Assembly: GCF_002286975.1 (NCBI RefSeq)
Contig: NZ_NSKB01000002.1
Location: forward strand, 310,001 to 374,000
Direction of reading: 5' to 3'
Source: Halomonas salipaludis
GTDB lineage: Bacteria > Pseudomonadota > Gammaproteobacteria > Pseudomonadales > Halomonadaceae
Length of the DNA stretch: 64,000 nt
This document shows, one piece after another, positions 1 to 64,000 of this stretch (position 1 is its first letter; each line of letters begins with the position of its first letter). The notes beneath the pieces are model-generated. The model was not told the DNA's origin, did not search any database, and worked only from the letters and a program-made list of their open reading frames with translations. A program made the translations under genes and the position numbers.

Positions 1-232
1 CAAGGCGCGCTTCATATTCGGTATTGTCTTCAGGGCGGCTCTCCGACTCGAGCTGCGCCACCTGCGACTCGGCATCCTGGGCACGCTGCTCGGCGGCAGC
101 CACTCGCGCTTCCAGGGCTTTGAGGCGTGCTGCCAGGTCGGCGTCGTCGGCAACCGCCGGAGTACCGCTGCCCAGGGCCAACGCCAAGGACAATGCGGCG
201 AGAATAGACCAGGAAGTGTTTGTCGTTTTCAT
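1..232 (-). CDS. Carbohydrate (maltoporin/OprB-like) porin, N-terminal part only
   Basis: The 77 residues visible start with a signal peptide (Lys-Thr-Thr then a hydrophobic run, cleavage after about Val-Ala at residue 28) followed by an Ala/Glu-rich heptad segment (LAARLKALEARVAAAEQRAQ) of the kind found before the beta-barrel of LamB/OprB-type sugar porins. The gene runs off the left edge, so the barrel is not seen. It is the last gene of the uronate cluster on this strand, 117 nt after the 819-residue protein, which suggests outer-membrane uptake of the oligosaccharides handled by that cluster. The porin assignment is inference from the N-terminus and context. Confidence 0.6.
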   Translation of the reverse strand, partial: MKTTNTSWSILAALSLALALGSGTPAVADDADLAARLKALEARVAAAEQRAQDAESQVAQLESESRPEDNTEYEARL

Positions 233-349
233 GTTCAGTACACCTTGAATACGCTAGCGTTGTTGGTTTTTGGGAAAAGCCTCCTCTTGAGGGCGGAGCT
301 AGTGCTCTCCTCCCCCTCGAGAAGCAGACGTCAGGGTCTCGAATACGGA

Positions 350-2809
350 CTATTCGGAGAGGAACTCGCAGTGCCCGGTCAGGACGAAAGCGGCGGGATC
401 GATCAAGCGTCCCTCGGCTTCCACCCGTCCGTCGTCGTGGAAGAGCACGCGACCGTACTCGGGATCCTCGACGACCCAGGCCTGCTGCTCACGCACAGGA
501 TCGATCTGATGACGCGCCAGGAACTCTTCCGCCGGGGTGTCGCGTCCCAGCCGCACGACCCACCAGCTGCGCTGCCCGGGAACGCGCAGCTCGTGGTGGG
601 CGGAGGCGCCACGCTGCATCAGCTTCGGTGCTGCACTGGTGGTCAGCGCCAGCACGCCATGCCCCGAACGGGCCACGGCGCCGCGCTCGTTGAGTCGCCA
701 CTCGTCGAACGCCGGGGTGGGGAACCAGCAGTGGGTGAAATCCGGTTGGCTGGCGTGGCCCTCGAACACCACGATGGCCAGGCTGCGGTACTGCTGGACG
801 CGGGGAATACTGGCCGAGCCACCCCAGAATGACGGTCGACCGAAGCCCGCCTGTACCCGCTCACCAGGATGATTGATCCAGACCTGGGCGTGCGGCTCGG
901 TACCGATACGCGCCTGAATCAGCGTCTCCTGATAGCCCCACTCGAACCAGCGGTAGCGGGCGGCACTACCCATGGCGGTGTCGCGGGTCTTGTAGTGGTA
1001 GAGCCGGGCGAAGCCGTTCTCGCCCTGCTGATAGACCCACTCCTGCCCCTCGTCGCCCTGCCAGCACGCCCGCTGGCCCAGTGACTCCGGCAACGCCAGG
1101 CCATGATCGCGCAGGCATAGCGCCAACTGCGCCAGGCAGTGAACATGGGAACCGAAACTACCCTTGCGCCACAGAAGACGCGCCAGCCCGGTCAGTTCCA
1201 GGGTGTCGGCGGCGCACAGCGAGTGTTGATAGCTGCGTCCCTGGGCACCGGTGAGAAAGCCCTGGTGGGCGGCGTTGGCAACGACCGTGACTAGCCGCTC
1301 GATGGCCCGCGCGGCGCGCTCGCGCAGGGTGTCGTCGGGGCCGAGGGCATGGATGGCGGTAAAGCCCTTGAGGTCGATCGGGAAGTAGGGGGCTGAGTTG
1401 AACTCGGCCATCTCCGCCCTCTCGAAATGGTCGAACCATTCCATCAGCCGCTGTCGGCCCGTCTCGCTCTGCTCGGCACCGATGCGCCCCGAGCGCCGGA
1501 AGCGCGATTCCGGGTGCAGATGGCCGGCAAGATAGCAAGCGGTGTGGAAAAGCAGGGCGTGGTTCTCGGAAAAGTACCACTGCACATCGTTGCCCGGCTC
1601 GTCCATCCAGTAGCGGTAGTCGAGAATGGCAGCATCGATGCGCGCCAACAGCGCCGGCGACAGCCTGTGCCCGTGTTGGATTCGCGCCCACAGCAGTGGC
1701 ACCAGCGAGAAATCGGCACAGTCGTAACACTGCTCGATAGCCGGCAGCTCCGCCTCGATGATCCTCTCGGCGGTGGCGAGCATCGCCTCGCTGCCCTCGT
1801 CGAGACAGGCCAGCGCCCGCTCGGTATCCGACTCGGCGTTGGTGGCGATCCAGCCCAGCGTCTCTTCGATTCGGCCAGCCAACGTCTCGACGGGGGCGCC
1901 GAGCGCGGAACGATGGGTGATCTCGGCACCCAGCCGCAGCGCGGTGGTGAAGCCCCCGCAGTCGACGGTGATATCGAAATAGCGATAGTCGGCCGGTAGC
2001 TCGCAGGATGGGCATAGACGCACCCGCTCGGCACCAGCGGGAATCTCGAATGCCATCTGCCGCTTGCCGTGGGACATGAAGTGCCCGGCGATCTCCACCC
2101 TGGCCGCCACGCGCCGCGTGAACGGATGGGGACAGACCAGTTCGATCTCCTCACCATCGTAGACGGCACGATCGAGGTGCATGGCCTCGAGGACACGCTC
2201 GACGTCGCTCACCGTCTCCGCCGCAGCCTCGAAGGGGTAGCCGGCATGGGCGGTGGGCCCGGAGAGCCAGGTGAGGGAGAGGCGAATCACCGCGTCGCGT
2301 TCGCAGAGATCCTCGAACTGAAAGACGATATCGTTATCGCCGGCCTGCAACTCGGCCTCGATCTCGGTCTCGTCCATCGCATTGCGGGTTGCCGGCGACA
2401 GCCAGCCAGCACTTTGGCCGTTGACATAAATACGTGTCGCACCACAGATCCCCAGGCGCAGACGCGCGATGCCGGCCTGTTCGGCCCGAATGGAGGTCCG
2501 TGCCCAGCCGCGGATGCGTGTCGGGCGGAACCAGAATCCCGACAGATCCAGCCACGGCGAGCCCATCGGCAGCACGTTGCGGGCCTGCCGCCAGTCGGGC
2601 AACGGTTGCGGCTCGAGCGACCGATCGCGACGTTCGGCGATATAGGCGGTACGGCAGGGGTAAGTGTGCGGAATCCAGTTCTTCTCCTTGGTCAGAAAGA
2701 AGGTGGAATCCATCTCGCCTTCCATGGTGGTATCGGCGACATCGTAGGCTTCCTCCACCAGCGGCAGCACCTGCCAGTAGGTGAGCGTATCCCCGGATCG
2801 AAGGTTCAT
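350..2809 (-). CDS. Putative large glycosidase of the uronate cluster (uncharacterised, 819 aa)
   Basis: I do not recognise a named family. There is no signal peptide, so it is probably cytoplasmic. Residues of about 60-200 look like a jelly-roll sugar-binding domain (the stretch GATRIYVNGQSAGW followed by alternating beta strands resembles GH2/GH78 accessory domains). From about residue 300 the protein is helix-rich with aromatic and acidic clusters (YWMDEPGNDVQWYFSENHAL, then EFNSAPYFPIDLKGF), consistent with an (alpha/alpha)6 toroid as in uronyl hydrolases. A short beta-rich tail follows. The start ATG overlaps the kduI stop codon (TGATG), so the two are translationally coupled. By context it probably releases uronic acids or unsaturated uronides that feed KduI. 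A polysaccharide lyase or GH154-like enzyme is an alternative. Confidence 0.6.
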   Translation of the reverse strand: MNLRSGDTLTYWQVLPLVEEAYDVADTTMEGEMDSTFFLTKEKNWIPHTYPCRTAYIAERRDRSLEPQPLPDWRQARNVLPMGSPWLDLSGFWFRPTRIRGWARTSIRAEQAGIARLRLGICGATRIYVNGQSAGWLSPATRNAMDETEIEAELQAGDNDIVFQFEDLCERDAVIRLSLTWLSGPTAHAGYPFEAAAETVSDVERVLEAMHLDRAVYDGEEIELVCPHPFTRRVAARVEIAGHFMSHGKRQMAFEIPAGAERVRLCPSCELPADYRYFDITVDCGGFTTALRLGAEITHRSALGAPVETLAGRIEETLGWIATNAESDTERALACLDEGSEAMLATAERIIEAELPAIEQCYDCADFSLVPLLWARIQHGHRLSPALLARIDAAILDYRYWMDEPGNDVQWYFSENHALLFHTACYLAGHLHPESRFRRSGRIGAEQSETGRQRLMEWFDHFERAEMAEFNSAPYFPIDLKGFTAIHALGPDDTLRERAARAIERLVTVVANAAHQGFLTGAQGRSYQHSLCAADTLELTGLARLLWRKGSFGSHVHCLAQLALCLRDHGLALPESLGQRACWQGDEGQEWVYQQGENGFARLYHYKTRDTAMGSAARYRWFEWGYQETLIQARIGTEPHAQVWINHPGERVQAGFGRPSFWGGSASIPRVQQYRSLAIVVFEGHASQPDFTHCWFPTPAFDEWRLNERGAVARSGHGVLALTTSAAPKLMQRGASAHHELRVPGQRSWWVVRLGRDTPAEEFLARHQIDPVREQQAWVVEDPEYGRVLFHDDGRVEAEGRLIDPAAFVLTGHCEFLSE

Positions 2810-3645
2810 CAGCGCAGACTCGCAATGGATACGGGATCGACGTCCTCGTAGGCCTGGTTTTCGCCGGTCATGCCCCAGACGAAGGCGTAGGGACCGGTAC
2901 CGGCGCCCATGTGAATCGACCAGGCCGGCGACAACACGACATCGCCATTGGCCACTACCAGGTGACGGGTGTTGTTGGGGCGCCCCATGAAGTGCATGAC
3001 GCGATCCTCCTCGGCCAGCTCGAAGTAGCAGTAGGCTTCCATGCGACGCTCGTGCAGATGTGGCGGCATGGTGTTCCAGATCGACTGGGGGGCGGGATCG
3101 GTGATCCCCATCAGCAGCAGGCACGAAGGCGCCACTTTCGGGTGAACGTACATCGCCAGCGAACGCACGTTGCTTTTGGCGCTGTCGCCCATGGTGATGA
3201 CCTTCGCTTCCGACTTGGGAATCAGTCGATGAGGTATATCCACACCGGCAGGCACCGAATTCATATAAAAGCGGGCCGGCTCGGCGGCATCATCGCTGCC
3301 CAGTGTGATCTCTTGCGCCCCGCGGCCGACGTAGAGCACATCGCGATTGGCCAGCACATGGCGCTCCCCGTCGACCTCGATCCAGCCCGGCTGCCCCAGG
3401 TTGGCGATGCCCATTTCGCGCGCATCGAAAAAGAATGGCGTGCCCACATCGCTGCCGTCACCGAAGGTCAGCGGTGACTGAAGAGGCACGGCGCCGCCCA
3501 CGATCATGCGATCCAGATGGGTATAGGTGAAGGCGATCTCACCGGGGGTGAAAAGACCCTCGACCATGAAGGTTTCACGCAACGCTTCGGTATTCATGGC
3601 ATCGATCTGATTGGGGCCGGCGCCGTATCGTGTCGTCATGTTCAT
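2809..3645 (-). CDS. kduI: 5-dehydro-4-deoxy-D-glucuronate isomerase KduI
   Basis: Converts 4-deoxy-L-threo-5-hexosulose uronate (from unsaturated uronides) to 3-deoxy-D-glycero-2,5-hexodiulosonate in the cytoplasm. At 278 residues it matches the E. coli enzyme in length. The metal ligands of the family are in place: His196 and His198 (PHLHERRMEAY), Glu203 and His245 (WSIHMG). The start ATG at 3645 has GGGAG seven bases upstream. It lies 34 nt after kduD and its stop overlaps the next start. It supplies the substrate of KduD, so the two form consecutive steps of pectin/uronate degradation. Confidence 0.96.
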   Translation of the reverse strand: MNMTTRYGAGPNQIDAMNTEALRETFMVEGLFTPGEIAFTYTHLDRMIVGGAVPLQSPLTFGDGSDVGTPFFFDAREMGIANLGQPGWIEVDGERHVLANRDVLYVGRGAQEITLGSDDAAEPARFYMNSVPAGVDIPHRLIPKSEAKVITMGDSAKSNVRSLAMYVHPKVAPSCLLLMGITDPAPQSIWNTMPPHLHERRMEAYCYFELAEEDRVMHFMGRPNNTRHLVVANGDVVLSPAWSIHMGAGTGPYAFVWGMTGENQAYEDVDPVSIASLR

Positions 3646-3679
3646 GGTGTTGCTCCCTGATGGATGGAAGAAGAAGGAA

Positions 3680-4420
3680 TCAGCGTGCCAGCCAGCCGCC
3701 GTCCACGTTCAATACGGTGCCGTGGATGTAGTCGGCAGCCTGCGACGCGAGAAAGACGGCACTGTCGGCGATATCGCGGGGTTCGCCCCAGCGGCCGGCG
3801 GGAATACGGGCGAGGATCGCCTCCGAACGCTCGGGATCGTTGCGCAGCGCCTCGGTGTTGTTGGTGGCGATATAACCCGGCGCGACAGCGTTGACGTTGA
3901 TGCCAAAGGCCGCCCACTCGTTGGCGAGCATTTTGGTCAGCCCCGCCACGCCGTGCTTGGAGGCGGTGTAGGAGGCCACGCGAATACCGCCCTGGAAGCT
4001 CAGAAGGGAGGCGATATTGATGATCTTGCCTGTAGCTCCACGCTCCAGCAGCGCTTTGGCGAACGCCTGAGAGGTGAAAAAGAGTGCCTTGAGATTGACG
4101 TCGATCACCTCGTCCCAGTCCTGCTCGGAGAAGTCGATGGCGTCGGCGCGGCGAATCATGCCGGCGTTGTTGACCAGCACGTCGATGCGGCGGGACTGAA
4201 AAAGATCCCTCGCCGCCATGGGGTCGGCGAAGTCGATGACCATGGCCTCGGCAGTGCCGCCCTTCGCGGTGATGGTATCCACGGTCTCCTGCGTCGAGCG
4301 GCGACCGGCGCAGATGACGCTGGCCCCCGCCTCGGCGATGGCGATGGCGATGGCGCGGCCGATGCCGGTGTTGGCACCGGTCACCAGTGCCACGCGTCCC
4401 GTGAGTGAAAATCTTGACAT
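3680..4420 (-). CDS. kduD: 2-dehydro-3-deoxy-D-gluconate 5-dehydrogenase KduD (SDR family)
   Basis: Short-chain dehydrogenase that reduces 2,5-diketo-3-deoxygluconate to KDG, the step after KduI. Visible SDR hallmarks are the cofactor motif TGANTGIG near the N-terminus, NNAG near residue 88, the catalytic Ser in NIASLLSFQGG and the YTASK active-site pair. The length of 246 aa is typical. AGGAG lies five bases before the ATG. It sits between the TRAP permease (57 nt gap) and kduI in one operon. KDG kinase and aldolase are not in the window and must be encoded elsewhere. Confidence 0.94.
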   Translation of the reverse strand: MSRFSLTGRVALVTGANTGIGRAIAIAIAEAGASVICAGRRSTQETVDTITAKGGTAEAMVIDFADPMAARDLFQSRRIDVLVNNAGMIRRADAIDFSEQDWDEVIDVNLKALFFTSQAFAKALLERGATGKIINIASLLSFQGGIRVASYTASKHGVAGLTKMLANEWAAFGINVNAVAPGYIATNNTEALRNDPERSEAILARIPAGRWGEPRDIADSAVFLASQAADYIHGTVLNVDGGWLAR

Positions 4421-4477
4421 GGGAACTCCTCTACTCCGTCAGTCTTTCCAGTGGATCGGGCTGCCCGTTCAAGCGGG

Positions 4478-5800
4478 TTACATCAACCCGAAGAGGCGCG
4501 GCAGCCCCAGCGATAGCCAGGGAATGTAGGTGACCATCAGCAGAGCGATCACCAGCGCAAAAAAGAACGGCAGAATCGGTCTCACGACCTGGTCGATACG
4601 CAGCCCGGCGATCGAGCAGCCTACGAACAGCACGCTGCCTACCGGTGGCGTCATCGAGCCAACCCCCAGATTGAAGATCAGCATGATGCCGAACTGCACC
4701 GGATCCATGCCCATCTGCTGGGCGATAGGCAGAAAAATGGGGGTGAAGATGAGTACGGCAGGGGTTAGGTCGATAAAGAACCCGATGATCAAAAGACACA
4801 GATTCATGATCAGGAAAACCATGATCAAGTTGTCGAACTGCAGAATCGTATCGGCAATCATGTCGGGGATGCCTGCGATCGTCATGACATAGGACATGAC
4901 ACCCGAAGACGCGATAAGAAACAGGATGGAAGCGCTCAGTATTGCCGAGCGGCAAACGATTCTCAGATACTCCCGTGGTGTGGTCATGCGGTAGGCCAGC
5001 GAGAGAATCAGTGCATAGAGCACAGCGACCGCCGCCGCCTCGGTCGCGGTGAAAACACCGATGACGATACCGCCGATGATCACCACGATCATTCCCAAGG
5101 CCGGCAACGCGCGAAGAACGATCTGTAGCGCTTCGCCAGGCGTGCTGCGAATGCGGCTCCGGTAGCCGCGCTTCCTGGCAATGATGCCCGCCACGATCAT
5201 GACGGTCAGGCCCATCAGCATGCCCGGTATATAGCCGGCAATGAACAGTGCTGAAATCGAGGTTCCACCAGAGACCAGCGAAAACAGAATCAGCGGCCCA
5301 CTGGGGGGAATCAGAATGCCGGTCGGCGCGGAAGCGATATTGACGGCGGCGGAATAATCAGGCGCGTAGCCCTCCTTGCGCTGCAGTGGCCCCATGGTGC
5401 CACCAACCGCCGCTGCGGCAGCGATCGACGAGCCGGAAATCGCCCCAAAGAGCATATTGGCAATCACGTTGGTATGGGCGAGGGAACCCGGCAGCTTCCC
5501 TCCCACCAAGCGAGCCAGGTCGATCAGCCGGATGGCGATACCGCCCTTGTTCATGATGTCGCCAGCCAGGATGAAGAAAGGTATCGCCAGCAGGGTAAAG
5601 CTATCCAGCCCGGTAAACATCTTCTGGGTAGAGACGAAAAGCGCGGTTTCCGGAGGAAGGTAGGCGATACCCACTAGCAGCGACGAGGAGACGATCGCCA
5701 CCGATATCGGCGACCCCATGAAAAGCAGCAGAAAGAAAGCACCGAAGAGGACGAAGGCGGCGTTAAGCGGATCCGCCATGAAGTTCATGTAGGCCATCAT
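4478..5800 (-). CDS. TRAP transporter large permease subunit (DctM type) of the uronate cluster
   Basis: A 440-residue, very hydrophobic protein with about 12 membrane helices and the DctM-family signatures GSPISVAI, LAIPFFILAGDIM, GAISGSSIAAAAAVGG and the loop SAPTGILIPPSGPLILF. It forms the ion-coupled channel of a tripartite ATP-independent system with the DctQ subunit and the separately transcribed receptor at 7621-8592. The start was chosen at 5800 because GAGGAG lies seven bases upstream and the ATG follows the dctQ stop by one base; a longer in-frame start at 5818 would overlap dctQ. The substrate is inferred to be an oligogalacturonide or other uronide. Confidence 0.92.
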   Translation of the reverse strand: MMAYMNFMADPLNAAFVLFGAFFLLLFMGSPISVAIVSSSLLVGIAYLPPETALFVSTQKMFTGLDSFTLLAIPFFILAGDIMNKGGIAIRLIDLARLVGGKLPGSLAHTNVIANMLFGAISGSSIAAAAAVGGTMGPLQRKEGYAPDYSAAVNIASAPTGILIPPSGPLILFSLVSGGTSISALFIAGYIPGMLMGLTVMIVAGIIARKRGYRSRIRSTPGEALQIVLRALPALGMIVVIIGGIVIGVFTATEAAAVAVLYALILSLAYRMTTPREYLRIVCRSAILSASILFLIASSGVMSYVMTIAGIPDMIADTILQFDNLIMVFLIMNLCLLIIGFFIDLTPAVLIFTPIFLPIAQQMGMDPVQFGIMLIFNLGVGSMTPPVGSVLFVGCSIAGLRIDQVVRPILPFFFALVIALLMVTYIPWLSLGLPRLFGLM

Positions 5801-5801
5801 G

Positions 5802-6308
5802 TCAGGACTCCTCGGCACTGGATTTGGCGTAAGGCAAGCGCAGGCGACCTGTCATGATCAGAAAGACATTGATCAGCTGGAGAACGAAGATAAGTATCGC
5901 CGATATCGGCAGTATCAAATAAGCGTACCCCATCGGAACCTGCATGATGGGCGACATCTGGTTCAGCGCCGACATGCTGGCATTCCACCCTCCCCATAGC
6001 AGGACCAGTCCGGCAAAAGCCAACACCACGAGAGCGTTGATGAGATACAGAATGCGCCCGACCTTCTCTGGCAAGAGTGAAGGAATCAGATCCAGGGAAA
6101 GATGCTTGTTGTCACCAAAGCAGTAAGCTGCACCTATCAGCGCCATCCAGATCATCAGAAAGCGCAGGGTCTCCTCGGTGTAGAGAGCAGGGACTCCCAA
6201 TAGATATCGTGCCGCTACCTGCCAGAGCATCAGGCAGACCATAGTGATCAGCATCATCGCCATCAAAACCAACAGAACTCTTTCCAGCCATCTCTTGAAC
6301 GAAAGCAT
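5802..6308 (-). CDS. TRAP transporter small permease subunit (DctQ type)
   Basis: A 168-residue protein with four predicted membrane segments, the usual length and topology of DctQ. Family-typical features include the loop VAARYLLGVPALYTEETLRFLMIW and the acidic turn after the second helix (FGDNKHLSLDLIP). The start at 6308 follows a GGAG eight bases upstream; the reading frame is open further upstream, but that part is AT-rich promoter sequence. It is the first gene of the leftward operon dctQ-dctM-kduD-kduI-glycosidase-porin. The palindrome at 6417-6433 lies about 110 nt upstream, between it and the LacI regulator. Confidence 0.9.
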   Translation of the reverse strand: MLSFKRWLERVLLVLMAMMLITMVCLMLWQVAARYLLGVPALYTEETLRFLMIWMALIGAAYCFGDNKHLSLDLIPSLLPEKVGRILYLINALVVLAFAGLVLLWGGWNASMSALNQMSPIMQVPMGYAYLILPISAILIFVLQLINVFLIMTGRLRLPYAKSSAEES

Positions 6309-6416
6309 AAAATTACTCCGGGACCTAACCACGGAAATAGAAGGATGTCGTTTCCTGAATGACAAAGTGATTGGAGCATTATTTAAATACTGGATACTGG
6401 AACTTAATTTTGCAAT

Positions 6417-6433
6417 ATGAAAAAAATTTTCAT
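6417..6433. promoter_or_regulatory. Palindromic operator candidate 1 (ATGAAAA-N3-TTTTCAT)
   Basis: Sequence ATGAAAAAAATTTTCAT, a perfect 7-bp inverted repeat around three A residues, in the AT-rich gap between dctQ and the LacI-type regulator. Its reverse complement differs by one base from the palindrome at 7506-7522 in front of the receptor gene. Two matching sites at the two outward promoters around a regulator gene are what an operator of that regulator would look like. The ATGAAA/TTTCAT form also recalls the KdgR box of pectin-degrading enterobacteria, although KdgR is an IclR-family protein. Confidence 0.6.
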
Positions 6434-6486
6434 TACTTATACAATAGTCATGAACGTTTCTGGTTAATCCGCAGAAGGGCAATGTG

Positions 6487-7509
6487 ATGAAGAAAAAGGG
6501 AAGACGGCTGAAGCTTGCCGATGTGGCAGCTCACTGCAACGTTTCGATCAGCACCGCATCGCGAGCGCTATCGGGTACGCCGGGAGTGCGTGCCGACCTG
6601 CGCGAACGCATTCTCGCCACGGCGCGCGAACTGAACTACCAACAGCCCAGCACGCTGGCCGGTCTGCGAATCGTGGTGCTGGCCAGTGCCAGGGCGATGG
6701 TGGATTACCAGCGCAATCAGTTCACGACGCATGTGCTGTATGGCATCAAGGCACAGGCCAAGTTGCTGGACATGGAGCTCGAGATGCAGAGCGCGCCGGA
6801 TCGCCACAGCGAACTGGTGCTGCTGAAAGAGGCCGAGGCGTCCAAGGAGGTGGCCGGGCTGCTATTCCTGGCGGTGGACGATGAAGTCGTGCTGGCACAG
6901 GCGCGGACCCTGTCCAAGCCCATCGTGCTGGTCAATGGCGACGATCCATTGGTGCAGCTCTCGAGTGTGGCGCCGCACAACCGGGCAGCAGCGGCTGCCG
7001 CCACCCAGTATCTCGTCGACCTGGGTCACCAACGCATTCTGTTCTGCACCAACCCGGGGCGTCGTACCATCGAGCGGCGCCGCGAAGGCTGGCTCGAATC
7101 GCTGCCTGCCGAGGTACAGGCATACCGGGACGAGCTCATTGTCGAGGTCGAGGAGTGGACGCCGGAAGCGGCCAGAGCAGGCATTGCGGCAAGGCTCGAG
7201 CAAGGCCACGACTTCACCGCGGTGCTGTGCGCCGGCGACAGCCTCGCCATCGGTGTGGTACTGGAACTTCGCGCCCGCGGGCTACGGGTTCCGCAGGATA
7301 TTTCGGTGGTCGGTATCGACGGCCTCCCCCAGGGTGAATTGCTGATACCGGCGCTGACCTCGGTGCATGTTCCCATGCACAGCATCGGGCAGGCTGCGGT
7401 CAATCTGATGCGCGACCATGTGCTCGACGAAAGCTTCACTGCCCGGCGCGTCGAGCTTGCTTGTGAACTCGTCGTGCGCTCCTCGTCGGGACTAAAGTCC
7501 CAGTTATGA
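6487..7509 (+). CDS. LacI-family transcriptional regulator of the uronate cluster
   Basis: A 340-residue repressor with an N-terminal LacI helix-turn-helix (KLADVAAHCNVSISTASRALSGTPGVR) and the periplasmic-binding-protein-like effector domain (VLVNGDDPLVQLSSV, TAVLCAGDSLAIGVVLELRARG, DISVVGIDG). A GTG at 6484 directly precedes the ATG at 6487; the ATG is preferred because AAGGG lies seven bases upstream. The gene is divergent from the dctQ operon and is followed by the receptor gene, and each adjacent promoter region carries the same palindrome, one overlapping this gene's stop codon. It probably represses the cluster until a uronide catabolite binds. Confidence 0.92.
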   Translation: MKKKGRRLKLADVAAHCNVSISTASRALSGTPGVRADLRERILATARELNYQQPSTLAGLRIVVLASARAMVDYQRNQFTTHVLYGIKAQAKLLDMELEMQSAPDRHSELVLLKEAEASKEVAGLLFLAVDDEVVLAQARTLSKPIVLVNGDDPLVQLSSVAPHNRAAAAAATQYLVDLGHQRILFCTNPGRRTIERRREGWLESLPAEVQAYRDELIVEVEEWTPEAARAGIAARLEQGHDFTAVLCAGDSLAIGVVLELRARGLRVPQDISVVGIDGLPQGELLIPALTSVHVPMHSIGQAAVNLMRDHVLDESFTARRVELACELVVRSSSGLKSQL

Positions 7510-7522
7510 AATTTTTTTTCAT
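7506..7522. promoter_or_regulatory. Palindromic operator candidate 2 (ATGAAA-N5-TTTCAT)
   Basis: Sequence ATGAAATTTTTTTTCAT. It begins one base before the TGA stop (7507-7509) of the LacI-family gene and lies about 100 nt upstream of the TRAP receptor start. It equals the reverse complement of the 6417-6433 site with one mismatch. A further TTTTCAT half-site lies at about 7534-7540. It is the likely operator controlling the receptor/GH105 arm. Confidence 0.55.
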
Positions 7523-7620
7523 ATAGATATTTCTTTTCATCCCGGGCAGAATCGATCCGAACCTTGCGAAAGCGTTGTTGTAAACAACCAGGTCTGCGGA
7601 TGGATTTACGGGAGAAAGCC

Positions 7621-8592
7621 ATGAAAGTCCTTGCAACAGTTTTTACAGCACTCTCGGTGCTAACTCTGGGTGTCACCAGCGCCAATGCCGATGTACGAAT
7701 GAGGCTGGCCAATGCACTGTCAAAGGATCACCCGAGCAGCATCGTGCTTCAACAGTTCGCAGACGAAGTCCGTGAAAAGACGGATAGTGAGGTATCGATC
7801 CGTCTTTTCGTCAATGGTGTGTTGGGCTCCGAGCGGGAAGCCCTCGAGCAGCTCCAGAACGGCGCCGTTGATATCACCCGAGTAAGCGCAGCAAGCCTGG
7901 AAAACTTCGCTCCCGTTTTTCGTGTCTTCTCACTTCCCTACATTTTCGAGGATGAAGAGGATTTTTACGAAAAAATGAGGGGGCCTGTCGCCTCCACTGT
8001 TTATGAAGCGACCATAGACGATGGTTTTCAGGGACTGACATTCTTCGATAGCGGCGCCCGCTCTTTTTACAACATCTCCAAGCCGATCGAGACCCCCGAG
8101 GATCTTCAGGGGCTCAAGCTCCGGGTCATCAATTCCAATACATCAATCCGCATGCTGGAGTTGATGGGTGGGACACCGACGCCGCTTCCCTACGGAGAGG
8201 TCTATACCGCGCTACAGTCGGGCGTGATCGATGGGGCTGAAAACAATCCCACCGCTCTCACCATCGGGCGGCATGGTGAAGTGGCGAAATACTATTCTCT
8301 CGATCAGCACCAGCGTATTCCCGACTTTCTGGTGATCTCCAACCGTGCCATGGAGAAGATGACAGACGAGCAGCAGGAGATCGTCCGTGAGGCAGCTGCC
8401 CACGCTACGGAGGCCTATCGTGAACTATGGGACGAAGCGGTGCGCAAAGCCCTTGCCGATGCCCACGAGATGGGTGTGAAGATCAACCGGCCTGACAAGG
8501 AGCCGTTTCGTCGCGCCGTTCAGCCGCTTATCGACGAGTATCACCAAGACAGCACGATCGGCCCTTTACTGGAACAGATCATTGCGGATTGA
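7621..8592 (+). CDS. TRAP transporter solute-binding receptor (DctP type)
   Basis: A 323-residue periplasmic receptor. Residues 1-23 form a signal peptide (MKVLATVFTALSVLTLGVTS, cut after ANA), followed by a DctP fold with the family pattern MRLANALSKDHPSSIVLQQFADEV, the loop GLKLRVINSNTSIRMLELMGGTPTPLPYGEVYTALQSGVIDGAENN and the substrate-carboxylate arginine within LKLRV. GGAGAAAGCC precedes the ATG at 7621; an upstream TTG in frame was rejected. It is separated from its membrane subunits by the regulator, which is unusual but consistent with one regulon. It delivers an acidic sugar to DctQM. Confidence 0.93.
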   Translation: MKVLATVFTALSVLTLGVTSANADVRMRLANALSKDHPSSIVLQQFADEVREKTDSEVSIRLFVNGVLGSEREALEQLQNGAVDITRVSAASLENFAPVFRVFSLPYIFEDEEDFYEKMRGPVASTVYEATIDDGFQGLTFFDSGARSFYNISKPIETPEDLQGLKLRVINSNTSIRMLELMGGTPTPLPYGEVYTALQSGVIDGAENNPTALTIGRHGEVAKYYSLDQHQRIPDFLVISNRAMEKMTDEQQEIVREAAAHATEAYRELWDEAVRKALADAHEMGVKINRPDKEPFRRAVQPLIDEYHQDSTIGPLLEQIIAD

Positions 8593-8725
8593 CCCCGTCC
8601 AATCGGAGTGGGCTGTTGAAGCGAGGCACTCACCTTGCCCCCTTGAAAGGTGAAGACGTCACGCCAAGCGGCTCACTCTTTTTACTCAACTCAAAGTATT
8701 CTCGATTACATGGAGATGGTTTGTC

Positions 8726-9814
8726 ATGGGCGCTCTGCCAGAAATTTCGAAAGATGGAGTGAGACGCCATATCGCGCTCGTTATCAAAGGACTGACCGAC
8801 CTACGTCATGACGGTCGCTTTCACGAACCAAACCTTGATGGCACCGCAGGCGATTACGTCAGTTTCAACAATTGGGAGTGGCCGCAGGGCGTCGGACTCT
8901 ACGGAATTGCAAGACTTTGGCAGCATACCGGTGATGAAGAAGCGAAAAAGCTGCTGGAAAACTGGTACGACGCCCAGCTGTCCGCCGGGTTGCCTTCGCT
9001 CAACGTCAATACCACTGCGCCAATGCTGGCTCTGTCGATTCTGTGGTCGGAGACCGGCGATCCTCGCTGGGAGAGTAGCCTCGCTAAATGGGCCGAGCAA
9101 TTGATGGCGGAGATGCCACGCACGCGCTGCGGTGGGTTTCAGCACAACGTGTCGGATAAAATCAATGACAATGAGCTTTGGGACGATACGCTGTTCATGG
9201 TCGCACTTTTTCTGGCCAACTATGGCCGGGCCGCCGATCGCCCGGAGCTGTGCGACGAGGCCTGTCTCCAGTTCCTGTTGCATACCCACTACTTGAGCGA
9301 GCGCGAAACCGGTCTGTGGTTTCATGGGTGGACGTTCGACGGCCATCATAATTTCGCGCGGGCGCGCTGGGCGCGGGGCAACTCGTGGATTTCCGCCGGC
9401 CTTCTCGACTTCCTCGAAACGGCCGACCTGACACCGTCGCTCGAGCGTTATTTTGGCTGGGTGCTGCGCTCCCAGATGGAAGCGCTGCTCGACTACCAGT
9501 GTTCCAGCGGCGCTTGGCGGACTCTCGTTGACGATGAAACTTCCTATGAAGAGATCTCCGCCACGGCGGCGTTCGGCTACGCTTTTCTGAAAGGCGCACG
9601 GCTCGGTTATGGTGACGAGCGCTGGGAGCGCGCCGGAAGATTGGCGCTACAGGCGGTGATCGACAACATCGAGGAAGATGGCACGGTTGCAAATGTCTCC
9701 TATGGCACGCGGATGGGGCACACGCTGCAGTTTTATCGGGATATCCCGATTCATCCCACTGCCTATGGTCAGTCGATGTCGCTTTTGTGCCTGGTGGAGG
9801 CGCTACAGCACTGA
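8726..9814 (+). CDS. GH105 unsaturated rhamnogalacturonyl/glucuronyl hydrolase
   Basis: A 362-residue cytoplasmic (alpha/alpha)6-barrel enzyme of glycoside hydrolase family 105 (YteR/RhiN type), which hydrolyses the unsaturated uronate from the non-reducing end of lyase products. Features include NWEWPQGVGLYGIARLW near the N-terminus, the acid/base Asp region NELWDDTLFMVALFLANYG (residues 151-169), WFHGWTFDGHHNFARARWARGNSW and the C-terminal HPTAYGQSMSLLCLVEAL. GGAGATGG lies before the ATG. It follows the receptor by 133 nt, in which TCACCTT and AAGGTGA arms could form a hairpin. Its product is the substrate of KduI across the locus. Confidence 0.9.
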   Translation: MGALPEISKDGVRRHIALVIKGLTDLRHDGRFHEPNLDGTAGDYVSFNNWEWPQGVGLYGIARLWQHTGDEEAKKLLENWYDAQLSAGLPSLNVNTTAPMLALSILWSETGDPRWESSLAKWAEQLMAEMPRTRCGGFQHNVSDKINDNELWDDTLFMVALFLANYGRAADRPELCDEACLQFLLHTHYLSERETGLWFHGWTFDGHHNFARARWARGNSWISAGLLDFLETADLTPSLERYFGWVLRSQMEALLDYQCSSGAWRTLVDDETSYEEISATAAFGYAFLKGARLGYGDERWERAGRLALQAVIDNIEEDGTVANVSYGTRMGHTLQFYRDIPIHPTAYGQSMSLLCLVEALQH

Positions 9815-9922
9815 GCCTTTCTGAGCGACGTTGGTGAAGCCAGCGCTGAGGGGGTGCTTACAAAAGTCACAGCGTTAGGCCCGCTCCCGACGGACCAACG
9901 CACGTCCCATATCCGTGTGGGT

Positions 9923-9939
9923 CGCAAGGACACCTTGCG
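9923..9939. promoter_or_regulatory. Palindrome upstream of the Spy-like gene (CGCAAGG-N3-CCTTGCG)
   Basis: CGCAAGGACACCTTGCG is a perfect 7-bp inverted repeat about 85 nt upstream of the Spy-like gene start. A second inverted repeat lies immediately downstream. It has no T-tract, so it looks more like a protein-binding site than a terminator. The binding protein is unknown. Confidence 0.4.
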
Positions 9940-9943
9940 CGAT

Positions 9944-9964
9944 GGTTGCACCCTTGCTGCAACC
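9944..9964. promoter_or_regulatory. Second palindrome upstream of the Spy-like gene (GGTTGCA-N7-TGCAACC)
   Basis: Perfect 7-bp arms GGTTGCA and TGCAACC separated by CCCTTGC, starting five bases after the previous palindrome. Two adjacent palindromes in a 210-nt gap suggest an envelope-stress regulatory region. No regulator is encoded nearby. Confidence 0.35.
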
Positions 9965-10023
9965 TGATTGCACGTCGCCAGGCGACAGTGTCAGCGTCAA
10001 TCCGTAGGGACGAGGAGTCCACC

Positions 10024-10737
10024 ATGATTCGATTGAGCCTTCGCAAGACCCTGATGCCGGCGCTGCTGGCGCTGGCCATCGCGCCGCTGTCGCTGGCCGT
10101 CAGCGCCGCCGACCACGGCGACGATGCCGCCCAGGGCGAGCGCTACCAGCACAAGCACGCCGCGCATCTCGATGCCATGCAGCAGCGCCTGGGCTTCGAT
10201 GACGATACCCGAGCCGAACTGCAAGCCGCCCACGCCGAGATGCGCGACGCCCATCGCGATCTCAAGGGCCAGGACTTCGACTCCCGCGACGAACGCCGCG
10301 ACGCCTACCGCGAGCTGCATGAACAGCATCGTGCCGCCCTCGACGATATCCTCACCGACGAGCAGCGCGAAGAGCTGCGCAGCGCCATGCGTGAAAAAAT
10401 GCAGGAGCACCGCGCCGAGCGCCGCGAGGCGATGCAGGAGCGCCTTACCGCGCTGGTCGACGGCTGGGAGCTGAGTGACGAGGAGCGCGCGGCCCTGACC
10501 GAGACCCGCGAGGCGCTGTATAGCGATATGCGCGAGCTGCGTGAGCAAGAGTTCGACTCCCGCGATGAACGCCGCGAGGCCTACCAGGCGCTGCGCGACG
10601 AGCACCATGCGGCGCTGACCGAACTCCTCGACGAGCAGCAGCTCGAGGAGCTCAAGGCCGCCATGCAGCCCAAAGGCAGTAAGCACGGCCATCGCCACCA
10701 CGGCAAGCGCGGCCACCCGTCCGAGCGCGACGCCTGA
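10024..10737 (+). CDS. Secreted Spy/CpxP-like helical protein with two tandem repeats
   Basis: A 237-residue protein with a signal peptide (RLSLRKTLMPALLALAIAPLSLAVSAA) and a highly charged, helical mature part ending in a His/Lys-rich tail (residues about 218-232). Two copies of a segment of about 73 residues are visible: residues about 50-120 (LDAMQQRLGFDDDTRAEL to LTDEQREELRSAM) and about 140-214 (LTALVDGWELSDEERAAL to LLDEQQLEELKAAM). Both contain FDSRDERR followed by AYxxLxxxHxAAL. The LTDEQ-type motif recalls the LTxxQ motif of the Spy/CpxP periplasmic chaperone family, where each protein normally has one such unit. Periplasmic chaperoning or metal binding by the His tail is inference. 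Confidence 0.75.
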   Translation: MIRLSLRKTLMPALLALAIAPLSLAVSAADHGDDAAQGERYQHKHAAHLDAMQQRLGFDDDTRAELQAAHAEMRDAHRDLKGQDFDSRDERRDAYRELHEQHRAALDDILTDEQREELRSAMREKMQEHRAERREAMQERLTALVDGWELSDEERAALTETREALYSDMRELREQEFDSRDERREAYQALRDEHHAALTELLDEQQLEELKAAMQPKGSKHGHRHHGKRGHPSERDA

Positions 10738-10742
10738 CGGAC

Positions 10743-10773
10743 GCGGCGCCGCTGACCCAGTCCCCGGCGCCGC
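10743..10773 (+). terminator. GC-rich hairpin after the Spy-like gene
   Basis: Perfect 9-bp arms GCGGCGCCG and CGGCGCCGC around a 13-nt loop start five bases after the stop codon and are followed by ATTACGCTATTA. It probably ends transcription or stabilises the mRNA; the weak T-tract lowers confidence in intrinsic termination. Confidence 0.55.
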
Positions 10774-10825
10774 ATTACGCTATTACCCCATGCGCCCGGC
10801 ATCCTCTGGCGGGCGTTGTCGTCTA

Positions 10826-12145
10826 TCAGCCGTACAGTACCCCCGGCAGCCAGAATACGATGCCCGGCACCATGTAGAGGATGAACATCGCCACGAACAC
10901 CATCAGCAGGAACGGCGCGATACCGATGAAGATATCGTTGAGCTCGATCCCCTTGGGCGAGATGCCCTTAAGGTAGAAGGCCGACATCGCCATCGGCGGG
11001 GTCAGGAACGAGGTCTGGATATTGAGCGCCACCAGTACCCCGAAGAACAGTGGGTCGATGCCGAACATGTGCAGCAGCGGCAGGAAGATCGGCACGAAGA
11101 TGATGATGATCTCGGTCCACTCCAGCGGCCAGCCAAGGATGAAAATCATCAACTGGGCGAGCAGCAGGAACTGCAAAGGTGTCAGCGACATGCCGCTGAT
11201 CCAGTGCTCGATCAGCGAGTGGCCGTCGAGCAGCGAGAACACCGACGAGAAGATCCACGAGCCGACGAACAGCCAGCACACCATGGCGCTGGTACGCGCG
11301 GTGAGGAACACCGCCTCGCGCAGCCGGGCGAAGGTCAACTGACGGTAGGCCGCGGCCAGCAGGATCGCCCCCAGGGCGCCGATACCGGCTGCCTCGTGGG
11401 GAGTGGCCAGGCCAAACAGGATCGCCCCCAGCACCGACATGATCAGCACGAACAGCGGCACGAAGGAGGTCAAAAGCCCCCAGTAGACCTTGCCCAGCGG
11501 CACATTTAACTGCTCGGCCGGCAGCTTCGGCGCCACCTTGGGGTTGATCATCGCGCGCCCCATGACGTAGAGGATATAGAGCCCCGCCAGCAGCAGCCCG
11601 GGGATCAGCGCCGCGGCATACAGGCGCACTACCGAGACCCCAGCCATGGCGCCATACAGGATCAACATGATGCTCGGCGGGATCAGGATCCCCAGGCAGC
11701 CGCCGGCACAGATCACCCCGCTCGACATACGCTTGTCGTAGCCGGCATTGAGCATCGCCGGCAGCGCCAGCAGCCCCATCAGGGTCACCACCGCACCGAC
11801 GATGCCGGTGGCCGTAGCAAACAGCGCACAGGTGATCAGGCTGGCCACCGCCAGCGAGGCCGGCATGCCGCGCGCCGCCAGCTGCAGGCTCGAGAACAGC
11901 CGGTCGAGAATATTGGCACGCTCGACCATATAGCCCATGAACAGGAACAGCGGCACAGCAATCAGCACGTCGTTGGACATCACCCCATAGGCGCGCTGCA
12001 CCAGTAGCGAGAAGATGATGTCGCCGATGGCGAAATAGCCGAAGGCGATGCCCATGGCAATCAGCGTGAAGGCAATGGGGAAGCCGAGCATGATCAGGAT
12101 GACCAACATGCCCAGCATCAGGATACCGATTTCCGGTTCGCTCAT
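10826..12145 (-). CDS. TRAP transporter large permease (DctM, mannitol/chloroaromatic type)
   Basis: A 439-residue membrane protein with about 12-13 helices. Signatures include IAVPLFLFMGYMVERANILDRLF, LFATATGIVGAVVTLMGLLALPAML, AGGCLGILIPPSIMLILYGAMAGVS and FLTPPMAMSAFYLKGISPKGI, all typical of the large subunit in the COG4664 branch. Its ATG overlaps the TGA of the small subunit gene (ATGA), so the two are coupled. It is the last gene of the dctP-dctQ-dctM operon on this strand. The substrate is unknown; this branch includes carriers for 2-oxo acids and lactate. Confidence 0.93.
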   Translation of the reverse strand: MSEPEIGILMLGMLVILIMLGFPIAFTLIAMGIAFGYFAIGDIIFSLLVQRAYGVMSNDVLIAVPLFLFMGYMVERANILDRLFSSLQLAARGMPASLAVASLITCALFATATGIVGAVVTLMGLLALPAMLNAGYDKRMSSGVICAGGCLGILIPPSIMLILYGAMAGVSVVRLYAAALIPGLLLAGLYILYVMGRAMINPKVAPKLPAEQLNVPLGKVYWGLLTSFVPLFVLIMSVLGAILFGLATPHEAAGIGALGAILLAAAYRQLTFARLREAVFLTARTSAMVCWLFVGSWIFSSVFSLLDGHSLIEHWISGMSLTPLQFLLLAQLMIFILGWPLEWTEIIIIFVPIFLPLLHMFGIDPLFFGVLVALNIQTSFLTPPMAMSAFYLKGISPKGIELNDIFIGIAPFLLMVFVAMFILYMVPGIVFWLPGVLYG

Positions 12146-12738
12146 TGCCGATCCTCCGGAGGTGTCTGCTGAGCAGAAAGAATCTCATCCTGCTTATTGA
12201 TCGGAATGGCGACCTCCTCCACGTCACCGAGGCGGCGCGGCCATTTACCATGTTTGAGACACAGGATGCAGCGGCTGACCTCGGCCACGCCCTGCAGTGC
12301 CAGCAGCGCCGCACAGGCGGGGATCACGAACTTGTAGGGGTAGATCGGCGGCCCACCGGGGGTATAGGAGCTGTGCTCGTTCTGGCGGAAGGAGAGCGCG
12401 AAGAAGTCCCAGCCGTAGAACAGCAGTGCCAGGATGCCGGGGTAGAAGAAAATCATGTAGAGCCCCAGGTCAAGCCCCGCCTGAACCCGTGGCGGGAAGT
12501 AGCGCGACACCACGTCAGCCCGCACATGGGCGTTATGCGCCAGGGCATAGGCACCGGCCATCATGAACAGGGTGCCGTAGAGCATGTAGCTGGTATCGTA
12601 GGCCCAGGTCGTGGGTGCGCCCACCACATAGCGCATGAAGACCTCGTAGCTGACCACAAAGGTCAGGAGCAGGATGGCCCAGGCAAATACCTTGCCCATC
12701 CAGGTACTGATATGGTCGATGAAGAAGATGAAGCGCAT
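12142..12738 (-). CDS. TRAP transporter small permease (DctQ, mannitol/chloroaromatic type)
   Basis: A 198-residue protein with four membrane helices and a long cytoplasmic C-terminal tail, longer than the DctQ at 5802-6308 as expected for this TRAP branch. Family-like segments are YEVFMRYVVGAPTTWAYDTSYMLYG and AHVRADVVSRYFPPRVQAGLDL. GAGG lies seven bases before the ATG. It is 98 nt after the receptor gene and overlaps dctM by 4 nt. Confidence 0.92.
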   Translation of the reverse strand: MRFIFFIDHISTWMGKVFAWAILLLTFVVSYEVFMRYVVGAPTTWAYDTSYMLYGTLFMMAGAYALAHNAHVRADVVSRYFPPRVQAGLDLGLYMIFFYPGILALLFYGWDFFALSFRQNEHSSYTPGGPPIYPYKFVIPACAALLALQGVAEVSRCILCLKHGKWPRRLGDVEEVAIPINKQDEILSAQQTPPEDRQ

Positions 12739-12836
12739 GACAACCTCTCACCCTGGGCCGCACTACCCCATCACGGGCAGTGCAGCCGGTCGATGTCCCG
12801 CCGCCTCCTGGCAGCGGGTGATTGACGGCCCGAGGC

Positions 12837-14051
12837 CTAGAGGATGGTGGAGGTGTCGGTAGGTTCCTTGCCATAGAAGTGGCGATAGGCAGGGCCTTTG
12901 GGGGTATTACCTTCTAGATGCCAGCCGACCACGCGCTCACAGTAGGCTTTCTGGCTATCGACGACCCTCTTGAAGAACTCACTGTTGTTCGATTCGCGCT
13001 CGATCACCGTGTCCCAGGCGGCGAGCTGCGCTTCGAGCACCGAGTCGGGGGTGATGTAGGTCTGCACCCCCTGCTCCTCGCGCATGGCGTTGAGATCACG
13101 CGGGTAGCGGTCCATGGCCTTCCAGTACATCTCCGACGAAGCGGCCTTGGCGGCATACTGCAGGATCGCCTGGAACTCTTCGGGCATCTCGTCATGTTTC
13201 TGTTTGTTGAGGATGATCTCGAAGGATTCGCAATCCTGATGGTAACTGCGCAGCATCCAGGTCTTGCTGACATCGGGGAAGCCCAGCAGGCGATCCGACG
13301 ATGGATTGTTGAACTCGGCGCCGTCGAGCAAGCCACGGTCCATGGCAGGGACGATATCGCCGCCGCCCATGATCGTCACCGCCGCACCGAACTCGTTCAT
13401 CAGGTCAGCGGCCAACCCTACCGTGCGGTACTTGAGGCCACGTAGATCGTCGGCGCTGCTGATCGGCTCCTTGAACCAGCCCAGTGCTTGGGTCGGCATC
13501 GGCCCACTAAGGTAGCCCACCAGCGGCAGTTCCATATCTGCGAGCAGCTCGTTGTAGAGTGCCAGCCCTTCATCGTTCCAGAACCAGGCCAGGAACTGAT
13601 GCGCATCCCAGCCGAACGGCGGCGGCGTACCGAATAGCGAGAAAGCCTTATGCTTGCCGTACCAGTAGGCCGCCACCCCGTGGCCGCCGTCGAGGGCACC
13701 TGAAATCACCGCATCCTGCATCTGCAGGGCGCCTACTACCGCGCCGGCAGGCAGCAGATTGAGGCGCAGGCGACCGCCGGACATCTCGTTGACGATGCGT
13801 ACGTAGTCCGCCGCGAACTCGTGAAAGATGTCCTGGTTGGGCCAGGTGCTCTGGAAGCGTAGCGTGGTGGTCTGGGCCACGGCGATGCTGGGAAAGCCTA
13901 CCGCGGCAGCGGCGCCGACGGCAGCCGCTGAACCGGTGAGGAAGCGGCGTCGTGACGCACTGGGTGGCGTGGTGGCAGATTCGAGAGACGGCGTGGTGCT
14001 GGCGACTTCCACGGGTGATGTGGAAGCGCTTCGAGGCATATCGTGAGTCAT
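12837..14051 (-). CDS. TRAP solute receptor, Tat-exported (TakP-like)
   Basis: A 404-residue periplasmic receptor with an unusually long N-region before a twin-arginine signal (ASRRRFLTGSAAAVGAAAAVG, residues about 32-52) and cleavage after SIAVA. The mature part carries the 2-oxo-acid/mannitol TRAP receptor pattern: LRFQSTWPNQDIFHEFAADYVRIVNEMSGGRL, PFGWDAHQFLAWFW, LRGLKYRTVGLAADLMNEFGAAV, and DGAEFNNPSSDRLLGF. The start at 14051 was chosen for GGAG six bases upstream. Tat export fits this receptor branch, some members of which fold before export. The substrate cannot be read from sequence. Confidence 0.9.
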   Translation of the reverse strand: MTHDMPRSASTSPVEVASTTPSLESATTPPSASRRRFLTGSAAAVGAAAAVGFPSIAVAQTTTLRFQSTWPNQDIFHEFAADYVRIVNEMSGGRLRLNLLPAGAVVGALQMQDAVISGALDGGHGVAAYWYGKHKAFSLFGTPPPFGWDAHQFLAWFWNDEGLALYNELLADMELPLVGYLSGPMPTQALGWFKEPISSADDLRGLKYRTVGLAADLMNEFGAAVTIMGGGDIVPAMDRGLLDGAEFNNPSSDRLLGFPDVSKTWMLRSYHQDCESFEIILNKQKHDEMPEEFQAILQYAAKAASSEMYWKAMDRYPRDLNAMREEQGVQTYITPDSVLEAQLAAWDTVIERESNNSEFFKRVVDSQKAYCERVVGWHLEGNTPKGPAYRHFYGKEPTDTSTIL

Positions 14052-14310
14052 TGGGTTCTCCAACGAGGCGGTTATCGTTATTGGTTTACCTGCGCTGAAC
14101 CGGGTCTCCTTCCCCAGAGGAGCGGCGTACGACTGATCGCGCATCACCGGGGCGTCCGGCACCCAACACCTGACATATCACGATCAGTTACATCAGGTAT
14201 AGCTGGGTAAACAAGGATTGCAAGGCAGTGGCTCGCTTCCAGCGTTGAATTACAGTCAAGCATGCAGATCCGTCACCGGGGGGTTGAAGGGAACTCTCGG
14301 GTCGGGTATT

Positions 14311-14335
14311 TTATTTGAACGATCAATCAATAAAA
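14311..14335. promoter_or_regulatory. BetI-like operator half-site 1
   Basis: The 11-mer CGATCAATCAA (14320-14330) lies in an AT-rich stretch in the 530-nt gap between the TRAP receptor and the BCCT gene. The same 11-mer recurs inside the perfect palindrome at 14485-14510. On its left it pairs only partly (TTGA-N4-TCAA), so it may be a weaker site. The rest of the gap shows no gene I can support. Confidence 0.45.
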
Positions 14336-14484
14336 AATACTACCTTACCCTGGCGGCTGGCTACGCTCAGCTAGCTACCGCCAATCTGCAGCGACTCGGC
14401 ACGCTGCTGCCGAAAGCGTCTCGCCCCATGTCCCGATACGACATGCATGGCAACCGCCATGGGCAAACGATATGACTTGGCGCT

Positions 14485-14510
14485 ATTTTGATTGGGCGAT
14501 CAATCAAAAT
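14485..14510. promoter_or_regulatory. BetI-like operator upstream of the BCCT transporter
   Basis: Perfect 10-bp arms ATTTTGATTG and CAATCAAAAT around GGCGAT, 72 nt upstream of the transporter start. The TTGATTG/CAATCAA arms resemble operators of the choline-responsive TetR-family repressor BetI, which fits a choline/betaine carrier downstream. No betI gene is in the window, so regulation in trans is inferred. Confidence 0.55.
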
Positions 14511-14581
14511 AACAGCGACGTCACATCGCGGCCCAGCGCAGTGGGAGGCACCACATCAACAACGCTAAGGGAGTCTGCCCA

Positions 14582-16612
14582 ATGGCGCATGACCAACATC
14601 CCCCCGAACGCCGGGATCGGCTCAACCCGGCCGTTTTCCACGGCTCGGTGGCCGGCATCCTGGTATTCCTGGTCGTTACCATGACCTTCACCGAGCAGGC
14701 CGGCGAGTTCTTCGACGCCGGCCTGGCCTGGGTAAGCGCCACCTTCGGCTGGTACTACATGCTGGCGGTGGTCGCCTACCTGGTGTTCGTGGTGCTGATC
14801 GGCTGCTCGCGGTTCGGCAGCATCCGCCTCGGCCCCGATCACTCGCGGCCGGAGTTCTCGCTACTCTCCTGGTCGGCGATGCTGTTCGCCGCCGGCATCG
14901 GCATCGACCTGCTGTTCTTCAGCGTCGCCGAGCCGGTCGCCCACTATCTGGCGCCGCCCGACCTCGCCCCCGAAAGCCAGGCGGCAATGCGCGCCGCGGT
15001 GGTGCAGACCTTCATGCACTGGGGGCTGTCCGGCTGGGGGCTGTACGTACTGATGGGCATGGCACTGGCCTACTTCAGCTATCGCCACCGCCTGCCGCTG
15101 GCGATCCGCAGCGCGCTCTACCCGCTGCTCGGCAAGCGCATCTACGGCCCCATCGGCCACGCCGTCGACATTACCGCGGTGATCTCCACGGTGTTCGGTA
15201 TCGCCACCAGCCTCGGCATCGGGGTGATGCAGCTCAACTACGGCCTGACCTACATGTTTGGCGTGCCCGAGAGCCTCTCGGTGCAGGTGATCCTGATCGC
15301 CCTAGTGGTCATCATGGCGACCATCTCGGTGGTCAGCGGCGTCGAGAAGGGTATCCGCCGGCTCTCCGAATTCAACATGTTGCTGGCACTGGCGCTGCTG
15401 CTGTTCGTGCTGTTCCAGGGCCACACCCTGCAGCTGCTCGACATGGTGGTCAACAACGCTGGCGACTATCTGTCCGGCTTCATCGCCAAGAGCTTCGACA
15501 CCTACGCCTTCGCCGGCGAGGAGGCCCAGGAGTGGAAGATGTGGTGGACGATCTTCTTTTGGGGCTGGTGGATCGCCTGGACACCGTTCGTTGGCCTGTT
15601 CCTGGCGCGCATCTCGCGCGGGCGGACCATCCGCGAGTTCGTGGCAGGTGCGCTGGGTATCCCGCTGGCGTTCATGATGGTGTGGATGTCGGTGTTCGGT
15701 AACAGCGGTATCGAGCTGGTCGCCAACCAGGGCGTCGTCGAACTCGGCGAACAGGCCCTGAGCACCCCGCAGACCACGCTCTACACCCTGCTCGAGTATT
15801 ACCCCTGGGTGGGTCTGACTGCGGCGGTGGTGACCGTGCTCGGTATCGTCTTCTTCATCACCTCGGCGGACTCCGGGGCACTGGTGCTGGCCAACTTCAC
15901 CTCGATCCTCTCCGACGTCAACCACGACGCGCCGGTGACCCTGCGCATCTTCTGGTCGACGGTGATCGGTCTGATCACCATCGCCCTGCTGATGGCCGGC
16001 GGGCTAGCGGCGCTGCAGAGCGCCGTGGTAATCACCGCCCTGCCGTTCTCGCTGGTGATCTTCGCGATCATGGCCGGCATGTACCGTGCCCTGCGCATGG
16101 AGGGCGACAAGGCCGACGCCCGCCGTCGCATCGCCGGCACCGCGCCGGGCGGCGACTGGCGCGAGCGCCTCGACCGCGCGCTGGACACCTCCAACCGCGC
16201 CGGCGCCGCGGCAACCATCGAACATTCGATCCGCCCGGCGCTGACCCAGTTCGCCCAGGAGCTGGAGGGGCGCGGCCAGGTCGCCAATGTCAGTGAGGAG
16301 CAGGTCGAGGGTGAGCCGCTGCCGCGCCTGACGCTGCAGGTCGAGCTCGAGAACGCGCCGTTCTTCGTCTATCAGGTGTGCCCGCATCGCATGCGCACGC
16401 CGAGCTTCCTGCCGGTGGACGACGACTACTACGTGCGCCTCGACGTCTACCTCGCCGAAGGCGGCACCGGCCAGGATCTCAACGGCTACACCCGCGGCCA
16501 GGTGATCGGCGACGTGCTGGCCGAGTATGAGCGCCACCTGCACTTCCTGGCGCTGGCTGGCGAGAACGGTAGCGTCCCCGCCATGCCCGGAGCGGTGGGC
16601 GACTCGCCCTGA
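14582..16612 (+). CDS. BCCT-family choline/betaine transporter with C-terminal cytoplasmic domain
   Basis: A 676-residue secondary transporter. Residues about 15-500 contain 12 membrane helices with BCCT signatures: MLFAAGIGIDLLFFSVAEPVAHYL, MHWGLSGWGLYVLMGMALAYFSYR, the helix KMWWTIFFWGWWIAWTPFVGLFLARISRGRTIREF and FITSADSGALVLANFTS. A tail of about 170 residues follows, as in BetT-type osmoregulated choline carriers, where the tail senses osmotic change. It imports choline or betaine with protons or sodium for osmoprotection. Upstream BetI-like sites support choline. Betaine or another quaternary amine is possible. Confidence 0.9.
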   Translation: MAHDQHPPERRDRLNPAVFHGSVAGILVFLVVTMTFTEQAGEFFDAGLAWVSATFGWYYMLAVVAYLVFVVLIGCSRFGSIRLGPDHSRPEFSLLSWSAMLFAAGIGIDLLFFSVAEPVAHYLAPPDLAPESQAAMRAAVVQTFMHWGLSGWGLYVLMGMALAYFSYRHRLPLAIRSALYPLLGKRIYGPIGHAVDITAVISTVFGIATSLGIGVMQLNYGLTYMFGVPESLSVQVILIALVVIMATISVVSGVEKGIRRLSEFNMLLALALLLFVLFQGHTLQLLDMVVNNAGDYLSGFIAKSFDTYAFAGEEAQEWKMWWTIFFWGWWIAWTPFVGLFLARISRGRTIREFVAGALGIPLAFMMVWMSVFGNSGIELVANQGVVELGEQALSTPQTTLYTLLEYYPWVGLTAAVVTVLGIVFFITSADSGALVLANFTSILSDVNHDAPVTLRIFWSTVIGLITIALLMAGGLAALQSAVVITALPFSLVIFAIMAGMYRALRMEGDKADARRRIAGTAPGGDWRERLDRALDTSNRAGAAATIEHSIRPALTQFAQELEGRGQVANVSEEQVEGEPLPRLTLQVELENAPFFVYQVCPHRMRTPSFLPVDDDYYVRLDVYLAEGGTGQDLNGYTRGQVIGDVLAEYERHLHFLALAGENGSVPAMPGAVGDSP

Positions 16613-16635
16613 GCGAAATGCAAGTAGCCAACCGT

Positions 16636-16659
16636 GCGGCGACTCTTCGGAGTCGCCGC
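16636..16659 (+). terminator. Hairpin terminator after the BCCT gene
   Basis: Perfect 10-bp arms GCGGCGACTC and GAGTCGCCGC around a TTCG tetraloop, 24 nt after the stop, followed by TTGCGTT. The very stable stem-loop with a short T-rich tail makes a plausible intrinsic terminator. Confidence 0.65.
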
Positions 16660-16792
16660 TTGCGTTAACGCCCAGGGTGATCGCAGTTGCCCCCAAAGCT
16701 AAGGGCGTCGGTGGCAGTTGCACCCCCGCGAGTAGCATGGAACACTGTTCGGCAACCCTATCTCACGGCCACTGGCCGATATTCGGATTATC

Positions 16793-17857
16793 GTGACGAC
16801 ACCCTTTATTTCAGCATCACGCCCCCTGTGGCTGGCCCCGCTGGCGCTGGGCATCGCGCTTGCCAGCGGCTCGCTGCTCGCCGACGAAGGCAGCGAATGG
16901 CCGCTTGGCCACTACCCGTTGCCCGAAGACGGCAATATCGTCGGCGAGCGCTACACCGTCGAGGTCGAGGGCGACGAGACCCTGCTCGATATCGCCCGGG
17001 CCCATAACGTTGGCTATGAAGAGATCCGCGCCGCCAACCCGGAGGTCAGTATCTGGATTCCCGGCGACGGCACCGAAGTGGTGATTCCGGCCAAGCACAT
17101 TCTGCCCGACGCGCCCCGCGAGGGGCTGGTGGTGAATCTTGCCGAGCTGCGGCTCTACTACTACCCGCCCTCCGCCAATGGCGAGACACCGCGGGTCGAG
17201 ACCTACCCCATCGGCATCGGCCGTGAGGGCTTCAATACGCCGCTGGGCACCACCGAGACCACCATGCGCCTCGAGGACCCGGCCTGGTATCCGCCGCGTT
17301 CGATGCGCGAAGAGGCCGCTGAACGCGGTGAACCGGCCCCCGCCGTGGTGCCCCCGGGGCCCGACAATCCTCTGGGCCGACACGCCATCCTGCTCGACAT
17401 CCCCGGCTATCTGATCCATGGCACCAACATGCCCGACGGCATCGGCATGCGCGCCAGCCGCGGCTGTATCCGCATGTACCCGGAGGATATCGAACACCTC
17501 TACGGCAATATCCCCAACGGCACCGCGGTCAATATCATCGACGACCACTTCAAGGTCGGCTGGGAGGAGGACACCCTCTACGTCCAGGCCTTCGCCCCCG
17601 CCGAGCAGCGCGACGACGCCCTGACCCACCTGCTCGCCCCCTTCGACAACCTGCATCAGGCGCTCGGCGATGACCTGCCGGACATCGACTACGGCCAGGT
17701 GCGTGAGATCATGGAGTCCGCCAATGGCGAGCTGGTGGCGGTCTACCCACCGCCGGCGCCGGTCGAGGAGGAGCCCGAGGTACCGGAGCCCGGCGGCTTC
17801 TATCGTTATGTCCTGGATGCCCCGGGCGGCATCTACCAGGAGCTGGTGGCCGGCTAG
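16793..17857 (+). CDS. L,D-transpeptidase (YkuD/ErfK family) with N-terminal LysM-like domain
   Basis: A 354-residue periplasmic enzyme that makes 3-3 peptidoglycan cross-links or anchors lipoprotein to murein. The signal peptide is residues 1-30 (cut after LLA). Residues about 53-100 form a LysM-like peptidoglycan-binding segment (YTVEVEGDETLLDIARAHNV ... IPGDGTEVVIP). The catalytic YkuD domain spans about 110-245, with His209-Gly210 (YLIHGTN) and the active-site Ser-Arg-Gly-Cys225 (ASRGCIRM). The C-terminal tail is proline/glutamate-rich. The start is GTG without a strong ribosome-binding site. Confidence 0.93.
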   Translation: MTTPFISASRPLWLAPLALGIALASGSLLADEGSEWPLGHYPLPEDGNIVGERYTVEVEGDETLLDIARAHNVGYEEIRAANPEVSIWIPGDGTEVVIPAKHILPDAPREGLVVNLAELRLYYYPPSANGETPRVETYPIGIGREGFNTPLGTTETTMRLEDPAWYPPRSMREEAAERGEPAPAVVPPGPDNPLGRHAILLDIPGYLIHGTNMPDGIGMRASRGCIRMYPEDIEHLYGNIPNGTAVNIIDDHFKVGWEEDTLYVQAFAPAEQRDDALTHLLAPFDNLHQALGDDLPDIDYGQVREIMESANGELVAVYPPPAPVEEEPEVPEPGGFYRYVLDAPGGIYQELVAG

Positions 17858-17890
17858 TCATCGGGCCCGGCGGACACACGTCCCTCGCGA

Positions 17891-17916
17891 CGGCGACACC
17901 CCCAGGAGTGTCGCCG
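17891..17916 (+). terminator. Hairpin after the L,D-transpeptidase gene
   Basis: Arms CGGCGACAC and GTGTCGCCG (9 bp, perfect) around an 8-nt loop, 33 nt after the stop. No T-tract follows, so it may be Rho-assisted or an mRNA 3-prime stabiliser. Confidence 0.45.
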
Positions 17917-17998
17917 CGGTTATCGATGCTGGTCATCTTGTGGCAACGCAATATGCAGGAGTAACGTTAAGGTTCCCTGCAGCATCTCGGTAACCCTA

Positions 17999-19744
17999 AT
18001 GTCACGACCACGCAAGCCGTCCCGCTACTCACTGCCACGGCCCGGCAGCGCTCTGTTTGCCAGCTGGCGCCTGGGCTATGGCCTGGCCGAACTCAAGCGA
18101 GACCTACTCGCCGGGCTGACCATCGGCATCGTCGCGGTGCCCCTCTCCATGGCCCTGGCCATCGCCACTGGCGTACCGCCCCAACACGGCTTGTACACTG
18201 CTATCGTGGCGGGAGCCATCATCGCCCTCACCGGCGGCTCGCGCTTCAACGTCTCCGGCCCTACCGCGGCCTTCGTGGTTATCCTGTTCCCCATCGTCGC
18301 CAGCCATGGCCTTGGTGGCCTGCTGATCGCCACGCTGATGGCGGGAGTGATTCTGGTCGCGCTAGGGCTGGCACGGCTAGGCAACCTGATCCAGTTCGTG
18401 CCCTATCCGGTGGTGCTGGGTTTCACCGCCGGCATTGCCGTCGTCATCGCCTTGCTGCAGTTGCCCGACTTCCTCGGGCTCGCGGGGGTCGAAATCGGCG
18501 ATAGCACGCTGCACAACCTGGCTGCCATCGCCCATGCCGCACCCTCGCTGGCCCCTGCTGAATTCGGCATCGGCTTGTTGACGCTGGCTAGCCTGCTCCT
18601 GTGGCCGCGGCTGAAGACACCCGTGCCGGCACCGCTGGCAGGGCTGGCGGTAGGCACCCTGGCGACACTGGCGATCGCACCACTGGGTGTAGAGATCGAC
18701 ACCATCGCCTCGCGCTTCAGTTGGGAGTATCAGGGCCAGACCGGTAGTGGCATTCCCCCCTTCGCCCCCACCCTGCTGCTGCCTTGGCGCCTGCCTGGAG
18801 CGGATGGGACACCGCTGACGGTGGACTTCGCCCTGATTCGCGAACTACTCGGCCCGGCACTGGCCATCGCCATGCTGGCGGCCATCGAGTCACTACTCTG
18901 TGGGGTGGTCGCCGACGGCCTGACCCGCACCCGCCACGATCCCAACGCCGAGTTGATCGGTCAGGGACTCGGCAATATCGCCGTCCCCTTCTTCGGCGGC
19001 ATCACCGCCACCGCCGCGCTGGCGCGCACCGCCACCAATATCCGCAGTGGTGCCTGCTCGCCACTGGCCGCGGTGGTCCACGCGCTGGTGGTACTGCTGG
19101 CAGTGGTGGCGCTGGCCGAGGTGCTCGCGCTGGTGCCGATGGCAGCACTTGCCGCGCTGCTGTTCGTGATCGCCTGGAATATGAGCGAGGCGCGCCACTT
19201 CGTGCACACCCTGAAGAGCGCACCGGGCAGCGACGTCGCCATCCTGGTGATCTGCTTCCTGCTCACGGTGGTATTCGATATGGTGCTGGGGGTGGCAGTG
19301 GGCATCGGCCTTGCGGCAACACTGTTCATCCGCCGCATGGCCCACCTTACACACGCCCGCCGTCTTGAACCTGATAGTGACGAACAGACCCGAGATCTAC
19401 CGCCCCAGGTGGCGCTCTATGACATCAACGGCCCGCTGTTCTTCGGTGCCGCGGAAAAGGCCGTGTCGACCCTGCGGGTAGTAGATCCCGAGGTGCGCGT
19501 GGTGATGCTCGATATGCGCGACGTGCCGAGCCTGGACGCCACCGCCATCGTCGCCCTGCAGTCGCTGGTCGAGGAGCTACGCGCGCGCCAGGTGGGGCTG
19601 ATCTTCATCGGCATGCCGGCACGCATGGTGCTCAAGCTCAAGCGCGCCGGCGTGAAACGCCAAACAGGGCGCCTGGCTGTCGTGAACCACCTACTCCATG
19701 CGCGACGCCTGGCCGAGCGCTGGCTGACCATGCAGAGCGTTTGA
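17999..19744 (+). CDS. SulP-family anion transporter with STAS domain (DauA-like)
   Basis: A 581-residue transporter. Residues about 25-450 hold 12-14 membrane helices with SulP motifs (DLLAGLTIGIVAVPLSMALAIATGVPPQHGLYTAIVAG, GGSRFNVSGPTAAFVVIL, IGQGLGNIAVPFFGGITATAALARTATNIRSGA). Residues about 465-570 form a cytoplasmic STAS domain (QVALYDINGPLFFGAAEK ... VVMLDMRDVPSLDATAIVAL). The closest named relative by pattern is DauA, the C4-dicarboxylate carrier active at acidic pH, but bicarbonate or sulfate carriers share the same architecture. It appears monocistronic. The start codon has no clear Shine-Dalgarno sequence. Confidence 0.9.
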   Translation: MSRPRKPSRYSLPRPGSALFASWRLGYGLAELKRDLLAGLTIGIVAVPLSMALAIATGVPPQHGLYTAIVAGAIIALTGGSRFNVSGPTAAFVVILFPIVASHGLGGLLIATLMAGVILVALGLARLGNLIQFVPYPVVLGFTAGIAVVIALLQLPDFLGLAGVEIGDSTLHNLAAIAHAAPSLAPAEFGIGLLTLASLLLWPRLKTPVPAPLAGLAVGTLATLAIAPLGVEIDTIASRFSWEYQGQTGSGIPPFAPTLLLPWRLPGADGTPLTVDFALIRELLGPALAIAMLAAIESLLCGVVADGLTRTRHDPNAELIGQGLGNIAVPFFGGITATAALARTATNIRSGACSPLAAVVHALVVLLAVVALAEVLALVPMAALAALLFVIAWNMSEARHFVHTLKSAPGSDVAILVICFLLTVVFDMVLGVAVGIGLAATLFIRRMAHLTHARRLEPDSDEQTRDLPPQVALYDINGPLFFGAAEKAVSTLRVVDPEVRVVMLDMRDVPSLDATAIVALQSLVEELRARQVGLIFIGMPARMVLKLKRAGVKRQTGRLAVVNHLLHARRLAERWLTMQSV

Positions 19745-19758
19745 AGGGGGCTATGCCC

Positions 19759-19845
19759 CTACAACGTGGCGATCATGCGCCGCGCCCCGCCATGTTCGCC
19801 GAGCCAGATACCCACCACTAGGCGCAGTTCCTGCTGATGCCACAT
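19759..19845 (-). CDS. Possible 28-residue small protein
   Basis: A short reading frame beginning MWHQQELRLVVGIWLGEHGG and ending IATL, in the 204-nt gap between the SulP and cupin genes. AGGGG lies seven bases before its ATG, a better ribosome-binding site than several long genes here have. The length is too short to judge by codon use. Nothing else is seen in this gap. It could be chance or the remnant of a longer gene. Confidence 0.25.
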   Translation of the reverse strand: MWHQQELRLVVGIWLGEHGGARRMIATL

Positions 19846-19948
19846 GGCGATTCCCCTCGTCTGTAATGACCGGATATCGCCTCATGCTGGCGGGTCGTGC
19901 AGGGGGCAAGGGAGCCGCGCGGCATACCGCCACGCGGCGTGTCACTCG

Positions 19949-20428
19949 CTACTGACGCGGATCATCCGCCGGGTCGATATACTCGATGCCCCATGGGCCG
20001 GTGCCGTGCAACTGGATGATGGTCTCTCCCTCTGCATAGCCGAACATGCCGTCACCCGGCGACATGATGGCATAGCCGCCAACAGGCAGGGCGTGGGTGG
20101 CTTCGCGCTCGAAGCGCTCGCCATGGGCAAAGTGCAGGGTGCCCTCGAGTACCGTCACCCGCTCGTAGGCGGGATGCACGTGGGGCTTGATCTCGTAGCC
20201 ATCCTCCAGCCGCAGGCGAAAGGTGAATGGCACCTCGGCCGAGAGGTCGCCCTCGATGATCGCGATCTCGGCGCCCTCGCCCATGGAACCGACCGGCCCC
20301 CAGCTGAGATCGTCAGGCGTGCCGAGCAGGTGCCCGTCGCCATGATAGGGGGCAGCCCAGAGTGCTCCAGATACACTGGAAATCGCCAAGGCCAGCAAGG
20401 CATTCAGGATAGTGGAGTGGCGTTGCAT
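19949..20428 (-). CDS. Secreted cupin-domain protein
   Basis: A 159-residue protein with a signal peptide (MQRHSTILNALLALAISSVSGALWAA) and a single cupin barrel. The metal-binding pattern is visible as KPHVHPAYERVTVLEGTLHFAHG (two His and a Glu of motif 1) and a second motif near PVGGYAIMSPGDGMFGYA. It lies 45 nt downstream of the methyltransferase on the same strand, so it is likely in the transcript driven by the ECF-type promoter at 21320-21347. Periplasmic location and substrate are unassigned. Confidence 0.8.
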   Translation of the reverse strand: MQRHSTILNALLALAISSVSGALWAAPYHGDGHLLGTPDDLSWGPVGSMGEGAEIAIIEGDLSAEVPFTFRLRLEDGYEIKPHVHPAYERVTVLEGTLHFAHGERFEREATHALPVGGYAIMSPGDGMFGYAEGETIIQLHGTGPWGIEYIDPADDPRQ

Positions 20429-20473
20429 GGTGGCTTCTCCTTGATTGTGATAGTAGTCGCGGCCCCGCGGCCC

Positions 20474-21265
20474 TCAGTGCTTAACTGCCAGCAGCGAGAT
20501 GCTCTTGACCCCGTAGGTGGCACTGGCCCCCCGAGCCGAATCGGTCAGGAAGCGGTATTCGGGGTGCTCACGCCAGGTCTCGATGACGAGGCCAGCCGAC
20601 TCGATGGCTGCACGGTAGTCGTCCTGCTGTAGGGCGCCGCCAATGCAGGCGGCCCACAGGGTGGCGTTGCAAGAGACGCTCTCCGGCAGCGCCGTTTCGG
20701 TGACGATGTCGGCCAGAGCCAGGCGCCCACCGGGACGCAGTACCCGCGCCGCCTCGGCGAAGACCCGTGACTTGTCGGCCGAAAGGTTGATCACGCCGTT
20801 GCTGATCACCACGTCGACGCTTTCGTCGGCAAACGGCGGCGCCTCGATGTAGCCGGCACGGAAGGTGACCTGGCCGGAATCTGCCTCGCGTGCCAGCCGC
20901 TCAGCCTTGTCGCGCTGAGCTGCGGTCATGTCGAGCCCCAGTACCTGCCCACCTGGCCCCGTAGCAAGAGCCGCCAGCAGGCTGTCCATGCCGGAACCGC
21001 TGCCCAGGTCGAGTACTGTCTCGCCGAGTTGGATGGCGGCCAGGTCGAGAAAATGGCCAACGCCGGCGAAGGAGTCGATGGCGGCGTCAGGTACAGCATC
21101 CAGGCCGCGTGGGTCGTAGCCCAGCCGTTCAGCCAGGGCTCGCCCCATCTCGAAGTGAAACTCCCCCTGCGGCGATTCGGCCACCTCGCGATACATTGCC
21201 TTGACACGTGCCTCAAGCTCCTGTGTATCCACCCCCGTGGATGCAGGCTGTGCGGTAATAGTCAT
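20474..21265 (-). CDS. SAM-dependent methyltransferase, ArsM-like
   Basis: A 263-residue class I methyltransferase. The SAM site is seen as ETVLDLGSGSGMDS (residues 82-95), LGLDMTAAQRDKA (motif II), NGVINLSADKSRVFAEAARVLRPGGRLALAD (motifs IV-V). The segment PESVSCNATLWAACIGGALQQDDY resembles the ArsM/arsenite-methyltransferase region around its conserved cysteine, but only two cysteines (199 and 207) exist in the whole protein, fewer than canonical ArsM uses. It is paralogous to the domain at 22409-23641 (shared YREVAESPxxxFHFxxG-like N-terminus, FAGVG, motif IV NGxxNL). It is transcribed from the mirror-image ECF promoter. The methyl acceptor is unknown. Confidence 0.8.
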   Translation of the reverse strand: MTITAQPASTGVDTQELEARVKAMYREVAESPQGEFHFEMGRALAERLGYDPRGLDAVPDAAIDSFAGVGHFLDLAAIQLGETVLDLGSGSGMDSLLAALATGPGGQVLGLDMTAAQRDKAERLAREADSGQVTFRAGYIEAPPFADESVDVVISNGVINLSADKSRVFAEAARVLRPGGRLALADIVTETALPESVSCNATLWAACIGGALQQDDYRAAIESAGLVIETWREHPEYRFLTDSARGASATYGVKSISLLAVKH

Positions 21266-21290
21266 GCTCTCTCTCCTCTTGGCTACTCAC

Positions 21291-21312
21291 CACGACACCG
21301 GACGGTGTCGTG
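21291..21312 (-). other. Perfect 9-bp hairpin in the methyltransferase leader
   Basis: Arms CACGACACC and GGTGTCGTG around GGAC, located between the predicted leftward -10 (21320-21324) and the methyltransferase start (21265). If the promoter call is right, the hairpin sits at or very near the 5-prime end of the leftward mRNA, where it could protect it from decay or bind a regulator. Confidence 0.45.
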
Positions 21313-21319
21313 TGTGCCA

Positions 21320-21347
21320 GGACGCAGCCGCTGGATAAAGGGTTCCC
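21320..21347 (-). promoter_or_regulatory. ECF-type promoter, leftward (GGGAAC-N17-CGTCC)
   Basis: Read on the minus strand, GGGAAC (21347-21342) is followed by 17 bases and CGTCC (21324-21320). A GGGAAC/GGAAC -35 and a CGTC-type -10 at this spacing is the usual form of ECF sigma promoters. It points to the methyltransferase and cupin genes. Its -35 is one arm of the palindrome GGTTCCCAATGGGAACC at 21341-21357 shared with the rightward promoter. Confidence 0.65.
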
Positions 21348-21350
21348 AAT

Positions 21351-21378
21351 GGGAACCGAACGCATCGCTGCCGCGTCC
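21351..21378 (+). promoter_or_regulatory. ECF-type promoter, rightward (GGGAAC-N17-CGTCC)
   Basis: GGGAAC at 21351-21356, 17 bases, CGTCC at 21374-21378, upstream of the sigma/anti-sigma/methyltransferase operon. It has the same -35, spacer length and -10 as the divergent leftward promoter. ECF sigma genes commonly drive their own promoter, so autoregulation by the adjacent sigma factor is the simplest reading. Confidence 0.65.
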
Positions 21379-21517
21379 CGGCAATACCTGTCCGCTTGCC
21401 CGGTGACGGCAGGCAGACCATGCTCGAAGAGGTGTCGCCATGCCGTTGGCAGGTTCACTGCTTAGCCATCCTCGGTCGCAGTCATGCGTCCGGTACCGGG
21501 ACGCCACGGGGGCCATT

Positions 21518-22135
21518 ATGCGTTTCGACGAAGCCGCCAGCCGGCGGGAGTGGTTCGAACAGCGCCTGGCACCGCTGATGGACCGCCTCTATGGCACTGC
21601 ACTGCGGCTTACCCGTAACTCCGCCGACGCCGAAGACATCGTCGCCGAGGCGGTGACCAAGGCCTGGACGCAGCTCGACCGGCTGCGCGACGCCCAACAC
21701 TTCGAAGGCTGGCTGTTTCATATCCTCACCAACACCTTCATCAGCGAATGGAGGAAGCGCCGCTGCCGCCCATCGTCGGGCGGAGATGACGCTACCGAGC
21801 CCAGCGAGCTCGACAGCGCCAGCTTTGCGCTGTTCCAGCAGCTGCACCAGCCCTTCCTCCTATGGTGGGGCAGCCTCGAGGAACAATTCTTCAACGGCCT
21901 GCTGCAGGAGGATCTGCAGCGGGCACTGGATGCGCTACCCGATGCTTACCGAGTGACGATTGTGCTGGTCGAGGTGCAGGGCTATACGTATGAGGAGGTC
22001 GCGAGTCTCCTCGGCATTCCACTGGGCACCGTACGCTCGCGATTGAACCGGGCGCGCTGTCGATTGCAGCAGGCACTCTGGGAGCAGGCCAGAGAGGCGG
22101 GCGTGGTGTCAGGAACGGGAGGAGCGCAGGAATGA
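21518..22135 (+). CDS. ECF-family RNA polymerase sigma factor
   Basis: A 205-residue sigma-70 of the extracytoplasmic-function class. Region 2 is seen in LYGTALRLTRNSADAEDIVAEAVTKAWTQLDRLRDAQHFEGWLFHILTNTFISEWRKRRCRP, and region 4 in LDALPDAYRVTIVLVEVQGYTYEEVASLLGIPLGTVRSRLNRARCRLQQ. An unusually aromatic linker (about residues 95-125) separates them. The start at 21518 gives a typical length. An in-frame ATG at 21440, with a stronger ribosome-binding site (GAGGTG, five bases upstream), would add 26 residues. The stop overlaps the anti-sigma start. It probably directs transcription from the promoter pair at 21320-21378. Confidence 0.93.
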   Translation: MRFDEAASRREWFEQRLAPLMDRLYGTALRLTRNSADAEDIVAEAVTKAWTQLDRLRDAQHFEGWLFHILTNTFISEWRKRRCRPSSGGDDATEPSELDSASFALFQQLHQPFLLWWGSLEEQFFNGLLQEDLQRALDALPDAYRVTIVLVEVQGYTYEEVASLLGIPLGTVRSRLNRARCRLQQALWEQAREAGVVSGTGGAQE

Positions 22136-22389
22136 GCCCGAGAGCACTGAGCTGCGAGGAGGTCATCGAGCGTCTTTTCGACTACCTCGACCGGGAACTC
22201 GACCCGCAGGCGGCGAGCGATATCGAATGGCACCTGCACCGCTGCCGAGACTGCTTCACACGCGCCGAATTTGAACGACGACTACGGGCTAGGGTGGCGG
22301 CCAGCGGCACGGCAAAGACCCCGCCACGGCTGCATCAGCGCATTCGGACCCTGCTCGACCGCTTCGATGAGTCCGACACCACCCGCTGA
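22132..22389 (+). CDS. Zinc-binding anti-sigma factor (ZAS, RsrA-like)
   Basis: An 85-residue cytoplasmic protein coupled to the sigma gene through an ATGA overlap. It has Cys8 followed by the HLHRCRDC motif (His-x3-Cys-x2-Cys), the zinc-ligand signature of redox-responsive anti-sigma factors such as RsrA. The spacing SCEEVIERLFDYLDRELD before the motif also matches that group. In RsrA, oxidation forms a disulfide, expels zinc and frees the sigma factor. The same thiol-switch mechanism is inferred here, which would make the adjacent methyltransferases part of a thiol, metal(loid) or oxidant response. There is no membrane helix. Confidence 0.88.
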   Translation: MSPRALSCEEVIERLFDYLDRELDPQAASDIEWHLHRCRDCFTRAEFERRLRARVAASGTAKTPPRLHQRIRTLLDRFDESDTTR

Positions 22390-22408
22390 CCCGTGAGGAG
22401 AACACCTC

Positions 22409-23641
22409 ATGGTGGCTATTCTCGGCTACTCACGCCCGCAGATTCTGGCTGCGGTACAGCAGATGTACACCACCGTGGCGAATGCCCCTGACTCCCCTTT
22501 CCATTTCCCTGTCGGCGTCGAGGCCAGCCGCCGTCTGGGTTATCCCCCCGATCAGCTCGCGCTGCTGCCGGCAGAGGTAGGCGATGCCTTCGCCGGCGTC
22601 GGCTACCCTTTTCGTGCCGAGGCCATCCGCACCGGCGACCGGGTACTCGACATAGGCGCAGGTGCCGGCGCTGACGCCCTCATAGCGCACCAGTTGGCCG
22701 GCCCGCAAGGTCAGGTCATCGCCCTCGACCTGACCGCGGCCATGACCCGCCGACTACACCAGGCTGCCAAACGCCACGCCATCCAACGGCTCGGCGTAGT
22801 GCAGGGTTCCGCCGAGCAGTTACCACTGCCCGATGCCAGCATCGACTGCATCAGCAGCAACGGCGCCCTCAACCTGGTACCCGATAAACGCCGCGCGGTG
22901 GCCGAGATGTTCCGCGTGCTTAAGCCCCACGGACGCCTACAGCTGGCCGACGTGGTGATCCATCATCCGGTATCGGTGGATTGCCACGAGGACCCGCGAC
23001 TGTGGGTCGAGTGTGTGGTGGGGGCAACGGTGAAGGAGGAGCTCGTAGCGCTGTTCGAGGAAGTTGGCTTCGAGGATGTGGCCGTGGTCGGCAGTCACGA
23101 CTACTTCTCTCTGAGCCCCAGCGCCCAGACGCGCGAGGTTGCCGCAGGCTTCGGTGCACACTCGGTCGAGCTCAGAATGCGCCGCGGCGATACCGCCCCG
23201 AGCAGGGTACAGCGTTGGGGGCGTCGCCTTGATCCGCGGCGCTGGCTGCGGCTATGGTATCGCCGTGGCCTGCTCGGGATACTGGCCTTCCTGCTGGCCT
23301 TACTGAGCTGCTACGGCACCCTGGCACTGGTCGCCCTGCTACCGCTGTTGGGCGTACACCTGGCGCTCGACGAGGGGCTCTGGGCCGGCACCATCGCTGC
23401 CTTTGTGTTGTTCACCCTGGCGTTCGTGGCCAGCGGCCTGCGCCTACATCGCCGTGCATGGCCCACGCTTGCGGGCCTGGCCGGCTCACTTCTCGTGTTG
23501 TACGCACTGTTCGTCGACTATTCCATGGCACTGGAGCTGATCGGCTTCGTGCTGCTGGCCGGCGCCGTCGCTTGGGACCTCAGGCAGCGTCGACGGTACG
23601 AAGCCACTGTGCTTGGACTGGCAGACAGGAGACCAACGTAG
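22409..23641 (+). CDS. Methyltransferase fused to a MerC-like four-helix membrane domain
   Basis: A 410-residue fusion. Residues 1-260 are a class I SAM methyltransferase paralogous to 20474-21265 (VLDIGAGAGADALIAHQLAG motif I; SSNGALNLVPDKRRAVAEMFRVLKPHGRLQLADVV). It carries cysteines in VDCHEDPRLWVECVVGA at the position of the ArsM-like Cys pair. Residues about 285-400 form four hydrophobic helices beginning RRGLLGILAFLLALLSCYGT, followed by an Arg-rich loop, resembling MerC-type membrane domains. It is the third gene of the ECF operon, 19 nt after the anti-sigma gene, with GAGGAG in the gap. The membrane domain may bind, move or expel the methylated product. Confidence 0.8.
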   Translation: MVAILGYSRPQILAAVQQMYTTVANAPDSPFHFPVGVEASRRLGYPPDQLALLPAEVGDAFAGVGYPFRAEAIRTGDRVLDIGAGAGADALIAHQLAGPQGQVIALDLTAAMTRRLHQAAKRHAIQRLGVVQGSAEQLPLPDASIDCISSNGALNLVPDKRRAVAEMFRVLKPHGRLQLADVVIHHPVSVDCHEDPRLWVECVVGATVKEELVALFEEVGFEDVAVVGSHDYFSLSPSAQTREVAAGFGAHSVELRMRRGDTAPSRVQRWGRRLDPRRWLRLWYRRGLLGILAFLLALLSCYGTLALVALLPLLGVHLALDEGLWAGTIAAFVLFTLAFVASGLRLHRRAWPTLAGLAGSLLVLYALFVDYSMALELIGFVLLAGAVAWDLRQRRRYEATVLGLADRRPT

Positions 23642-23681
23642 CCATACGCTTGCGCAGGATAATAGGATCGGGGAATCGAAT

Positions 23682-23706
23682 CGCCGCCCGGCCAAGCCGG
23701 GCGGCG
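23682..23706. terminator. Bidirectional GC hairpin between convergent genes
   Basis: Perfect 11-bp arms CGCCGCCCGGC and GCCGGGCGGCG around CAA, in the 72-nt gap between the methyltransferase fusion (plus) and the aldehyde dehydrogenase (minus). The T-tract is weak on both sides, but stem strength and location point to a shared terminator. Confidence 0.6.
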
Positions 23707-23713
23707 TGGCGGC

Positions 23714-25234
23714 TTAGAAGAAGCCGAGTGGGTTGATGTCGTAGCTGACCAGCAGGTTCTTGGTCTGCTGATAGTGCTCCAGCGCCATCTTGTGGGTCTC
23801 GCGACCGACGCCGGATTTCTTGTAGCCACCGAAGGCGGCATGCGCCGGGTACTGATGGTAGCAGTTGGTCCACACCCGACCGGCCTGGATGTTGCGGCCC
23901 ATGCGGAAGGCAACGTTCATATCGCGACTCCAGACCCCGGCGCCAAGGCCGAACTCGGTGTCGTTGGCGATCGCCAGCGCCTCGGCCTCGTCCTTGAAGG
24001 TGGTCACAGCCACCACCGGGCCGAAGATCTCCTCCTGGAAGACGCGCATGCTGTTGTTGCCCTTGAGCAGGGTCGGCTGGATGTAGTAGCCCTTGTCGTA
24101 ACTAGGGTCGAAGCTCTCCTTGTTGCCGCCGGTCAGGAACTCGGCGCCCTCCTCGCGGGCGATATCCATGTACGACATGATCTTGTCGAACTGCTCCTGG
24201 GAGGCCTGGGCGCCGACCTGGACATCGGTATCCAGCGGATTGCCGCGCTTGATCGAGCGGGTGCGCTCCATCACCTTGGCCATGAACGACTCGTACATCT
24301 CCTCCTGGATCAGCGCCCGCGACGGGCAGGTACAGACCTCGCCCTGGTTGAAGAAGGCCAGCACCAACCCCTCCACCGCCTTGTCGATGAACTCAGGCTC
24401 GGCGTTCATGATGTCGGCGAAGTAGATATTCGGCGACTTGCCGCCCAGTTCCACGGTGGAGGGGATGATGTTCTCCGCTGCGCACTTGAGGATGTGCGAA
24501 CCCACCGGCGTCGAGCCGGTGAAGGCGATCTTGGCGATGCGCTTGCTGGTGGCCAGCGCCTGGCCCGCCTCGGCACCGTAGCCGTTGACGATGTTGATCA
24601 CCCCCGGCGGCAGCAGGTCGCCGACCAATTCCATCAGCACCAGGATCGAGGCCGGCGTCTGCTCGGCGGGCTTGAGCACTACGCAGTTGCCGGCGGCCAG
24701 CGCCGGGCCGAGCTTCCAGCAGGCCATCAGGATCGGAAAGTTCCAGGGAATGATCTGGCCGACCACACCGAGCGGCTCGTGGAAGTGATAGGCCACGGTA
24801 TTGGCGTCGATATCGGCGGCACTGCCCTCCTGGGCGCGGATGCAGCCGGCGAAGTAGCGGAAGTGATCCACCGCAAGCGGGATATCGGCGTTGAGGGTCT
24901 CGCGTACCGCCTTGCCGTTGTCCCAGGTTTCGGCCACCGCAAGCATCTCGAGGTTCTGTTCGATGCGATCAGCGATCTTAAGCAGGATATTGCTGCGCTC
25001 GGCGGCGGAGGTCTTGCCCCAGGCGGGGGCGGCCTGATGGGCGGCATCCAGCGCCTTGTCGATATCCTCGGCGGTGGAGCGAGGAATCTGGCAGAACACC
25101 TCGCCGTTGACCGGGCTGACGTTGTCGAAATACTGGCCTTTCACCGGCGGTACGAACTCACCGCCAATATAATTGCCGTAGCGCTTGGCGAAACTGACCT
25201 TGGCATCGGGCATGCCGGGGTTGGCATAGATCAT
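23714..25234 (-). CDS. exaC: NAD-dependent aldehyde dehydrogenase (ExaC/AldB-like)
   Basis: Oxidises acetaldehyde and similar aldehydes to acids. At 506 residues it has the ALDH set: [40 protein letters not shown], general base Glu262 (VELGGKSPN) and catalytic Cys301 ([13 protein letters not shown]). The N-terminus ([23 protein letters not shown]) and C-terminus ([13 protein letters not shown]) match the ExaC/AcoD acetaldehyde dehydrogenase branch. AGGAG lies before the ATG. It is divergent from a LuxR-type response regulator, as ethanol-oxidation genes often are. The symbol is by family resemblance. Confidence 0.9.
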
Positions 25235-25351
25235 GGCGTTACTCCTGTCGGTTGTAGCTGTTGTCGTTATGGGTGATGCTCGCTTCAGTGTTGGACAGGC
25301 CGGCACTTCGCGACATACTGCCATGGCAGGAGTTAGCCTCCTCCCTTGGTA

Positions 25352-25366
25352 GGAGGCGCCGCCTCC
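25352..25366. promoter_or_regulatory. Palindrome between aldehyde dehydrogenase and LuxR genes
   Basis: GGAGGCGCCGCCTCC, a 7-bp inverted repeat around one C, 35 nt upstream of the response-regulator start in the divergent promoter region. A related GGAG/CTCC pair lies just to its left (about 25329-25341). It could be a binding site for the LuxR-type regulator; the evidence is position and symmetry only. Confidence 0.3.
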
Positions 25367-25400
25367 GATACCGCCAGCCAACACAAGGAGCGCGCCACGC

Positions 25401-26045
25401 ATGTACCGGCTGCTGGTCGCCGACGACCACCCCCTGTTTCGCGAAGCGATGGTCGCGGTCATCGCCCGCGGACTCAGCGGCAGCGAGACCCTCGAAGCCG
25501 CCAGTCTCGCCGCCGCCCTCGAGGTCGTCGCGCAACACGACGACCTCGACCTGGCACTGCTCGACCTCGGTCTGCCCGATGCCGAAGGCCTCAGTGGCCT
25601 GGCCCAGCTGCGCCAGGCGGTGCCGTGGCTGCCGGTGGTGATCGTCTCCGCCGAACAGCACAAGCACACCATTCTCGAGGCGCTGAACCTCGGCGCGGTG
25701 GGCTATATTCCCAAGTCGACGCCACGCGATACCCTACTCGTGGCCCTGCAACAGATCCTCGCCGGCCAGGTCTATCTGCCGCCGGACATCATGCGCACCG
25801 GCAGCCCGCCGGCCAGCCCCACTGCGCCCCTCAAGCATCATCCCCTGACCTCGCTCACCGACAAGCAGCGCGAGGTACTGGCACACATGGTCAAGGGTGA
25901 GTCCAACAAGATGATCGCCTACCGCCTCGACATCGCCGAAACCACCGTCAAGACCCACGTCTCGGCTATCCTACGCAAGCTCCGGGTAAGCAGCCGAGTC
26001 CAGGCGATCCTGCTCGCCAGCGAGCGTGACGATGGCATTCGTTAG
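25401..26045 (+). CDS. LuxR/NarL-type response regulator (AgmR/ExaE-like)
   Basis: A 214-residue two-domain regulator. Receiver residues 1-120 have the acidic pocket DD (8-9), phospho-acceptor Asp55 ([10 protein letters not shown]) and Lys105 (YIPKST). The LuxR helix-turn-helix lies at about 150-205 ([45 protein letters not shown]). The gene is divergent from the aldehyde dehydrogenase, and its end overlaps by 4 nt, tail to tail, with the hybrid kinase gene. By comparison with Pseudomonas ethanol-oxidation regulators it probably controls the aldehyde dehydrogenase, with the neighbouring kinase as a candidate partner. Confidence 0.9.
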
Positions 26046-27541
26046 CGGTTGTCGCCGGTCGCATCCGCCACGCACTGCAGCAGTGCCATCTTCAGACGCA
26101 GCGGCTTGAGCGGCTTGAGCAGACAGCGATAGCCGCGCTCGCGGGCGCATGCCTTGAGCGCCGCGTCGTGATTGGCGGTGATCATGATCACCGGCAGCCG
26201 CGGGAAGCGCCGCTGCAGCATCGCCGCCACCTCGAGCCCGTCGGGTTGATGCTCGTCGAGGTGATAGTCGATGATCAGCGCGTCGGCGCCGCCGGCCAGC
26301 GCCCTGCTGCGGGTCAGCGCCGCCAGCGAGCGGGCGCTGTCGACCGCGCACCCCCAGCCACTCAGCAGTGCCTGCATGCCCTCGCAGATCGCCGGGTCGT
26401 TGTCGATCACCCATATCCGCGCACCGGCCAGCGGTGCCAGGCCCGGCATCGCCGGTGCCTGGGTCTGGGGTACCGGACGCTGGGCGTAGGGCACCAGGAT
26501 CGTGAAGCGCGAGCCGCGCCCCGGGGTGGAGGCCAGCGACAGCCGGTGGCCGAGCATGCCGCTGATACGGTCGACGATGGCCAGCCCCAACCCCAGGCCG
26601 CGGTCGCTCTGCAGGCGGCCGGCGTCCCCGCGGCGGAACTCGAGGAAGATCTCCTCGCGCTGGGCCTCCTCGATACCGCTGCCGGTATCGGCAACGCTGA
26701 TCTCGAGCCCCTCCGCACGACGCCGGCAACCGAGCAGGATGCGACCGCGTGGCGTATAGCGAATGGCGTTGCTGAGCAGGTTGCGTACTACCCGTGCCAG
26801 CAGCGCCAGGTCGGAATCGATCACCGCCGAGCTGGCCACATAGCGCAGCACCAGGCCGCGGGCCGCAGCCATCTGGCGGTACTCCTCGGCCAGCGCATCG
26901 AGCAGCTCGGCGGCGGCGAACGGCGCCACATCCGGCGTCAGCACGCCGGCATCGAGGCGCGAGATATCCACCAGCGTGCCGAGCAGCGTCTCGACATCTT
27001 TGAGCGAGCGGCCGATATGCCCCACCAGCCGGCGCGACTCCGCCGGCAGCGCTGGGTCCTCGAGCTGATCGCCCAGGGCAGTGGTAAATAGGCGCGCCGC
27101 ATTGAGCGGCTGCAGCAGATCGTGGCTGACCGCGGCCAGAAACTTGCTCTTCGACACGTTGGCCGCCTCGGCCTCGGCCTTGGCCTCGCGCAGCCGCCGC
27201 TCGGTCTCGCCACGCACGGCGATCTCCTCGCGCAGCTTGGTATTCACCGACCCCAACTCGGCGTTGACCTGGCTCAGCTCATCGAGGGTACGATGCAGGG
27301 TCTCGGTGCGCTCACGGACCTGCTCGGCCAGCAGCACGGCGTGCTCGAAGGCCGCATAGGGCGCACCGCCGGCCACCCCGCTGGACTCGACGCGCTCGAT
27401 CAGCGCCGCACACACCTTGTGCAGCCGCGCATTCTCCTCGACCAGGGCCTGCTCGCGGGGCGTCAGCGCGGCATCGCTGTCAGCCGCTACCGGGGCGCCC
27501 AAGCACAACCCCGGTGAAGGTCTGGTTGATGTGCATGCCAT
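26042..27541 (-). CDS. nahK: Soluble hybrid histidine kinase (NahK-like)
   Basis: A 499-residue kinase without membrane helices. Residues about 25-130 are coiled-coil sensor/linker. The phospho-acceptor is His140 (AAVSHDLLQPLNAARLF), the ATPase domain shows NLLSNAIRYTPRG and DRGLGLGLAIVDRI, and a C-terminal receiver has Asp425 (ALIIDYHLD). The gene overlaps the end of the FIST gene by 62 nt; the ATG at 27541 has GGGGAG seven bases upstream. FIST protein plus soluble hybrid kinase matches the NosP-NahK nitric-oxide pair of Pseudomonas aeruginosa, where NosP inhibits NahK autophosphorylation when NO is bound. The symbol is by that analogy. Confidence 0.85.
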   Translation of the reverse strand: MACTSTRPSPGLCLGAPVAADSDAALTPREQALVEENARLHKVCAALIERVESSGVAGGAPYAAFEHAVLLAEQVRERTETLHRTLDELSQVNAELGSVNTKLREEIAVRGETERRLREAKAEAEAANVSKSKFLAAVSHDLLQPLNAARLFTTALGDQLEDPALPAESRRLVGHIGRSLKDVETLLGTLVDISRLDAGVLTPDVAPFAAAELLDALAEEYRQMAAARGLVLRYVASSAVIDSDLALLARVVRNLLSNAIRYTPRGRILLGCRRRAEGLEISVADTGSGIEEAQREEIFLEFRRGDAGRLQSDRGLGLGLAIVDRISGMLGHRLSLASTPGRGSRFTILVPYAQRPVPQTQAPAMPGLAPLAGARIWVIDNDPAICEGMQALLSGWGCAVDSARSLAALTRSRALAGGADALIIDYHLDEHQPDGLEVAAMLQRRFPRLPVIMITANHDAALKACARERGYRCLLKPLKPLRLKMALLQCVADATGDNR

Positions 27542-28658
27542 GGTGCTGCTCCCCGTAGGTGTTGAAGCCGATCACCCGCTGGCGTCGCAGTAGACTCGAG
27601 GCCGCCTCGAGGCCGTCCAGCGCCTCGATCTCCAGGCGCCGCAGGAAGCAGTCGAGGCCAATGATCAGCTCGGGCTCGCCGAGCCGTGCGCTCAGGTCGT
27701 CGAACACCGCCTCGAGGTCGGGCAGGATCGGCGCCGGAGTCATGGCGGTCAGCACGATGCCGTTCTCCACCGCACAGTAGAAACTCAGGCTGCCGTCGTC
27801 GTTGACACGCTGAATCGAGCGTACGTAGAACGCATCGCCGATGCGCACCGCCAGCGGATAGCGAGCGAATACCGCATCGCCGAGGGCCGCCCGGGGGCAG
27901 CCTACCAGCCGCGCATACTCGTCGGCGGCCGGCGCGGCGTTGAGCTCGATCACCCGACGCCGCTGGCGATCGGCCTGGGTCACCACCAGCTTTTCGCCGC
28001 GTGGCCGCAGATGGTGGGTGGTGAAGACCTCGAACGGCAGGCAGGTGGTGAACATCACCACCACCGCGGCCTGATCATGAAAGCGCCCGTTGCTATAAAC
28101 GTGGGTATGCGCCAGGCGGTTATCGTCGCCGGCGGAGCCGCCGAAGCTGGGAATGCTGCCCAGCGCCGCGTCCAGGGTCGCCAGCACCTGCTCCTCGCAG
28201 CTCGACAGCCCATCGAGCAGGGTCAGGGCGAAGTGGTCGCCGCCGGGCGGTGCCTGGCGGCGGGATGCGGCCAGCAGGCCATCGGTGACGCGCTGGGCAT
28301 GGACCAAGCCGAAGCCATCCAGCTTATCGATCAGCGCCACCCCGACGCCGAAATGACGGGCATCGAAGCCCACCGCCACGATACAGCCGCGGTCGTAGCC
28401 CTCGGACGTGATCTCGCCGGCGGTGGTGCAGCCGCTGATCGGCACCCCGGCAAAGGCCGACTCCAGCGCCTCGCCGAGTGGCGACAACGCATACTCGGCG
28501 CTAACGAAGAACAGCACGAACCCCAGCTGCGGATGGCGCAGCGCAGCGGCCAGCTCATTGGCCGCACGCTGTGGGTCGCGAGCATGGCTGACGGCGGTAT
28601 GCACCGCCGTCTGGCGGTCGTTGACGGCAAGCCGGTCAACCGGTGGCGCATCGAGCAT
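27480..28658 (-). CDS. nosP: FIST-domain sensor protein (NosP-like)
   Basis: A 392-residue cytoplasmic protein with FIST N (residues about 35-230: LGFVLFFVSAEY, GCTTAGEITSEGYDRGCIVAVGF, PSFGGSAGDDNR) and FIST_C (about 240-375: DEYARLVG ... RYPLAVRIGDAFYVRSI). The C-terminus VIGFNTYGEQHHGMHINQTFTGVVLG is typical of the family. Length and operon with a soluble hybrid kinase match the NO-binding haem protein NosP. Start 28658 was chosen over an ATG 54 nt upstream to give the usual N-terminus. NO sensing is inferred from family and context. Confidence 0.85.
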   Translation of the reverse strand: MLDAPPVDRLAVNDRQTAVHTAVSHARDPQRAANELAAALRHPQLGFVLFFVSAEYALSPLGEALESAFAGVPISGCTTAGEITSEGYDRGCIVAVGFDARHFGVGVALIDKLDGFGLVHAQRVTDGLLAASRRQAPPGGDHFALTLLDGLSSCEEQVLATLDAALGSIPSFGGSAGDDNRLAHTHVYSNGRFHDQAAVVVMFTTCLPFEVFTTHHLRPRGEKLVVTQADRQRRRVIELNAAPAADEYARLVGCPRAALGDAVFARYPLAVRIGDAFYVRSIQRVNDDGSLSFYCAVENGIVLTAMTPAPILPDLEAVFDDLSARLGEPELIIGLDCFLRRLEIEALDGLEAASSLLRRQRVIGFNTYGEQHHGMHINQTFTGVVLGRPGSG

Positions 28659-28721
28659 GGCGGCGATCCTGCAAGGTTTTCTGCAGTGTAGGACGCTGCT
28701 GCTACGCTTCACAACGCTACG

Positions 28722-30350
28722 CTACCCACGCTCGGCGAACAGCGCCTTGAGACGCTCCACGTCGTCTGCCGACCAACCATCGGGCGCAACCAGCGCCAGC
28801 CAGGCCTCGATATAATCCTCGGCGGCGATCTCGTGGCCGTAGCCGGGCGGCGCAGACCCTGCCGCCAGGTCGGCCAGCAGCTGTAGACCGGTCACTACCG
28901 GGTACCAGGTCAGGTCCTCGGAGACATCCGGTCCGCGCGGCGCCTGCAGCCACTCCGGTTCGCGGTAGAGCGCCTTTGGCTCGAAGAAGGTCACCGGGTC
29001 GCTGGCATACTGCAGGTAGGCGATGCGGAAATCGCCCCACTCCGCTGTGCCATCCTCGAGACCGCCGTGCTGATTCATGAAACGCACCACCGCACCGCCG
29101 CGAAAGCGTGGCAGCCAAGCCGGCGAGCCGGCATCGCGATCCTCGGTCAGGGTCCGCCAGGTCGGGCTGCGAAACGGCGGCCCACTCCACAGCGCACCGT
29201 CGAAGGGGTCATCGATGATGTCATATAGATCGAACGAGCGGTCCGAATTGAGCGCACCCAGGCTCAAGCCGTGCAGGTAGAGCGCCGGACGCTGGTCGTC
29301 TGACAGCGTCGTCCAATGGCGGTAGACCTCATCGAACAGCGCCCGCGCCATCTCGGCGCCGTAGTCGCCCTCGACGATCAACGCCAGCGGGCTCGGTAGG
29401 TAAGAGTACTGGGCGGTGACCGTGGCGATATCGCCGCGCTGCAGGTACTCCAGAGTGTTCTGCGCCGCCGGGTCCAGCCAGCCACGGCCGGTGGGCGTGG
29501 CCAGCAGCAGCAGCGAGCGCTCGAAAGCGTCCACCCGCTTGAGCTCCTCGAGCGCCAGCTGCGCCCGCTGCTTGGGGGTCTCGGCGGCATTCAGGCCGAC
29601 GTAGACCCGCAGCGGCTGCTCGGCGGGCTCGCCCAGAAAGCGCTCGATATCGCCTGCGGAAGGTCCTGCCGTCACGAAGCGACGACCACGCAGACCCAGG
29701 GCCTCCCAACTGATCAGCGACGCCTCGCTGCCCGCTACCAGCGGGTCGCTGGGCGGTGCCAGATCATCCGGCATCAGTACGTCGACCTGCTGGTAGGAGC
29801 GGTCTAGGGCGCGCAGGGTCAGGGTAAAGATGATGCCATCGATCACCGACCAGAACAGTGCCGCGGCCGCCACCACGCCGATCACATTCGATACACGACG
29901 CGGCACATAGCGCCGCAACCGGCGCGCCAGGAAACGAAAGGTGCGCCGAAAGAGCCTGGCCAGCAGCAGCAAGGCGGCAAAGATCGCCATCGCAATCAGC
30001 GCCACGCTGAACGGTCGCGTACCGCTGGCGGGCTCCATCTCCATCAGCACGCGAATCGAGTCCTGCCAGCCAGAAGCGCGCCATAGAAACATCGAAGCCA
30101 CCACCGCGCAGATGCCAGCGGCGATGCGCTTGAGGCTTAGCGCACCGTGCCGGCCCGGCACCGGCAGCTCGAGATAGGCCCACAGCCAACGTCCCATCAC
30201 GCCAAGCCCATAGCCGGCCGAGAACGACAACCCCGAGATGATGCCCTGGACGATGAAGGTGCGTGGCAGCAGGCTCGGCGTCAATGAAATGGCGAAAAAC
30301 AGCGTCCCCACCAGCAATCCGAGCGCCGAGAACTGACGTAGCACCTGCAT
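28722..30350 (-). CDS. Membrane-anchored alpha/beta hydrolase (Abhydrolase_9 type)
   Basis: A 542-residue protein. Residues 1-180 contain about five membrane helices (the N-terminal Abhydrolase_9_N type), and 190-542 a hydrolase domain with the nucleophile elbow GLSLGA (Ser363 in ALYLHGLSLGALNSD). Conserved blocks are RFVTAGPSAGDIERFLG, PLRVYVGLN, VEGDYGAEMARALFDEVYRHW, LWSGPPFRSPTWR and PVVTGLQLLADLAA. The substrate of the family is not established; some relatives sit with lipid or polyhydroxyalkanoate genes. It appears monocistronic. Confidence 0.82.
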   Translation of the reverse strand: MQVLRQFSALGLLVGTLFFAISLTPSLLPRTFIVQGIISGLSFSAGYGLGVMGRWLWAYLELPVPGRHGALSLKRIAAGICAVVASMFLWRASGWQDSIRVLMEMEPASGTRPFSVALIAMAIFAALLLLARLFRRTFRFLARRLRRYVPRRVSNVIGVVAAAALFWSVIDGIIFTLTLRALDRSYQQVDVLMPDDLAPPSDPLVAGSEASLISWEALGLRGRRFVTAGPSAGDIERFLGEPAEQPLRVYVGLNAAETPKQRAQLALEELKRVDAFERSLLLLATPTGRGWLDPAAQNTLEYLQRGDIATVTAQYSYLPSPLALIVEGDYGAEMARALFDEVYRHWTTLSDDQRPALYLHGLSLGALNSDRSFDLYDIIDDPFDGALWSGPPFRSPTWRTLTEDRDAGSPAWLPRFRGGAVVRFMNQHGGLEDGTAEWGDFRIAYLQYASDPVTFFEPKALYREPEWLQAPRGPDVSEDLTWYPVVTGLQLLADLAAGSAPPGYGHEIAAEDYIEAWLALVAPDGWSADDVERLKALFAERG

Positions 30351-30385
30351 GGCGATTCTCTCTCCCTTTCAAGCAACCCAGGCAC

Positions 30386-30619
30386 CTAGCTCAGCCAAGC
30401 ATCGAAATATCCCCCCAGATTAGCGAGTACCACTCTCCACGTCCAACCACCAACTCGCATGCCGATCCTAACAAGCAGCCCTCTACCCGAGCACATCCAA
30501 GATAAAAATCTGGCACGCCCAACCGTCCATGATGGCGTCATATTAAAAGCATAAAAAACAGCCGGCGAGTCATCCAAATAGCGTGAATATCCGTGTACAT
30601 ATCCAGCCTTAAGAAGCAC
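30386..30619 (-). pseudogene. Possible remnant of a foreign gene in the AT-rich scar
   Basis: An open frame of 77 codons (81 from the upstream stop) with protein-like composition (LLKAGYVHGYSRYLDDSPAV ... ANLGGYFDAWLS) but A/T-rich third positions, unlike the neighbours. It has no ribosome-binding site and a GTG start at best. The surrounding 30351-30720 has no other feature I can support. It may be the tail of a horizontally acquired gene, or chance. Confidence 0.2.
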
Positions 30620-30720
30620 AGCATACGGCCCTTATCAGGCCCAATTAATTAATAATAAACCATTACTAATGCTGAATTAATTATCACATGAACACAGAAA
30701 GATTATTTATACGAATTGTC

Positions 30721-30747
30721 TAAAGCTTCACCTTGTAAAGTCGATAG
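30721..30747 (+). promoter_or_regulatory. Relic sigma-28 promoter of the chemoreceptor ghost
   Basis: TAAA at 30721-30724, 15 bases, GTCGATAG at 30740-30747, close to the flagellar sigma-28 consensus TAAA-N15-GCCGATAA. It sits about 90 nt upstream of the ghost coding segment, parallel to the promoter of the intact chemoreceptor. Confidence 0.4.
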
Positions 30748-30839
30748 AACTCACTACCTGACACCCTGATATAGAGCCACCACTAGAGCGGCAACAACCC
30801 AACCCTCCCGATAAGCTAAGGCGAGCTCAGGCCGTCTAT

Positions 30840-31040
30840 GTAAAGGAACTTACTGCCCTGGTCGATAACGTACTCCTGCCCCAGCGAGTCACCGTTGCGC
30901 AAGGTGACGTGCCGGCCATGCAGCGCATGCAGGAAGGCCTCGCTACCACCGTGGCCAACGTGCATGACAGCAGCGGCCTGGTAACAGGCCGCTGTTGGCG
31001 TTCATGCCCCCCTCAGTGGCGAGCACACGGTTCAACATGA
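30840..31040 (+). pseudogene. Internally deleted chemoreceptor ghost
   Basis: A 66-codon frame whose first part (LVDNVLLPQRVTVAQGD, from about 30858) matches the ligand-binding domain of the intact receptor ([17 protein letters not shown], residues 129-145). At PA/MQRMQEG it jumps to [20 protein letters not shown], matching residues 256-275 after HAMP. About 105 codons in between and the whole signalling domain are missing. Its end runs into a hairpin (10-bp arms CAGCGGCCTG/CAGGCCGCTG) like the terminator of the intact gene. A leader motif at 30784 (TAGAGCGG then AACAACCC) recurs at 31205. It is therefore a decayed tandem duplicate. Confidence 0.75.
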
Positions 31041-31106
31041 GCAGCTAAATGAGGAAAAATTTACTTATTTTCTATTAATGTAGATATTTCTTATAATCAT
31101 TCGGGC

Positions 31107-31133
31107 TAAAGATATTCACAAAACTGCCGATAT
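31107..31133 (+). promoter_or_regulatory. Sigma-28 (FliA) promoter of the chemoreceptor gene
   Basis: TAAA at 31107-31110, exactly 15 bases, then GCCGATAT at 31126-31133; the consensus is TAAA-N15-GCCGATAA. It implies flagellar-class control of the receptor, with a leader of about 130 nt. Confidence 0.8.
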
Positions 31134-31274
31134 TGCATGTAAGCAGTGCAGGTCCTGGCCTCCATGTAGGCGCACCAGCTGCCCTTGACGACCATAGCCG
31201 CCCCTAGAGCGGTAAACACCCTAATCAACTCATATATGCAAGCAGCCCAAACAGCTGCATTGAGGACCCGACAT

Positions 31275-32957
31275 ATGAATCGCTTGATGAACAACCTTTC
31301 GGTCAAGGCCAGTTTGACTGCCGTGCTGGCGATCTTCGTCGCACTCATTCTTGTGGTGGCCGCCCTTGGCTATCAGGGCGGGCGGATGGGCAGCAATGCA
31401 CTTCATGAGCTGGATCGGGTTGCGATCGACAGGATGCACTACCTGAACCTTAGTCAGATCGCCGTCGGCGCTACTCAGCTCCATTTCCAGAACTTCTGGG
31501 ACGCTGTTGATGAAAATGACACGCAACAGGCTGCCGAAGAGCGGTCGCTGGCCGAACGGCGCCTTACCGAAGCGCAGCAGCACTTTGCCACCTTTGAGTC
31601 CCACGCCCCTGAAGGTGGCAGCGACGTGGGCAACGCCCTTGACGCCGACTTCGCGTCCCTTATAAATAATGTGCTTCTGCCCCTTCAATCCACCGTGGAG
31701 AGGCGTGACGAAGCGGCTTTCCTCGCATTGCTCCCCACCGCTCGCGAGCACAACCGTGCCTTTGCCGCATCGAGCGGCGCCTACAACGATTATGCATACG
31801 AACATGGCAGCCAGCTGATCGACGACTTCGGTGCACGGATGCAACTGTTCGGCTATATCGATATCGCCGTGCTGATCCTGGCCGCGCTGATCGTGCTGGT
31901 CGTGCGTACCGCCCTGGTCGGCAGCATCGTCAAACCGTTGGACGAAGTGGTCGAGCATGCCGAGCATATTGCCAAGGGCGATCTGTCCCACCCGATTCCC
32001 GAGCGTGGCCGCAACGAGCTGGGCCGCCTCTTCTCGGCCATGCAGCGCATGCAGGAAGGCCTGGCCAAGACCGTGGCCAACGTGCGTGACAGCAGCGGCT
32101 CGATTCATATTGGCGCCCGCGAAATCTCCAGCGGCAACACCGACCTGTCGGCGCGTACCGAGGAGCAAGCCGCCTCGCTGCAGGAGACCGCCGCGAGCAT
32201 GGAGCAGCTCACCGCCACGGTGAAGCAGAACGCCGACAACGCGCGCCAGGCCAGCAGCCTGGCCAATGACGCCTCGACCACCGCAGGGCGCGGCGGCGAG
32301 GAGGTCGACCGGGTCATCACCACCATGCACGCCATTGCCGGTAGCTCGAAGAAGGTGGTGGATATCATCGGCGTGATCGACTCGATCGCCTTCCAGACCA
32401 ATATCCTGGCGCTCAACGCCTCGGTGGAAGCAGCACGCGCCGGTGAGCAGGGCCGCGGCTTCGCCGTGGTCGCCAGCGAAGTGCGCAACCTAGCTAGCCG
32501 CAGTGCCGACGCCGCCAAGGAGATCAAGGCACTGATCGAGGCCTCCGCCACCCAGGTCAAGGATGGCTCCGAACTGGTCGAGAGCGCCGGCAACACCATC
32601 CGCGAGGTGGTCGCCTCGGTGAAGCGCGTCAACGACATCATGGATGAGATCTCTGCCGCCTCTCAGGAGCAGAGCTCGGGCATCGAGCAGGTCAACCAGG
32701 CCGTGTCACAGATGGATGAAGTCACCCAGCAAAACGCAGCACTGGTTCAGGAGGCCTCGTCGGCCGCCGCCTCGCTGGAAGATCAGGCCGCCCGCCTGGA
32801 AGAGGTCGTGTCCACCTTCAAACTCGCCGGCGGCACCTCGCCTCTGTCGCGCCCCGCGCCGAAGGCCCCGACAGCCAGTGCACCAGCCAAACCACTCAAG
32901 CTAGCCTCAACCTCGAAGGCTACCGACAAGGCCGAGCTGGAGTGGGAATCCTTCTAA
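31275..32957 (+). CDS. Methyl-accepting chemotaxis protein with CheR-docking tail
   Basis: A 560-residue transmembrane chemoreceptor. TM1 is about 11-32, a four-helix-bundle periplasmic sensor spans about 33-190 (Tar/Tsr-like), TM2 193-213, HAMP 214-265, and then the cytoplasmic methylation and signalling helices with the hairpin tip [36 protein letters not shown]. The C-terminus EWESF resembles the NWETF pentapeptide that tethers CheR/CheB in high-abundance receptors, reached through a proline/alanine-rich linker. GAGGACC precedes the ATG at 31275. It is expressed from the sigma-28 promoter at 31107. The ligand is unknown. Confidence 0.94.
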
Positions 32958-32982
32958 CAGGGGTCCTCTCCTCCACTACACC

Positions 32983-33010
32983 AACAGCGGCCTGGCAACA
33001 GGCCGCTGTT
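32983..33010. terminator. Terminator of the chemoreceptor gene
   Basis: Perfect 12-bp arms AACAGCGGCCTG and CAGGCCGCTGTT around a GCAA tetraloop, followed by CTCATTTATG. It also lies just past the end of the convergent gene at 33016, so it may serve both. A near copy of the stem ends the ghost gene at 30971-30993. Confidence 0.75.
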
Positions 33011-33015
33011 CTCAT

Positions 33016-33594
33016 TTATGCCTGGCGCAGGTGCAACAGACGCCCCAACTGCTCTCGTACGGTGCACTCGCCACGCAGCCAGGGCGCCAGCAGGCGGGTC
33101 GAGAGCGGAATGAACAGGAACACCATCAGCGGCGTCAGCACCAGGGTGCTGACCAGCACCTTGGCAACCAGCGGCAGCGTGGCCAAGGCACTGCCGGCCA
33201 GCAGTTGGAACAGCAACGACACCGGAAAGAATGCCAGCCAGATGGCCACCGCTTGCTTCCAGCGCGGCGGTGCCTGGCCATTGGCATCGGCAAACCAGCG
33301 GTCGAGCCCGATGGCACGATGCTCGTGAGGCGCCTCGAACAGGCCGGCACCGCGCGCCAGCCAGGCACGCCGCGAGGCGGAGTGCTCCCAGGCGGCAAGG
33401 GTGCCGGTATCGCGGAAGCGGAAGATGATCTGGTATTCATCGTCGCCGGGCGGCGGTGCCAGCACGCCGGAGCCGAGGTAGCCGGCAAAGTCGGCGGCCA
33501 GGTCGCGGCCTTCATTGAGCCAGGCGATGAACGCGCGGTAGCGGCCACGGGCCACACGGCGCGCCACCATCAGCGTCACGGGGGCGGTAGACAT
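33016..33594 (-). CDS. Antibiotic-biosynthesis-monooxygenase-like domain protein with membrane helices
   Basis: A 192-residue protein. Residues 1-100 resemble the dimeric alpha/beta-barrel ABM fold (VTLMVARRVARGRYRAFIAWLNEGRDLAADFAGYLGS ... YQIIFRFRDTGTLAAWEHSASRRAWL). Residues about 110-175 contain two membrane helices (AVAIWLAFFPVSLLFQLLAG; VLVSTLVLTPLMVFLFIPL). This architecture is widespread as a conserved hypothetical protein (COG3224-like); the reaction is unknown. The upstream gap 33595-33832 has no supported gene and falls in GC towards 33700-33780. Confidence 0.78.
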   Translation of the reverse strand: MSTAPVTLMVARRVARGRYRAFIAWLNEGRDLAADFAGYLGSGVLAPPPGDDEYQIIFRFRDTGTLAAWEHSASRRAWLARGAGLFEAPHEHRAIGLDRWFADANGQAPPRWKQAVAIWLAFFPVSLLFQLLAGSALATLPLVAKVLVSTLVLTPLMVFLFIPLSTRLLAPWLRGECTVREQLGRLLHLRQA

Positions 33595-33832
33595 CGTGTA
33601 TCTCCTGTTTCATCAGCGGCGCGGGTAGCGCCACCGAGCGAACGAATGGCCCGGGTAAGGGCCCTCCGCTTTCATCTGCTTATTCAGTGTTGCAAAAACT
33701 ACACCAGCTTTGCCGTAAATGCCATCAGACCATTATTGAATGGCTAATCAGGATAAAATTCATAAATCCCGCGGAATACCAGGACATCTTCCTACCAATG
33801 CCAGCATTTGCCGTGCGTCGTATAGGCATCGG

Positions 33833-33864
33833 GCAATAAAAAGCCGGCACCCGAAGGCGCCGGC
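33833..33864 (-). terminator. Terminator of the fru operon
   Basis: On the minus strand GCCGGCGCC, TTCG loop, GGTGCCGGC (one G-U pair), immediately followed by TTTTTATT. It lies 28 nt after the fruA stop. A UUCG-capped stem with a T-run is a textbook intrinsic terminator. Confidence 0.9.
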
Positions 33865-33892
33865 AAGCCATGCAAAGAAATCCCACGAACGA

Positions 33893-35632
33893 TCAGCTGG
33901 TCGCGGCTACCGCCACCGGTGCGGCACCACGCTTGAGGGCGGCGTAGCCCAGGCCAGTGACCAGCGAGCCGATCACGATGGCGGCCAGGTAGAGCAGCAC
34001 CGGAGTGATGGCGTTGGGGATCAGCAGTACGAAGATGCCGCCGTGGGGTGCCATCAGCTGGGCGCCAACCAGCATCGATAGCGCCCCGGTCACCGCGCCG
34101 CCGGCGATGCAGGCGGGGATCACCCGCAGAGGGTCCTTGGCGGCGAAGGGGATCGCCCCTTCGCTGATAAAGCACAGGCCGAGCACGAAGGAGGCCTTGC
34201 CCGCCTCGCGCTCGGGCTGCGAGAACTTGTGACGCGCCACGAAACTGGCGATGCCCATGCCGATCGCCGGCACCATGCCGGCGGCCATGATCGCCGCCAT
34301 GGGGGCGTAGGTCTGGGAGGCCAGCAGGCCAACGCCGAAGGTGTAAGCCGCCTTGTTGACCGGCCCACCCAGGTCGAAGCACATCATGGCGCCAAGCAGG
34401 ATGCCCAGCAGCACCGCATTGGTAGCGTCCATGCCGGCCAGGAAAGTGGTCAGGCCGCTGAGAATCGCCGCCACCGGCTCGCCGATCACGTAGATCATGG
34501 TCAGGCCGGTGACCAGGCTCGCCACCAGCGGGATGATCAGGATCGGCTTGAGCGACTCCACGCTGGACGGCAGCTTGACGTAGCGCGCCACCGCCAGCGC
34601 CACATAGCCGGCCAGGAAACCGGCCAGGATGCCGCCGATGAAGCCGGCCTCGATCTCGGCGGCCAGCATGCCGCCGATCATGCCCGGGGCGATGCCCGGC
34701 CGGTCGGCGATGGAGTAGGCGATATAGCCGGCCAGCACCGGAATCATCAGCGCGAAGGCAGTGCCACCACCGATCTGCATCAGCGCCGCGGCCAGGGTGC
34801 CCTCCTGCTCGAAGGCGTCGATGCCGAACACGAAGGAGAGCGCGATCAGCAGGCCGCCGGCCACCACCATCGGTAGCATGAAGGAGACGCCGGTCAGCAG
34901 GTGCTTGTAGACGCCGACCTCCTTGAAGCTCTTGCTCGCGTCGCCGCCAGTGGCACTCGCCCCCGCTTCTTCTACCGCGGCATTGGCCAGCGCCGCCTGG
35001 ATGGTCGGCTGGGGTTTCTTCAGGGCGTTGCCGGTGGAGGTGCGGTAGATGCGCTTGCCGGCGAAGCGGGTCGGGTCGACCTCAATGTCGCAGGCCAACA
35101 GCACCAGGTCGGCATCGGCGATCTCCTCCGCTGTAAGCTTGTCCTGGGCGCCCACCGAGCCCTGGGTCTCGACGCGAATCTTATGGCCCAACGCCTTGCC
35201 GGCCTCACTCAGCGCCTCGGCGGCCATGAAGGTGTGGGCCACGCCGGTCGGGCAGGCCGTGACGGCGACGATCTTGCTGCCGGCAGTGGCCACTGAAGGC
35301 GGTGTCTCCTCCGCCGCCGGCGTGAAGGTTTCAGCCTCGCGGCTGGCACGTTCGAGAAAGGCGTCGGGGTCGGGTAGCGCCTGGTCGATGGCTGCCCGGT
35401 AGAGGCGCTTGCCGGCGAAGCGCGCCGGGTCCGGGACCCGCTCGGCAGCGACCACGACCAGGTCGGCGGCGGCGATCGCCTCGCCGCTGACCGGGGTCAA
35501 CGGCTCGAGCTGGCCGTGCATCTCGACGCTGACCTGCCACTGGCGGCGGACAGCGGCCTGTTCCAGGCGACGGGCGGCGAGAAAGGTAGTCGCCATGCCG
35601 CTGGGGCAGGCGGTGATCAGGATGATGTTCAT
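33893..35632 (-). CDS. fruA: Fructose PTS permease EIIB'BC (FruA)
   Basis: A 579-residue fructose-specific enzyme II. Residues 1-100 are a degenerate EIIB' domain (ACPSGMATTFLAARRL) and 120-215 the active EIIB with phospho-Cys in VTACPTGVAHTFMAAEAL. From about 240 the EIIC membrane domain follows, with GGLLIALSFVFG, the GEP-containing loop and MCFDLGGPVNKAAYTFG. It takes up fructose and releases fructose 1-phosphate. The ATG overlaps the fruK stop by 4 nt. It is the last gene of fruBKA before a strong terminator. Confidence 0.96.
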   Translation of the reverse strand: MNIILITACPSGMATTFLAARRLEQAAVRRQWQVSVEMHGQLEPLTPVSGEAIAAADLVVVAAERVPDPARFAGKRLYRAAIDQALPDPDAFLERASREAETFTPAAEETPPSVATAGSKIVAVTACPTGVAHTFMAAEALSEAGKALGHKIRVETQGSVGAQDKLTAEEIADADLVLLACDIEVDPTRFAGKRIYRTSTGNALKKPQPTIQAALANAAVEEAGASATGGDASKSFKEVGVYKHLLTGVSFMLPMVVAGGLLIALSFVFGIDAFEQEGTLAAALMQIGGGTAFALMIPVLAGYIAYSIADRPGIAPGMIGGMLAAEIEAGFIGGILAGFLAGYVALAVARYVKLPSSVESLKPILIIPLVASLVTGLTMIYVIGEPVAAILSGLTTFLAGMDATNAVLLGILLGAMMCFDLGGPVNKAAYTFGVGLLASQTYAPMAAIMAAGMVPAIGMGIASFVARHKFSQPEREAGKASFVLGLCFISEGAIPFAAKDPLRVIPACIAGGAVTGALSMLVGAQLMAPHGGIFVLLIPNAITPVLLYLAAIVIGSLVTGLGYAALKRGAAPVAVAATS

Positions 35633-36603
35633 GCGAGCGCTCCCCCTGTATCGGCGTCGTCGAGGCGACGCACACGGGTCTGTTGTTGGAGTGAAGAGAG
35701 ATCCTCGGCGTGGACGTTGCCCACCCCGAGGTGACGAACCGATTCCGCCGACAGCGCCGTGGCGAACGCCAGGGTCTGCGGCGCCGCATGGCCTTCGAGC
35801 AGGCCGTGCAGCATCCCCGCCACCAGGGTGTCGCCGGCGCCCACGGTACTGGCCACCGCCACCCGCGGTGGGGTAGCCAGCCAGCTGCCACGCCGGCTGA
35901 TCCACAGCACGCCCTCGGCGCCAGCGGAGATCAGCGCCTCCTCGACGCCGGCGGCGTGCAGCCTCAGCGCCGCTGCCAGCCGTTCGGCGGAGGTGTCTAG
36001 CGCCCGGCCGGCCCAGTCGGCGAGTTCCACTTCATTGGGCTTGACCGCGGTGGGCCCGGCCTCGATGGCGGCCCGCAGCGCCGCCCCGCTGGTGTCGACC
36101 CATACCGGCAGGCCATGGCCGCGCAGCCGCACCACCAGCGCGGCGAGATCCTCGGCGGCGATACCCGGCGGCAGGCTGCCGCCGATCAGCACCGCATCGG
36201 GGCGCGCCTCGCAGTCGGTGGCCAGGGCATCGAGGCGCTCGACTAGCGCACCGAAGGCCGCGGCATCGATCTCCAGACCCGGCCCGTTGATATCGGTGAC
36301 CCGGCCGTCATGCTCGGCGACCTTGGCATTGATGCGCGTCTCGCCGGCCACGCGCAGGAAGTCATCCTCCACGCCCATGGCCTCGAAGGCGCGCAGGAAG
36401 GGGCCGTCGTTGGCAGCGCCGAGAAAGCCCGAGACGCGTACCCGGTGGCCGAGGGCCGCCAGCACCCGCGCCACGTTGACGCCTTTGCCGGCGGCTTCGA
36501 GGTGGGTGGCGTCGGTACGGTTGACTTGGCCTAGCGCCAGGCGCGGCAGGCTGATCGCCAGGTCCAGCGCCGGGTTGAGGCTGAGGGTGAGGACATTGGC
36601 CAT
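35629..36603 (-). CDS. fruK: 1-phosphofructokinase FruK
   Basis: A 324-residue PfkB-family kinase that phosphorylates fructose 1-phosphate to fructose 1,6-bisphosphate. The N-terminus TLSLNPALDLAISLPRLALGQVNR, the ribokinase motif AAGKGVNVARVLAALG and the catalytic STVGAGDTLVAGMLHGLLEG are present. Start and stop overlap with fruB (TGATG) and fruA (ATGA), so the three genes are translationally coupled. Confidence 0.95.
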   Translation of the reverse strand: MANVLTLSLNPALDLAISLPRLALGQVNRTDATHLEAAGKGVNVARVLAALGHRVRVSGFLGAANDGPFLRAFEAMGVEDDFLRVAGETRINAKVAEHDGRVTDINGPGLEIDAAAFGALVERLDALATDCEARPDAVLIGGSLPPGIAAEDLAALVVRLRGHGLPVWVDTSGAALRAAIEAGPTAVKPNEVELADWAGRALDTSAERLAAALRLHAAGVEEALISAGAEGVLWISRRGSWLATPPRVAVASTVGAGDTLVAGMLHGLLEGHAAPQTLAFATALSAESVRHLGVGNVHAEDLSSLQQQTRVRRLDDADTGGALA

Positions 36604-39470
36604 CAGCGTGCCTCCAGGGCGTCGCGTACCGCTTCGCTGGTGGCCTGGGCCAGCGCCAGCTCGGCCTGGGCGCGGGCCTCGGCGAGGTCGATATCGCGCA
36701 GCCGCGCCTTGACCAGCGGCACCTGGCGGGCGCTGACCGACAGTTCGTCGACACCCAGGCCGACCAGCACCGGCACCGCCGTGGCGTCCGAGGCCAGCTC
36801 ACCGCACACCCCGACCCACTTGCCCTGGGCGTGGGCGGCGTCGACGGTCATCTGGATCAGCCGCAGCACCGCCGGGTGCAGGCCATCGGCCTGGGCCGAG
36901 AGTTCGGGGTGGCCGCGGTCGATGGCCAGGGTGTACTGGGTCAGGTCGTTGGTGCCCACCGAGAAGAAATCGACCTCGGCAGCCAGGCTTGGCGCCAGCA
37001 GCGCGCTGGATGGCACCTCGATCATGACGCCCAGCTGCACATCGGTGGCACGTTCGGTGGCAGGCAGCTCGGCCAGCAGGCGGTCGTAGATCGCCTTGGC
37101 CTGGCGGAACTCGGCGATGTCCTTGACCATCGGCAGCATGATCCGCAGTGGCGTACCCACGGCGGCGATCAGCAGCGCACGCAGCTGGGTCTCCAGCACC
37201 TCCGGCTGGGTCAACGCCAGGCGGATGCCGCGCAGGCCGAGGAAGGGGTTGTCCTCCTGGGGCACCGGCCAGTAGGGCAGCGGCTTGTCGCCGCCGACAT
37301 CGAGGGTGCGCGCCACCAGCGGCCGCCCCTCGAGGGCGGTGATCGCCTCGCGATACTCCGCGATCTGGGTGTCGAGGTCCGGGGCGCTGGCGTGGGCCAT
37401 GAACAGGAATTCGGTACGCAGCAGGCCGACGCCTTCGGCACCGCGCTCGACGGCATCCGCGGCGTGGGCGGTATTGCCGAGGTTGGCGGCGACCTCGACG
37501 CGCTGGCCATCGCGGGTGCGCCCCTCTTCGAAGCGCGCCTCCCAGGCCTCGCGCTCCCGCGCCTCATGCTCCTTGAGGCGTAGCTCGGCGCGGCTGCGCC
37601 GCTCCGCCGACGGTGCCGGAATCACCCGCCCGCGCTCGCCATCGAGGATCATCTCGACGCCGTTATCGAGGCTCAGCACGCGATCCCCGGCACCGACCAC
37701 CGCCGGGATGCCCAGGGCACGAGCGAGAATCGCGCTGTGCGCGGTGGCCCCGCCGCGGGCGGTGAGCAAGCCGCGCACCCGCGCGGTGTCGAGGCGCGCC
37801 ACATCGGAGGGGCCCAGGTCGTCAGCCACCAGGATGTAGGGATGCGCCGGCGGCTCGGGCAGCGTGACCTGGCAGAGGATGCCCAGCACCCGCCGCCCTA
37901 CGTCGCGCAGATCGGCGGCGCGCTCGGCCAGCAGCCGGTCGGCGAGCATCTCCTGGGCGTGGGCGGCGGTGTCGATGGCATCCCACCAGGCCGCCTCCGC
38001 CGAGAGCCCGTCGTCGATGGCGTCGCGGGCCGCCTGGTGCAGCTCGGGATCGTCGAGCATCTCCTCGTGCATCGACAGGATCTCGGCGACCTCGCCGCCC
38101 GGCGCGCGCTTGACCAGCGCCTCGAGCTGCGCCTGGCCTTCGGCGATGGCTTGCTCGAGGCGCGGGATCTCGTGACTGGTACCCTGGCCCTGGCGCGGAT
38201 AGTCGAAGCGCGGCGTACGCATCACGAACAGTGGTGCAATGGCCAGGCCCGGCGAGGCGGCCACCGCCTGATGCGGCGTGTCGGCAGGCAGCGGCTCCAG
38301 CCTGGGCGCCGCGGCAGAGGCGACGGCGGCATGCTCGCGACTTTCATCGAAGGGTGCCACTTTCTCGCCGAGCCCGGCGCTGACGGCATCACAGACTGCT
38401 GCTAGCGCCGTTTCAGCGCCCTGCCCCTCGGCCGAGAACTGCAGCATCTGGCCACGCCGCGCGCCGAGGCCAATGACCTTGGTCAGGCTCGCCGCGGAGA
38501 CCGCCGCAGCGCTGCCCTCGGCCAGCCGCACCTTGATCGCCAGCGGCTGGGCGCGGGCTACCTGCACCAGTTGCTTGGCGGGCCGCGCGTGCAGGCCATG
38601 GGCATTGAGCACCCTCACCGTGGCGGTCTGTGCCGTCGCCGACTCGCCGGCTAGGCGTGCCAGCACCTCGGCCTCACAGAGGCCTGCCAGGGTTTCGCCG
38701 GCGCCGCTATCGAGCAGCGCCACCAGACGCTCCAGCAGCGGCCGATGCGCCTCACCCTGGGCCGCCAGGCAGAACACGCCATTGACCGTACCTAGCGGCG
38801 TGGCCAGCGGCGCTTCTGGCGTAGCCAGGGCCAACGCCGGCTGGCCGACGCCGCGCTCGGCGCTGGCCAGCCACAACCCCTGCCCCAGCGGCTGAGGGCT
38901 GGCGGCGGCAATCGCCGCGACGAACTCGCTGGCAACACAGCCTGCCTGACGCAGCCGTGCAGCACCGGCCAGCGCCAGTTCCGCCGCATCATGACCGGGA
39001 AACCCCAGACACAGCGTTGCGGCGTCCACCCGCGCCTCGACCACCGCCTTGGAGAGCAGCGCGGCGACCTCGCCGCTATCACTCGCCGCCGCCAGCCGCT
39101 CGGCGACGCCGTCGCGGTCGAGGACATGGGTCAACTGGCGCAGAATATCGAGATGTTCGTCATTCTGGGCGGCGATGGTGACCAGCACGTGGACGCGATT
39201 ACCGTCGTGCCACTCGATGCCGCGGGGAAACTGCAGCACCCGCACCCCGGTGCGCTTGACGTGCTGACGGCTCTCCGGGGTGCCGTGGGGAATGGCAATG
39301 GCGTTGCCGAGAAAGGTCGACGACTGCGCCTCGCGGGCGTGCAGGCCCTGGCGGTAGCCGGCATCCACCAACCCCGCCGTCTGCAGCGCCTGGGCAGCGG
39401 CATCGAGTGCCTCACGCCAGTCACGCGCCTGGCAATCGAGAAGAATGTCGTCCTGGCCGAGTGTCAGCAT
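36603..39470 (-). CDS. fruB: Fructose PTS multiphosphoryl transfer protein (EIIA-HPr-EI fusion)
   Basis: A 955-residue cytoplasmic phospho-relay. EIIA-Fru spans about 1-145 with His62 (IAIPHGTPES), a linking domain about 155-270, HPr-like FPr about 283-370 with His294 (HGLHARPAKQ), and enzyme I about 400-955 with phospho-His578 (GGATAHSAIL), the PEP-binding GVMIEVPSSA and Cys motif VGVCGELASD near the C-terminus. It passes phosphate from PEP to FruA without separate PtsH or PtsI. AGGAGG precedes the ATG at 39470. The fused EI form is known from Pseudomonas and Halomonas relatives. Confidence 0.95.
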   Translation of the reverse strand: MLTLGQDDILLDCQARDWREALDAAAQALQTAGLVDAGYRQGLHAREAQSSTFLGNAIAIPHGTPESRQHVKRTGVRVLQFPRGIEWHDGNRVHVLVTIAAQNDEHLDILRQLTHVLDRDGVAERLAAASDSGEVAALLSKAVVEARVDAATLCLGFPGHDAAELALAGAARLRQAGCVASEFVAAIAAASPQPLGQGLWLASAERGVGQPALALATPEAPLATPLGTVNGVFCLAAQGEAHRPLLERLVALLDSGAGETLAGLCEAEVLARLAGESATAQTATVRVLNAHGLHARPAKQLVQVARAQPLAIKVRLAEGSAAAVSAASLTKVIGLGARRGQMLQFSAEGQGAETALAAVCDAVSAGLGEKVAPFDESREHAAVASAAAPRLEPLPADTPHQAVAASPGLAIAPLFVMRTPRFDYPRQGQGTSHEIPRLEQAIAEGQAQLEALVKRAPGGEVAEILSMHEEMLDDPELHQAARDAIDDGLSAEAAWWDAIDTAAHAQEMLADRLLAERAADLRDVGRRVLGILCQVTLPEPPAHPYILVADDLGPSDVARLDTARVRGLLTARGGATAHSAILARALGIPAVVGAGDRVLSLDNGVEMILDGERGRVIPAPSAERRSRAELRLKEHEAREREAWEARFEEGRTRDGQRVEVAANLGNTAHAADAVERGAEGVGLLRTEFLFMAHASAPDLDTQIAEYREAITALEGRPLVARTLDVGGDKPLPYWPVPQEDNPFLGLRGIRLALTQPEVLETQLRALLIAAVGTPLRIMLPMVKDIAEFRQAKAIYDRLLAELPATERATDVQLGVMIEVPSSALLAPSLAAEVDFFSVGTNDLTQYTLAIDRGHPELSAQADGLHPAVLRLIQMTVDAAHAQGKWVGVCGELASDATAVPVLVGLGVDELSVSARQVPLVKARLRDIDLAEARAQAELALAQATSEAVRDALEAR

Positions 39471-39580
39471 GAGCTGCCTCCTGGTAGTGCCTCGCCCGTC
39501 TCGGGTAAGGCGCAGATAATCGCGTGGGTGGCGAGATGTTTGACGCACCTGGCCTTAAACGCTACATCTTATAGCTGCAG

Positions 39581-39595
39581 GCTGAATCGTGTCAC
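39581..39595 (+). promoter_or_regulatory. Cra/FruR-like operator candidate
   Basis: GCTGAATCGTGTCAC in the 239-nt gap between divergent fruB and fruR. It agrees with the Cra consensus RSTGAAWCSNTHHHW at all but the T following CSN and the last base. It lies about 110 nt upstream of fruB and 115 nt upstream of fruR. The regulator encoded next door makes an autoregulated site plausible. Confidence 0.45.
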
Positions 39596-39709
39596 CACAC
39601 ACTAATGACAATGCTGGATCGAGAACACGCTTTAATCAAGCCACGATGCCTACGACTTTGGCAGGGGGTCTAAGGGCACATCGGTGGCGTAGAATAAGGA
39701 AATCGACGC

Positions 39710-40744
39710 ATGCCCAAGCCAAGGAAACCTGTCATGACCCTAGCCGAAATCGCCCGCCTGGCCGGCGTCTCGCGCACCACGGCAAGCTACGTGATCAATG
39801 GCCGGGCCAAGGAGCGGCGCATCAGCCAGGACACAGTCGACAAGGTCATGGCCGTGGTCGAGCGCCACCACTACCGCATCGACGCCCAGGCCGCCGCGCT
39901 GCGCCGCGGCGCCAGCCGCACCCTGGGGTTGATCATTCCCGACCTGGAGAACGCCAGCTATGCGCGGCTCGCCAAGCGTCTCGAGCGCGGCGCCCGGGAG
40001 CGTGGCTACCAGCTACTGATCGTCGGCTCCGACGACGCCCCCGCGAGCGAACGCGAGCTGGCCAGGGCACTGCGTGCGCAGCGCTGCGACGCGCTAATCG
40101 TCGCCAGCTGCTTGGCCATGGACGACCCCTTCTACGCCGAGCTGATGGAGACGGGGCTGCCGGTGATCGCCGTCGACCGCGCCATGGATCCGTCGCGCTT
40201 CGTCAGCGTGGTCAGCAACAACCAGGCCGCGGCCCACACCCTTACCCGCTCAGTGCTGGCTCCCGAGGTGGGTCGCATCGCCTGGTTCGACGCCGTGCCA
40301 CGGCTGTCGATCAGCGTCGAGCGGCGCGCCGGTTTCCAGCAGGCACTGGCCGACGCCCCCGCCCAGGCAGTGACCTACAGCGCGGCGCGCTACGAGCGCG
40401 GCGAGGGCGCGCGGCTGATGCGTCAGTTGCTCGACGACCACGGCCTGCCCGACGCCCTGGTCACCGCCTCCTATACCCTACTCGACGGCGTCTTCGACGT
40501 CCTGCTCGAGCAGGGCAGCCTGCCTCAGCGACTGCGCCTGGCAACCTTCGGCGACGACCGGCTGCTGGATTTCCTGCCACTGCCGGTCAATTCACTGCCC
40601 CAGGACCACGCGCGCATCGCCGAGCTGACCCTCAACCGTGCCCTGGCCGCCTGCCAGGACGACTATCGTCCCGGGCAGGACGTGGTCGAACGCAGCCTGC
40701 GCCAGCGCCTGCCGCAGCTGGTGAGCAATCCGCAAATGGTATAG
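39710..40744 (+). CDS. fruR: Fructose repressor FruR/Cra (LacI family)
   Basis: A 344-residue LacI-type regulator very like E. coli Cra: TLAEIARLAGVSRTTASYVINGRAKERRISQDTVDKVMAVVERHHY, GLIIPDLENASYARLAKRLERGARERGYQLLI and ATFGDDRLLDFLPLPV. Fructose 1-phosphate made by FruA is the expected inducer. Either the ATG at 39710 or one at 39734 could be the start; both have AAGGA eight bases upstream, and the shorter form matches Cra's N-terminus better. It is divergent from fruBKA and ends before a strong terminator. Confidence 0.93.
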   Translation: MPKPRKPVMTLAEIARLAGVSRTTASYVINGRAKERRISQDTVDKVMAVVERHHYRIDAQAAALRRGASRTLGLIIPDLENASYARLAKRLERGARERGYQLLIVGSDDAPASERELARALRAQRCDALIVASCLAMDDPFYAELMETGLPVIAVDRAMDPSRFVSVVSNNQAAAHTLTRSVLAPEVGRIAWFDAVPRLSISVERRAGFQQALADAPAQAVTYSAARYERGEGARLMRQLLDDHGLPDALVTASYTLLDGVFDVLLEQGSLPQRLRLATFGDDRLLDFLPLPVNSLPQDHARIAELTLNRALAACQDDYRPGQDVVERSLRQRLPQLVSNPQMV

Positions 40745-40797
40745 AATATTCAACACTCAGGCGCCACAGCGACAGCGCCCACTACTCGAATACCGGC

Positions 40798-40839
40798 ATC
40801 CACCACCCAGGCAACACGTGTCTGGGCGGTGGATTTTTT
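40798..40839 (+). terminator. Terminator after fruR
   Basis: A 13-bp stem (ATCCACCACCCAG/CTGGGCGGTGGAT, one mismatch) around an 11-nt loop, followed by TTTTT. It lies 54 nt after the fruR stop and 39 nt before the cation-efflux gene. Confidence 0.9.
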
Positions 40840-40877
40840 GATGCTGCGTCGCCGGCCTCATACCCACGGGTGACACC

Positions 40878-41783
40878 ATGAACGCCTACCTTGAGCAGCG
40901 TGCGCTGAAAATTTCCACCGCCATGACCCTGCTGGTGGCGAGCCTGGGGGTGGCCTTCGGGCTGCTCTCGGGGTCGCGCTCGATTCTCTTCGACGGGGTC
41001 TTCTCGACCATCGATGCCGCCATGTCGCTGCTGGCGCTGTTCGTCTCGCGGCTGGTAATGAAGGAGTCGAGCCAGCGCTTCCAACTCGGCTACTGGCACT
41101 TCGAGCCGATGGTCGCGGCACTCAACGGCTCGATCCTGCTGCTGCTATGCTTCTATGCCTTTCTCAACGCCATCAGCGGGCTGATGGAGGGCGGTCGCGA
41201 ACTGGCCTTCGATGTGGCAATCGGCTATGCGGTCATCGTCTGCGCGGCCTGCTACGGCATGTTCTTCTTCGAGCGCCGCCTCAATCGCCGCGCGCGCTCG
41301 GAGTTCGTGCGCATCGACACCCAGGGCTGGCTAATGGCGGCGCTGATCACCAGCGCCCTGCTGGTGGCCTTCATTGCCGCACTGCTGATGCAGGATACCG
41401 CCCTGGCGGCGTGGACGCCCTACGTCGATTCGGCGCTGCTGGCGGTATTGACGCTGTGCTTCATGCCCGTGCCGATCGGTATCGTGCGCCGCGCCATGGG
41501 CGAGATCATGATGATCGCCCCACCGGCGCTGGATGCCGAGGTGCATGCGTCGATGGTGCCGGTCATGCGGCGTGACGGACTGCTGGAGTATTCGAGCCAC
41601 GTGGCCAAGAGCGGCCGGGTGCATACCATCGAGATCCATCTGCTGACCACACCGGAGTTTGCCCGCGACGCCGGGGTGGCCCGGCTCGACGAGATCCGCG
41701 AGGAGATCGCCTCGCGGCTGAGCATCCCCGGCGAGCAGCGCTGGTTCACGTTGTCGTTCACCGCCGAGCGGCGCTGGCTATGA
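40878..41783 (+). CDS. Cation diffusion facilitator (CDF) family efflux protein
   Basis: A 301-residue membrane protein with six helices. The CDF metal-site residues are visible as [22 protein letters not shown] (helix II Asp) and [15 protein letters not shown] (helix V Asp). After about residue 215 a cytoplasmic ferredoxin-like domain follows ([35 protein letters not shown]). It exports divalent metals (Zn, Fe, Mn or Co not distinguishable) for protons. It overlaps the hybrid kinase gene by 6 nt tail to tail. Confidence 0.88.
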
Positions 41784-43955
41784 GGTTTCGCTAGCCGGCC
41801 AGCGCCGCTCCAGCGCTGCCAGCGACGGCGCCAGGCAGTGGCGCAGCATCTCCAGCGCAGCTTGGCACGGCGCCTGCTGCGCAGCAGCCTGCTCGAGGCG
41901 CTGTGCCGCCGCTGCCAGCCGTCCCAACCCCAGGCTGCCGGCCTCGCCCTTGATCAGATGAGCCAGCTGCGCGATGTGCGGCAGATCCCTGCTCGCCTGG
42001 GCCACCGCCAGCTCGTCGAGCCGCACCGGCATATTGGACTTCAACAGCGCCAGCAGCGAGCGGCGATCCCTCAGCGGCAGACTCGCCTCCAACTCATGCA
42101 GGGCGTCGTCGTCGAGCCATGCCGATGGCTCGCCATCATCGCCAGCTGGCGCCGCCGTGGCAGGCCTTGGCTCACCGGGCAGGTGGCGCTCGAGCACCGC
42201 CAGTAGCGTCTCGCGGAACAGCGGCTTGGCCAGGTAGCCATCCATGCCGGCCTCGCGGCAGCGCGCCTGATCACCGTCCAGCGCCCCGGCAGTCATCGCC
42301 ACGATGGGCACTTGCCGCGTCCAGCCCTCATGCTGACGTAGCACGCGGGTCACTGCCAGTCCGTCCATGTCAGGCATCTGCACGTCCATGAAGATCAGTG
42401 CAAAGCGCTGCGCCTCACAGCATGCCAGAGCTTCGCGCCCGCTGCCCGCCAGGGTGACCCGGCAGCCCAGCTGCTCGAGCATGGCCACCGCCACCTGCTG
42501 ATTGATTGGGTTGTCCTCGACCAACAGCAGCGATGCCCCGACGCTCGATGTGGTGGCAACTGGCTGGCTCACCGGCGGCGCCTCGCCTTCGGCCGTCGCC
42601 GGCTGCAGCGGCAGTCGTAGCCAGAAACGACTGCCCTGCCCCGGCTGGCTGATAAAGTCGATCTCGCCGCCCATCGCGCCGGCCAGTTGCTTGCAGATCG
42701 CCAGCCCCAGCCCGCTACCGCCGAAGCGTCGTGCAGTGGAGGCGTCGCCCTGGCGGAAGGGCTCGAACAGTGCCTCGCGCTGCGCCTCATCGATGCCGCA
42801 GCCCTGGTCGCTGACGCTGATCTCGAGCTGCTCATCCGCGCAGCGTTGGACGGCCAGCACCACCTCGCCGTCGGCCGAGAACTTAATGGCATTGGAGAGC
42901 AGATTGAGGATCACCTGATTGATGCGTCCGGGGTCGCCGTAGAGGCGTGCCGGCAGCCGTGGGTCGCACTCGCTGCGCAGCATCAGCGACTTGGCGCTGG
43001 CCCGAGGGGCGAACAGCGCCACCGCCCGCGCCACCAGTTCACGCAGATCGTAGTCGGTATGCTCCAGCTCGAGGCGGCCGGCCTCGATCCTGGAGAAGTC
43101 GAGAATGTCGTTGATCAACCCCAGCAGCAGACCGCCGCTCTCATGAATGGTCGCCGCATAGTGCCGCGAGGTGGCATCCAGCGGCCGCTCGCGCAGCAGC
43201 TCGCTCATGCCGATCACGCCATTCAGCGGGGTGCGAATCTCATGGCTGACCGTGGCCAGGAACTCGCTCTTGGCCTGGCTGGCCGCCTCGGCACGCCGTG
43301 CGGCGACCTCGAGCTCGCCGCTGAGCGCTTCGGTAGCACGCCGTGCCGCGGCGCTCTCGCGCGCCTCGCGGAACAGAAACACCACCACCAAGGCGGCGGC
43401 GGCACTCATTGCCACAATCAGCGCGAGCAGGAGGCGGTAGAGACGCTGCAGCTGTTGGCGCTCGCGGGTGGTGGTGTCGGCGAGGTGGGCATTGATCGTC
43501 ACGATCAGTTCCTCACTGTAGCCGCTGAGGGTCGCGAGTCGCGCATCCAGCGCCTCACGGCCGCCGTCCTGGAGCGAGAAGTCGTCGCGGTAGAGCTGCG
43601 TATCGATGGCATCGACCTGATCGATGATCGACGCCATCAGCGACGCGGCTCGTGGAATGGTGTCGAGCAGTTCGGCGAGCTCGCCGCGGCGCAGCAGGTT
43701 AACGCGGCTGTACATCAGTTCGAAGCGCAGGCGCAGGTCGCTGAGATCGTCCTGTGCCGTGGGGCGGGCCAGCTGCGAACGCAGCTGGATCGCCTCACGA
43801 TCGAGCTTGTAGGCCGCCCAGGCGGTATCGCCACCAACGCTCTGCGCCAGGCTGTCCTGACGCCACAGCACCAACCCCGCCACGGCGATGGCGGCAACGA
43901 AGAACAGCAGCGCGGCAAACGCGCCGAGCTTGAGGCGGCCAGGGTAACGCAGCAT
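41778..43955 (-). CDS. Membrane hybrid histidine kinase with receiver and HPt domains (module A output)
   Basis: A 725-residue sensor. TM1 is about 11-31, a helical periplasmic domain about 32-170, TM2 173-195, a short coiled coil, HisKA with His238 ([17 protein letters not shown]), ATPase ([28 protein letters not shown]), receiver with Asp524 ([13 protein letters not shown]) and HPt with His666 ([14 protein letters not shown]). Start 43955 was chosen because the preceding gene ends at 44000 and GAGGG precedes the ATG. The periplasmic domain (W46[31 protein letters not shown]) resembles that of the GGDEF protein at 61809, and both follow a gene for the same small secreted fold. A phosphorelay target is not in the window. 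Confidence 0.9.
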
Positions 43956-43999
43956 CACATCGCCCTCACGTCGCTGGGCGCTGACCTGGCGCCCCGCGC

Positions 44000-44521
44000 T
44001 CAATCGGCATGGATATTGATCACTTGCCATACCGAGCGGAAACGGATCGTCTCGTTGTGCAGCTCGGGATGGTCATCGAACGGGTAGAGTACGAAGATCG
44101 GGCCGTAGTCGCGAATCGGCATCGGCTCGCCGTTGCGCGTCAGCGCCAGAATCACGTCGTAGTCGTGGAAGTTGTCGACCGGGATGTCGGCGGCGAAGTC
44201 GTTCAACGCGCGAACCCGCACCGACTCGCTGTCGGCGCCCACCGCCTCCAGCAGGGCCCGCGCCAGCGGCCCCTCGAAGACATTCGGGCCATCGGTCCAG
44301 GGCGTATGGGTCTCGATCACCCTGGCGGGCAGAGACCTCAACATATCGATATCGAAATGCGCCTCGTCGCCGACGTTAGTATGGGCGATATTGCCCGAGA
44401 CCGTGAGGATCACCTCGCCCTGCGGGCTGGGCAGAGCCCAGGCCGCCAACGGCAGAACGCTCAGCAGCATGGCCAGCGGCAGCCGGCTGGCGGAGAGTGA
44501 CTGGCGGTGACGAATACGCAT
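44000..44521 (-). CDS. Secreted sulfite-oxidase-fold protein without cysteine (module A sensor candidate)
   Basis: A 173-residue periplasmic protein (signal peptide to about WALPS, residue 32) resembling the molybdopterin-binding oxidoreductase domain of the SUOX/YedY family but very short and with no cysteine at all, so the canonical Mo-coordinating Cys is absent. Key blocks are [64 protein letters not shown] and RSVWQV. The protein at 61312-61800 has the same blocks. It is 44 nt upstream of the hybrid kinase in one operon. A role as a ligand-binding partner of the kinase, not an enzyme, is inferred. Confidence 0.8.
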
Positions 44522-44727
44522 GAAGGCCCCTTACATACAAACGTTTTTATGATCGTGCGCTCGACGACACGCCTTGCCGTCATCAGTGCCGTGCAGGCCT
44601 TCCCTTGCACTGCTCGCACTGCTTATTGATCCGTCGCACTATTTTGCCATATTCCCTAGGGTAGAATCTCGTGGTTGCCGCTCCCCATCGGCACACTGGA
44701 CAACACCCAGGCCACAGGAGAGGTCTC

Positions 44728-46224
44728 TTGTCTGAGCAGTTGAAGGATTTTGCCCACACCTTCTGGCATGCCGTGAACAATCTGCTGCCGATCATCGTGG
44801 TGGTGGTGGTGTTCCAGGCGCTGGTGTTGCGCCAATGGCCTGACGGCGGCCTCGGCATGGCGGTTGGCCTGCTGATCGTGGCACTCGGCGTGGCGCTGTT
44901 CCTGCGCGGCCTGGAACTGGGCATCTTTCCGGTCGGCAAGAGCCTCGCCAACCAGTTCGCGCGACGCGGCTCGCTGCCGATTTTGATCGGCTTCGGCTTC
45001 GCCATCGGCTTCTCGGCGGTGATCGCCGAGCCGGCGCTGATCGCCGTTGCCGACCAGGCCGCCGAGATCAGCGCCGGGCGCATCGACGCCCTGACCCTGC
45101 GCCTGATCGTCGCCGCCTCGGTGGGCCTGGTGATGGCCATGGGGATCCTGCGGGTGATCCTCGGCCACCCACTGCACTGGTACATGATCATCGGCTACCT
45201 GACGGTGGTGGCGGTGACCTTCTTCGCCCCGGAGGAGATCGTCGGGCTGGCCTACGACTCCGGCGGCGTGACCACCAATATCGTCACCGTGCCGCTGATC
45301 GCCGCACTGGGCATTGGCCTGGCCACCTCGATTCGCGGCCGCAACCCACTGATCGACGGCTTCGGGCTGGTGGGGCTGGCGGTGATGGTGCCGATGATCA
45401 GCGTCCAGCTTTACGGCATCATCGTCTACGGACAGGCAAGCCCTGCAGGGAATGCCGAGCTGGTGATGAACGGCGACGATGCCCTCGACGCCGGCAATCC
45501 GCTGCTGCAGATGGTGCTCGACCTGTTTAGCATGCTGCGCGATGTGCTGCCGATCCTGCTGGTGATCCTGTTCTTCCAGTACGCGGTGCTCAAACGCGCG
45601 CTCTCCAACCGGCTGCGCGTCGCGGCCGGTTTCGCGTTGGTGATCATCGGTCTCTACGCCTTCGTGGTCGGGCTCAAGCTGGGGTTGTTCCCGATCGGCC
45701 GCAGCATGGCCGAGCAGCTGATCGAGTTCGACAGCTGGCTATGGGTCTACCTGTTCGCCTTCGCCATCGGCTTCGCTACCACCATGGCCGAGCCGGCACT
45801 GATCGCCGTGGGCCAGCAGGCCGAGGAGGCCGCCGCCGGCAAGATCGACGGGCGCGCGATTCGGCTATTGGTGGCGCTGGGCGTGGCAATCGGCATCACC
45901 ATTGGCATTCACCGCATCATCACCGGCGACTCGATCCACCACTACATCATTGCCGGCTATAGCCTGGTGATCGTGCTCACCGCGCTGTCGCCGCGCTATA
46001 TCGTGGCGTTGGCCTTCGATCTCGGTGGGGTGACCACCTCGGAGGTCACGGTGCCGCTGGTCACCGCGCTGGGCATCGGCCTTGCCACGCAAATCGAGGG
46101 TCGCGACGTGCTGATCGATGGCTTCGGCTTGATCGCCTTCGCCTCGATATTTCCCATCGTCACGGTGATGAGTTATGCCATCATCATGGAACGCTTGGTC
46201 AAATGGAGGAACGTCCGATCATGA
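44728..46224 (+). CDS. DUF1538 membrane protein with two internal repeats
   Basis: A 498-residue protein with about 12-14 membrane helices. It contains two homologous halves: AEPALIAVADQAAEISAGRID with SGGVTTNIVTVPLIAALGIGLAT (first half) and AEPALIAVGQQAEEAAAGKID with LGGVTTSEVTVPLVTALGIGLAT (second half). This is the DUF1538 pattern; an inverted or pseudo-symmetric transporter fold is likely. The start is TTG at 44728, supported by AGGAGAGG four bases upstream. The stop overlaps the PII-like gene (ATGA). The transported substrate is unknown. A signalling PII-like protein and a CBS protein follow in the operon, suggesting nucleotide-controlled transport. Confidence 0.85.
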   Translation: MSEQLKDFAHTFWHAVNNLLPIIVVVVVFQALVLRQWPDGGLGMAVGLLIVALGVALFLRGLELGIFPVGKSLANQFARRGSLPILIGFGFAIGFSAVIAEPALIAVADQAAEISAGRIDALTLRLIVAASVGLVMAMGILRVILGHPLHWYMIIGYLTVVAVTFFAPEEIVGLAYDSGGVTTNIVTVPLIAALGIGLATSIRGRNPLIDGFGLVGLAVMVPMISVQLYGIIVYGQASPAGNAELVMNGDDALDAGNPLLQMVLDLFSMLRDVLPILLVILFFQYAVLKRALSNRLRVAAGFALVIIGLYAFVVGLKLGLFPIGRSMAEQLIEFDSWLWVYLFAFAIGFATTMAEPALIAVGQQAEEAAAGKIDGRAIRLLVALGVAIGITIGIHRIITGDSIHHYIIAGYSLVIVLTALSPRYIVALAFDLGGVTTSEVTVPLVTALGIGLATQIEGRDVLIDGFGLIAFASIFPIVTVMSYAIIMERLVKWRNVRS

Positions 46225-46571
46225 AGTTTTCTGCGCTGGTGGCCATCGTGCCCGAGGAGCTGGAGCAGGAGTGCCTCGACGAGGCCAACCATAGCGGCGG
46301 CGGCGGGGTCACCCTGCTGTCGGGCCGCGGGCTGGGCGGCGAGCCCAAGAAGACCTTCTTCGGCCTGACCTTCGAGGGCAGCCAGACAGTGCTGCTGATG
46401 GTCCTCGAGAGGGGCTTGTCGCTGAGCGTGCTCAAGGCGCTGCAGAAGGTGCTCAATCACGACGGCGAGAGCTCGCGGGGAGTGGTCTTCACGCTGCCCA
46501 TCGAGCACCTCGGCGGCCTCGACGTCTCGCAGCTGGAGCGCTTCGAACAGCATCTGCGCGAGTCGCTCTAG
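46221..46571 (+). CDS. PII-like signalling protein
   Basis: A 116-residue protein with the PII fold pattern: beta strand KFSALVAIVPEEL, a glycine-rich T-loop-like segment (NHSGGGGVTLLSGRGLGGEPKKTFFG), LMVLERGLSLSVLKALQKVL and the C-terminal strand RGVVFTLPIEHLGGL. It lacks the Tyr51 uridylylation site of GlnB as far as can be read. It is coupled to the DUF1538 gene by an ATGA overlap, so it probably binds the membrane protein and gates it in response to a nucleotide. GGAGG lies ten bases before the ATG. Confidence 0.8.
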   Translation: MKFSALVAIVPEELEQECLDEANHSGGGGVTLLSGRGLGGEPKKTFFGLTFEGSQTVLLMVLERGLSLSVLKALQKVLNHDGESSRGVVFTLPIEHLGGLDVSQLERFEQHLRESL

Positions 46572-46617
46572 CCACTTACTCACCCGCCACTCGGTGGCGC
46601 TACAGGAAGGCATGTCT

Positions 46618-47004
46618 ATGCTGGTCAAGGACATCATGGTGCGCGATGTGGTGAAGGTTTCGGCCTTCGCCACCCTGCGCGAGGCGTTGGCGCTAATGAA
46701 GCGTCATTCACTCAAGTCGCTGGTGGTCGAGCAGCAGACCCCCCACGACGCCTGGGGCCTGATCACCTACACCAACATCCTCAAGACCATCGTCGCCGAG
46801 AGCGGCGATATCGACCTGATCAACGTCTATGATGTCTGCGCCAAACCGGTGATCTCGGTGGGCGAGAATCTCGACGTCAAGCATGTCGCAGCGTTGATGA
46901 CCGACAACCACATCAAGCGCGTGCTGGTGCTGCGCGACAACCAACTGGTGGGCCTGCTGACCATGGACGATATCATCGGCACGGTGCTCGATATTCTCGA
47001 CTGA
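46618..47004 (+). CDS. CBS-pair domain protein
   Basis: A 128-residue protein consisting of one CBS pair: MLVKDIMVRDVVKVSAFATLREALALMKRHSLKSLVVE and VGENLDVKHVAALMTDNHIKRVLVLRDNQLVGLLTMDDIIGTVLD. CBS pairs bind adenosine nucleotides. The ATG at 46618 is chosen over 46612 because AGGAAGG is seven bases upstream of it. It follows the PII-like gene by 46 nt, apparently the third gene of the DUF1538 operon and a second nucleotide sensor for it. Confidence 0.85.
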   Translation: MLVKDIMVRDVVKVSAFATLREALALMKRHSLKSLVVEQQTPHDAWGLITYTNILKTIVAESGDIDLINVYDVCAKPVISVGENLDVKHVAALMTDNHIKRVLVLRDNQLVGLLTMDDIIGTVLDILD

Positions 47005-47010
47005 TACCGC

Positions 47011-47526
47011 CTAATGAGGCAGCCGCGCCCGCCCGGGTAACTCCTCCAGGCCATCCAGGTAGCGCTGCAGCTGGTAGGCACGGTCCTCGAGCACGGCGTT
47101 GCGGCGCAGCTGCTCGGCCAGCGGCCAGGGCGTGTCGCCGGCATCTGCCTGTGACGCCTCGTCGGCATAGCCCTCCTCGGCATGCTTGAGGTCGGCATAA
47201 TAGGCCGCAATGAAGGCAAAGTCGGCGTCGCGACCCAGCGCCCATTGCTGCTGGGCGAGCTCCAGGGCGTCACGCGCCTCGCTGCCTAGACGCCCCGACA
47301 AGCGCGACGCAAGGCGCTCCACCTCAGCCTGCCAGTCGTCATAAGCGTCCGCGGCACAGGCGAGCATCGCCGGCGTACGCCATTCGCCCTCCTCCATGCA
47401 GCTGTCGGTCTTGTGGTCGATGGGGTGGCTGCCCCGCGTCGGCGGCGGCTCCTCCTCGGCCACTACGGCGAGTGGCGCCGCCAGCAGCAGCGCGGCGACG
47501 GCCTGGCCTATCAGCGTATGCGTCAT
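47011..47526 (-). CDS. Secreted LprI-like (DUF1311) protein
   Basis: A 171-residue protein with a signal peptide (cut near VVAEE, residue 22) and a helical domain with the cysteine spacing of lysozyme-inhibitor LprI/DUF1311 proteins (DSCMEEGEWRTPAMLACAADAYDDWQAEVERL). Function in Halomonadaceae is unproven; in mycobacteria LprI inhibits lysozyme. The ATG overlaps the MOSC gene stop by 4 nt, so the two are coupled. Confidence 0.7.
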   Translation of the reverse strand: MTHTLIGQAVAALLLAAPLAVVAEEEPPPTRGSHPIDHKTDSCMEEGEWRTPAMLACAADAYDDWQAEVERLASRLSGRLGSEARDALELAQQQWALGRDADFAFIAAYYADLKHAEEGYADEASQADAGDTPWPLAEQLRRNAVLEDRAYQLQRYLDGLEELPGRARLPH

Positions 47527-48326
47527 GACACTACCTCCACCTCGGCGTCTACCTCCAGGGTGCCGCCGCGGGCAACGATCAGGTTCTGACCGAAATAGAT
47601 CAGGCCATCCGCCCCACGACGGTATTCGGCCAGGGTGCGCAGCGGCTCGCGCCGAGGCAGGAACTCACCGCTGCCCGGGTCGACGGTGACCATCGCACAG
47701 CGCGAGCAGGGCTTGTCGACCAGCAGTTCGACCTCGCCGATACGCAGCAGGTGCCAGTCGTCTTCGGCGTAGGGCAGGCTGCCGCTCACCACCAGATTGG
47801 GCCGAAACTGCGCCATGCGATGCGGCGTCGCGAAACGCGTATTGAGGTCATCCAGCGAGGCCTGGCCGATCAGCAACAGTGGATAGCCGTCGGCGAAGCT
47901 GACCCGCTTGCCCAGCGCCTGCCGATAGCGCGGTGAGCGATCGCCGAGCCAGAGCAACCGCACCGGCTCGCCGAGGGCCTCGCTCATCCAGGCGTCCGCC
48001 TCGGCGGTGGTGGTCAAGCCAGAGAAACGGTCACCCCACACCTGGGTGGGGAGCGGCTCGCCTATGTGGCTGGCGTGATGCAGGGTCAGGTCCTCCAGCG
48101 CCGCATGATGCAGCACGATGCCGCCGTCGAACAGCGTGGTCGAGATGCGCTGCAGCTGGGGGTGGCTGCGCGCGGTGACGAAGACACCGTCGGGCCGCAC
48201 TACCATGTAGCGGCGATCCCCTGCCAGGCCCTCCTCGCCGGCATGCGCAGCGCTCAACGCTTCGCCGGCGGAAGACTTGATCGGGTAGCGGTAGAGGCCC
48301 GCGAGACGCAGCGGCGAGTCGGCCAT
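47523..48326 (-). CDS. MOSC-domain protein, YcbX-like
   Basis: A 267-residue protein with an N-terminal beta-barrel (LAGLYRYPIKSSAGEAL, LAGDRRYMVVRPDGVFVTARSHPQL) and a C-terminal MOSC domain containing the conserved Cys in ELLVDKPCSRCAMVTVDPGSG. YcbX uses molybdenum cofactor to reduce N-hydroxylated compounds, with electrons from a flavin reductase. The usual YcbX ferredoxin domain is absent; the protein ends after MOSC. AAGGA precedes the ATG at 48326. Confidence 0.85.
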   Translation of the reverse strand: MADSPLRLAGLYRYPIKSSAGEALSAAHAGEEGLAGDRRYMVVRPDGVFVTARSHPQLQRISTTLFDGGIVLHHAALEDLTLHHASHIGEPLPTQVWGDRFSGLTTTAEADAWMSEALGEPVRLLWLGDRSPRYRQALGKRVSFADGYPLLLIGQASLDDLNTRFATPHRMAQFRPNLVVSGSLPYAEDDWHLLRIGEVELLVDKPCSRCAMVTVDPGSGEFLPRREPLRTLAEYRRGADGLIYFGQNLIVARGGTLEVDAEVEVVS

Positions 48327-48371
48327 GCAGCAATCCTTGTGTCGAGAGTATCTGTCCGGCGTTACAACGAC

Positions 48372-48396
48372 GCTGGGGGCGATGATCGCCCCCAGC
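48372..48396 (-). terminator. Hairpin after the DUF2189 gene
   Basis: Perfect 10-bp arms GCTGGGGGCG and CGCCCCCAGC around ATGAT, 32 nt beyond the DUF2189 stop and upstream of the MOSC gene. The T-tract is weak (GTCGTTGT) on the minus strand. Confidence 0.6.
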
Positions 48397-48428
48397 ATAG
48401 TCGTATCGGCGGTGGCCGTGCCACAGCC

Positions 48429-49238
48429 TCAGCTCTTGGGCAGTGCCTCGACGCGCACCAGATCTTCGTAGGCGTGCCAGCTGGCATGGCCGAGCACCGG
48501 CAAAATCAGCGCCAGGCCGATATAGAAGGTCATCACGCCGATCAGCACACAGCCGGTCAGCATCGCCGCCCACAGCAGCATCGGCCGGAAATTCCGCGCC
48601 ACCGAGCGCACGCTGGCTTCAATGCCCTCCATGAAGGTCAGGTCATGATCCATCAGGGTGGGAATCGCCACCACACTGATGGCAAAGGCGCCAAAGGCCA
48701 GAATGCCACCGGCCACGGTACCCACCGCCAGCATGCCGAAGCCTTCCGGGGTGGTGATCAGCGCCGTGTAGAGGGTGTCGGGGCTGGGCGTCTCGAAGCC
48801 GAAGAACAGCGCGAACAACAGCGTTGCCAGGCGAATCCAGGCAAGAAAGAAGATCATCATCATCACGCCCATCATCGCCAGTTGCCCGGCATGGGGGCGC
48901 CAGGCACCGAAGGCGTCGCCCAGGGTCGGCGTGCGGCCCTCCTCGAGGCGCCGACTGATGCCATAGGAGCCTACTGCGACCAGCGGCCCGAGAAACATGA
49001 AGCCGGCCACCAGCGGCAGCAGCCAGTGCCAGTACCCCAGCGTGAAGGCACCTGCGGTGACCGCGATGCTCAGCCCCACCCAGAACATCCCATAGGCCAG
49101 GCTGACCGCCGTGGCCTCGCGGAAATCCTTGAAGCCTGCCACCAGCCAGGCGCGCGGCCGGTCCATTTCCACCGGGTTGATGGTGATCTTGACCGTGGCA
49201 TCCGACTGCTTGTGTTTGTTCGTTTCAGCAGCATTCAT
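48429..49238 (-). CDS. DUF2189 membrane protein
   Basis: A 269-residue protein with about six membrane helices and DUF2189 hallmarks: ITINPVEMDRPRAWLVAGFKDF, WHWLLPLVAGFMFLGPLVAVGSYGISRRLEEG and SVVAIPTLMDHDLTFMEGIEASVRSVARNFRPMLLW. Related proteins are often found beside cytochrome c or respiratory genes; here the neighbour is the sulfide-oxidation operon, transcribed divergently. Function is unknown. The start at 49238 was chosen over an upstream in-frame codon with a poor N-terminus. Confidence 0.82.
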   Translation of the reverse strand: MNAAETNKHKQSDATVKITINPVEMDRPRAWLVAGFKDFREATAVSLAYGMFWVGLSIAVTAGAFTLGYWHWLLPLVAGFMFLGPLVAVGSYGISRRLEEGRTPTLGDAFGAWRPHAGQLAMMGVMMMIFFLAWIRLATLLFALFFGFETPSPDTLYTALITTPEGFGMLAVGTVAGGILAFGAFAISVVAIPTLMDHDLTFMEGIEASVRSVARNFRPMLLWAAMLTGCVLIGVMTFYIGLALILPVLGHASWHAYEDLVRVEALPKS

Positions 49239-49556
49239 GGCGTTACCCCTTATCCCGCAAGCAGTAATACGGCACACCGGGCTCGGGCCTGTCGTGGCCT
49301 CGGTCGCGGGTGGCCAACACAAGGCTAGATGCCTTTTCTCTTACACCTTCACTATAGTTCAGCGCTCGCCAATGTGCAGGTGGCGAGCATTCAACGCGGC
49401 GCCCCGAGGCTCGCCAATGGCTATAACAATGAAAATTCATATAATCATTACCCATAGCGCTTGGCCCCACACCGGCACGTGGCGCTATGCTATTAACGTA
49501 CAGCCCTCTTTCATCCGAGGGGATAACGATAACGACGTCTTGTGAGGGATCCGACG

Positions 49557-49886
49557 ATGAACGTACGCCTACCACGTGCGGCGACGGCGGCAGTCGCTGC
49601 CAGCCTGCTGCTCGGCGCCACCCAGCAGGCGCTGGCCGACGACTACGACCTGCAACGGGAAGTCATGGCCGGCGGCTGTGCCAACTGCCACGGCACCGAC
49701 GGTGCGCGCGCCGGCAACGTGCCACCGCTGGCCGGCCGCGACGCCGACTACCTGGAAGAGCGCCTGCTGGCCTTCAAGCGCGATGAGGTGGCCGACACCA
49801 CCATCATGAATCGCATCGCCAAGGGTTTCAGCGACGACGAGCTGGCCAGTCTGGCCGAGCACTTCGCCAACGTGGAACAGGAGTGA
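49557..49886 (+). CDS. Small secreted cytochrome c (flavocytochrome partner)
   Basis: A 109-residue monohaem cytochrome with a signal peptide (cut after ALA, residue 28) and the haem motif CANCH (GGCANCHGTDG). A distal Met ligand is possible in DTTIMNRIAKGFSDDE. GAGGG is eight bases before the ATG. It is 7 nt upstream of the flavocytochrome c flavin subunit gene and probably takes its electrons, like FccA, although FccA of purple sulfur bacteria can carry two haems. Confidence 0.9.
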   Translation: MNVRLPRAATAAVAASLLLGATQQALADDYDLQREVMAGGCANCHGTDGARAGNVPPLAGRDADYLEERLLAFKRDEVADTTIMNRIAKGFSDDELASLAEHFANVEQE

Positions 49887-49893
49887 GGCACCC

Positions 49894-51219
49894 ATGAGCG
49901 TTAACAGCAAGCCGTTTCAATCACGCCTGGGCGTCTCTCGTCGCCAGGTACTCAAGGGCCTCGGGGCCGCTTCCAGCCTGCCGCTGATCAGCGGCTTCGC
50001 CCCGGCGTTTGCCACTGGCAGCGACGGCCGGGTGGTCGTCATCGGCGGCGGTTTTGGCGGCGCCACCGCGGCCAAGTATCTCAAGCGTGCCAACCCCAGC
50101 CTCAGCGTGACCCTGGTCGAGCCGGCGCGGACCTTCTACACCTGCCCGTTCAGCAACCTATTCCTCGGCGGCCTGCGCGAGATGAGCAAGATCGCCCACG
50201 GCTATGACGAGCTGCGCGACCGCTACGGCGTCGAGGTGGTACACAGCATGGCCCAGGACATCGATCCTGACGGCCATAGCGTGAGCCTGGCCAACGGCGA
50301 TACCCTGCACTACGACAAGCTGGTGCTGTCGCCGGGTATCGACATCCGCTGGAATGCGCTGGAGGGCTACGACGAAGCTGCCGCCGAGCTGGCTCCCCAC
50401 GCCTGGAAGGCCGGCCCCCAGACCGAACTGCTCAAGCGCCAGATCGAGGACATGGACGACGGCGGCACCTTCGTGCTGGTGGCCCCGGAGAACCCCTTCC
50501 GCTGCCCACCCGGTCCCTATGAGCGCGCCAGCATGGTGGCCCACTACCTGGCACAGCATAAGCCCAGCTCCAAGGTGCTGATCCTCGACGCCAAGGACAA
50601 TTTCTCCAAGCAGGGGCTGTTCACTAGTGGCTGGGAGCAGCTCTACGGCGACAGCATCGAGTGGGTCGGCCTCTCCGGCGATGGCCGCGTGACCCGCGTC
50701 GACGCCGAGAACCTCGAGGTCGAGACGGAGTTCGGCACCGTGCACCGCGCCGATGTGCTCAACGTGGTGCCGCCGCAGAAGGCCGGCTGGATCGCCGAGC
50801 GTGCCGGCGTTACCGACGACAGCGGCTGGGTGCCGGTCAAACCGGAGTCCTTCGAGTCGCAGCAGGTCGCCGATATCTACGTGGTCGGCGATGCCTCGGT
50901 GGCCGCACCGATGCCCAAGTCGGGCTTCTGCGCCAACGCCCAGGCCAAGGTAGCGGCCGCCGCCATCGTCGCCGCACTGCGTGGTGACAGCACTCCGGAG
51001 CCGTACTGGAGCAACACCTGCTACAGCCTGATCGGCCCCGAGTACGGCATCTCTGTGGCCGGCGTGTATCGTATCCAGGACGGTGTCATCGCCGAGGTCG
51101 AAGGCTCAGGCGGGCTCAGCCCCAGCGATGCCAGCACCGAGATCCGCCAGATGGAGGCCGAGTATGCCGTCGGCTGGTACAACGCCATCTGCCAGGACAC
51201 CTGGGGTACCGAGGCCTGA
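49894..51219 (+). CDS. fccB: Flavocytochrome c sulfide dehydrogenase, flavin subunit
   Basis: A 441-residue Tat-exported FAD enzyme (signal SRRQVLKGLGAASSLPLISG) that oxidises sulfide to polysulfide or sulfur in the periplasm. The FAD motif is VVVIGGGFGGATAAKYL. The conserved cysteines are in ARTFYTCPFSNL and near the C-terminal FCSD region (YWSNTCYSLIGPEYGISVAG), with KSGFCANAQAKVAA between. The C-terminal FCSD-flavin-binding domain is present. It forms an operon with the cytochrome upstream and the importer and SoxYZ downstream. Confidence 0.93.
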   Translation: MSVNSKPFQSRLGVSRRQVLKGLGAASSLPLISGFAPAFATGSDGRVVVIGGGFGGATAAKYLKRANPSLSVTLVEPARTFYTCPFSNLFLGGLREMSKIAHGYDELRDRYGVEVVHSMAQDIDPDGHSVSLANGDTLHYDKLVLSPGIDIRWNALEGYDEAAAELAPHAWKAGPQTELLKRQIEDMDDGGTFVLVAPENPFRCPPGPYERASMVAHYLAQHKPSSKVLILDAKDNFSKQGLFTSGWEQLYGDSIEWVGLSGDGRVTRVDAENLEVETEFGTVHRADVLNVVPPQKAGWIAERAGVTDDSGWVPVKPESFESQQVADIYVVGDASVAAPMPKSGFCANAQAKVAAAAIVAALRGDSTPEPYWSNTCYSLIGPEYGISVAGVYRIQDGVIAEVEGSGGLSPSDASTEIRQMEAEYAVGWYNAICQDTWGTEA

Positions 51220-51289
51220 ACTACAGCACGAATCGGGCTAGAATGAGGCCACCTTCGGGTGGCCTTTTCGATCGTCATGGAGATGCGCA

Positions 51290-52348
51290 ATGACCCACAC
51301 CGCCATGGTGGCCTGGTCGGGCCTGCTGCTCGGCCTGCTGTTCGGTGCCGCTGGCAGGCTCAGCGGTTTCTGCCTGATGCGCGGACTGGCCAATGCCTGG
51401 GCAGTGGAGCCCGCCCAGCGCGACACTCGCAAGCTGCGCGCCTTCGCCGTGGCCATGGCGGTCGCCCTGCTCGGCAGCCAGCTGCTGGCCGGCATGACCC
51501 TGCTGTCGTTGAACGATGCGCTGTATCGCAGCGCCAGCCTGTCGTGGCTACTGGTGCCGCTGGGCGGCATGCTGTTCGGCTACGGCATGGTAATGGCCAA
51601 CGGCTGCGGCGCACGCTCGCTGGTGCTGCTGGGTAGCGGCAACCTGCGCAGCTTCGTGGTGCTGGTATGCCTGGGCATCGCCGCCTATATGACGCTGTCC
51701 GGGGTACTCGCCCCGCTACGGGTATGGCTCGAGGGGATGACGACGCTGGCGCTGCCGGCCCGCGACCTGCCCGGCTGGCTGATGCAGGGCGGCCTGGGCG
51801 CCGGCATGGCCCGCTGGCTGCCCAGCCTGCTGCTGGCGGGGGCACTGCTGGTCTGGGCACTGTCCAGCGCAGCATTTCGCGCCTCGCCCCGCGACTGGCT
51901 GGGCGGACTGGTGATCGGTGCGCTGATTCCCGGCGGCTGGTATGCCACCGGCGTGCTCGGCTTCGACGATTTCGAGCCGGTGCGACTGGCCAGCCTGACC
52001 TTCATCGCGCCGATCGGCGAGAGCTTGCAGTACCTGATGCTCTCCACCGGCACGCGGCTGGGCTTCGGTGTAACGGTAGTAGCCGGGGTACTGGCCGGCT
52101 CGCTGCTCACCTCGCTGGCGACGCGTGGTTTCGCCTGGCAGGGCTTTCCTGACCACACCCGCATCCTGCGCAGCATGGGCGGTGGGACGCTGATGGGCAT
52201 CGGCGGGGTACTGGCGCTGGGCTGCTCCATCGGCCAGGGGCTATCGGGCTTCTCGACCCTGGCGCTGACCAGCTTCGTGGCACTTGGCGCTATCCTCGCC
52301 GGGGCCGGGCTGGGAATCCGCGGCCCGCTGGCACTGTCCAAGGTATGA
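51290..52348 (+). CDS. YeeE/YedE-family membrane importer (TsuA-like)
   Basis: A 352-residue protein with about nine membrane helices and the three cysteine-containing pore motifs of the family: GRLSGFCLMRG, MANGCGARSLVLLGSGNLRS and LALGCSIGQGLSGFSTLAL. TsuA (YeeE) imports thiosulfate; the position between fccB and soxYZ supports movement of a reduced sulfur compound. It lies 70 nt after fccB. Confidence 0.88.
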   Translation: MTHTAMVAWSGLLLGLLFGAAGRLSGFCLMRGLANAWAVEPAQRDTRKLRAFAVAMAVALLGSQLLAGMTLLSLNDALYRSASLSWLLVPLGGMLFGYGMVMANGCGARSLVLLGSGNLRSFVVLVCLGIAAYMTLSGVLAPLRVWLEGMTTLALPARDLPGWLMQGGLGAGMARWLPSLLLAGALLVWALSSAAFRASPRDWLGGLVIGALIPGGWYATGVLGFDDFEPVRLASLTFIAPIGESLQYLMLSTGTRLGFGVTVVAGVLAGSLLTSLATRGFAWQGFPDHTRILRSMGGGTLMGIGGVLALGCSIGQGLSGFSTLALTSFVALGAILAGAGLGIRGPLALSKV

Positions 52349-52382
52349 TGGTGACCTTCCCGTTTTCAGCCAGGAGACCTCG

Positions 52383-53219
52383 ATGCCCCACCCTGCACGC
52401 CAGTTGACGCTCTCTCGCCGCCGCCTGCTGCGCACCAGCGCTGGCGGACTACTCGGCCTGGGCCTGCTCGGCGCGGCCCCGGGACTGCTGTTGTCGCCGA
52501 CGGCCCTTGCCAGCGATGCCTGGCAGCGGCTCGACGCGGCGCAGCAGGTGATCGGCGACGCCACCCCAGAGAGCAGCGGCCTGAGCCTGGACCTGCCCCA
52601 CGTTTCCGAGGACGGCTCGGCAGTGGCCTTGACCGTGGGCGTCGAGGCCGACCTCGACGACGACTATGTCGAGAGCATCCACCTGTTCGCCAGTGGCAAC
52701 CCCAGCCCCGAGATAGCGGTGTTCCATCTCACTCCCATGGCCGGCAAGCCGGAAGTCTCGACCCGGGTACGCCTCAACGAGACCCAGGAGGTAGTGGCGG
52801 TGGCGCGCAGCGCCGAAGGCAGGGTGTGGGCCACCGCCCGCGAGGTGCGGATTACCGTCAGCGGCTGCCTGATGCGCGGCGACGACGTCCAGGAGTCGCT
52901 CAGCAACCCGCGGGTCAGCGTCCCCGACAGCTTCAGCGCCGGCCAGCCCGGGGAGATCCGCACTCTGATCACCCACCCCATGGAGACGGGCCTGCGTGAG
53001 GGCGACGACGGCGAGCCCCTGCCGCGCCACATCATCGAGCGCTTCACGGTCAGCGTGGATGGCGACACCGCCTTCGAGGCCGAGCTGCACCAGTCGGTGT
53101 CGGCCAACCCCTACCTGCGCTTCCACCTGGCGCCGCAGGCCAGCGGCGAGGCGGCCTTCGAGTGGCACGACGACACCGGCGACAGCGCCCGCGAGACCCG
53201 CGAGCTCAACGTTATGTAG
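52383..53219 (+). CDS. SoxYZ fusion sulfur carrier, Tat-exported
   Basis: A 278-residue periplasmic carrier. The Tat signal is SRRRLLRTSAGGLLGLG, the SoxY-like domain spans about 45-165 with carrier Cys162 in ITVSGCLMRGDD, and the SoxZ-like domain about 172-278 (SVPDSFSAGQPGEIRTLITHPMETGLREGDDGEPLPRHIIERF). In stand-alone SoxY the cysteine is in a C-terminal GGCGG arm; here it is the linker of the fusion. The start at 52383 has AGGAG six bases upstream. The stop codon TAG lies inside the first REP element of the following array. Confidence 0.87.
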   Translation: MPHPARQLTLSRRRLLRTSAGGLLGLGLLGAAPGLLLSPTALASDAWQRLDAAQQVIGDATPESSGLSLDLPHVSEDGSAVALTVGVEADLDDDYVESIHLFASGNPSPEIAVFHLTPMAGKPEVSTRVRLNETQEVVAVARSAEGRVWATAREVRITVSGCLMRGDDVQESLSNPRVSVPDSFSAGQPGEIRTLITHPMETGLREGDDGEPLPRHIIERFTVSVDGDTAFEAELHQSVSANPYLRFHLAPQASGEAAFEWHDDTGDSARETRELNVM

Positions 53220-53985
53220 GAGCGAATTCATTCGCGATGCAGCGCGCAGCGCTGCCGAGTAGACCAACCCCATCGCGGCTAAAGCCGCTCCTACATTGGC
53301 CTTAGCGCCACTCCCAGTGTGGGAGCGAATTTATTCGCGATTGCAGCGCGCAGCGCTGCTGGTTAAACCAACCCCATCGCGGCTAAAGCCGCTCCTACAT
53401 TGGCCTTAGCGCCACTCCCAGTGTGGGAGCGACTTCAGTCGCGATTGCAGCACGCAGCGCTGCCGAGTAGACCAACCCCATCGCGGCTAAAGCCGCTCCT
53501 ACATTGGCCTTAGCGCCACTCCCAGTGTGGGAGCGACTTCAGTCGCGATTGCAGCGTACAGCGCTGCTGGTTAAACCAAACCCATCGCGGCTAAAGCCGC
53601 TCCTACATTGGCCTTAGCGCCACTCCCAGTGTGGGAGCGAATTCATTCGCGATTGCAGCACGCAGCGCTGCCGAGTAGACCAACCCCATCGCGGCTAAAG
53701 CCGCTCCTACATTGGCCTTAGCGCCACTCCCAGTGTGGGAGCGACTTCATTCGCGATTGCAGCACGCAGCGCTGCCGAGTAGACCAACCCCATCGCGGCT
53801 AAAGCCGCTCCTACATTGGCCTTAGCGCCACTCCCAGTGTGGGAGCGACTTCAGTCGCGATTGCAGCGCGCAGCGCTGCCGAGTAGACCAACCCCATCGC
53901 GGCTAAAGCCGCTCCTACATTGGCCTTAGCGCCACTCCCAGTGTGGGAGCGACGTCATTCGCGATTGCAGCGCGCAGCGCTGCCT
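53215..53985. repeat. REP array: seven 104-bp periods, 8 forward and 7 reverse elements
   Basis: The tract between soxYZ and uspA consists of a 104-bp unit repeated at exact spacing (the marker CATCGCGGCTAAAG starts at 53271, 53375, 53479, 53583, 53687, 53791 and 53895). Each unit holds a forward REP (GTGGGAGCGA...TCGCGAT) and a reverse REP (ATCGCGGCTAAAGCCGCTCC) separated by two different spacers. Forward elements vary as GCGAATTCATTCGC or GCGACTTCAGTCGC, preserving the 5-bp stem around TTCA; reverse elements are constant GCGGCTAAAGCCGC. This is the form of REP/BIME or REPIN sequences mobilised by RAYT transposases; none is in the window. No gene is present. Confidence 0.92.
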
Positions 53986-54007
53986 GCCGAGCGCAGTAGT
54001 TTGCAGG

Positions 54008-54436
54008 CTAGCGCACGATCATCACCGACATTTTAGAGTGATGCACCACGTGCTCGGCGTTGGGGCCCAGCACGTAGTCGGCAAATTTGCGCTTGTTGTG
54101 GGAGGCCATGACGATAAGGTCGGCGTCGATCTTCTTGGCCGCCTTGATGATCGCCTCCCACGGCGAGCCGTCGATTACCGCACGCTTGACACTGATGTCA
54201 TCCGGCACATGCTCGTCGACGAACGCCTGCTGGGCGTCCGTCAGCGCCTCGCGTGCCTTCTTGGCAAAGTCCTTGGGAAAGTAGGAGCCCACCAGCGGCA
54301 TGCGATAGTCGGGCATCACCGTGACGATCTGCAGCGAGGCACCGAAAGTGCGGCACAGCGTCAGCGCCGTGGGCAAGGCCTTCTGCCACGACGCTTCCTC
54401 GTTGAGGTCGATGGGCAACAGTAACTTCTGATACAT
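54008..54436 (-). CDS. Universal stress protein UspA family (TeaD-like) of the TAXI-TRAP operon
   Basis: A 142-residue protein starting MYQKLLLPIDLNEEASWQKALPTA, very like TeaD, the ATP-binding Usp that regulates the ectoine TRAP transporter of Halomonas elongata. The ATP-loop region reads LGPNAEHVVHHSKMSVMIV, in which the second glycine of the G-x2-G-x9-G pattern is not obvious, so ATP binding is uncertain. It lies 18 nt downstream of the TRAP permease gene on the same strand, pointing to a regulatory role on that transporter. Confidence 0.9.
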   Translation of the reverse strand: MYQKLLLPIDLNEEASWQKALPTALTLCRTFGASLQIVTVMPDYRMPLVGSYFPKDFAKKAREALTDAQQAFVDEHVPDDISVKRAVIDGSPWEAIIKAAKKIDADLIVMASHNKRKFADYVLGPNAEHVVHHSKMSVMIVR

Positions 54437-54454
54437 GGCAGCTCTCCTTGGGCG

Positions 54455-57049
54455 CTAGGCGGATGCCGTCTGCGCCGGCGTTGGTTCACGACGGCGACGC
54501 TGCAACACCACCACCAGCCCAAACAGCAGGAAGCCGGGGATCCACATCCACTCCTTGGCCCAACGATCCACCGGGGCAAGGATCTCGAGGATCTCCTGGT
54601 CGAAATCGAAGCCGATATCGGCGGCCAGGCTACCGAACTCGACGAAGTCGACGATTGCCTGGTCGCCGTCGACGTAGAGCTCGAGCCCGAGATTCTCGAG
54701 ACGCTCGGCGCCGCTGTCACCCGCCGGCACCGGCACCAGCAGATAGGTGGTCATGGGATCGCCGAAGGCATCTTCGCCGGCAATCTGCACGCGCATGTTG
54801 CTGCCATCCTCGATATCGTCCAGGGCCTGTTCGAGCTGCGCCGGAGGCACCGACTGATAAGGATCATGGATGATGTCCATCCAGTAGCCCGGGCGGAACA
54901 GGGTAAAGGCCACCAATAGCAGCAGCAGGCTCTCGTACCAGCGGTTGCGCACGATCATGAAGCCCTGGGTCCCGGCGGCGAAGATCAACATCGCGATGGT
55001 CGAGATGATGAAGATCACGATGCCCTGCAGGAAGCTCACGTCGATCAGCAGCAGGTCGGTATTGAAGATGAACAGGAACGGCAGTGCCGCGGTACGCAGG
55101 CTATAGTAGAACGCCTGGAAACCGGTGCGGATGGGGTCACCGCCGGATACCGCCGCGGCGGCGAACGAGGCCAGGCCCACCGGTGGCGTGACGTCGGCCA
55201 TGATGCCGAAATAGAACACGAACAGGTGCACCGCGATCAGCGGCACGATCAGACCATTCTGCTGGCCCAGCATCACGATCACCGGCGCCAGCAGCGCCGA
55301 AACCACGATGTAGTTGGCGGTGGTCGGCAGACCCATGCCGAGGATCAGGCTGAGCACCGCGGTGAGCAGCAGGATCAGCATCAGGTTACCCATGGACAGG
55401 ATCTCGACCACATCGGCCAGTACCAGGCCGACCCCGGTCTGAGAGACCGCACCGACGATGATGCCCGCCGCGGCGGTAGCGATACCGATGCCGATCATAT
55501 TGCGGGCACCGGCCACCAGGCCGTCCCAGAGATCCAGGAATCCTTCCTTGATATCCCCCGCCAGGCGACTGCGACCGCGGAACAGCGCAGTGATAGGCCG
55601 CTGGGTGATCATGATGAAGATCATGAACACCGTGGCCCAGAACGCCGACAGCCCCGGAGACAGGCGCTCGACCATCAGGCACCACACCAGCACGATAACC
55701 GGCAGGATGAAGTGTAACCCGACCATTACCGTCGGCCTGGTCTGGGGCAGCTTGAGCACCTTGGAACTGGGATCATCCATCTCCAGCTCGGGATAGTTCG
55801 ATCCCACCTTGAGCAGACCGATATAGATCACCGCCAGTGCCACGCCCACCACCCAGGGCGTGGCATCGCCAAGCACCGGCTTGAGCCACCCGAGGCCGTA
55901 GTAGACCGCAAACGACAGCGCCATCAGCAGTATCAGGCCGGTCAGGAAGCCGAGCACCTTGTTGATCAGCGGGCGCGCCGGGTTGCTCGACGGCAGACCG
56001 GTCATGTCGGCCTTGAGCGCCTCGAGATGGACGATGTAAATCAGGGCGATATAGGAGATCAGCGCCGGCAGGAAGGCGTGCTTGATCACCTCCACATAGG
56101 GAATGCCAACATACTCGACCATCAGGAAGGCGGCCGCGCCCATTACCGGCGGCATGATCTGGCCATTGACCGACGAGGAAACTTCGACGGCACCGGCCTT
56201 CTCGGCCGAGAACCCGACCCGTTTCATCATCGGAATGGTGAAGGTGCCGGTGGTAACGGTGTTGGCGATCGACGAGCCAGAGATCAAACCGGTCATGCCC
56301 GAGGCGACTACCGCGGCCTTGGCCGGCCCGCCCTTGTAGTGGCCGAGCATCGAGAACGCGACCTTGATGAAATAGTTGCCAGCGCCGGCCTTGTCGAGCA
56401 GTGCACCGAATAGCACGAACAGGAACACGAAGCTGGTCGACACCCCCAGCGCGATACCGAACACCCCCTGGGTGGTCAGCCACTGGTGATTGATCAGCCC
56501 CGCCACGCTGACCCCGCGGTGGGCGAGCAGCCCGGGCATGTAGGGGCCCAGCAGAGAATAGAGAATGAAGACAGAGGCGACGATCATCAGCGGCGGGCCC
56601 AGCGCCCGCCGGGCCGCCTCGAGCAGCATGATGATACCTACTACGCCGACTACCACGTCCTGAGGCTCGGGCCGTCCGGGGCGCTGCGCCAGCTCGGCGT
56701 AAAACAGGAACATATAGGCGCCACAAAAGGCCGCGACGCCGGCAAATACCCAATCCTGGATCGGGATCCGGTCACGCGGTGAGCGCTTCAGGGCTGGATA
56801 GGCCATGAAGGCCAGGAACAGCGCAAAGGCCAGGTGAATCGAGCGCGCCTGGGTGGCATTGAATACCCCGAAGCCCAGGATGTAAGGCAGCGGTGAGGCA
56901 AACCACAGCTGGAATAGCGACCAGGTCGCGGCAATGCCGACCAGTAGTTTGCCCGGCATGCCTACCGGCTTGCGCGCTCCAGAATCGCTGGCCGCTACCA
57001 TCTCGTCCAGATCGACATCGTTTGCCGGCGCTTTTTTGTCAGCACTCAT
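54455..57049 (-). CDS. TRAP transporter fused 4TM-12TM permease (TAXI type)
   Basis: An 864-residue DctQM fusion with about 18-20 membrane helices. The small-subunit-like part spans about 40-180, and the DctM part about 180-700 has MTGLISGSSIANTVTTGTFTIPMMKRVGFS, SSVNGQIMPPVMGAAAFLMVEY and LGMGLPTTANYIVVSALLAP. After the last permease helices a domain of about 100 residues follows (SNMRVQIAGEDAFGDPMTTYLLVPV ...) and then a final helix. That extra region, of DUF3394 type, is common in TAXI permeases. The start at 57049 has AGGGC six bases upstream. The substrate is unknown; TAXI systems carry glutamate, glutamine or organic acids. Confidence 0.92.
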   Translation of the reverse strand: MSADKKAPANDVDLDEMVAASDSGARKPVGMPGKLLVGIAATWSLFQLWFASPLPYILGFGVFNATQARSIHLAFALFLAFMAYPALKRSPRDRIPIQDWVFAGVAAFCGAYMFLFYAELAQRPGRPEPQDVVVGVVGIIMLLEAARRALGPPLMIVASVFILYSLLGPYMPGLLAHRGVSVAGLINHQWLTTQGVFGIALGVSTSFVFLFVLFGALLDKAGAGNYFIKVAFSMLGHYKGGPAKAAVVASGMTGLISGSSIANTVTTGTFTIPMMKRVGFSAEKAGAVEVSSSVNGQIMPPVMGAAAFLMVEYVGIPYVEVIKHAFLPALISYIALIYIVHLEALKADMTGLPSSNPARPLINKVLGFLTGLILLMALSFAVYYGLGWLKPVLGDATPWVVGVALAVIYIGLLKVGSNYPELEMDDPSSKVLKLPQTRPTVMVGLHFILPVIVLVWCLMVERLSPGLSAFWATVFMIFIMITQRPITALFRGRSRLAGDIKEGFLDLWDGLVAGARNMIGIGIATAAAGIIVGAVSQTGVGLVLADVVEILSMGNLMLILLLTAVLSLILGMGLPTTANYIVVSALLAPVIVMLGQQNGLIVPLIAVHLFVFYFGIMADVTPPVGLASFAAAAVSGGDPIRTGFQAFYYSLRTAALPFLFIFNTDLLLIDVSFLQGIVIFIISTIAMLIFAAGTQGFMIVRNRWYESLLLLLVAFTLFRPGYWMDIIHDPYQSVPPAQLEQALDDIEDGSNMRVQIAGEDAFGDPMTTYLLVPVPAGDSGAERLENLGLELYVDGDQAIVDFVEFGSLAADIGFDFDQEILEILAPVDRWAKEWMWIPGFLLFGLVVVLQRRRREPTPAQTASA

Positions 57050-57154
57050 ACGCTTGCCCTGCCCTTGGCCGAGTGACACGGATGCACTCTATCCACTCGA
57101 AGTTGCTTGACGTCATGTTCAGTTCAATCTCGGATCATCATGTCCAAAACCACA

Positions 57155-57187
57155 ATGCGCGGCCTCCCGTCAGGGGTGACCGCGCAT
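57155..57187 (-). other. Intercistronic hairpin between TAXI receptor and permease genes
   Basis: Arms ATGCGCGG and CCGCGCAT (8 bp) around a 17-nt loop that can pair further. It lies 37 nt after the receptor stop and 105 nt before the permease start. Such hairpins often raise receptor mRNA relative to permease mRNA by protecting the 3-prime end or attenuating transcription. Confidence 0.5.
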
Positions 57188-57223
57188 CGTCAGGTGGAGT
57201 CGGTTACTCCTGGCGTGCCAGGA

Positions 57224-58207
57224 TCACTCCTCGATCCAACCCTGCTCCACGTAGTAGCGCTTGGCACCGTCGTGCAGCGGTGCAGTCAGACCATCGGAGA
57301 TCATGTCCTCTTCGTTGAGGTTCTCGAAGGCCGGGTGCAGGCGCTTGAAGCGATCGAAGTTCTCGAACACCGCCTTGACGGTCTCGTAGACCACGTCGTC
57401 GTCGACGTCAGCAGTGGTGACGAAGGTCGCCGCTACGCCGAAGGTCTCGACGTCCTCGTCGTTGCCGCGATACAGGCCGCCGGGGATGGTGGCACGAGTG
57501 TAGTAGGGGTAGTCGTCGATCAGACCGTCGATCTCGTCGCCGGTCACCGGCACGATGCGCGCATCGATGGTGGTGGTGGCTTCCTGGATCGAGCCGTTGG
57601 GATGGCCGACGACGTAGACCATGGCGTCGACGTTGTTGTCGGACAGCGCAGCAGCCTGCTCGGCGGCGTCCAGCTCGGAGGCCAGCGCGAAATCGTCAGT
57701 GGTCCAGCCCTTGGCGTTCATCACCACGTCCATGGTGTTGCGCTGGCCAGAGCCCGGGTTGCCGATATTGACGCGCTTGCCCTGCAGGTCGTCGAAGGTT
57801 TCGATGTCGGAGTTGGCACGCGCCACCACGGTCAGCGGCTCACCGTGCATGGTGAATACCGCACGCATGTCTTCCCAGGCACCGTCGTCCTCGAAGTTGG
57901 CTTCGCCGTGGTAGGCACGATACTGGACATCGGACTGCACCACGCCCATGTCCAGCTCACCGCTCTTCATGCCGTTGACGTTGGCCACGGAGCCACCGGT
58001 GGACGGCGCGTTGCAGCGAATGTTGTGGTCGTCGCTACCACGGTTGACCATGCGACACACCGACTGGCCGACGACGTAGTAGACGCCGGTCTGGCCACCG
58101 GTGCCGATGGTGATGAACTGCTCGTTGGCCACGGCGGGCGTGGAGAAGGCCGCAGCACCGAGGAGCGCGCCGGAGAAGGCGGCGGCAGTGAAGGCATGGC
58201 GTTTCAT
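57224..58207 (-). CDS. TAXI-family TRAP solute receptor
   Basis: A 327-residue periplasmic receptor with a signal peptide (MKRHAFTAAAFSGALLGAAAFSTPAVA) and TAXI hallmarks: FITIGTGGQTGVYYVVGQSVCRMVNRG, CNAPSTGGSVANVNGMKSGELDMGVVQSDVQYRAYHG and RVNIGNPGSGQRNTMDVVM. AGAGGTG precedes the ATG. It is the first gene of the operon with the fused permease and UspA. A palindrome lies about 165 nt upstream. Confidence 0.93.
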   Translation of the reverse strand: MKRHAFTAAAFSGALLGAAAFSTPAVANEQFITIGTGGQTGVYYVVGQSVCRMVNRGSDDHNIRCNAPSTGGSVANVNGMKSGELDMGVVQSDVQYRAYHGEANFEDDGAWEDMRAVFTMHGEPLTVVARANSDIETFDDLQGKRVNIGNPGSGQRNTMDVVMNAKGWTTDDFALASELDAAEQAAALSDNNVDAMVYVVGHPNGSIQEATTTIDARIVPVTGDEIDGLIDDYPYYTRATIPGGLYRGNDEDVETFGVAATFVTTADVDDDVVYETVKAVFENFDRFKRLHPAFENLNEEDMISDGLTAPLHDGAKRYYVEQGWIEE

Positions 58208-58371
58208 TGTACACCTCTTGAAGTTGTAGACGACGCGACCGGCGATCCTGCCGAACGCTTGCTGCCAGGGACAATTACCCTGCGTTACGATAGCCCTAGC
58301 ATACTTATAGCCTCTTTGCGCGGCATTGAGCCAATCGACACTTCGCGTGAAGCGGCTACAGGGCCAAGGAT

Positions 58372-58386
58372 ACCGTCATTGACGGT
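58372..58386. promoter_or_regulatory. Palindrome upstream of the TAXI-TRAP operon
   Basis: ACCGTCATTGACGGT, a perfect 7-bp inverted repeat around T, in the 302-nt gap between the TAXI receptor and the KamA gene. With the kamA terminator it is the only structure I see in that gap. It may be an operator of the transport operon. Confidence 0.3.
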
Positions 58387-58407
58387 GCGCTACTTTAGCG
58401 AAATTTC

Positions 58408-58457
58408 CTAAAAAAAACAGGTACCAGCACGAGCCAATCTGCGGCTCGGCCGATACC
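58408..58457 (-). terminator. Terminator of the KamA-family gene
   Basis: On the minus strand CGAGCC, a 7-nt loop, GGCTCG, flanked by an outer GGTA/TACC pairing and followed by a run of eight T residues at 58417-58410. It lies about 55 nt past the kamA stop. Confidence 0.8.
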
Positions 58458-58509
58458 CGTTCAGTCTAGGTGTCATCTGCGTTTAGGGATCGTTAATTTT
58501 GGCTTTCTT

Positions 58510-59895
58510 TCAAGACGCCTTCATGATCAAAGCCTGCTTGTCGTCCTTCATCGCCGCGAACTCGGCCTCATAGAAGAACTCGCTCTCCCCCAGCGCCGGT
58601 TCCAAGTGGTTGAGCCAGGTGGCGTTCTCGTCGTACTTGGCGAAAAAGGGCCGCTGCACCCAGTCATTGTCGCGCCCCTGGATGAAGCGCAGCACGAAGA
58701 CCTTCTCGCCCTTGATCTCGGCCACCCCCTGAATCTCCACCTTGCCCGGATCGGCGGACATCGATGGCCCCCGCGCGGTACGTGCCAGGCCCGGCACCGT
58801 TTTGATGGCCTCGCGATAGATCTCGTAGGCGCGCACCAGCGGCACTTCAAAGTAGTGGCGAGCACCGGTGTCACGCTCGACGAACATATAGTAGGGGATC
58901 ATCCCCAGGCGTACCTGGGTGGTCCACATCTTCGCCCACTGCTCGGCGTCGTCGTTGATGTGCTTCAGAAGCGGCGCCTGGGTGCGAATCTCGGCACCGG
59001 TGGCACGGATACGGCGAATCGCCTCGCGGCAGATGGGGGTGTCCATCTCCTTCCAGTGATTGAAGTGCGCCATGAAGGCCACGTGCTTGCCAGCAGCCGT
59101 CAGCTCGCGGAACAGCTCAAGGATATCCTCGGCGTCGGGGTCGGTGACGAAGCGGTAGGGCCAGAAGGTCAGGCTCTTGGTGCCGATGCGGATGTCCTGG
59201 ACGTGATCCAGCTCCGGGGCCATCAGCCCCTCCAGGTACTGGCGCAGGTGCTTGGCCTTCATCACCATGGGGTCGCCACCGGTCATCAGCAGATCACGCA
59301 CCTCGGTGTGTTCGGCCAGGTAGCGGTGCAAGGAGCCCGCTTCGCTGGAGGCGAACTTGAGCTCCTTGTCACCGACGAACTGCGCCCAGCGGAAGCAGAA
59401 GGTGCAGTAGCTGTGGCACACCTGGCCCTGGCTTGGGAAGAACAGCACCGTCTCGCGGTACTTGTGCTGCATGCCGGGCAGCGGCTCGCCGTCGAGCAGC
59501 GGCAGGTTGAGGTCCATCTGCCCCGCCGGGTGCGGATTGAGCTCACTGCGCACCCGCTCGATCACCGGCTTCATCTCGGCCGTCGACGCATCGCGACGCA
59601 CTAGCTCGGCGACCTCGTCGAAGTGCTCGGGGCGCAACATGCCGCGCTGGGGAAAGGTGAGCTGGAAGACCGGATCCGCGGGCACATTGTCCCAGTCGAT
59701 CAACTCCTCGATCACGTATTCGTTGACGCGAAACGGCAGTACCTGGCTGACCACCCGCATGTCGAAACGCAGGTCCTCAGGCAGAGACTGGAGCGCCTCG
59801 ATCTTGTCGAGTTGGCGATGGGTGTAGACCTTGAACTGGCGTGCCTCGAAGGCGCTAGCGGATCTTTCGAGGTCGGCATTCACTGGCTGATTCAT
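58510..59895 (-). CDS. KamA-family radical SAM protein (lysine 2,3-aminomutase-like)
   Basis: A 461-residue enzyme with the radical SAM cluster motif Cys160-x3-Cys164-x2-Cys167 (VCHSYCTFCFRW), DLLMTGGDPMVMKAKHL and a C-terminal SADPGKVEIQG segment that may hold the PLP lysine seen as a glycine-rich motif in lysine 2,3-aminomutase. It is longer than EpmB and lacks its strong resemblance, so a beta-amino-acid (for example beta-lysine osmolyte) or other mutase is possible. No acetyltransferase partner lies next to it. AGGAG precedes the ATG, and a strong terminator follows the stop. Confidence 0.88.
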   Translation of the reverse strand: MNQPVNADLERSASAFEARQFKVYTHRQLDKIEALQSLPEDLRFDMRVVSQVLPFRVNEYVIEELIDWDNVPADPVFQLTFPQRGMLRPEHFDEVAELVRRDASTAEMKPVIERVRSELNPHPAGQMDLNLPLLDGEPLPGMQHKYRETVLFFPSQGQVCHSYCTFCFRWAQFVGDKELKFASSEAGSLHRYLAEHTEVRDLLMTGGDPMVMKAKHLRQYLEGLMAPELDHVQDIRIGTKSLTFWPYRFVTDPDAEDILELFRELTAAGKHVAFMAHFNHWKEMDTPICREAIRRIRATGAEIRTQAPLLKHINDDAEQWAKMWTTQVRLGMIPYYMFVERDTGARHYFEVPLVRAYEIYREAIKTVPGLARTARGPSMSADPGKVEIQGVAEIKGEKVFVLRFIQGRDNDWVQRPFFAKYDENATWLNHLEPALGESEFFYEAEFAAMKDDKQALIMKAS

Positions 59896-60078
59896 GCCAT
59901 CTCCTGTTTATTCTGCGCGGCGCGCGCGGGCCAGCTGCGCTCTGCAGGTGACAGGCAGCGGCGCCGTGTGGCGTTCATCGGGGATGGCCATTGGTACAGG
60001 CTAGGGTAAGGGGTTGCAAGTTTCTGCGCGTATTTGCAACGAATGTCGCCAATCACACGCTCAAGTGCGACAAATGCT

Positions 60079-60474
60079 CTACCGGCAGGCGCGCCGATAG
60101 CGGGCCTCCAGCTCGCGGCGCTCGCGCAGCTGGCGCGTACCGACGGTGGTGTCGGCGCGCAGGCGTTCCAGTCGCTCGGCCAGCGCCCGGCAGTCGAGCA
60201 CCAGCGGTTCATCGGGGGCCTGCGGGCTAGCTGGCACACCAGGCTGAGCCGCCTGGGGCAGCAGCTCGAGGGGAATCACTACCTCGACCCGTGGCCGTGG
60301 ACGGGCCTGGGGGGCGTGCTCCCCACGTCGCGACTGGCGCTGCCGCCCATCACGCGCCTCCCTGGCCTGATGCGGCTCACCCGCCTGCCAGCCAGTGCGC
60401 TGAGCCTCGAGCGGCGCCGACGCCAGCATCGCTAGCAGTGCAGCACAGCCTGTCATCACAACGCCTATTCGCAT
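60079..60474 (-). CDS. Small secreted hypothetical protein
   Basis: A 131-residue protein with a signal peptide (MRIGVVMTGCAALLAMLASAPLEA), a proline/arginine-rich middle and a charged C-terminal helix (DCRALAERLERLRADTTVGTRQLRERRELEARYRRAC) with cysteines near both ends of the helix. GGGGAGGGC precedes the ATG. I recognise no family; it is downstream of the DUF192 gene on the same strand. Confidence 0.6.
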   Translation of the reverse strand: MRIGVVMTGCAALLAMLASAPLEAQRTGWQAGEPHQAREARDGRQRQSRRGEHAPQARPRPRVEVVIPLELLPQAAQPGVPASPQAPDEPLVLDCRALAERLERLRADTTVGTRQLRERRELEARYRRACR

Positions 60475-60515
60475 GCCGCCCTCCCCGTTATCGTCACCCT
60501 GTCCCAGGTTATAGC

Positions 60516-60640
60516 TCAGCACCCGCGGCAGCCATAGGGAAACTTCGGGTCGGTGGGCAGCGCTCGCTCCAGCAGGCCGATGCGGATATGGCCGTTGCGG
60601 CGCAGAGCCACCGAGGCGCCGAGTATTCGGCCCTGCTGTG
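60516..60640 (-). other. Unassigned coding-like segment between DUF192 and the small secreted protein
   Basis: One frame from the end of the DUF192 gene to a TGA at 60516 reads about 40 residues with strong GC-rich third positions, including ALRRNGHIRIGLLERALPTD and ending PYGCRGC. A GTG could start about 31 residues of it, but no ribosome-binding site is visible. It may be a small protein or the remnant of one. Confidence 0.25.
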
Positions 60641-61171
60641 CTACACCCCCTCGTCCAGCTCGGCCAGGCACTGCAGGGCCGCCGCGGGGATCGCCACGCA
60701 GTCGCCCTCCTCGATGCCGTGCTCGGTGAAATAGCCGGCATTGACCTCTAGCGCGGCGATATAGCGAGCGTTGGGGCGCGTCACCGGGCATTCGCTCGGA
60801 TCCGATGACGTGCAGGGCTGCATGCTGGCGATGGTCGAGATACGTCCCTGCTCGTCGATAAAGGCGATATCCAGCGGAATCCGGGTGCGGTACATCCAGA
60901 AGCCGTTGCGCGACGACTGCGGCTCGGCGTAGACGAACAGCATGCCGGCATCGCTGGCCAGTTCGTCGCGATCCATCAGCCCCCGGGCGCGCTGGGCAAA
61001 GCTCTCAGCCAGCTCGACCTCGAGCTTGTGCGGCCCGTGCTGGCTATGGATGGCGAGGGTATCGCGGGCAAAGTCCATGGGCTGGCCAGCGTCGGACTGC
61101 GCCAACAACGCCCTGGGCATCATCAGGGTAGCGCTCATGCCGAGCAGTAGCTGGCGGCGGGTCAGGTTCAT
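60641..61171 (-). CDS. DUF192 protein, Tat-exported
   Basis: A 176-residue protein with a twin-arginine-like signal (TRRQLLLGMSATLMMPRALLA) and a DUF192 beta-barrel: LEVELAESFAQRARGLMDRDELASDAGMLFVY, FWMYRTRIPLDIAFIDEQGRI and ALEVNAGYFTEHGIEEGD. The family is widespread in halophiles and its role is unproven. Confidence 0.88.
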   Translation of the reverse strand: MNLTRRQLLLGMSATLMMPRALLAQSDAGQPMDFARDTLAIHSQHGPHKLEVELAESFAQRARGLMDRDELASDAGMLFVYAEPQSSRNGFWMYRTRIPLDIAFIDEQGRISTIASMQPCTSSDPSECPVTRPNARYIAALEVNAGYFTEHGIEEGDCVAIPAAALQCLAELDEGV

Positions 61172-61311
61172 CCTTCATCCTCTGGTGTTTGAGCGGTACT
61201 CAATTTAGGGTGCTCGCACAAGGTGCTACAGCTTAAGCTAGGTCCCGCCGATATTACTGCCAGAACAATGCCCAGAGGAAATCGATAATGAACCTGAAGG
61301 AGAGAACTGGC

Positions 61312-61800
61312 ATGCACCGGGTCATCACTAGCCTCTTGCTGACTGGCCTGATCCTGGCCTTTGGCGCCCAGGCAGCGCCACCCCGCGATATGCCGATTCT
61401 TACCATTCACCCTGGCGCAGGAGGCACTCCGCATGTACTCAGTGTGGCCGACCTGGAAGCATACCCACGGCGCAGTGTGACAGGCCTGATTCCCGATGTC
61501 GGCGATCACGAGGCCGAATGGACAGGAGTCTCCCTGGCCTCGCTGCTCCAGGGGTTGGGCGAGCCCTGGCCTGCTCGAATCACCGCCAGCGCCATGGACA
61601 GCTATCGCGAAACCATCCCCGGTAGCGACCTCGAGCACTACGATCCGATCATCGCCTATCAGCGCAATGGCGAGTACCTCAGCATCAGCCAGCGTGGCCC
61701 GCTGGTCATCATGTACCCCTATGGCGAGCATCCTGAACTACTGACCCGCGTTTTTTTCAGCCGCACGGTGTGGCAACTCGATGAACTGAGGCTAGAGTGA
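61312..61800 (+). CDS. Secreted sulfite-oxidase-fold protein without cysteine (module B sensor candidate)
   Basis: A 162-residue paralogue of the protein at 44000-44521. It has a signal peptide (MHRVITSLLLTGLILAFGAQA) and the same blocks: EWTGVSLASLLQGLGEPWP, DSYRETIPGSDLEHYDPIIAYQRNGEYLSISQRGPLVIMYPYGEHPEL and RTVWQL. It too has no cysteine, so it cannot bind Mo through the usual ligand. The start at 61312 has AGGAG upstream; the in-frame ATG at 61288 would bury the signal. The stop is 8 nt before the GGDEF gene, so the two are coupled. Confidence 0.8.
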   Translation: MHRVITSLLLTGLILAFGAQAAPPRDMPILTIHPGAGGTPHVLSVADLEAYPRRSVTGLIPDVGDHEAEWTGVSLASLLQGLGEPWPARITASAMDSYRETIPGSDLEHYDPIIAYQRNGEYLSISQRGPLVIMYPYGEHPELLTRVFFSRTVWQLDELRLE

Positions 61801-61808
61801 GGCCACTC

Positions 61809-63386
61809 ATGCAGCCCAGCCGCCCCCGTCACCATAAGCTGGCCATGCTGGCGCTTCTATCTACGCTAGCGACAATGATCTTGGCCACGGCCTATAGCCT
61901 GGTCACCGTCAATGCCAAGTATGCGAAGTACTCTGCTCCGGGGATGCATACCGAAGTGTGGCAGAGCTATCAGCTGCACTCGGAAACACGCCGATTGAGC
62001 GACACCGCCAACCGCGTGCTGGCTGGCGAGGCGACGGCGCCTGAACTGATCCAGCGCCTGGGGGTAGCGAAGAGTCAACTCGCCCCGCTGCAGCATACCC
62101 GGGTCTTCGACTATCTACCCGAGGCGCATGCTGAACTACCCGAAACCCTCGAGCACCTCGACTCGCTGCTTCAAGCCTGGTCGTCACGCCTCTCGTGGCA
62201 GGACACCTCCCAGGCCATCCAGGTCGCCGACGAGATGGCAGATCAGCTACCGACCATGCTGGGCCCCACCCACGACATCATCGTCAGTGCCAATATTGCC
62301 GTGGCCAGCCGTCTCGATGCCGAACGCCACGACCTCAAGCGCACCTTCCAGCGACTGGTATGGGTGCTGCTGCTCTTGGGTACAGGCAGCCTGCTGCTGG
62401 CGGCCAAGCTATTCAGAGACTACCGCCATACGCTGCACCTGACACGCGAGCTCGGCACCCTCAACCAGTCGCTGGAAGAGCGTGTCGCCGAGCGTACCCG
62501 GCGCCTCGAGGAGCGCAAGGCACTGCTCGGCATCATCCTCGACTCGAGCCCGAGCGACGTGGCCCTGCTCGGTGCCAACGACCAGCACGCCTACTATATC
62601 AGCGACACCCTTCGGCAACGCGCCAGCACCAATGACAGTGGCTTTCTCGAGTCGCTATTCGTCGATTCGCACCAGTACACACTCTTCATGCAGCGGCTGG
62701 CCACGAGCCAGGCGTTCGACAACTGGGAGGCACGCCTCGATCCCAGGTCGCCATACTGGGCGCTGCTCTCGGTACGCCACCTCGAGATCGACTCGCATCG
62801 TGCCTGGCTGATCTGGAGCCTGGACATCAGCGAGCGCAAGCGCATGGAGCATGAGCTCAAACAACTGGCGACCACCGACTCGCTGACCGGTCTCGCCAAC
62901 CGGCGCACCTTCCTGCGCCAGGCTATCAAGCAGCTGAGACGCTCGCTACGCGAAGCCAACCCCTGTTCGGTACTGGTGATCGACATCGATAATTTCAAAC
63001 GCATCAACGACCAGCACGGCCACCAGGTGGGCGATACGGTGTTACAAGCGGTCGCCCGGCGGCTCGACAAGCACCTGCATCCACGGGGCCCGCTGGGCCG
63101 ACTCGGTGGCGAGGAGTTTGCAGCGCTGGTCAAGGACGCAGATGGCCGCGCTGCGTGGGAGATCGCCGAGGCGTTGCGCGACGATGTCGAATGCCTGACC
63201 CTGCAGGGCGAGGATGGACGGGCCATACCGGTGACCATCAGCATTGGCATCGCCACCCACAGCGGGCAGGACACCAGCCCCCAACACCTGCTGGTAGAAG
63301 CCGACAAGGCGCTGTACCTGGCCAAATCAAGGGGCCGTAACCGCTGCGAAACGCTCGATCAGTCGAGTCCGGGGCCCTCGTGCTGA
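61809..63386 (+). CDS. Membrane PAS-GGDEF diguanylate cyclase (module B output)
   Basis: A 525-residue protein. TM1 is about 12-34, a helical periplasmic domain about 35-182, TM2 about 183-200, a coiled coil 205-238, a PAS-like domain about 240-345 and GGDEF 355-525 with the active-site variant GGEEF (433-437). No RxxD inhibitory site precedes it (the five-residue-upstream position reads RGPL), so product inhibition is unlikely. The periplasmic segment (W51QSYQLHSETRRLSD, LAPLQHTRVFDYLPE) resembles that of the hybrid kinase at 41778. The start ATG has GAGG six bases upstream; a GTG at 61797 is possible. It makes cyclic di-GMP in response to its coupled secreted partner. Confidence 0.9.
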   Translation: MQPSRPRHHKLAMLALLSTLATMILATAYSLVTVNAKYAKYSAPGMHTEVWQSYQLHSETRRLSDTANRVLAGEATAPELIQRLGVAKSQLAPLQHTRVFDYLPEAHAELPETLEHLDSLLQAWSSRLSWQDTSQAIQVADEMADQLPTMLGPTHDIIVSANIAVASRLDAERHDLKRTFQRLVWVLLLLGTGSLLLAAKLFRDYRHTLHLTRELGTLNQSLEERVAERTRRLEERKALLGIILDSSPSDVALLGANDQHAYYISDTLRQRASTNDSGFLESLFVDSHQYTLFMQRLATSQAFDNWEARLDPRSPYWALLSVRHLEIDSHRAWLIWSLDISERKRMEHELKQLATTDSLTGLANRRTFLRQAIKQLRRSLREANPCSVLVIDIDNFKRINDQHGHQVGDTVLQAVARRLDKHLHPRGPLGRLGGEEFAALVKDADGRAAWEIAEALRDDVECLTLQGEDGRAIPVTISIGIATHSGQDTSPQHLLVEADKALYLAKSRGRNRCETLDQSSPGPSC

Positions 63387-64000
63387 CCTTCCGATAGGCG
63401 CCTCGGCCCGGCATCGGGCATGACGTGCAGGCCCGCGGCCAACAGCGATACACCCACTGGCTCACCGCGGGACAGGCCATTGCGCCGCGCCGCATGGGTG
63501 GCGATCTCGAAACGCAGGCTATCGCGAGTATGGGCAAAGCTCAGGGTGACCTGGGCGATGCCGCCGAGCACGATCATCTCACTGACCCAGCCATGCACGG
63601 GGTTCTCGCGCTCACCGCGAGAGGGCCGCGCGCGCCGGTGAAGCACGACATCCGAAGGCGGAACATACCAGTGCAGCTGGTCGCCACTCGCGACGTTTGC
63701 CGGCAGCTCGGCGGTGAGCCGGTAGGGGCCCCACTGCACGCCGCTCTGCCCATCGTTGCCGCGCAGCGCCTGCCCCTCGAAGACATTGTGCTTGTCGAGC
63801 AGGCGCGCTACCTGGGGCGACACCGGGCGGCGAAACAGTGCCTCGGCGGTGCCGCTCTGCAACGTCTCGCCGGCGTGCAACACGCACAGCCGGTCGGCCA
63901 GCGCCGCGGCCTCCTCCAGGTCGTGGGTGACCAGCATGATGGGAATGTCGATCATCTCGCGCAGCTGGGCCAGCTCGCGCTGCAGACGCCGCCGGGTGAC
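63359..64000 (-). CDS. ABC transporter ATPase, C-terminal part (molybdate/tungstate-type)
   Basis: The gene enters from the right edge; 213 codons are visible before the stop. The end of the ATPase shows LREMIDIPIMLVTHDLEEAAALADRLCVLHAGE (the H-loop His after the Walker B region). Residues after about 100 form a TOBE-like beta domain (YVPPSDVVLHRRARPSRGERENPVHGWVSEMIVLGGIAQVTLSF), as in ModC-type ATPases, though sulfate or polyamine importers also carry TOBE. Its end overlaps the GGDEF gene by 28 nt, tail to tail. Confidence 0.85.
   Translation of the reverse strand, partial: VTRRRLQRELAQLREMIDIPIMLVTHDLEEAAALADRLCVLHAGETLQSGTAEALFRRPVSPQVARLLDKHNVFEGQALRGNDGQSGVQWGPYRLTAELPANVASGDQLHWYVPPSDVVLHRRARPSRGERENPVHGWVSEMIVLGGIAQVTLSFAHTRDSLRFEIATHAARRNGLSRGEPVGVSLLAAGLHVMPDAGPRRLSEGQHEGPGLD

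Follow-up and report, generated by a model that had tools for sequence, protein, structure and literature searches.

PruR-type modules coupled to a hybrid kinase and a diguanylate cyclase in Halomonas salipaludis

Two gene pairs with a shared layout

The window considered here, a 64,000-nucleotide stretch of a Halomonas salipaludis contig, harbors two gene pairs, termed modules A and B, that lie 17 kb apart on opposite strands. Module A occupies the minus strand. Its first gene (44000..44521) encodes PruR-A, a putative PruR-type periplasmic protein of 173 aa that is devoid of cysteine and matches Pfam Oxidored_molyb at 25.9 bits (cut-off 24), which bears out the original prediction of a small secreted-type protein with a sulfite oxidase (SUOX) pattern and no cysteine at these positions. 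As was also predicted, a hybrid kinase gene (41778..43955) follows on the same strand after 44 nt, its likely start being the ATG at 43955; the 750-aa open reading frame (ORF) that begins at 44030 is a mechanical extension of the kinase frame into the PruR-A gene. This DTB-type partner comprises 725 aa and carries the cytoplasmic part of a two-component sensor kinase, with HisKA, HATPase_c, Response_reg and Hpt domains matched in Pfam and no PAS domain detected there. No response regulator gene lies beside the module.

Module B occupies the plus strand. The PruR-type protein PruR-B (61288..61800; 170 aa, no cysteine) matches Oxidored_molyb at 31.3 bits, so that both small proteins exceed the cut-off in the profile search suggested at the outset, and aligns with PruR-A at 29% identity over 171 aa (E 1e-17). 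Its gene overlaps by 4 nt that of a membrane diguanylate cyclase (61797..63386; 529 aa) with a Pfam GGDEF match of 149.5 bits. A paralogue of the small protein preceding a GGDEF protein had thus been correctly anticipated; its start had been placed at 61312, which is the second ATG and an alternative start of a gene that begins at 61288. The GGEEF motif of the cyclase is intact, no EAL domain is matched in Pfam at E 1, and no RxxD, the inhibitory-site motif of GGDEF proteins, was seen by eye directly before GGEEF. The N-termini of both small proteins appear, by eye, hydrophobic and signal-like.

The small proteins are homologues of PruR

PruR is described as a periplasmic protein of about 170 aa with a SUOX fold that lacks the molybdenum-ligating cysteine and whose pterin site carries Trp160 and Tyr104 (PMC13259868). 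The best matches of PruR-A among structures in the PDB are 7RKB (E 2.1e-39) and 7KOS (4.9e-38), and that of PruR-B is 7KOS (E 5.4e-18); strong matches of the two proteins are limited to 7RKB, 7KOS/7KOU, 7KP2 and 7KOM, chains deposited under the titles 'Pterin Binding Protein', 'Putative Pterin Binding Protein' or 'Oxidored_molyb domain-containing protein'. Two of these entries are PruR itself, from Agrobacterium tumefaciens (7KOS) and Vibrio cholerae (7KP2) (PMC13259868). By sequence, then, both small proteins are PruR homologues, and we infer by analogy with the studied members that PruR-A and PruR-B bind a pterin and regulate their partners.

The residues of the pterin site were followed through an alignment of 138 rows, a reference included, which remained of 163 after rows with identical C-terminal 130 residues were dropped and of which 137 were labelled by partner; four rows labelled 'none' or 'peri' were set to kinase for the residue counts and for the tree discussed below. 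Columns were placed through the 7KOS segment, where the Tyr-Trp spacing of 56 agrees with the A. tumefaciens numbering. The Trp160 column holds Trp and the Tyr104 column holds Tyr or Phe in all 137 rows, while the Asn102 column holds Asn in 109, Asp in 27 and Arg in one. At the columns of Trp160, Tyr104 and Asn102, respectively, PruR-A has Trp, Phe and Asn, and PruR-B has Trp, Tyr and Asp. Phe in place of Tyr104 has been reported in a Halomonas elongata sequence (PMC13259868). Cysteine is absent from the whole of both window proteins and from the last 145 residues in 123 of the 137 rows, the other 14 having one or two there.

Homologous periplasmic domains in the two partners

A W-x7-E motif is the signature of DcpA- and DTB-type partners of PruR (PMC13259868). 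It occurs in the module A kinase as WAAYKLDRE (residues 46-54) and in the module B cyclase as WQSYQLHSE (residues 55-63); both partners are assigned here by the published motif. W46 is invariant in 45 aligned kinase partners, and the motif Glu is Asp in many related kinases.

The suspected likeness of the two periplasmic domains held up well. Their regions match directly by BLASTP (E 6e-5), and in hhalign the 45-row alignment of kinase partners matches the 5-row alignment of cyclase partners at 97.6% (E 2.7e-12, 201 columns); the window's cyclase as a single sequence still reaches 96.0% (E 4e-9) against the kinase periplasmic family. Because the profile score is high and the controls TorS (0.6%) and RstB (0.9%) stay below 1%, this likeness reflects homology rather than chance, and the periplasmic domains of kinase A and cyclase B are, on their profiles, homologous four-helix domains. 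A HMMER profile built from the kinase partners alone, with the search space set to 10,000, links the two groups less well: of 10 rows of cyclase partners it recovers 6 (E 2e-6 to 7e-4) and misses two of the B type and two of a fourth type described below.

AlphaFold models of the two regions (pLDDT 92 for kinase A and 82 for cyclase B, the latter resting on 5 sequences) both begin with a long helix or helix pair bearing the first transmembrane segment and W-x7-E, continue with two bundle helices separated by a short element, and end in a long helix that runs into the second transmembrane segment; the comparison concerns helix order only and involves no superposition. Profile homology and this common order thus argue against unrelated periplasmic folds in kinase and cyclase. 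Neither model gave a Foldseek match at E 0.001, and the weak helical matches that were returned, among them an entry of the QseG-QseE complex and NarQ, share the likeness of a four-helix bundle only. Searched against PDB sequences, the kinase periplasmic profile yielded 30 matches at E 1 or lower; the lowest E was 0.0058, and most matches were to helical or coiled-coil proteins of no relation.

Of the NCBIfam models, TorS matches the module A kinase best, over its cytoplasmic core (residues 242-741 of the 750-aa ORF) and below the cut-off of the model. In the TorT-TorS system a periplasmic protein likewise tunes a hybrid kinase, and TorT is not known to have a SUOX fold. A sensor part homologous to that of TorS was rejected, as the likeness is confined to the cytoplasmic core and the periplasmic regions are unrelated by hhalign at the control score given above.

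The pairing is conserved across genomes

A survey of gene neighborhoods, proposed together with the original prediction, revealed that the adjacency is conserved in two samples, both counted on mechanical ORFs. Searching named genomes with PruR-A returned 85 loci, some from one genome or from metagenome bins, with the nearest relatives in Halomonas and Franzmannia; in all of the best 80 of these, which were kept, a kinase core lies downstream of the PruR-A-like gene on the same strand. Partners were first labelled as 77 kinases, two as none and one as a periplasmic part only, and on relabelling as 76, 3 and 1, with a second PruR copy picked in one locus (L084); the exceptions proved on inspection to have a kinase core downstream. 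The kinase frame is split in at least three of the 80 loci (L080, L086, L096). Other short kinase frames also exist among them, for example in L036. Since these loci were found with a PruR of the kinase type, they are uninformative as to the frequency of the cyclase type. Labels were assigned with a PruR profile seeded with a protein of the fourth type, a type that was tested independently through family hhalign and PDB comparisons.

In a sample of the phylum, 45 matches were obtained in 34 of 299 genomes at E 1e-12. In all 30 loci drawn from these matches, the window's own included, pruR stands beside a signalling partner, 19 of them kinases and 11 GGDEF proteins (28 labelled by script, two by eye). 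Partners in 28 of the 30 loci contain W-x7-[E/D/Q], which was scored anywhere within the first 140 residues, so that a few occurrences may be due to chance. At E 1e-5, 30 of 58 genomes of relatives encode a PruR-A-like protein. PruR-B has close matches (E below 1e-40) in 5 of 97 genomes, and the partner in each of the five is a GGDEF protein.

Receptor and output are also linked. On a tree of the 138 PruR rows, the output label changes 4 times as compared to a mean of 23.2 when labels are shuffled, and none of 200 shuffles is as low; the tree is a quick FastTree reconstruction with warnings on long branches and near-copies, the count treats the reference row as a group (3 changes without it), and one fourth-type row bore a plain GGDEF label that adds a change. 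The PruR clade thus tracks the output label, and receptor and output type go together, in a sample dominated by halomonads.

Other neighbors are far less constant. A functional tie of module A to the divergent DUF1538/P-II genes was rejected, as these are present only in the nearest 3 of the 80 named-genome loci, and a cation-efflux gene is likewise found in just 3. A LacI-type gene lies nearby in 17 of the 80 and is read as synteny. A separate, divergent receiver-domain ORF is found upstream of pruR in 24 of the 80 related loci; the single one of these that was typed, from L080, is of the OmpR type, and a search of the H. salipaludis genome with this regulator returned a best identity of 34% and no close relative.

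Relation to the published PruR systems

The original prediction had no name to offer for a system so arranged, a statement now superseded: the system is PruR-DcpA/PruR-DTB, which act through c-di-GMP and a kinase, respectively, and have both been described as two-gene operons (PMC13259868, a 2026 review, which cites Greenwich et al. 2024 and Feirer et al. 2015 for the PruR system). As up to four PruR systems have been noted in single taxa (PMC13259868), layout, both outputs and multiplicity are already in print, and modules A and B are additional members of the published PruR system.

Module A resembles PruR-DTB in its secreted, cysteine-less SUOX-fold PruR of about 170 aa, its two-gene arrangement with the kinase downstream, the W-x7-E periplasmic domain, the TorS-like core and the receiver domain. 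It differs in nothing essential, adding an Hpt domain, having no PAS domain detected and carrying Phe for Tyr104; DTB partners possess a modular domain set (PMC13259868). Module B recalls PruR-DcpA of A. tumefaciens, in which PruR also precedes a membrane c-di-GMP enzyme with a W-x7-E periplasmic domain. Unlike DcpA, which is a dual GGDEF-EAL enzyme, the module B cyclase has no EAL half, and it is therefore filed as a PruR-linked diguanylate cyclase and not as a DcpA orthologue; its PruR further differs in having Asp for Asn102. The pairs thus find their place in a published pathway, and the new system once claimed for them falls away.

Several arrangements seen here go unnamed in the consulted sections of the review (PMC13259868), namely PruR with a kinase and a LuxR-type regulator, pruR with a receiver-domain ORF lying divergently upstream (24 of 80 loci), and, in 18 of 97 genomes, the divergent PruR-like protein whose cyclase partner has no W-x7-E. 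The same sections report no PruR function in Halomonadaceae.

Proposed mechanism and alternative readings

There is strong reason to regard each pair as a PruR-type pterin-sensing module in which pterin-loaded PruR controls the adjacent membrane partner. PruR would be exported and, with its sulfite oxidase core fold lacking the molybdenum-ligating cysteine, would bind a small reduced pterin in the periplasm. The likeliest ligand would be tetrahydromonapterin, made with the FolM-type dihydromonapterin reductase encoded in the genome (NCBIfam equivalog, 335 bits against a cut-off of 249; TGGAQRLG and YAATK motifs by eye), an enzyme type that produces the reduced pterin with which PruR is presumably loaded. 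Loaded PruR would then dock on the four-helix periplasmic domain of its partner, perhaps near the W-x7-E of helix 1, and thereby alter the signal that the second membrane helix relays. Established here are the homology to PruR, the paired gene layout, the conservation of pterin-site residues, the homology of the periplasmic domains and the presence of the reductase gene; which ligand is bound, whether and where PruR docks, and in which direction it controls the partner are inferred mostly from work on A. tumefaciens. The earlier idea of a secreted receptor that controls its membrane partner, one design with two outputs, accordingly fits the published mechanism, with binding and regulation in H. 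salipaludis extrapolated from homologues.

The two outputs would differ. In module A, docking would shift the balance between autokinase and phosphatase activity; the hybrid kinase contains every step of a phosphorelay (His, Asp, Hpt), and since no regulator gene adjoins the module, the relay would have to finish on a response regulator encoded elsewhere. Docking in module B would set diguanylate cyclase activity, hence c-di-GMP and probably surface attachment. Loaded PruR favors the phosphodiesterase activity of DcpA in A. tumefaciens (PMC13259868); as module B lacks EAL, this shift is inapplicable as such and control must act on cyclase activity. Likewise, given the Phe in PruR-A and the Asp in PruR-B at the pterin-site columns, ligand preference may differ from that in A. 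tumefaciens.

This last point feeds the best-surviving alternative, that the proteins are PruR-fold receptors for a non-pterin, exogenous or different pterin-like ligand, with specificity split between paralogues. A change at Asn102, such as the Asp shared by PruR-B and the fourth paralogue, may mark pterin specificity, the in vivo ligand of PruR is called unclear, and V. cholerae possesses PruR pairs without PruA (PMC13259868); the Phe at Tyr104 in PruR-A points the same way. Against a non-pterin ligand stand the universal retention of Trp160 in the alignment and the presence of the dihydromonapterin reductase in the genome, and we consider this alternative unlikely, if worth keeping in mind.

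It is considerably less probable that the pairs are co-inherited and yet PruR acts on another partner, or by crosstalk, and not on the adjacent protein. With four PruR-like proteins in one genome, cross-pairing could occur, but adjacency in every locus of two samples, the homology of the partners' periplasmic domains and the agreement of PruR clade with output type all speak for the neighboring protein as target. Hardly credible at all is the view of the small proteins as reduced molybdopterin oxidoreductases whose redox by-products are merely sensed by the partners: it would accommodate the Oxidored_molyb matches and the one or two cysteines within the last 145 residues of 12 of 114 kinase-type, 1 of 6 GGDEF-labelled and 1 of 17 fourth-type rows, but PruR-A and PruR-B are both cysteine-free, their closest solved structures were deposited as pterin-binding proteins, and the truncated site of PruR likely cannot hold Moco (PMC13259868).

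Four PruR-like modules in one genome

A search of the H. salipaludis genome itself disclosed four PruR-like proteins. The third (L114) is followed by a kinase and by a response regulator of the LuxR type; this kinase has weak PAS matches and contains the Trp, though W-x7-E in its exact form was not found in it. The fourth (L115) has diverged: it falls below the Pfam cut-off, and as a single sequence it matches a PruR structure at E 0.16 only; its family, by comparison, matches PruR at 99.3% in hhalign and PruR structures at E about 1e-6. Its partner downstream is a GGDEF protein that lacks W-x7-E. The corresponding region of this cyclase matches the kinase sensor family at 31.6% as a single sequence and at 93.9%, mainly over the second half, as a family; against the family of the module B cyclase, the fourth-type cyclase family reaches only 7.4%, a comparison that also served as a control for the kinase-cyclase match above. 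The fourth-type PruR-like/cyclase pair was found in 18 of 97 genomes searched (19 matches, one being the B-type protein itself and left out), and in all but one of these 18 loci, 17 in number, the partner is a GGDEF protein.

At the Asn102/Tyr104 columns, module A carries Asn/Phe, the third module Asn/Tyr, and module B and the fourth both Asp/Tyr; because these residues differ, each paralogue may respond to a pterin, or to a redox state of a pterin, of its own. It is conceivable, and we put it forward tentatively, that PruR-type receptors serve halomonads as a modular input stage with four arrangements per cell, the partners being an orphan hybrid kinase, a kinase plus LuxR-type regulator, a W-x7-E cyclase and, for the divergent PruR-like protein, a cyclase whose periplasmic domain is devoid of W-x7-E, perhaps attuned to different pterins or redox states and feeding separate transcription and c-di-GMP outputs. 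If so, the fourth type would constitute an undescribed branch of the PruR family. The regulator genes beside some pruR-kinase pairs offer starting points for tracing how the kinase branch acts on transcription, and four modules with differing site residues and outputs, together with a FolM-type reductase, make this organism a practical case in which to ask whether paralogous PruR proteins respond to different pterins.

Genes flanking PruR modules

Divergent from module A lie genes for a DUF1538 protein and then a P-II-like protein (window 44671-46571), the latter scoring just under Pfam's cut-off. This arrangement is conserved in only three of the 80 named-genome loci (the best 80 of 85 found with PruR-A as query), which are those of the nearest relatives.

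As to module B, in a near relative (G004, locus L117) two overlapping frames share the match to PruR-B and the adjoining cyclase frame is open; a frame change in this PruR-B is possible.

A fourth, divergent PruR-like type

The fourth PruR-like protein of the window's own genome is divergent and is paired with a diguanylate cyclase that lacks the W-x7-E motif (L115:5446-7165). This type occurs in 18/97 genomes searched and, within the genus, in 5/5. At another locus carrying a pruR of the fourth type, an opposite-strand ORF occupies the expected position of the cyclase (L172:2039-3178) and, read by eye, resembles an IS200/IS605-type OrfB transposase.

PruR-kinase pairs and their regulators

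Halomonas cupida has a tandem PruR-kinase-PruR-kinase arrangement (L084:4890-10427). One PruR-kinase pair sits on a contig whose record title assigns it to a Verrucomicrobia MAG (L111), which may reflect a binning error or transfer outside Proteobacteria.

The third PruR-like protein of the window's own genome belongs to a three-gene set of pruR, a kinase with weak PAS matches and a LuxR-type response regulator (L114:1949-5390); judged from sequence, this set is a PruR-linked two-component system with its own DNA-binding output attached. Elsewhere, a separate receiver-domain ORF, an OmpR-type regulator by Pfam in L080 (L080:4106-4816), lies divergent and upstream of pruR, an arrangement seen in 24 of the best 80 of 85 loci (L080 and 23 others of L034-L113). 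This divergent regulator is a candidate partner for the kinase branch of those loci.
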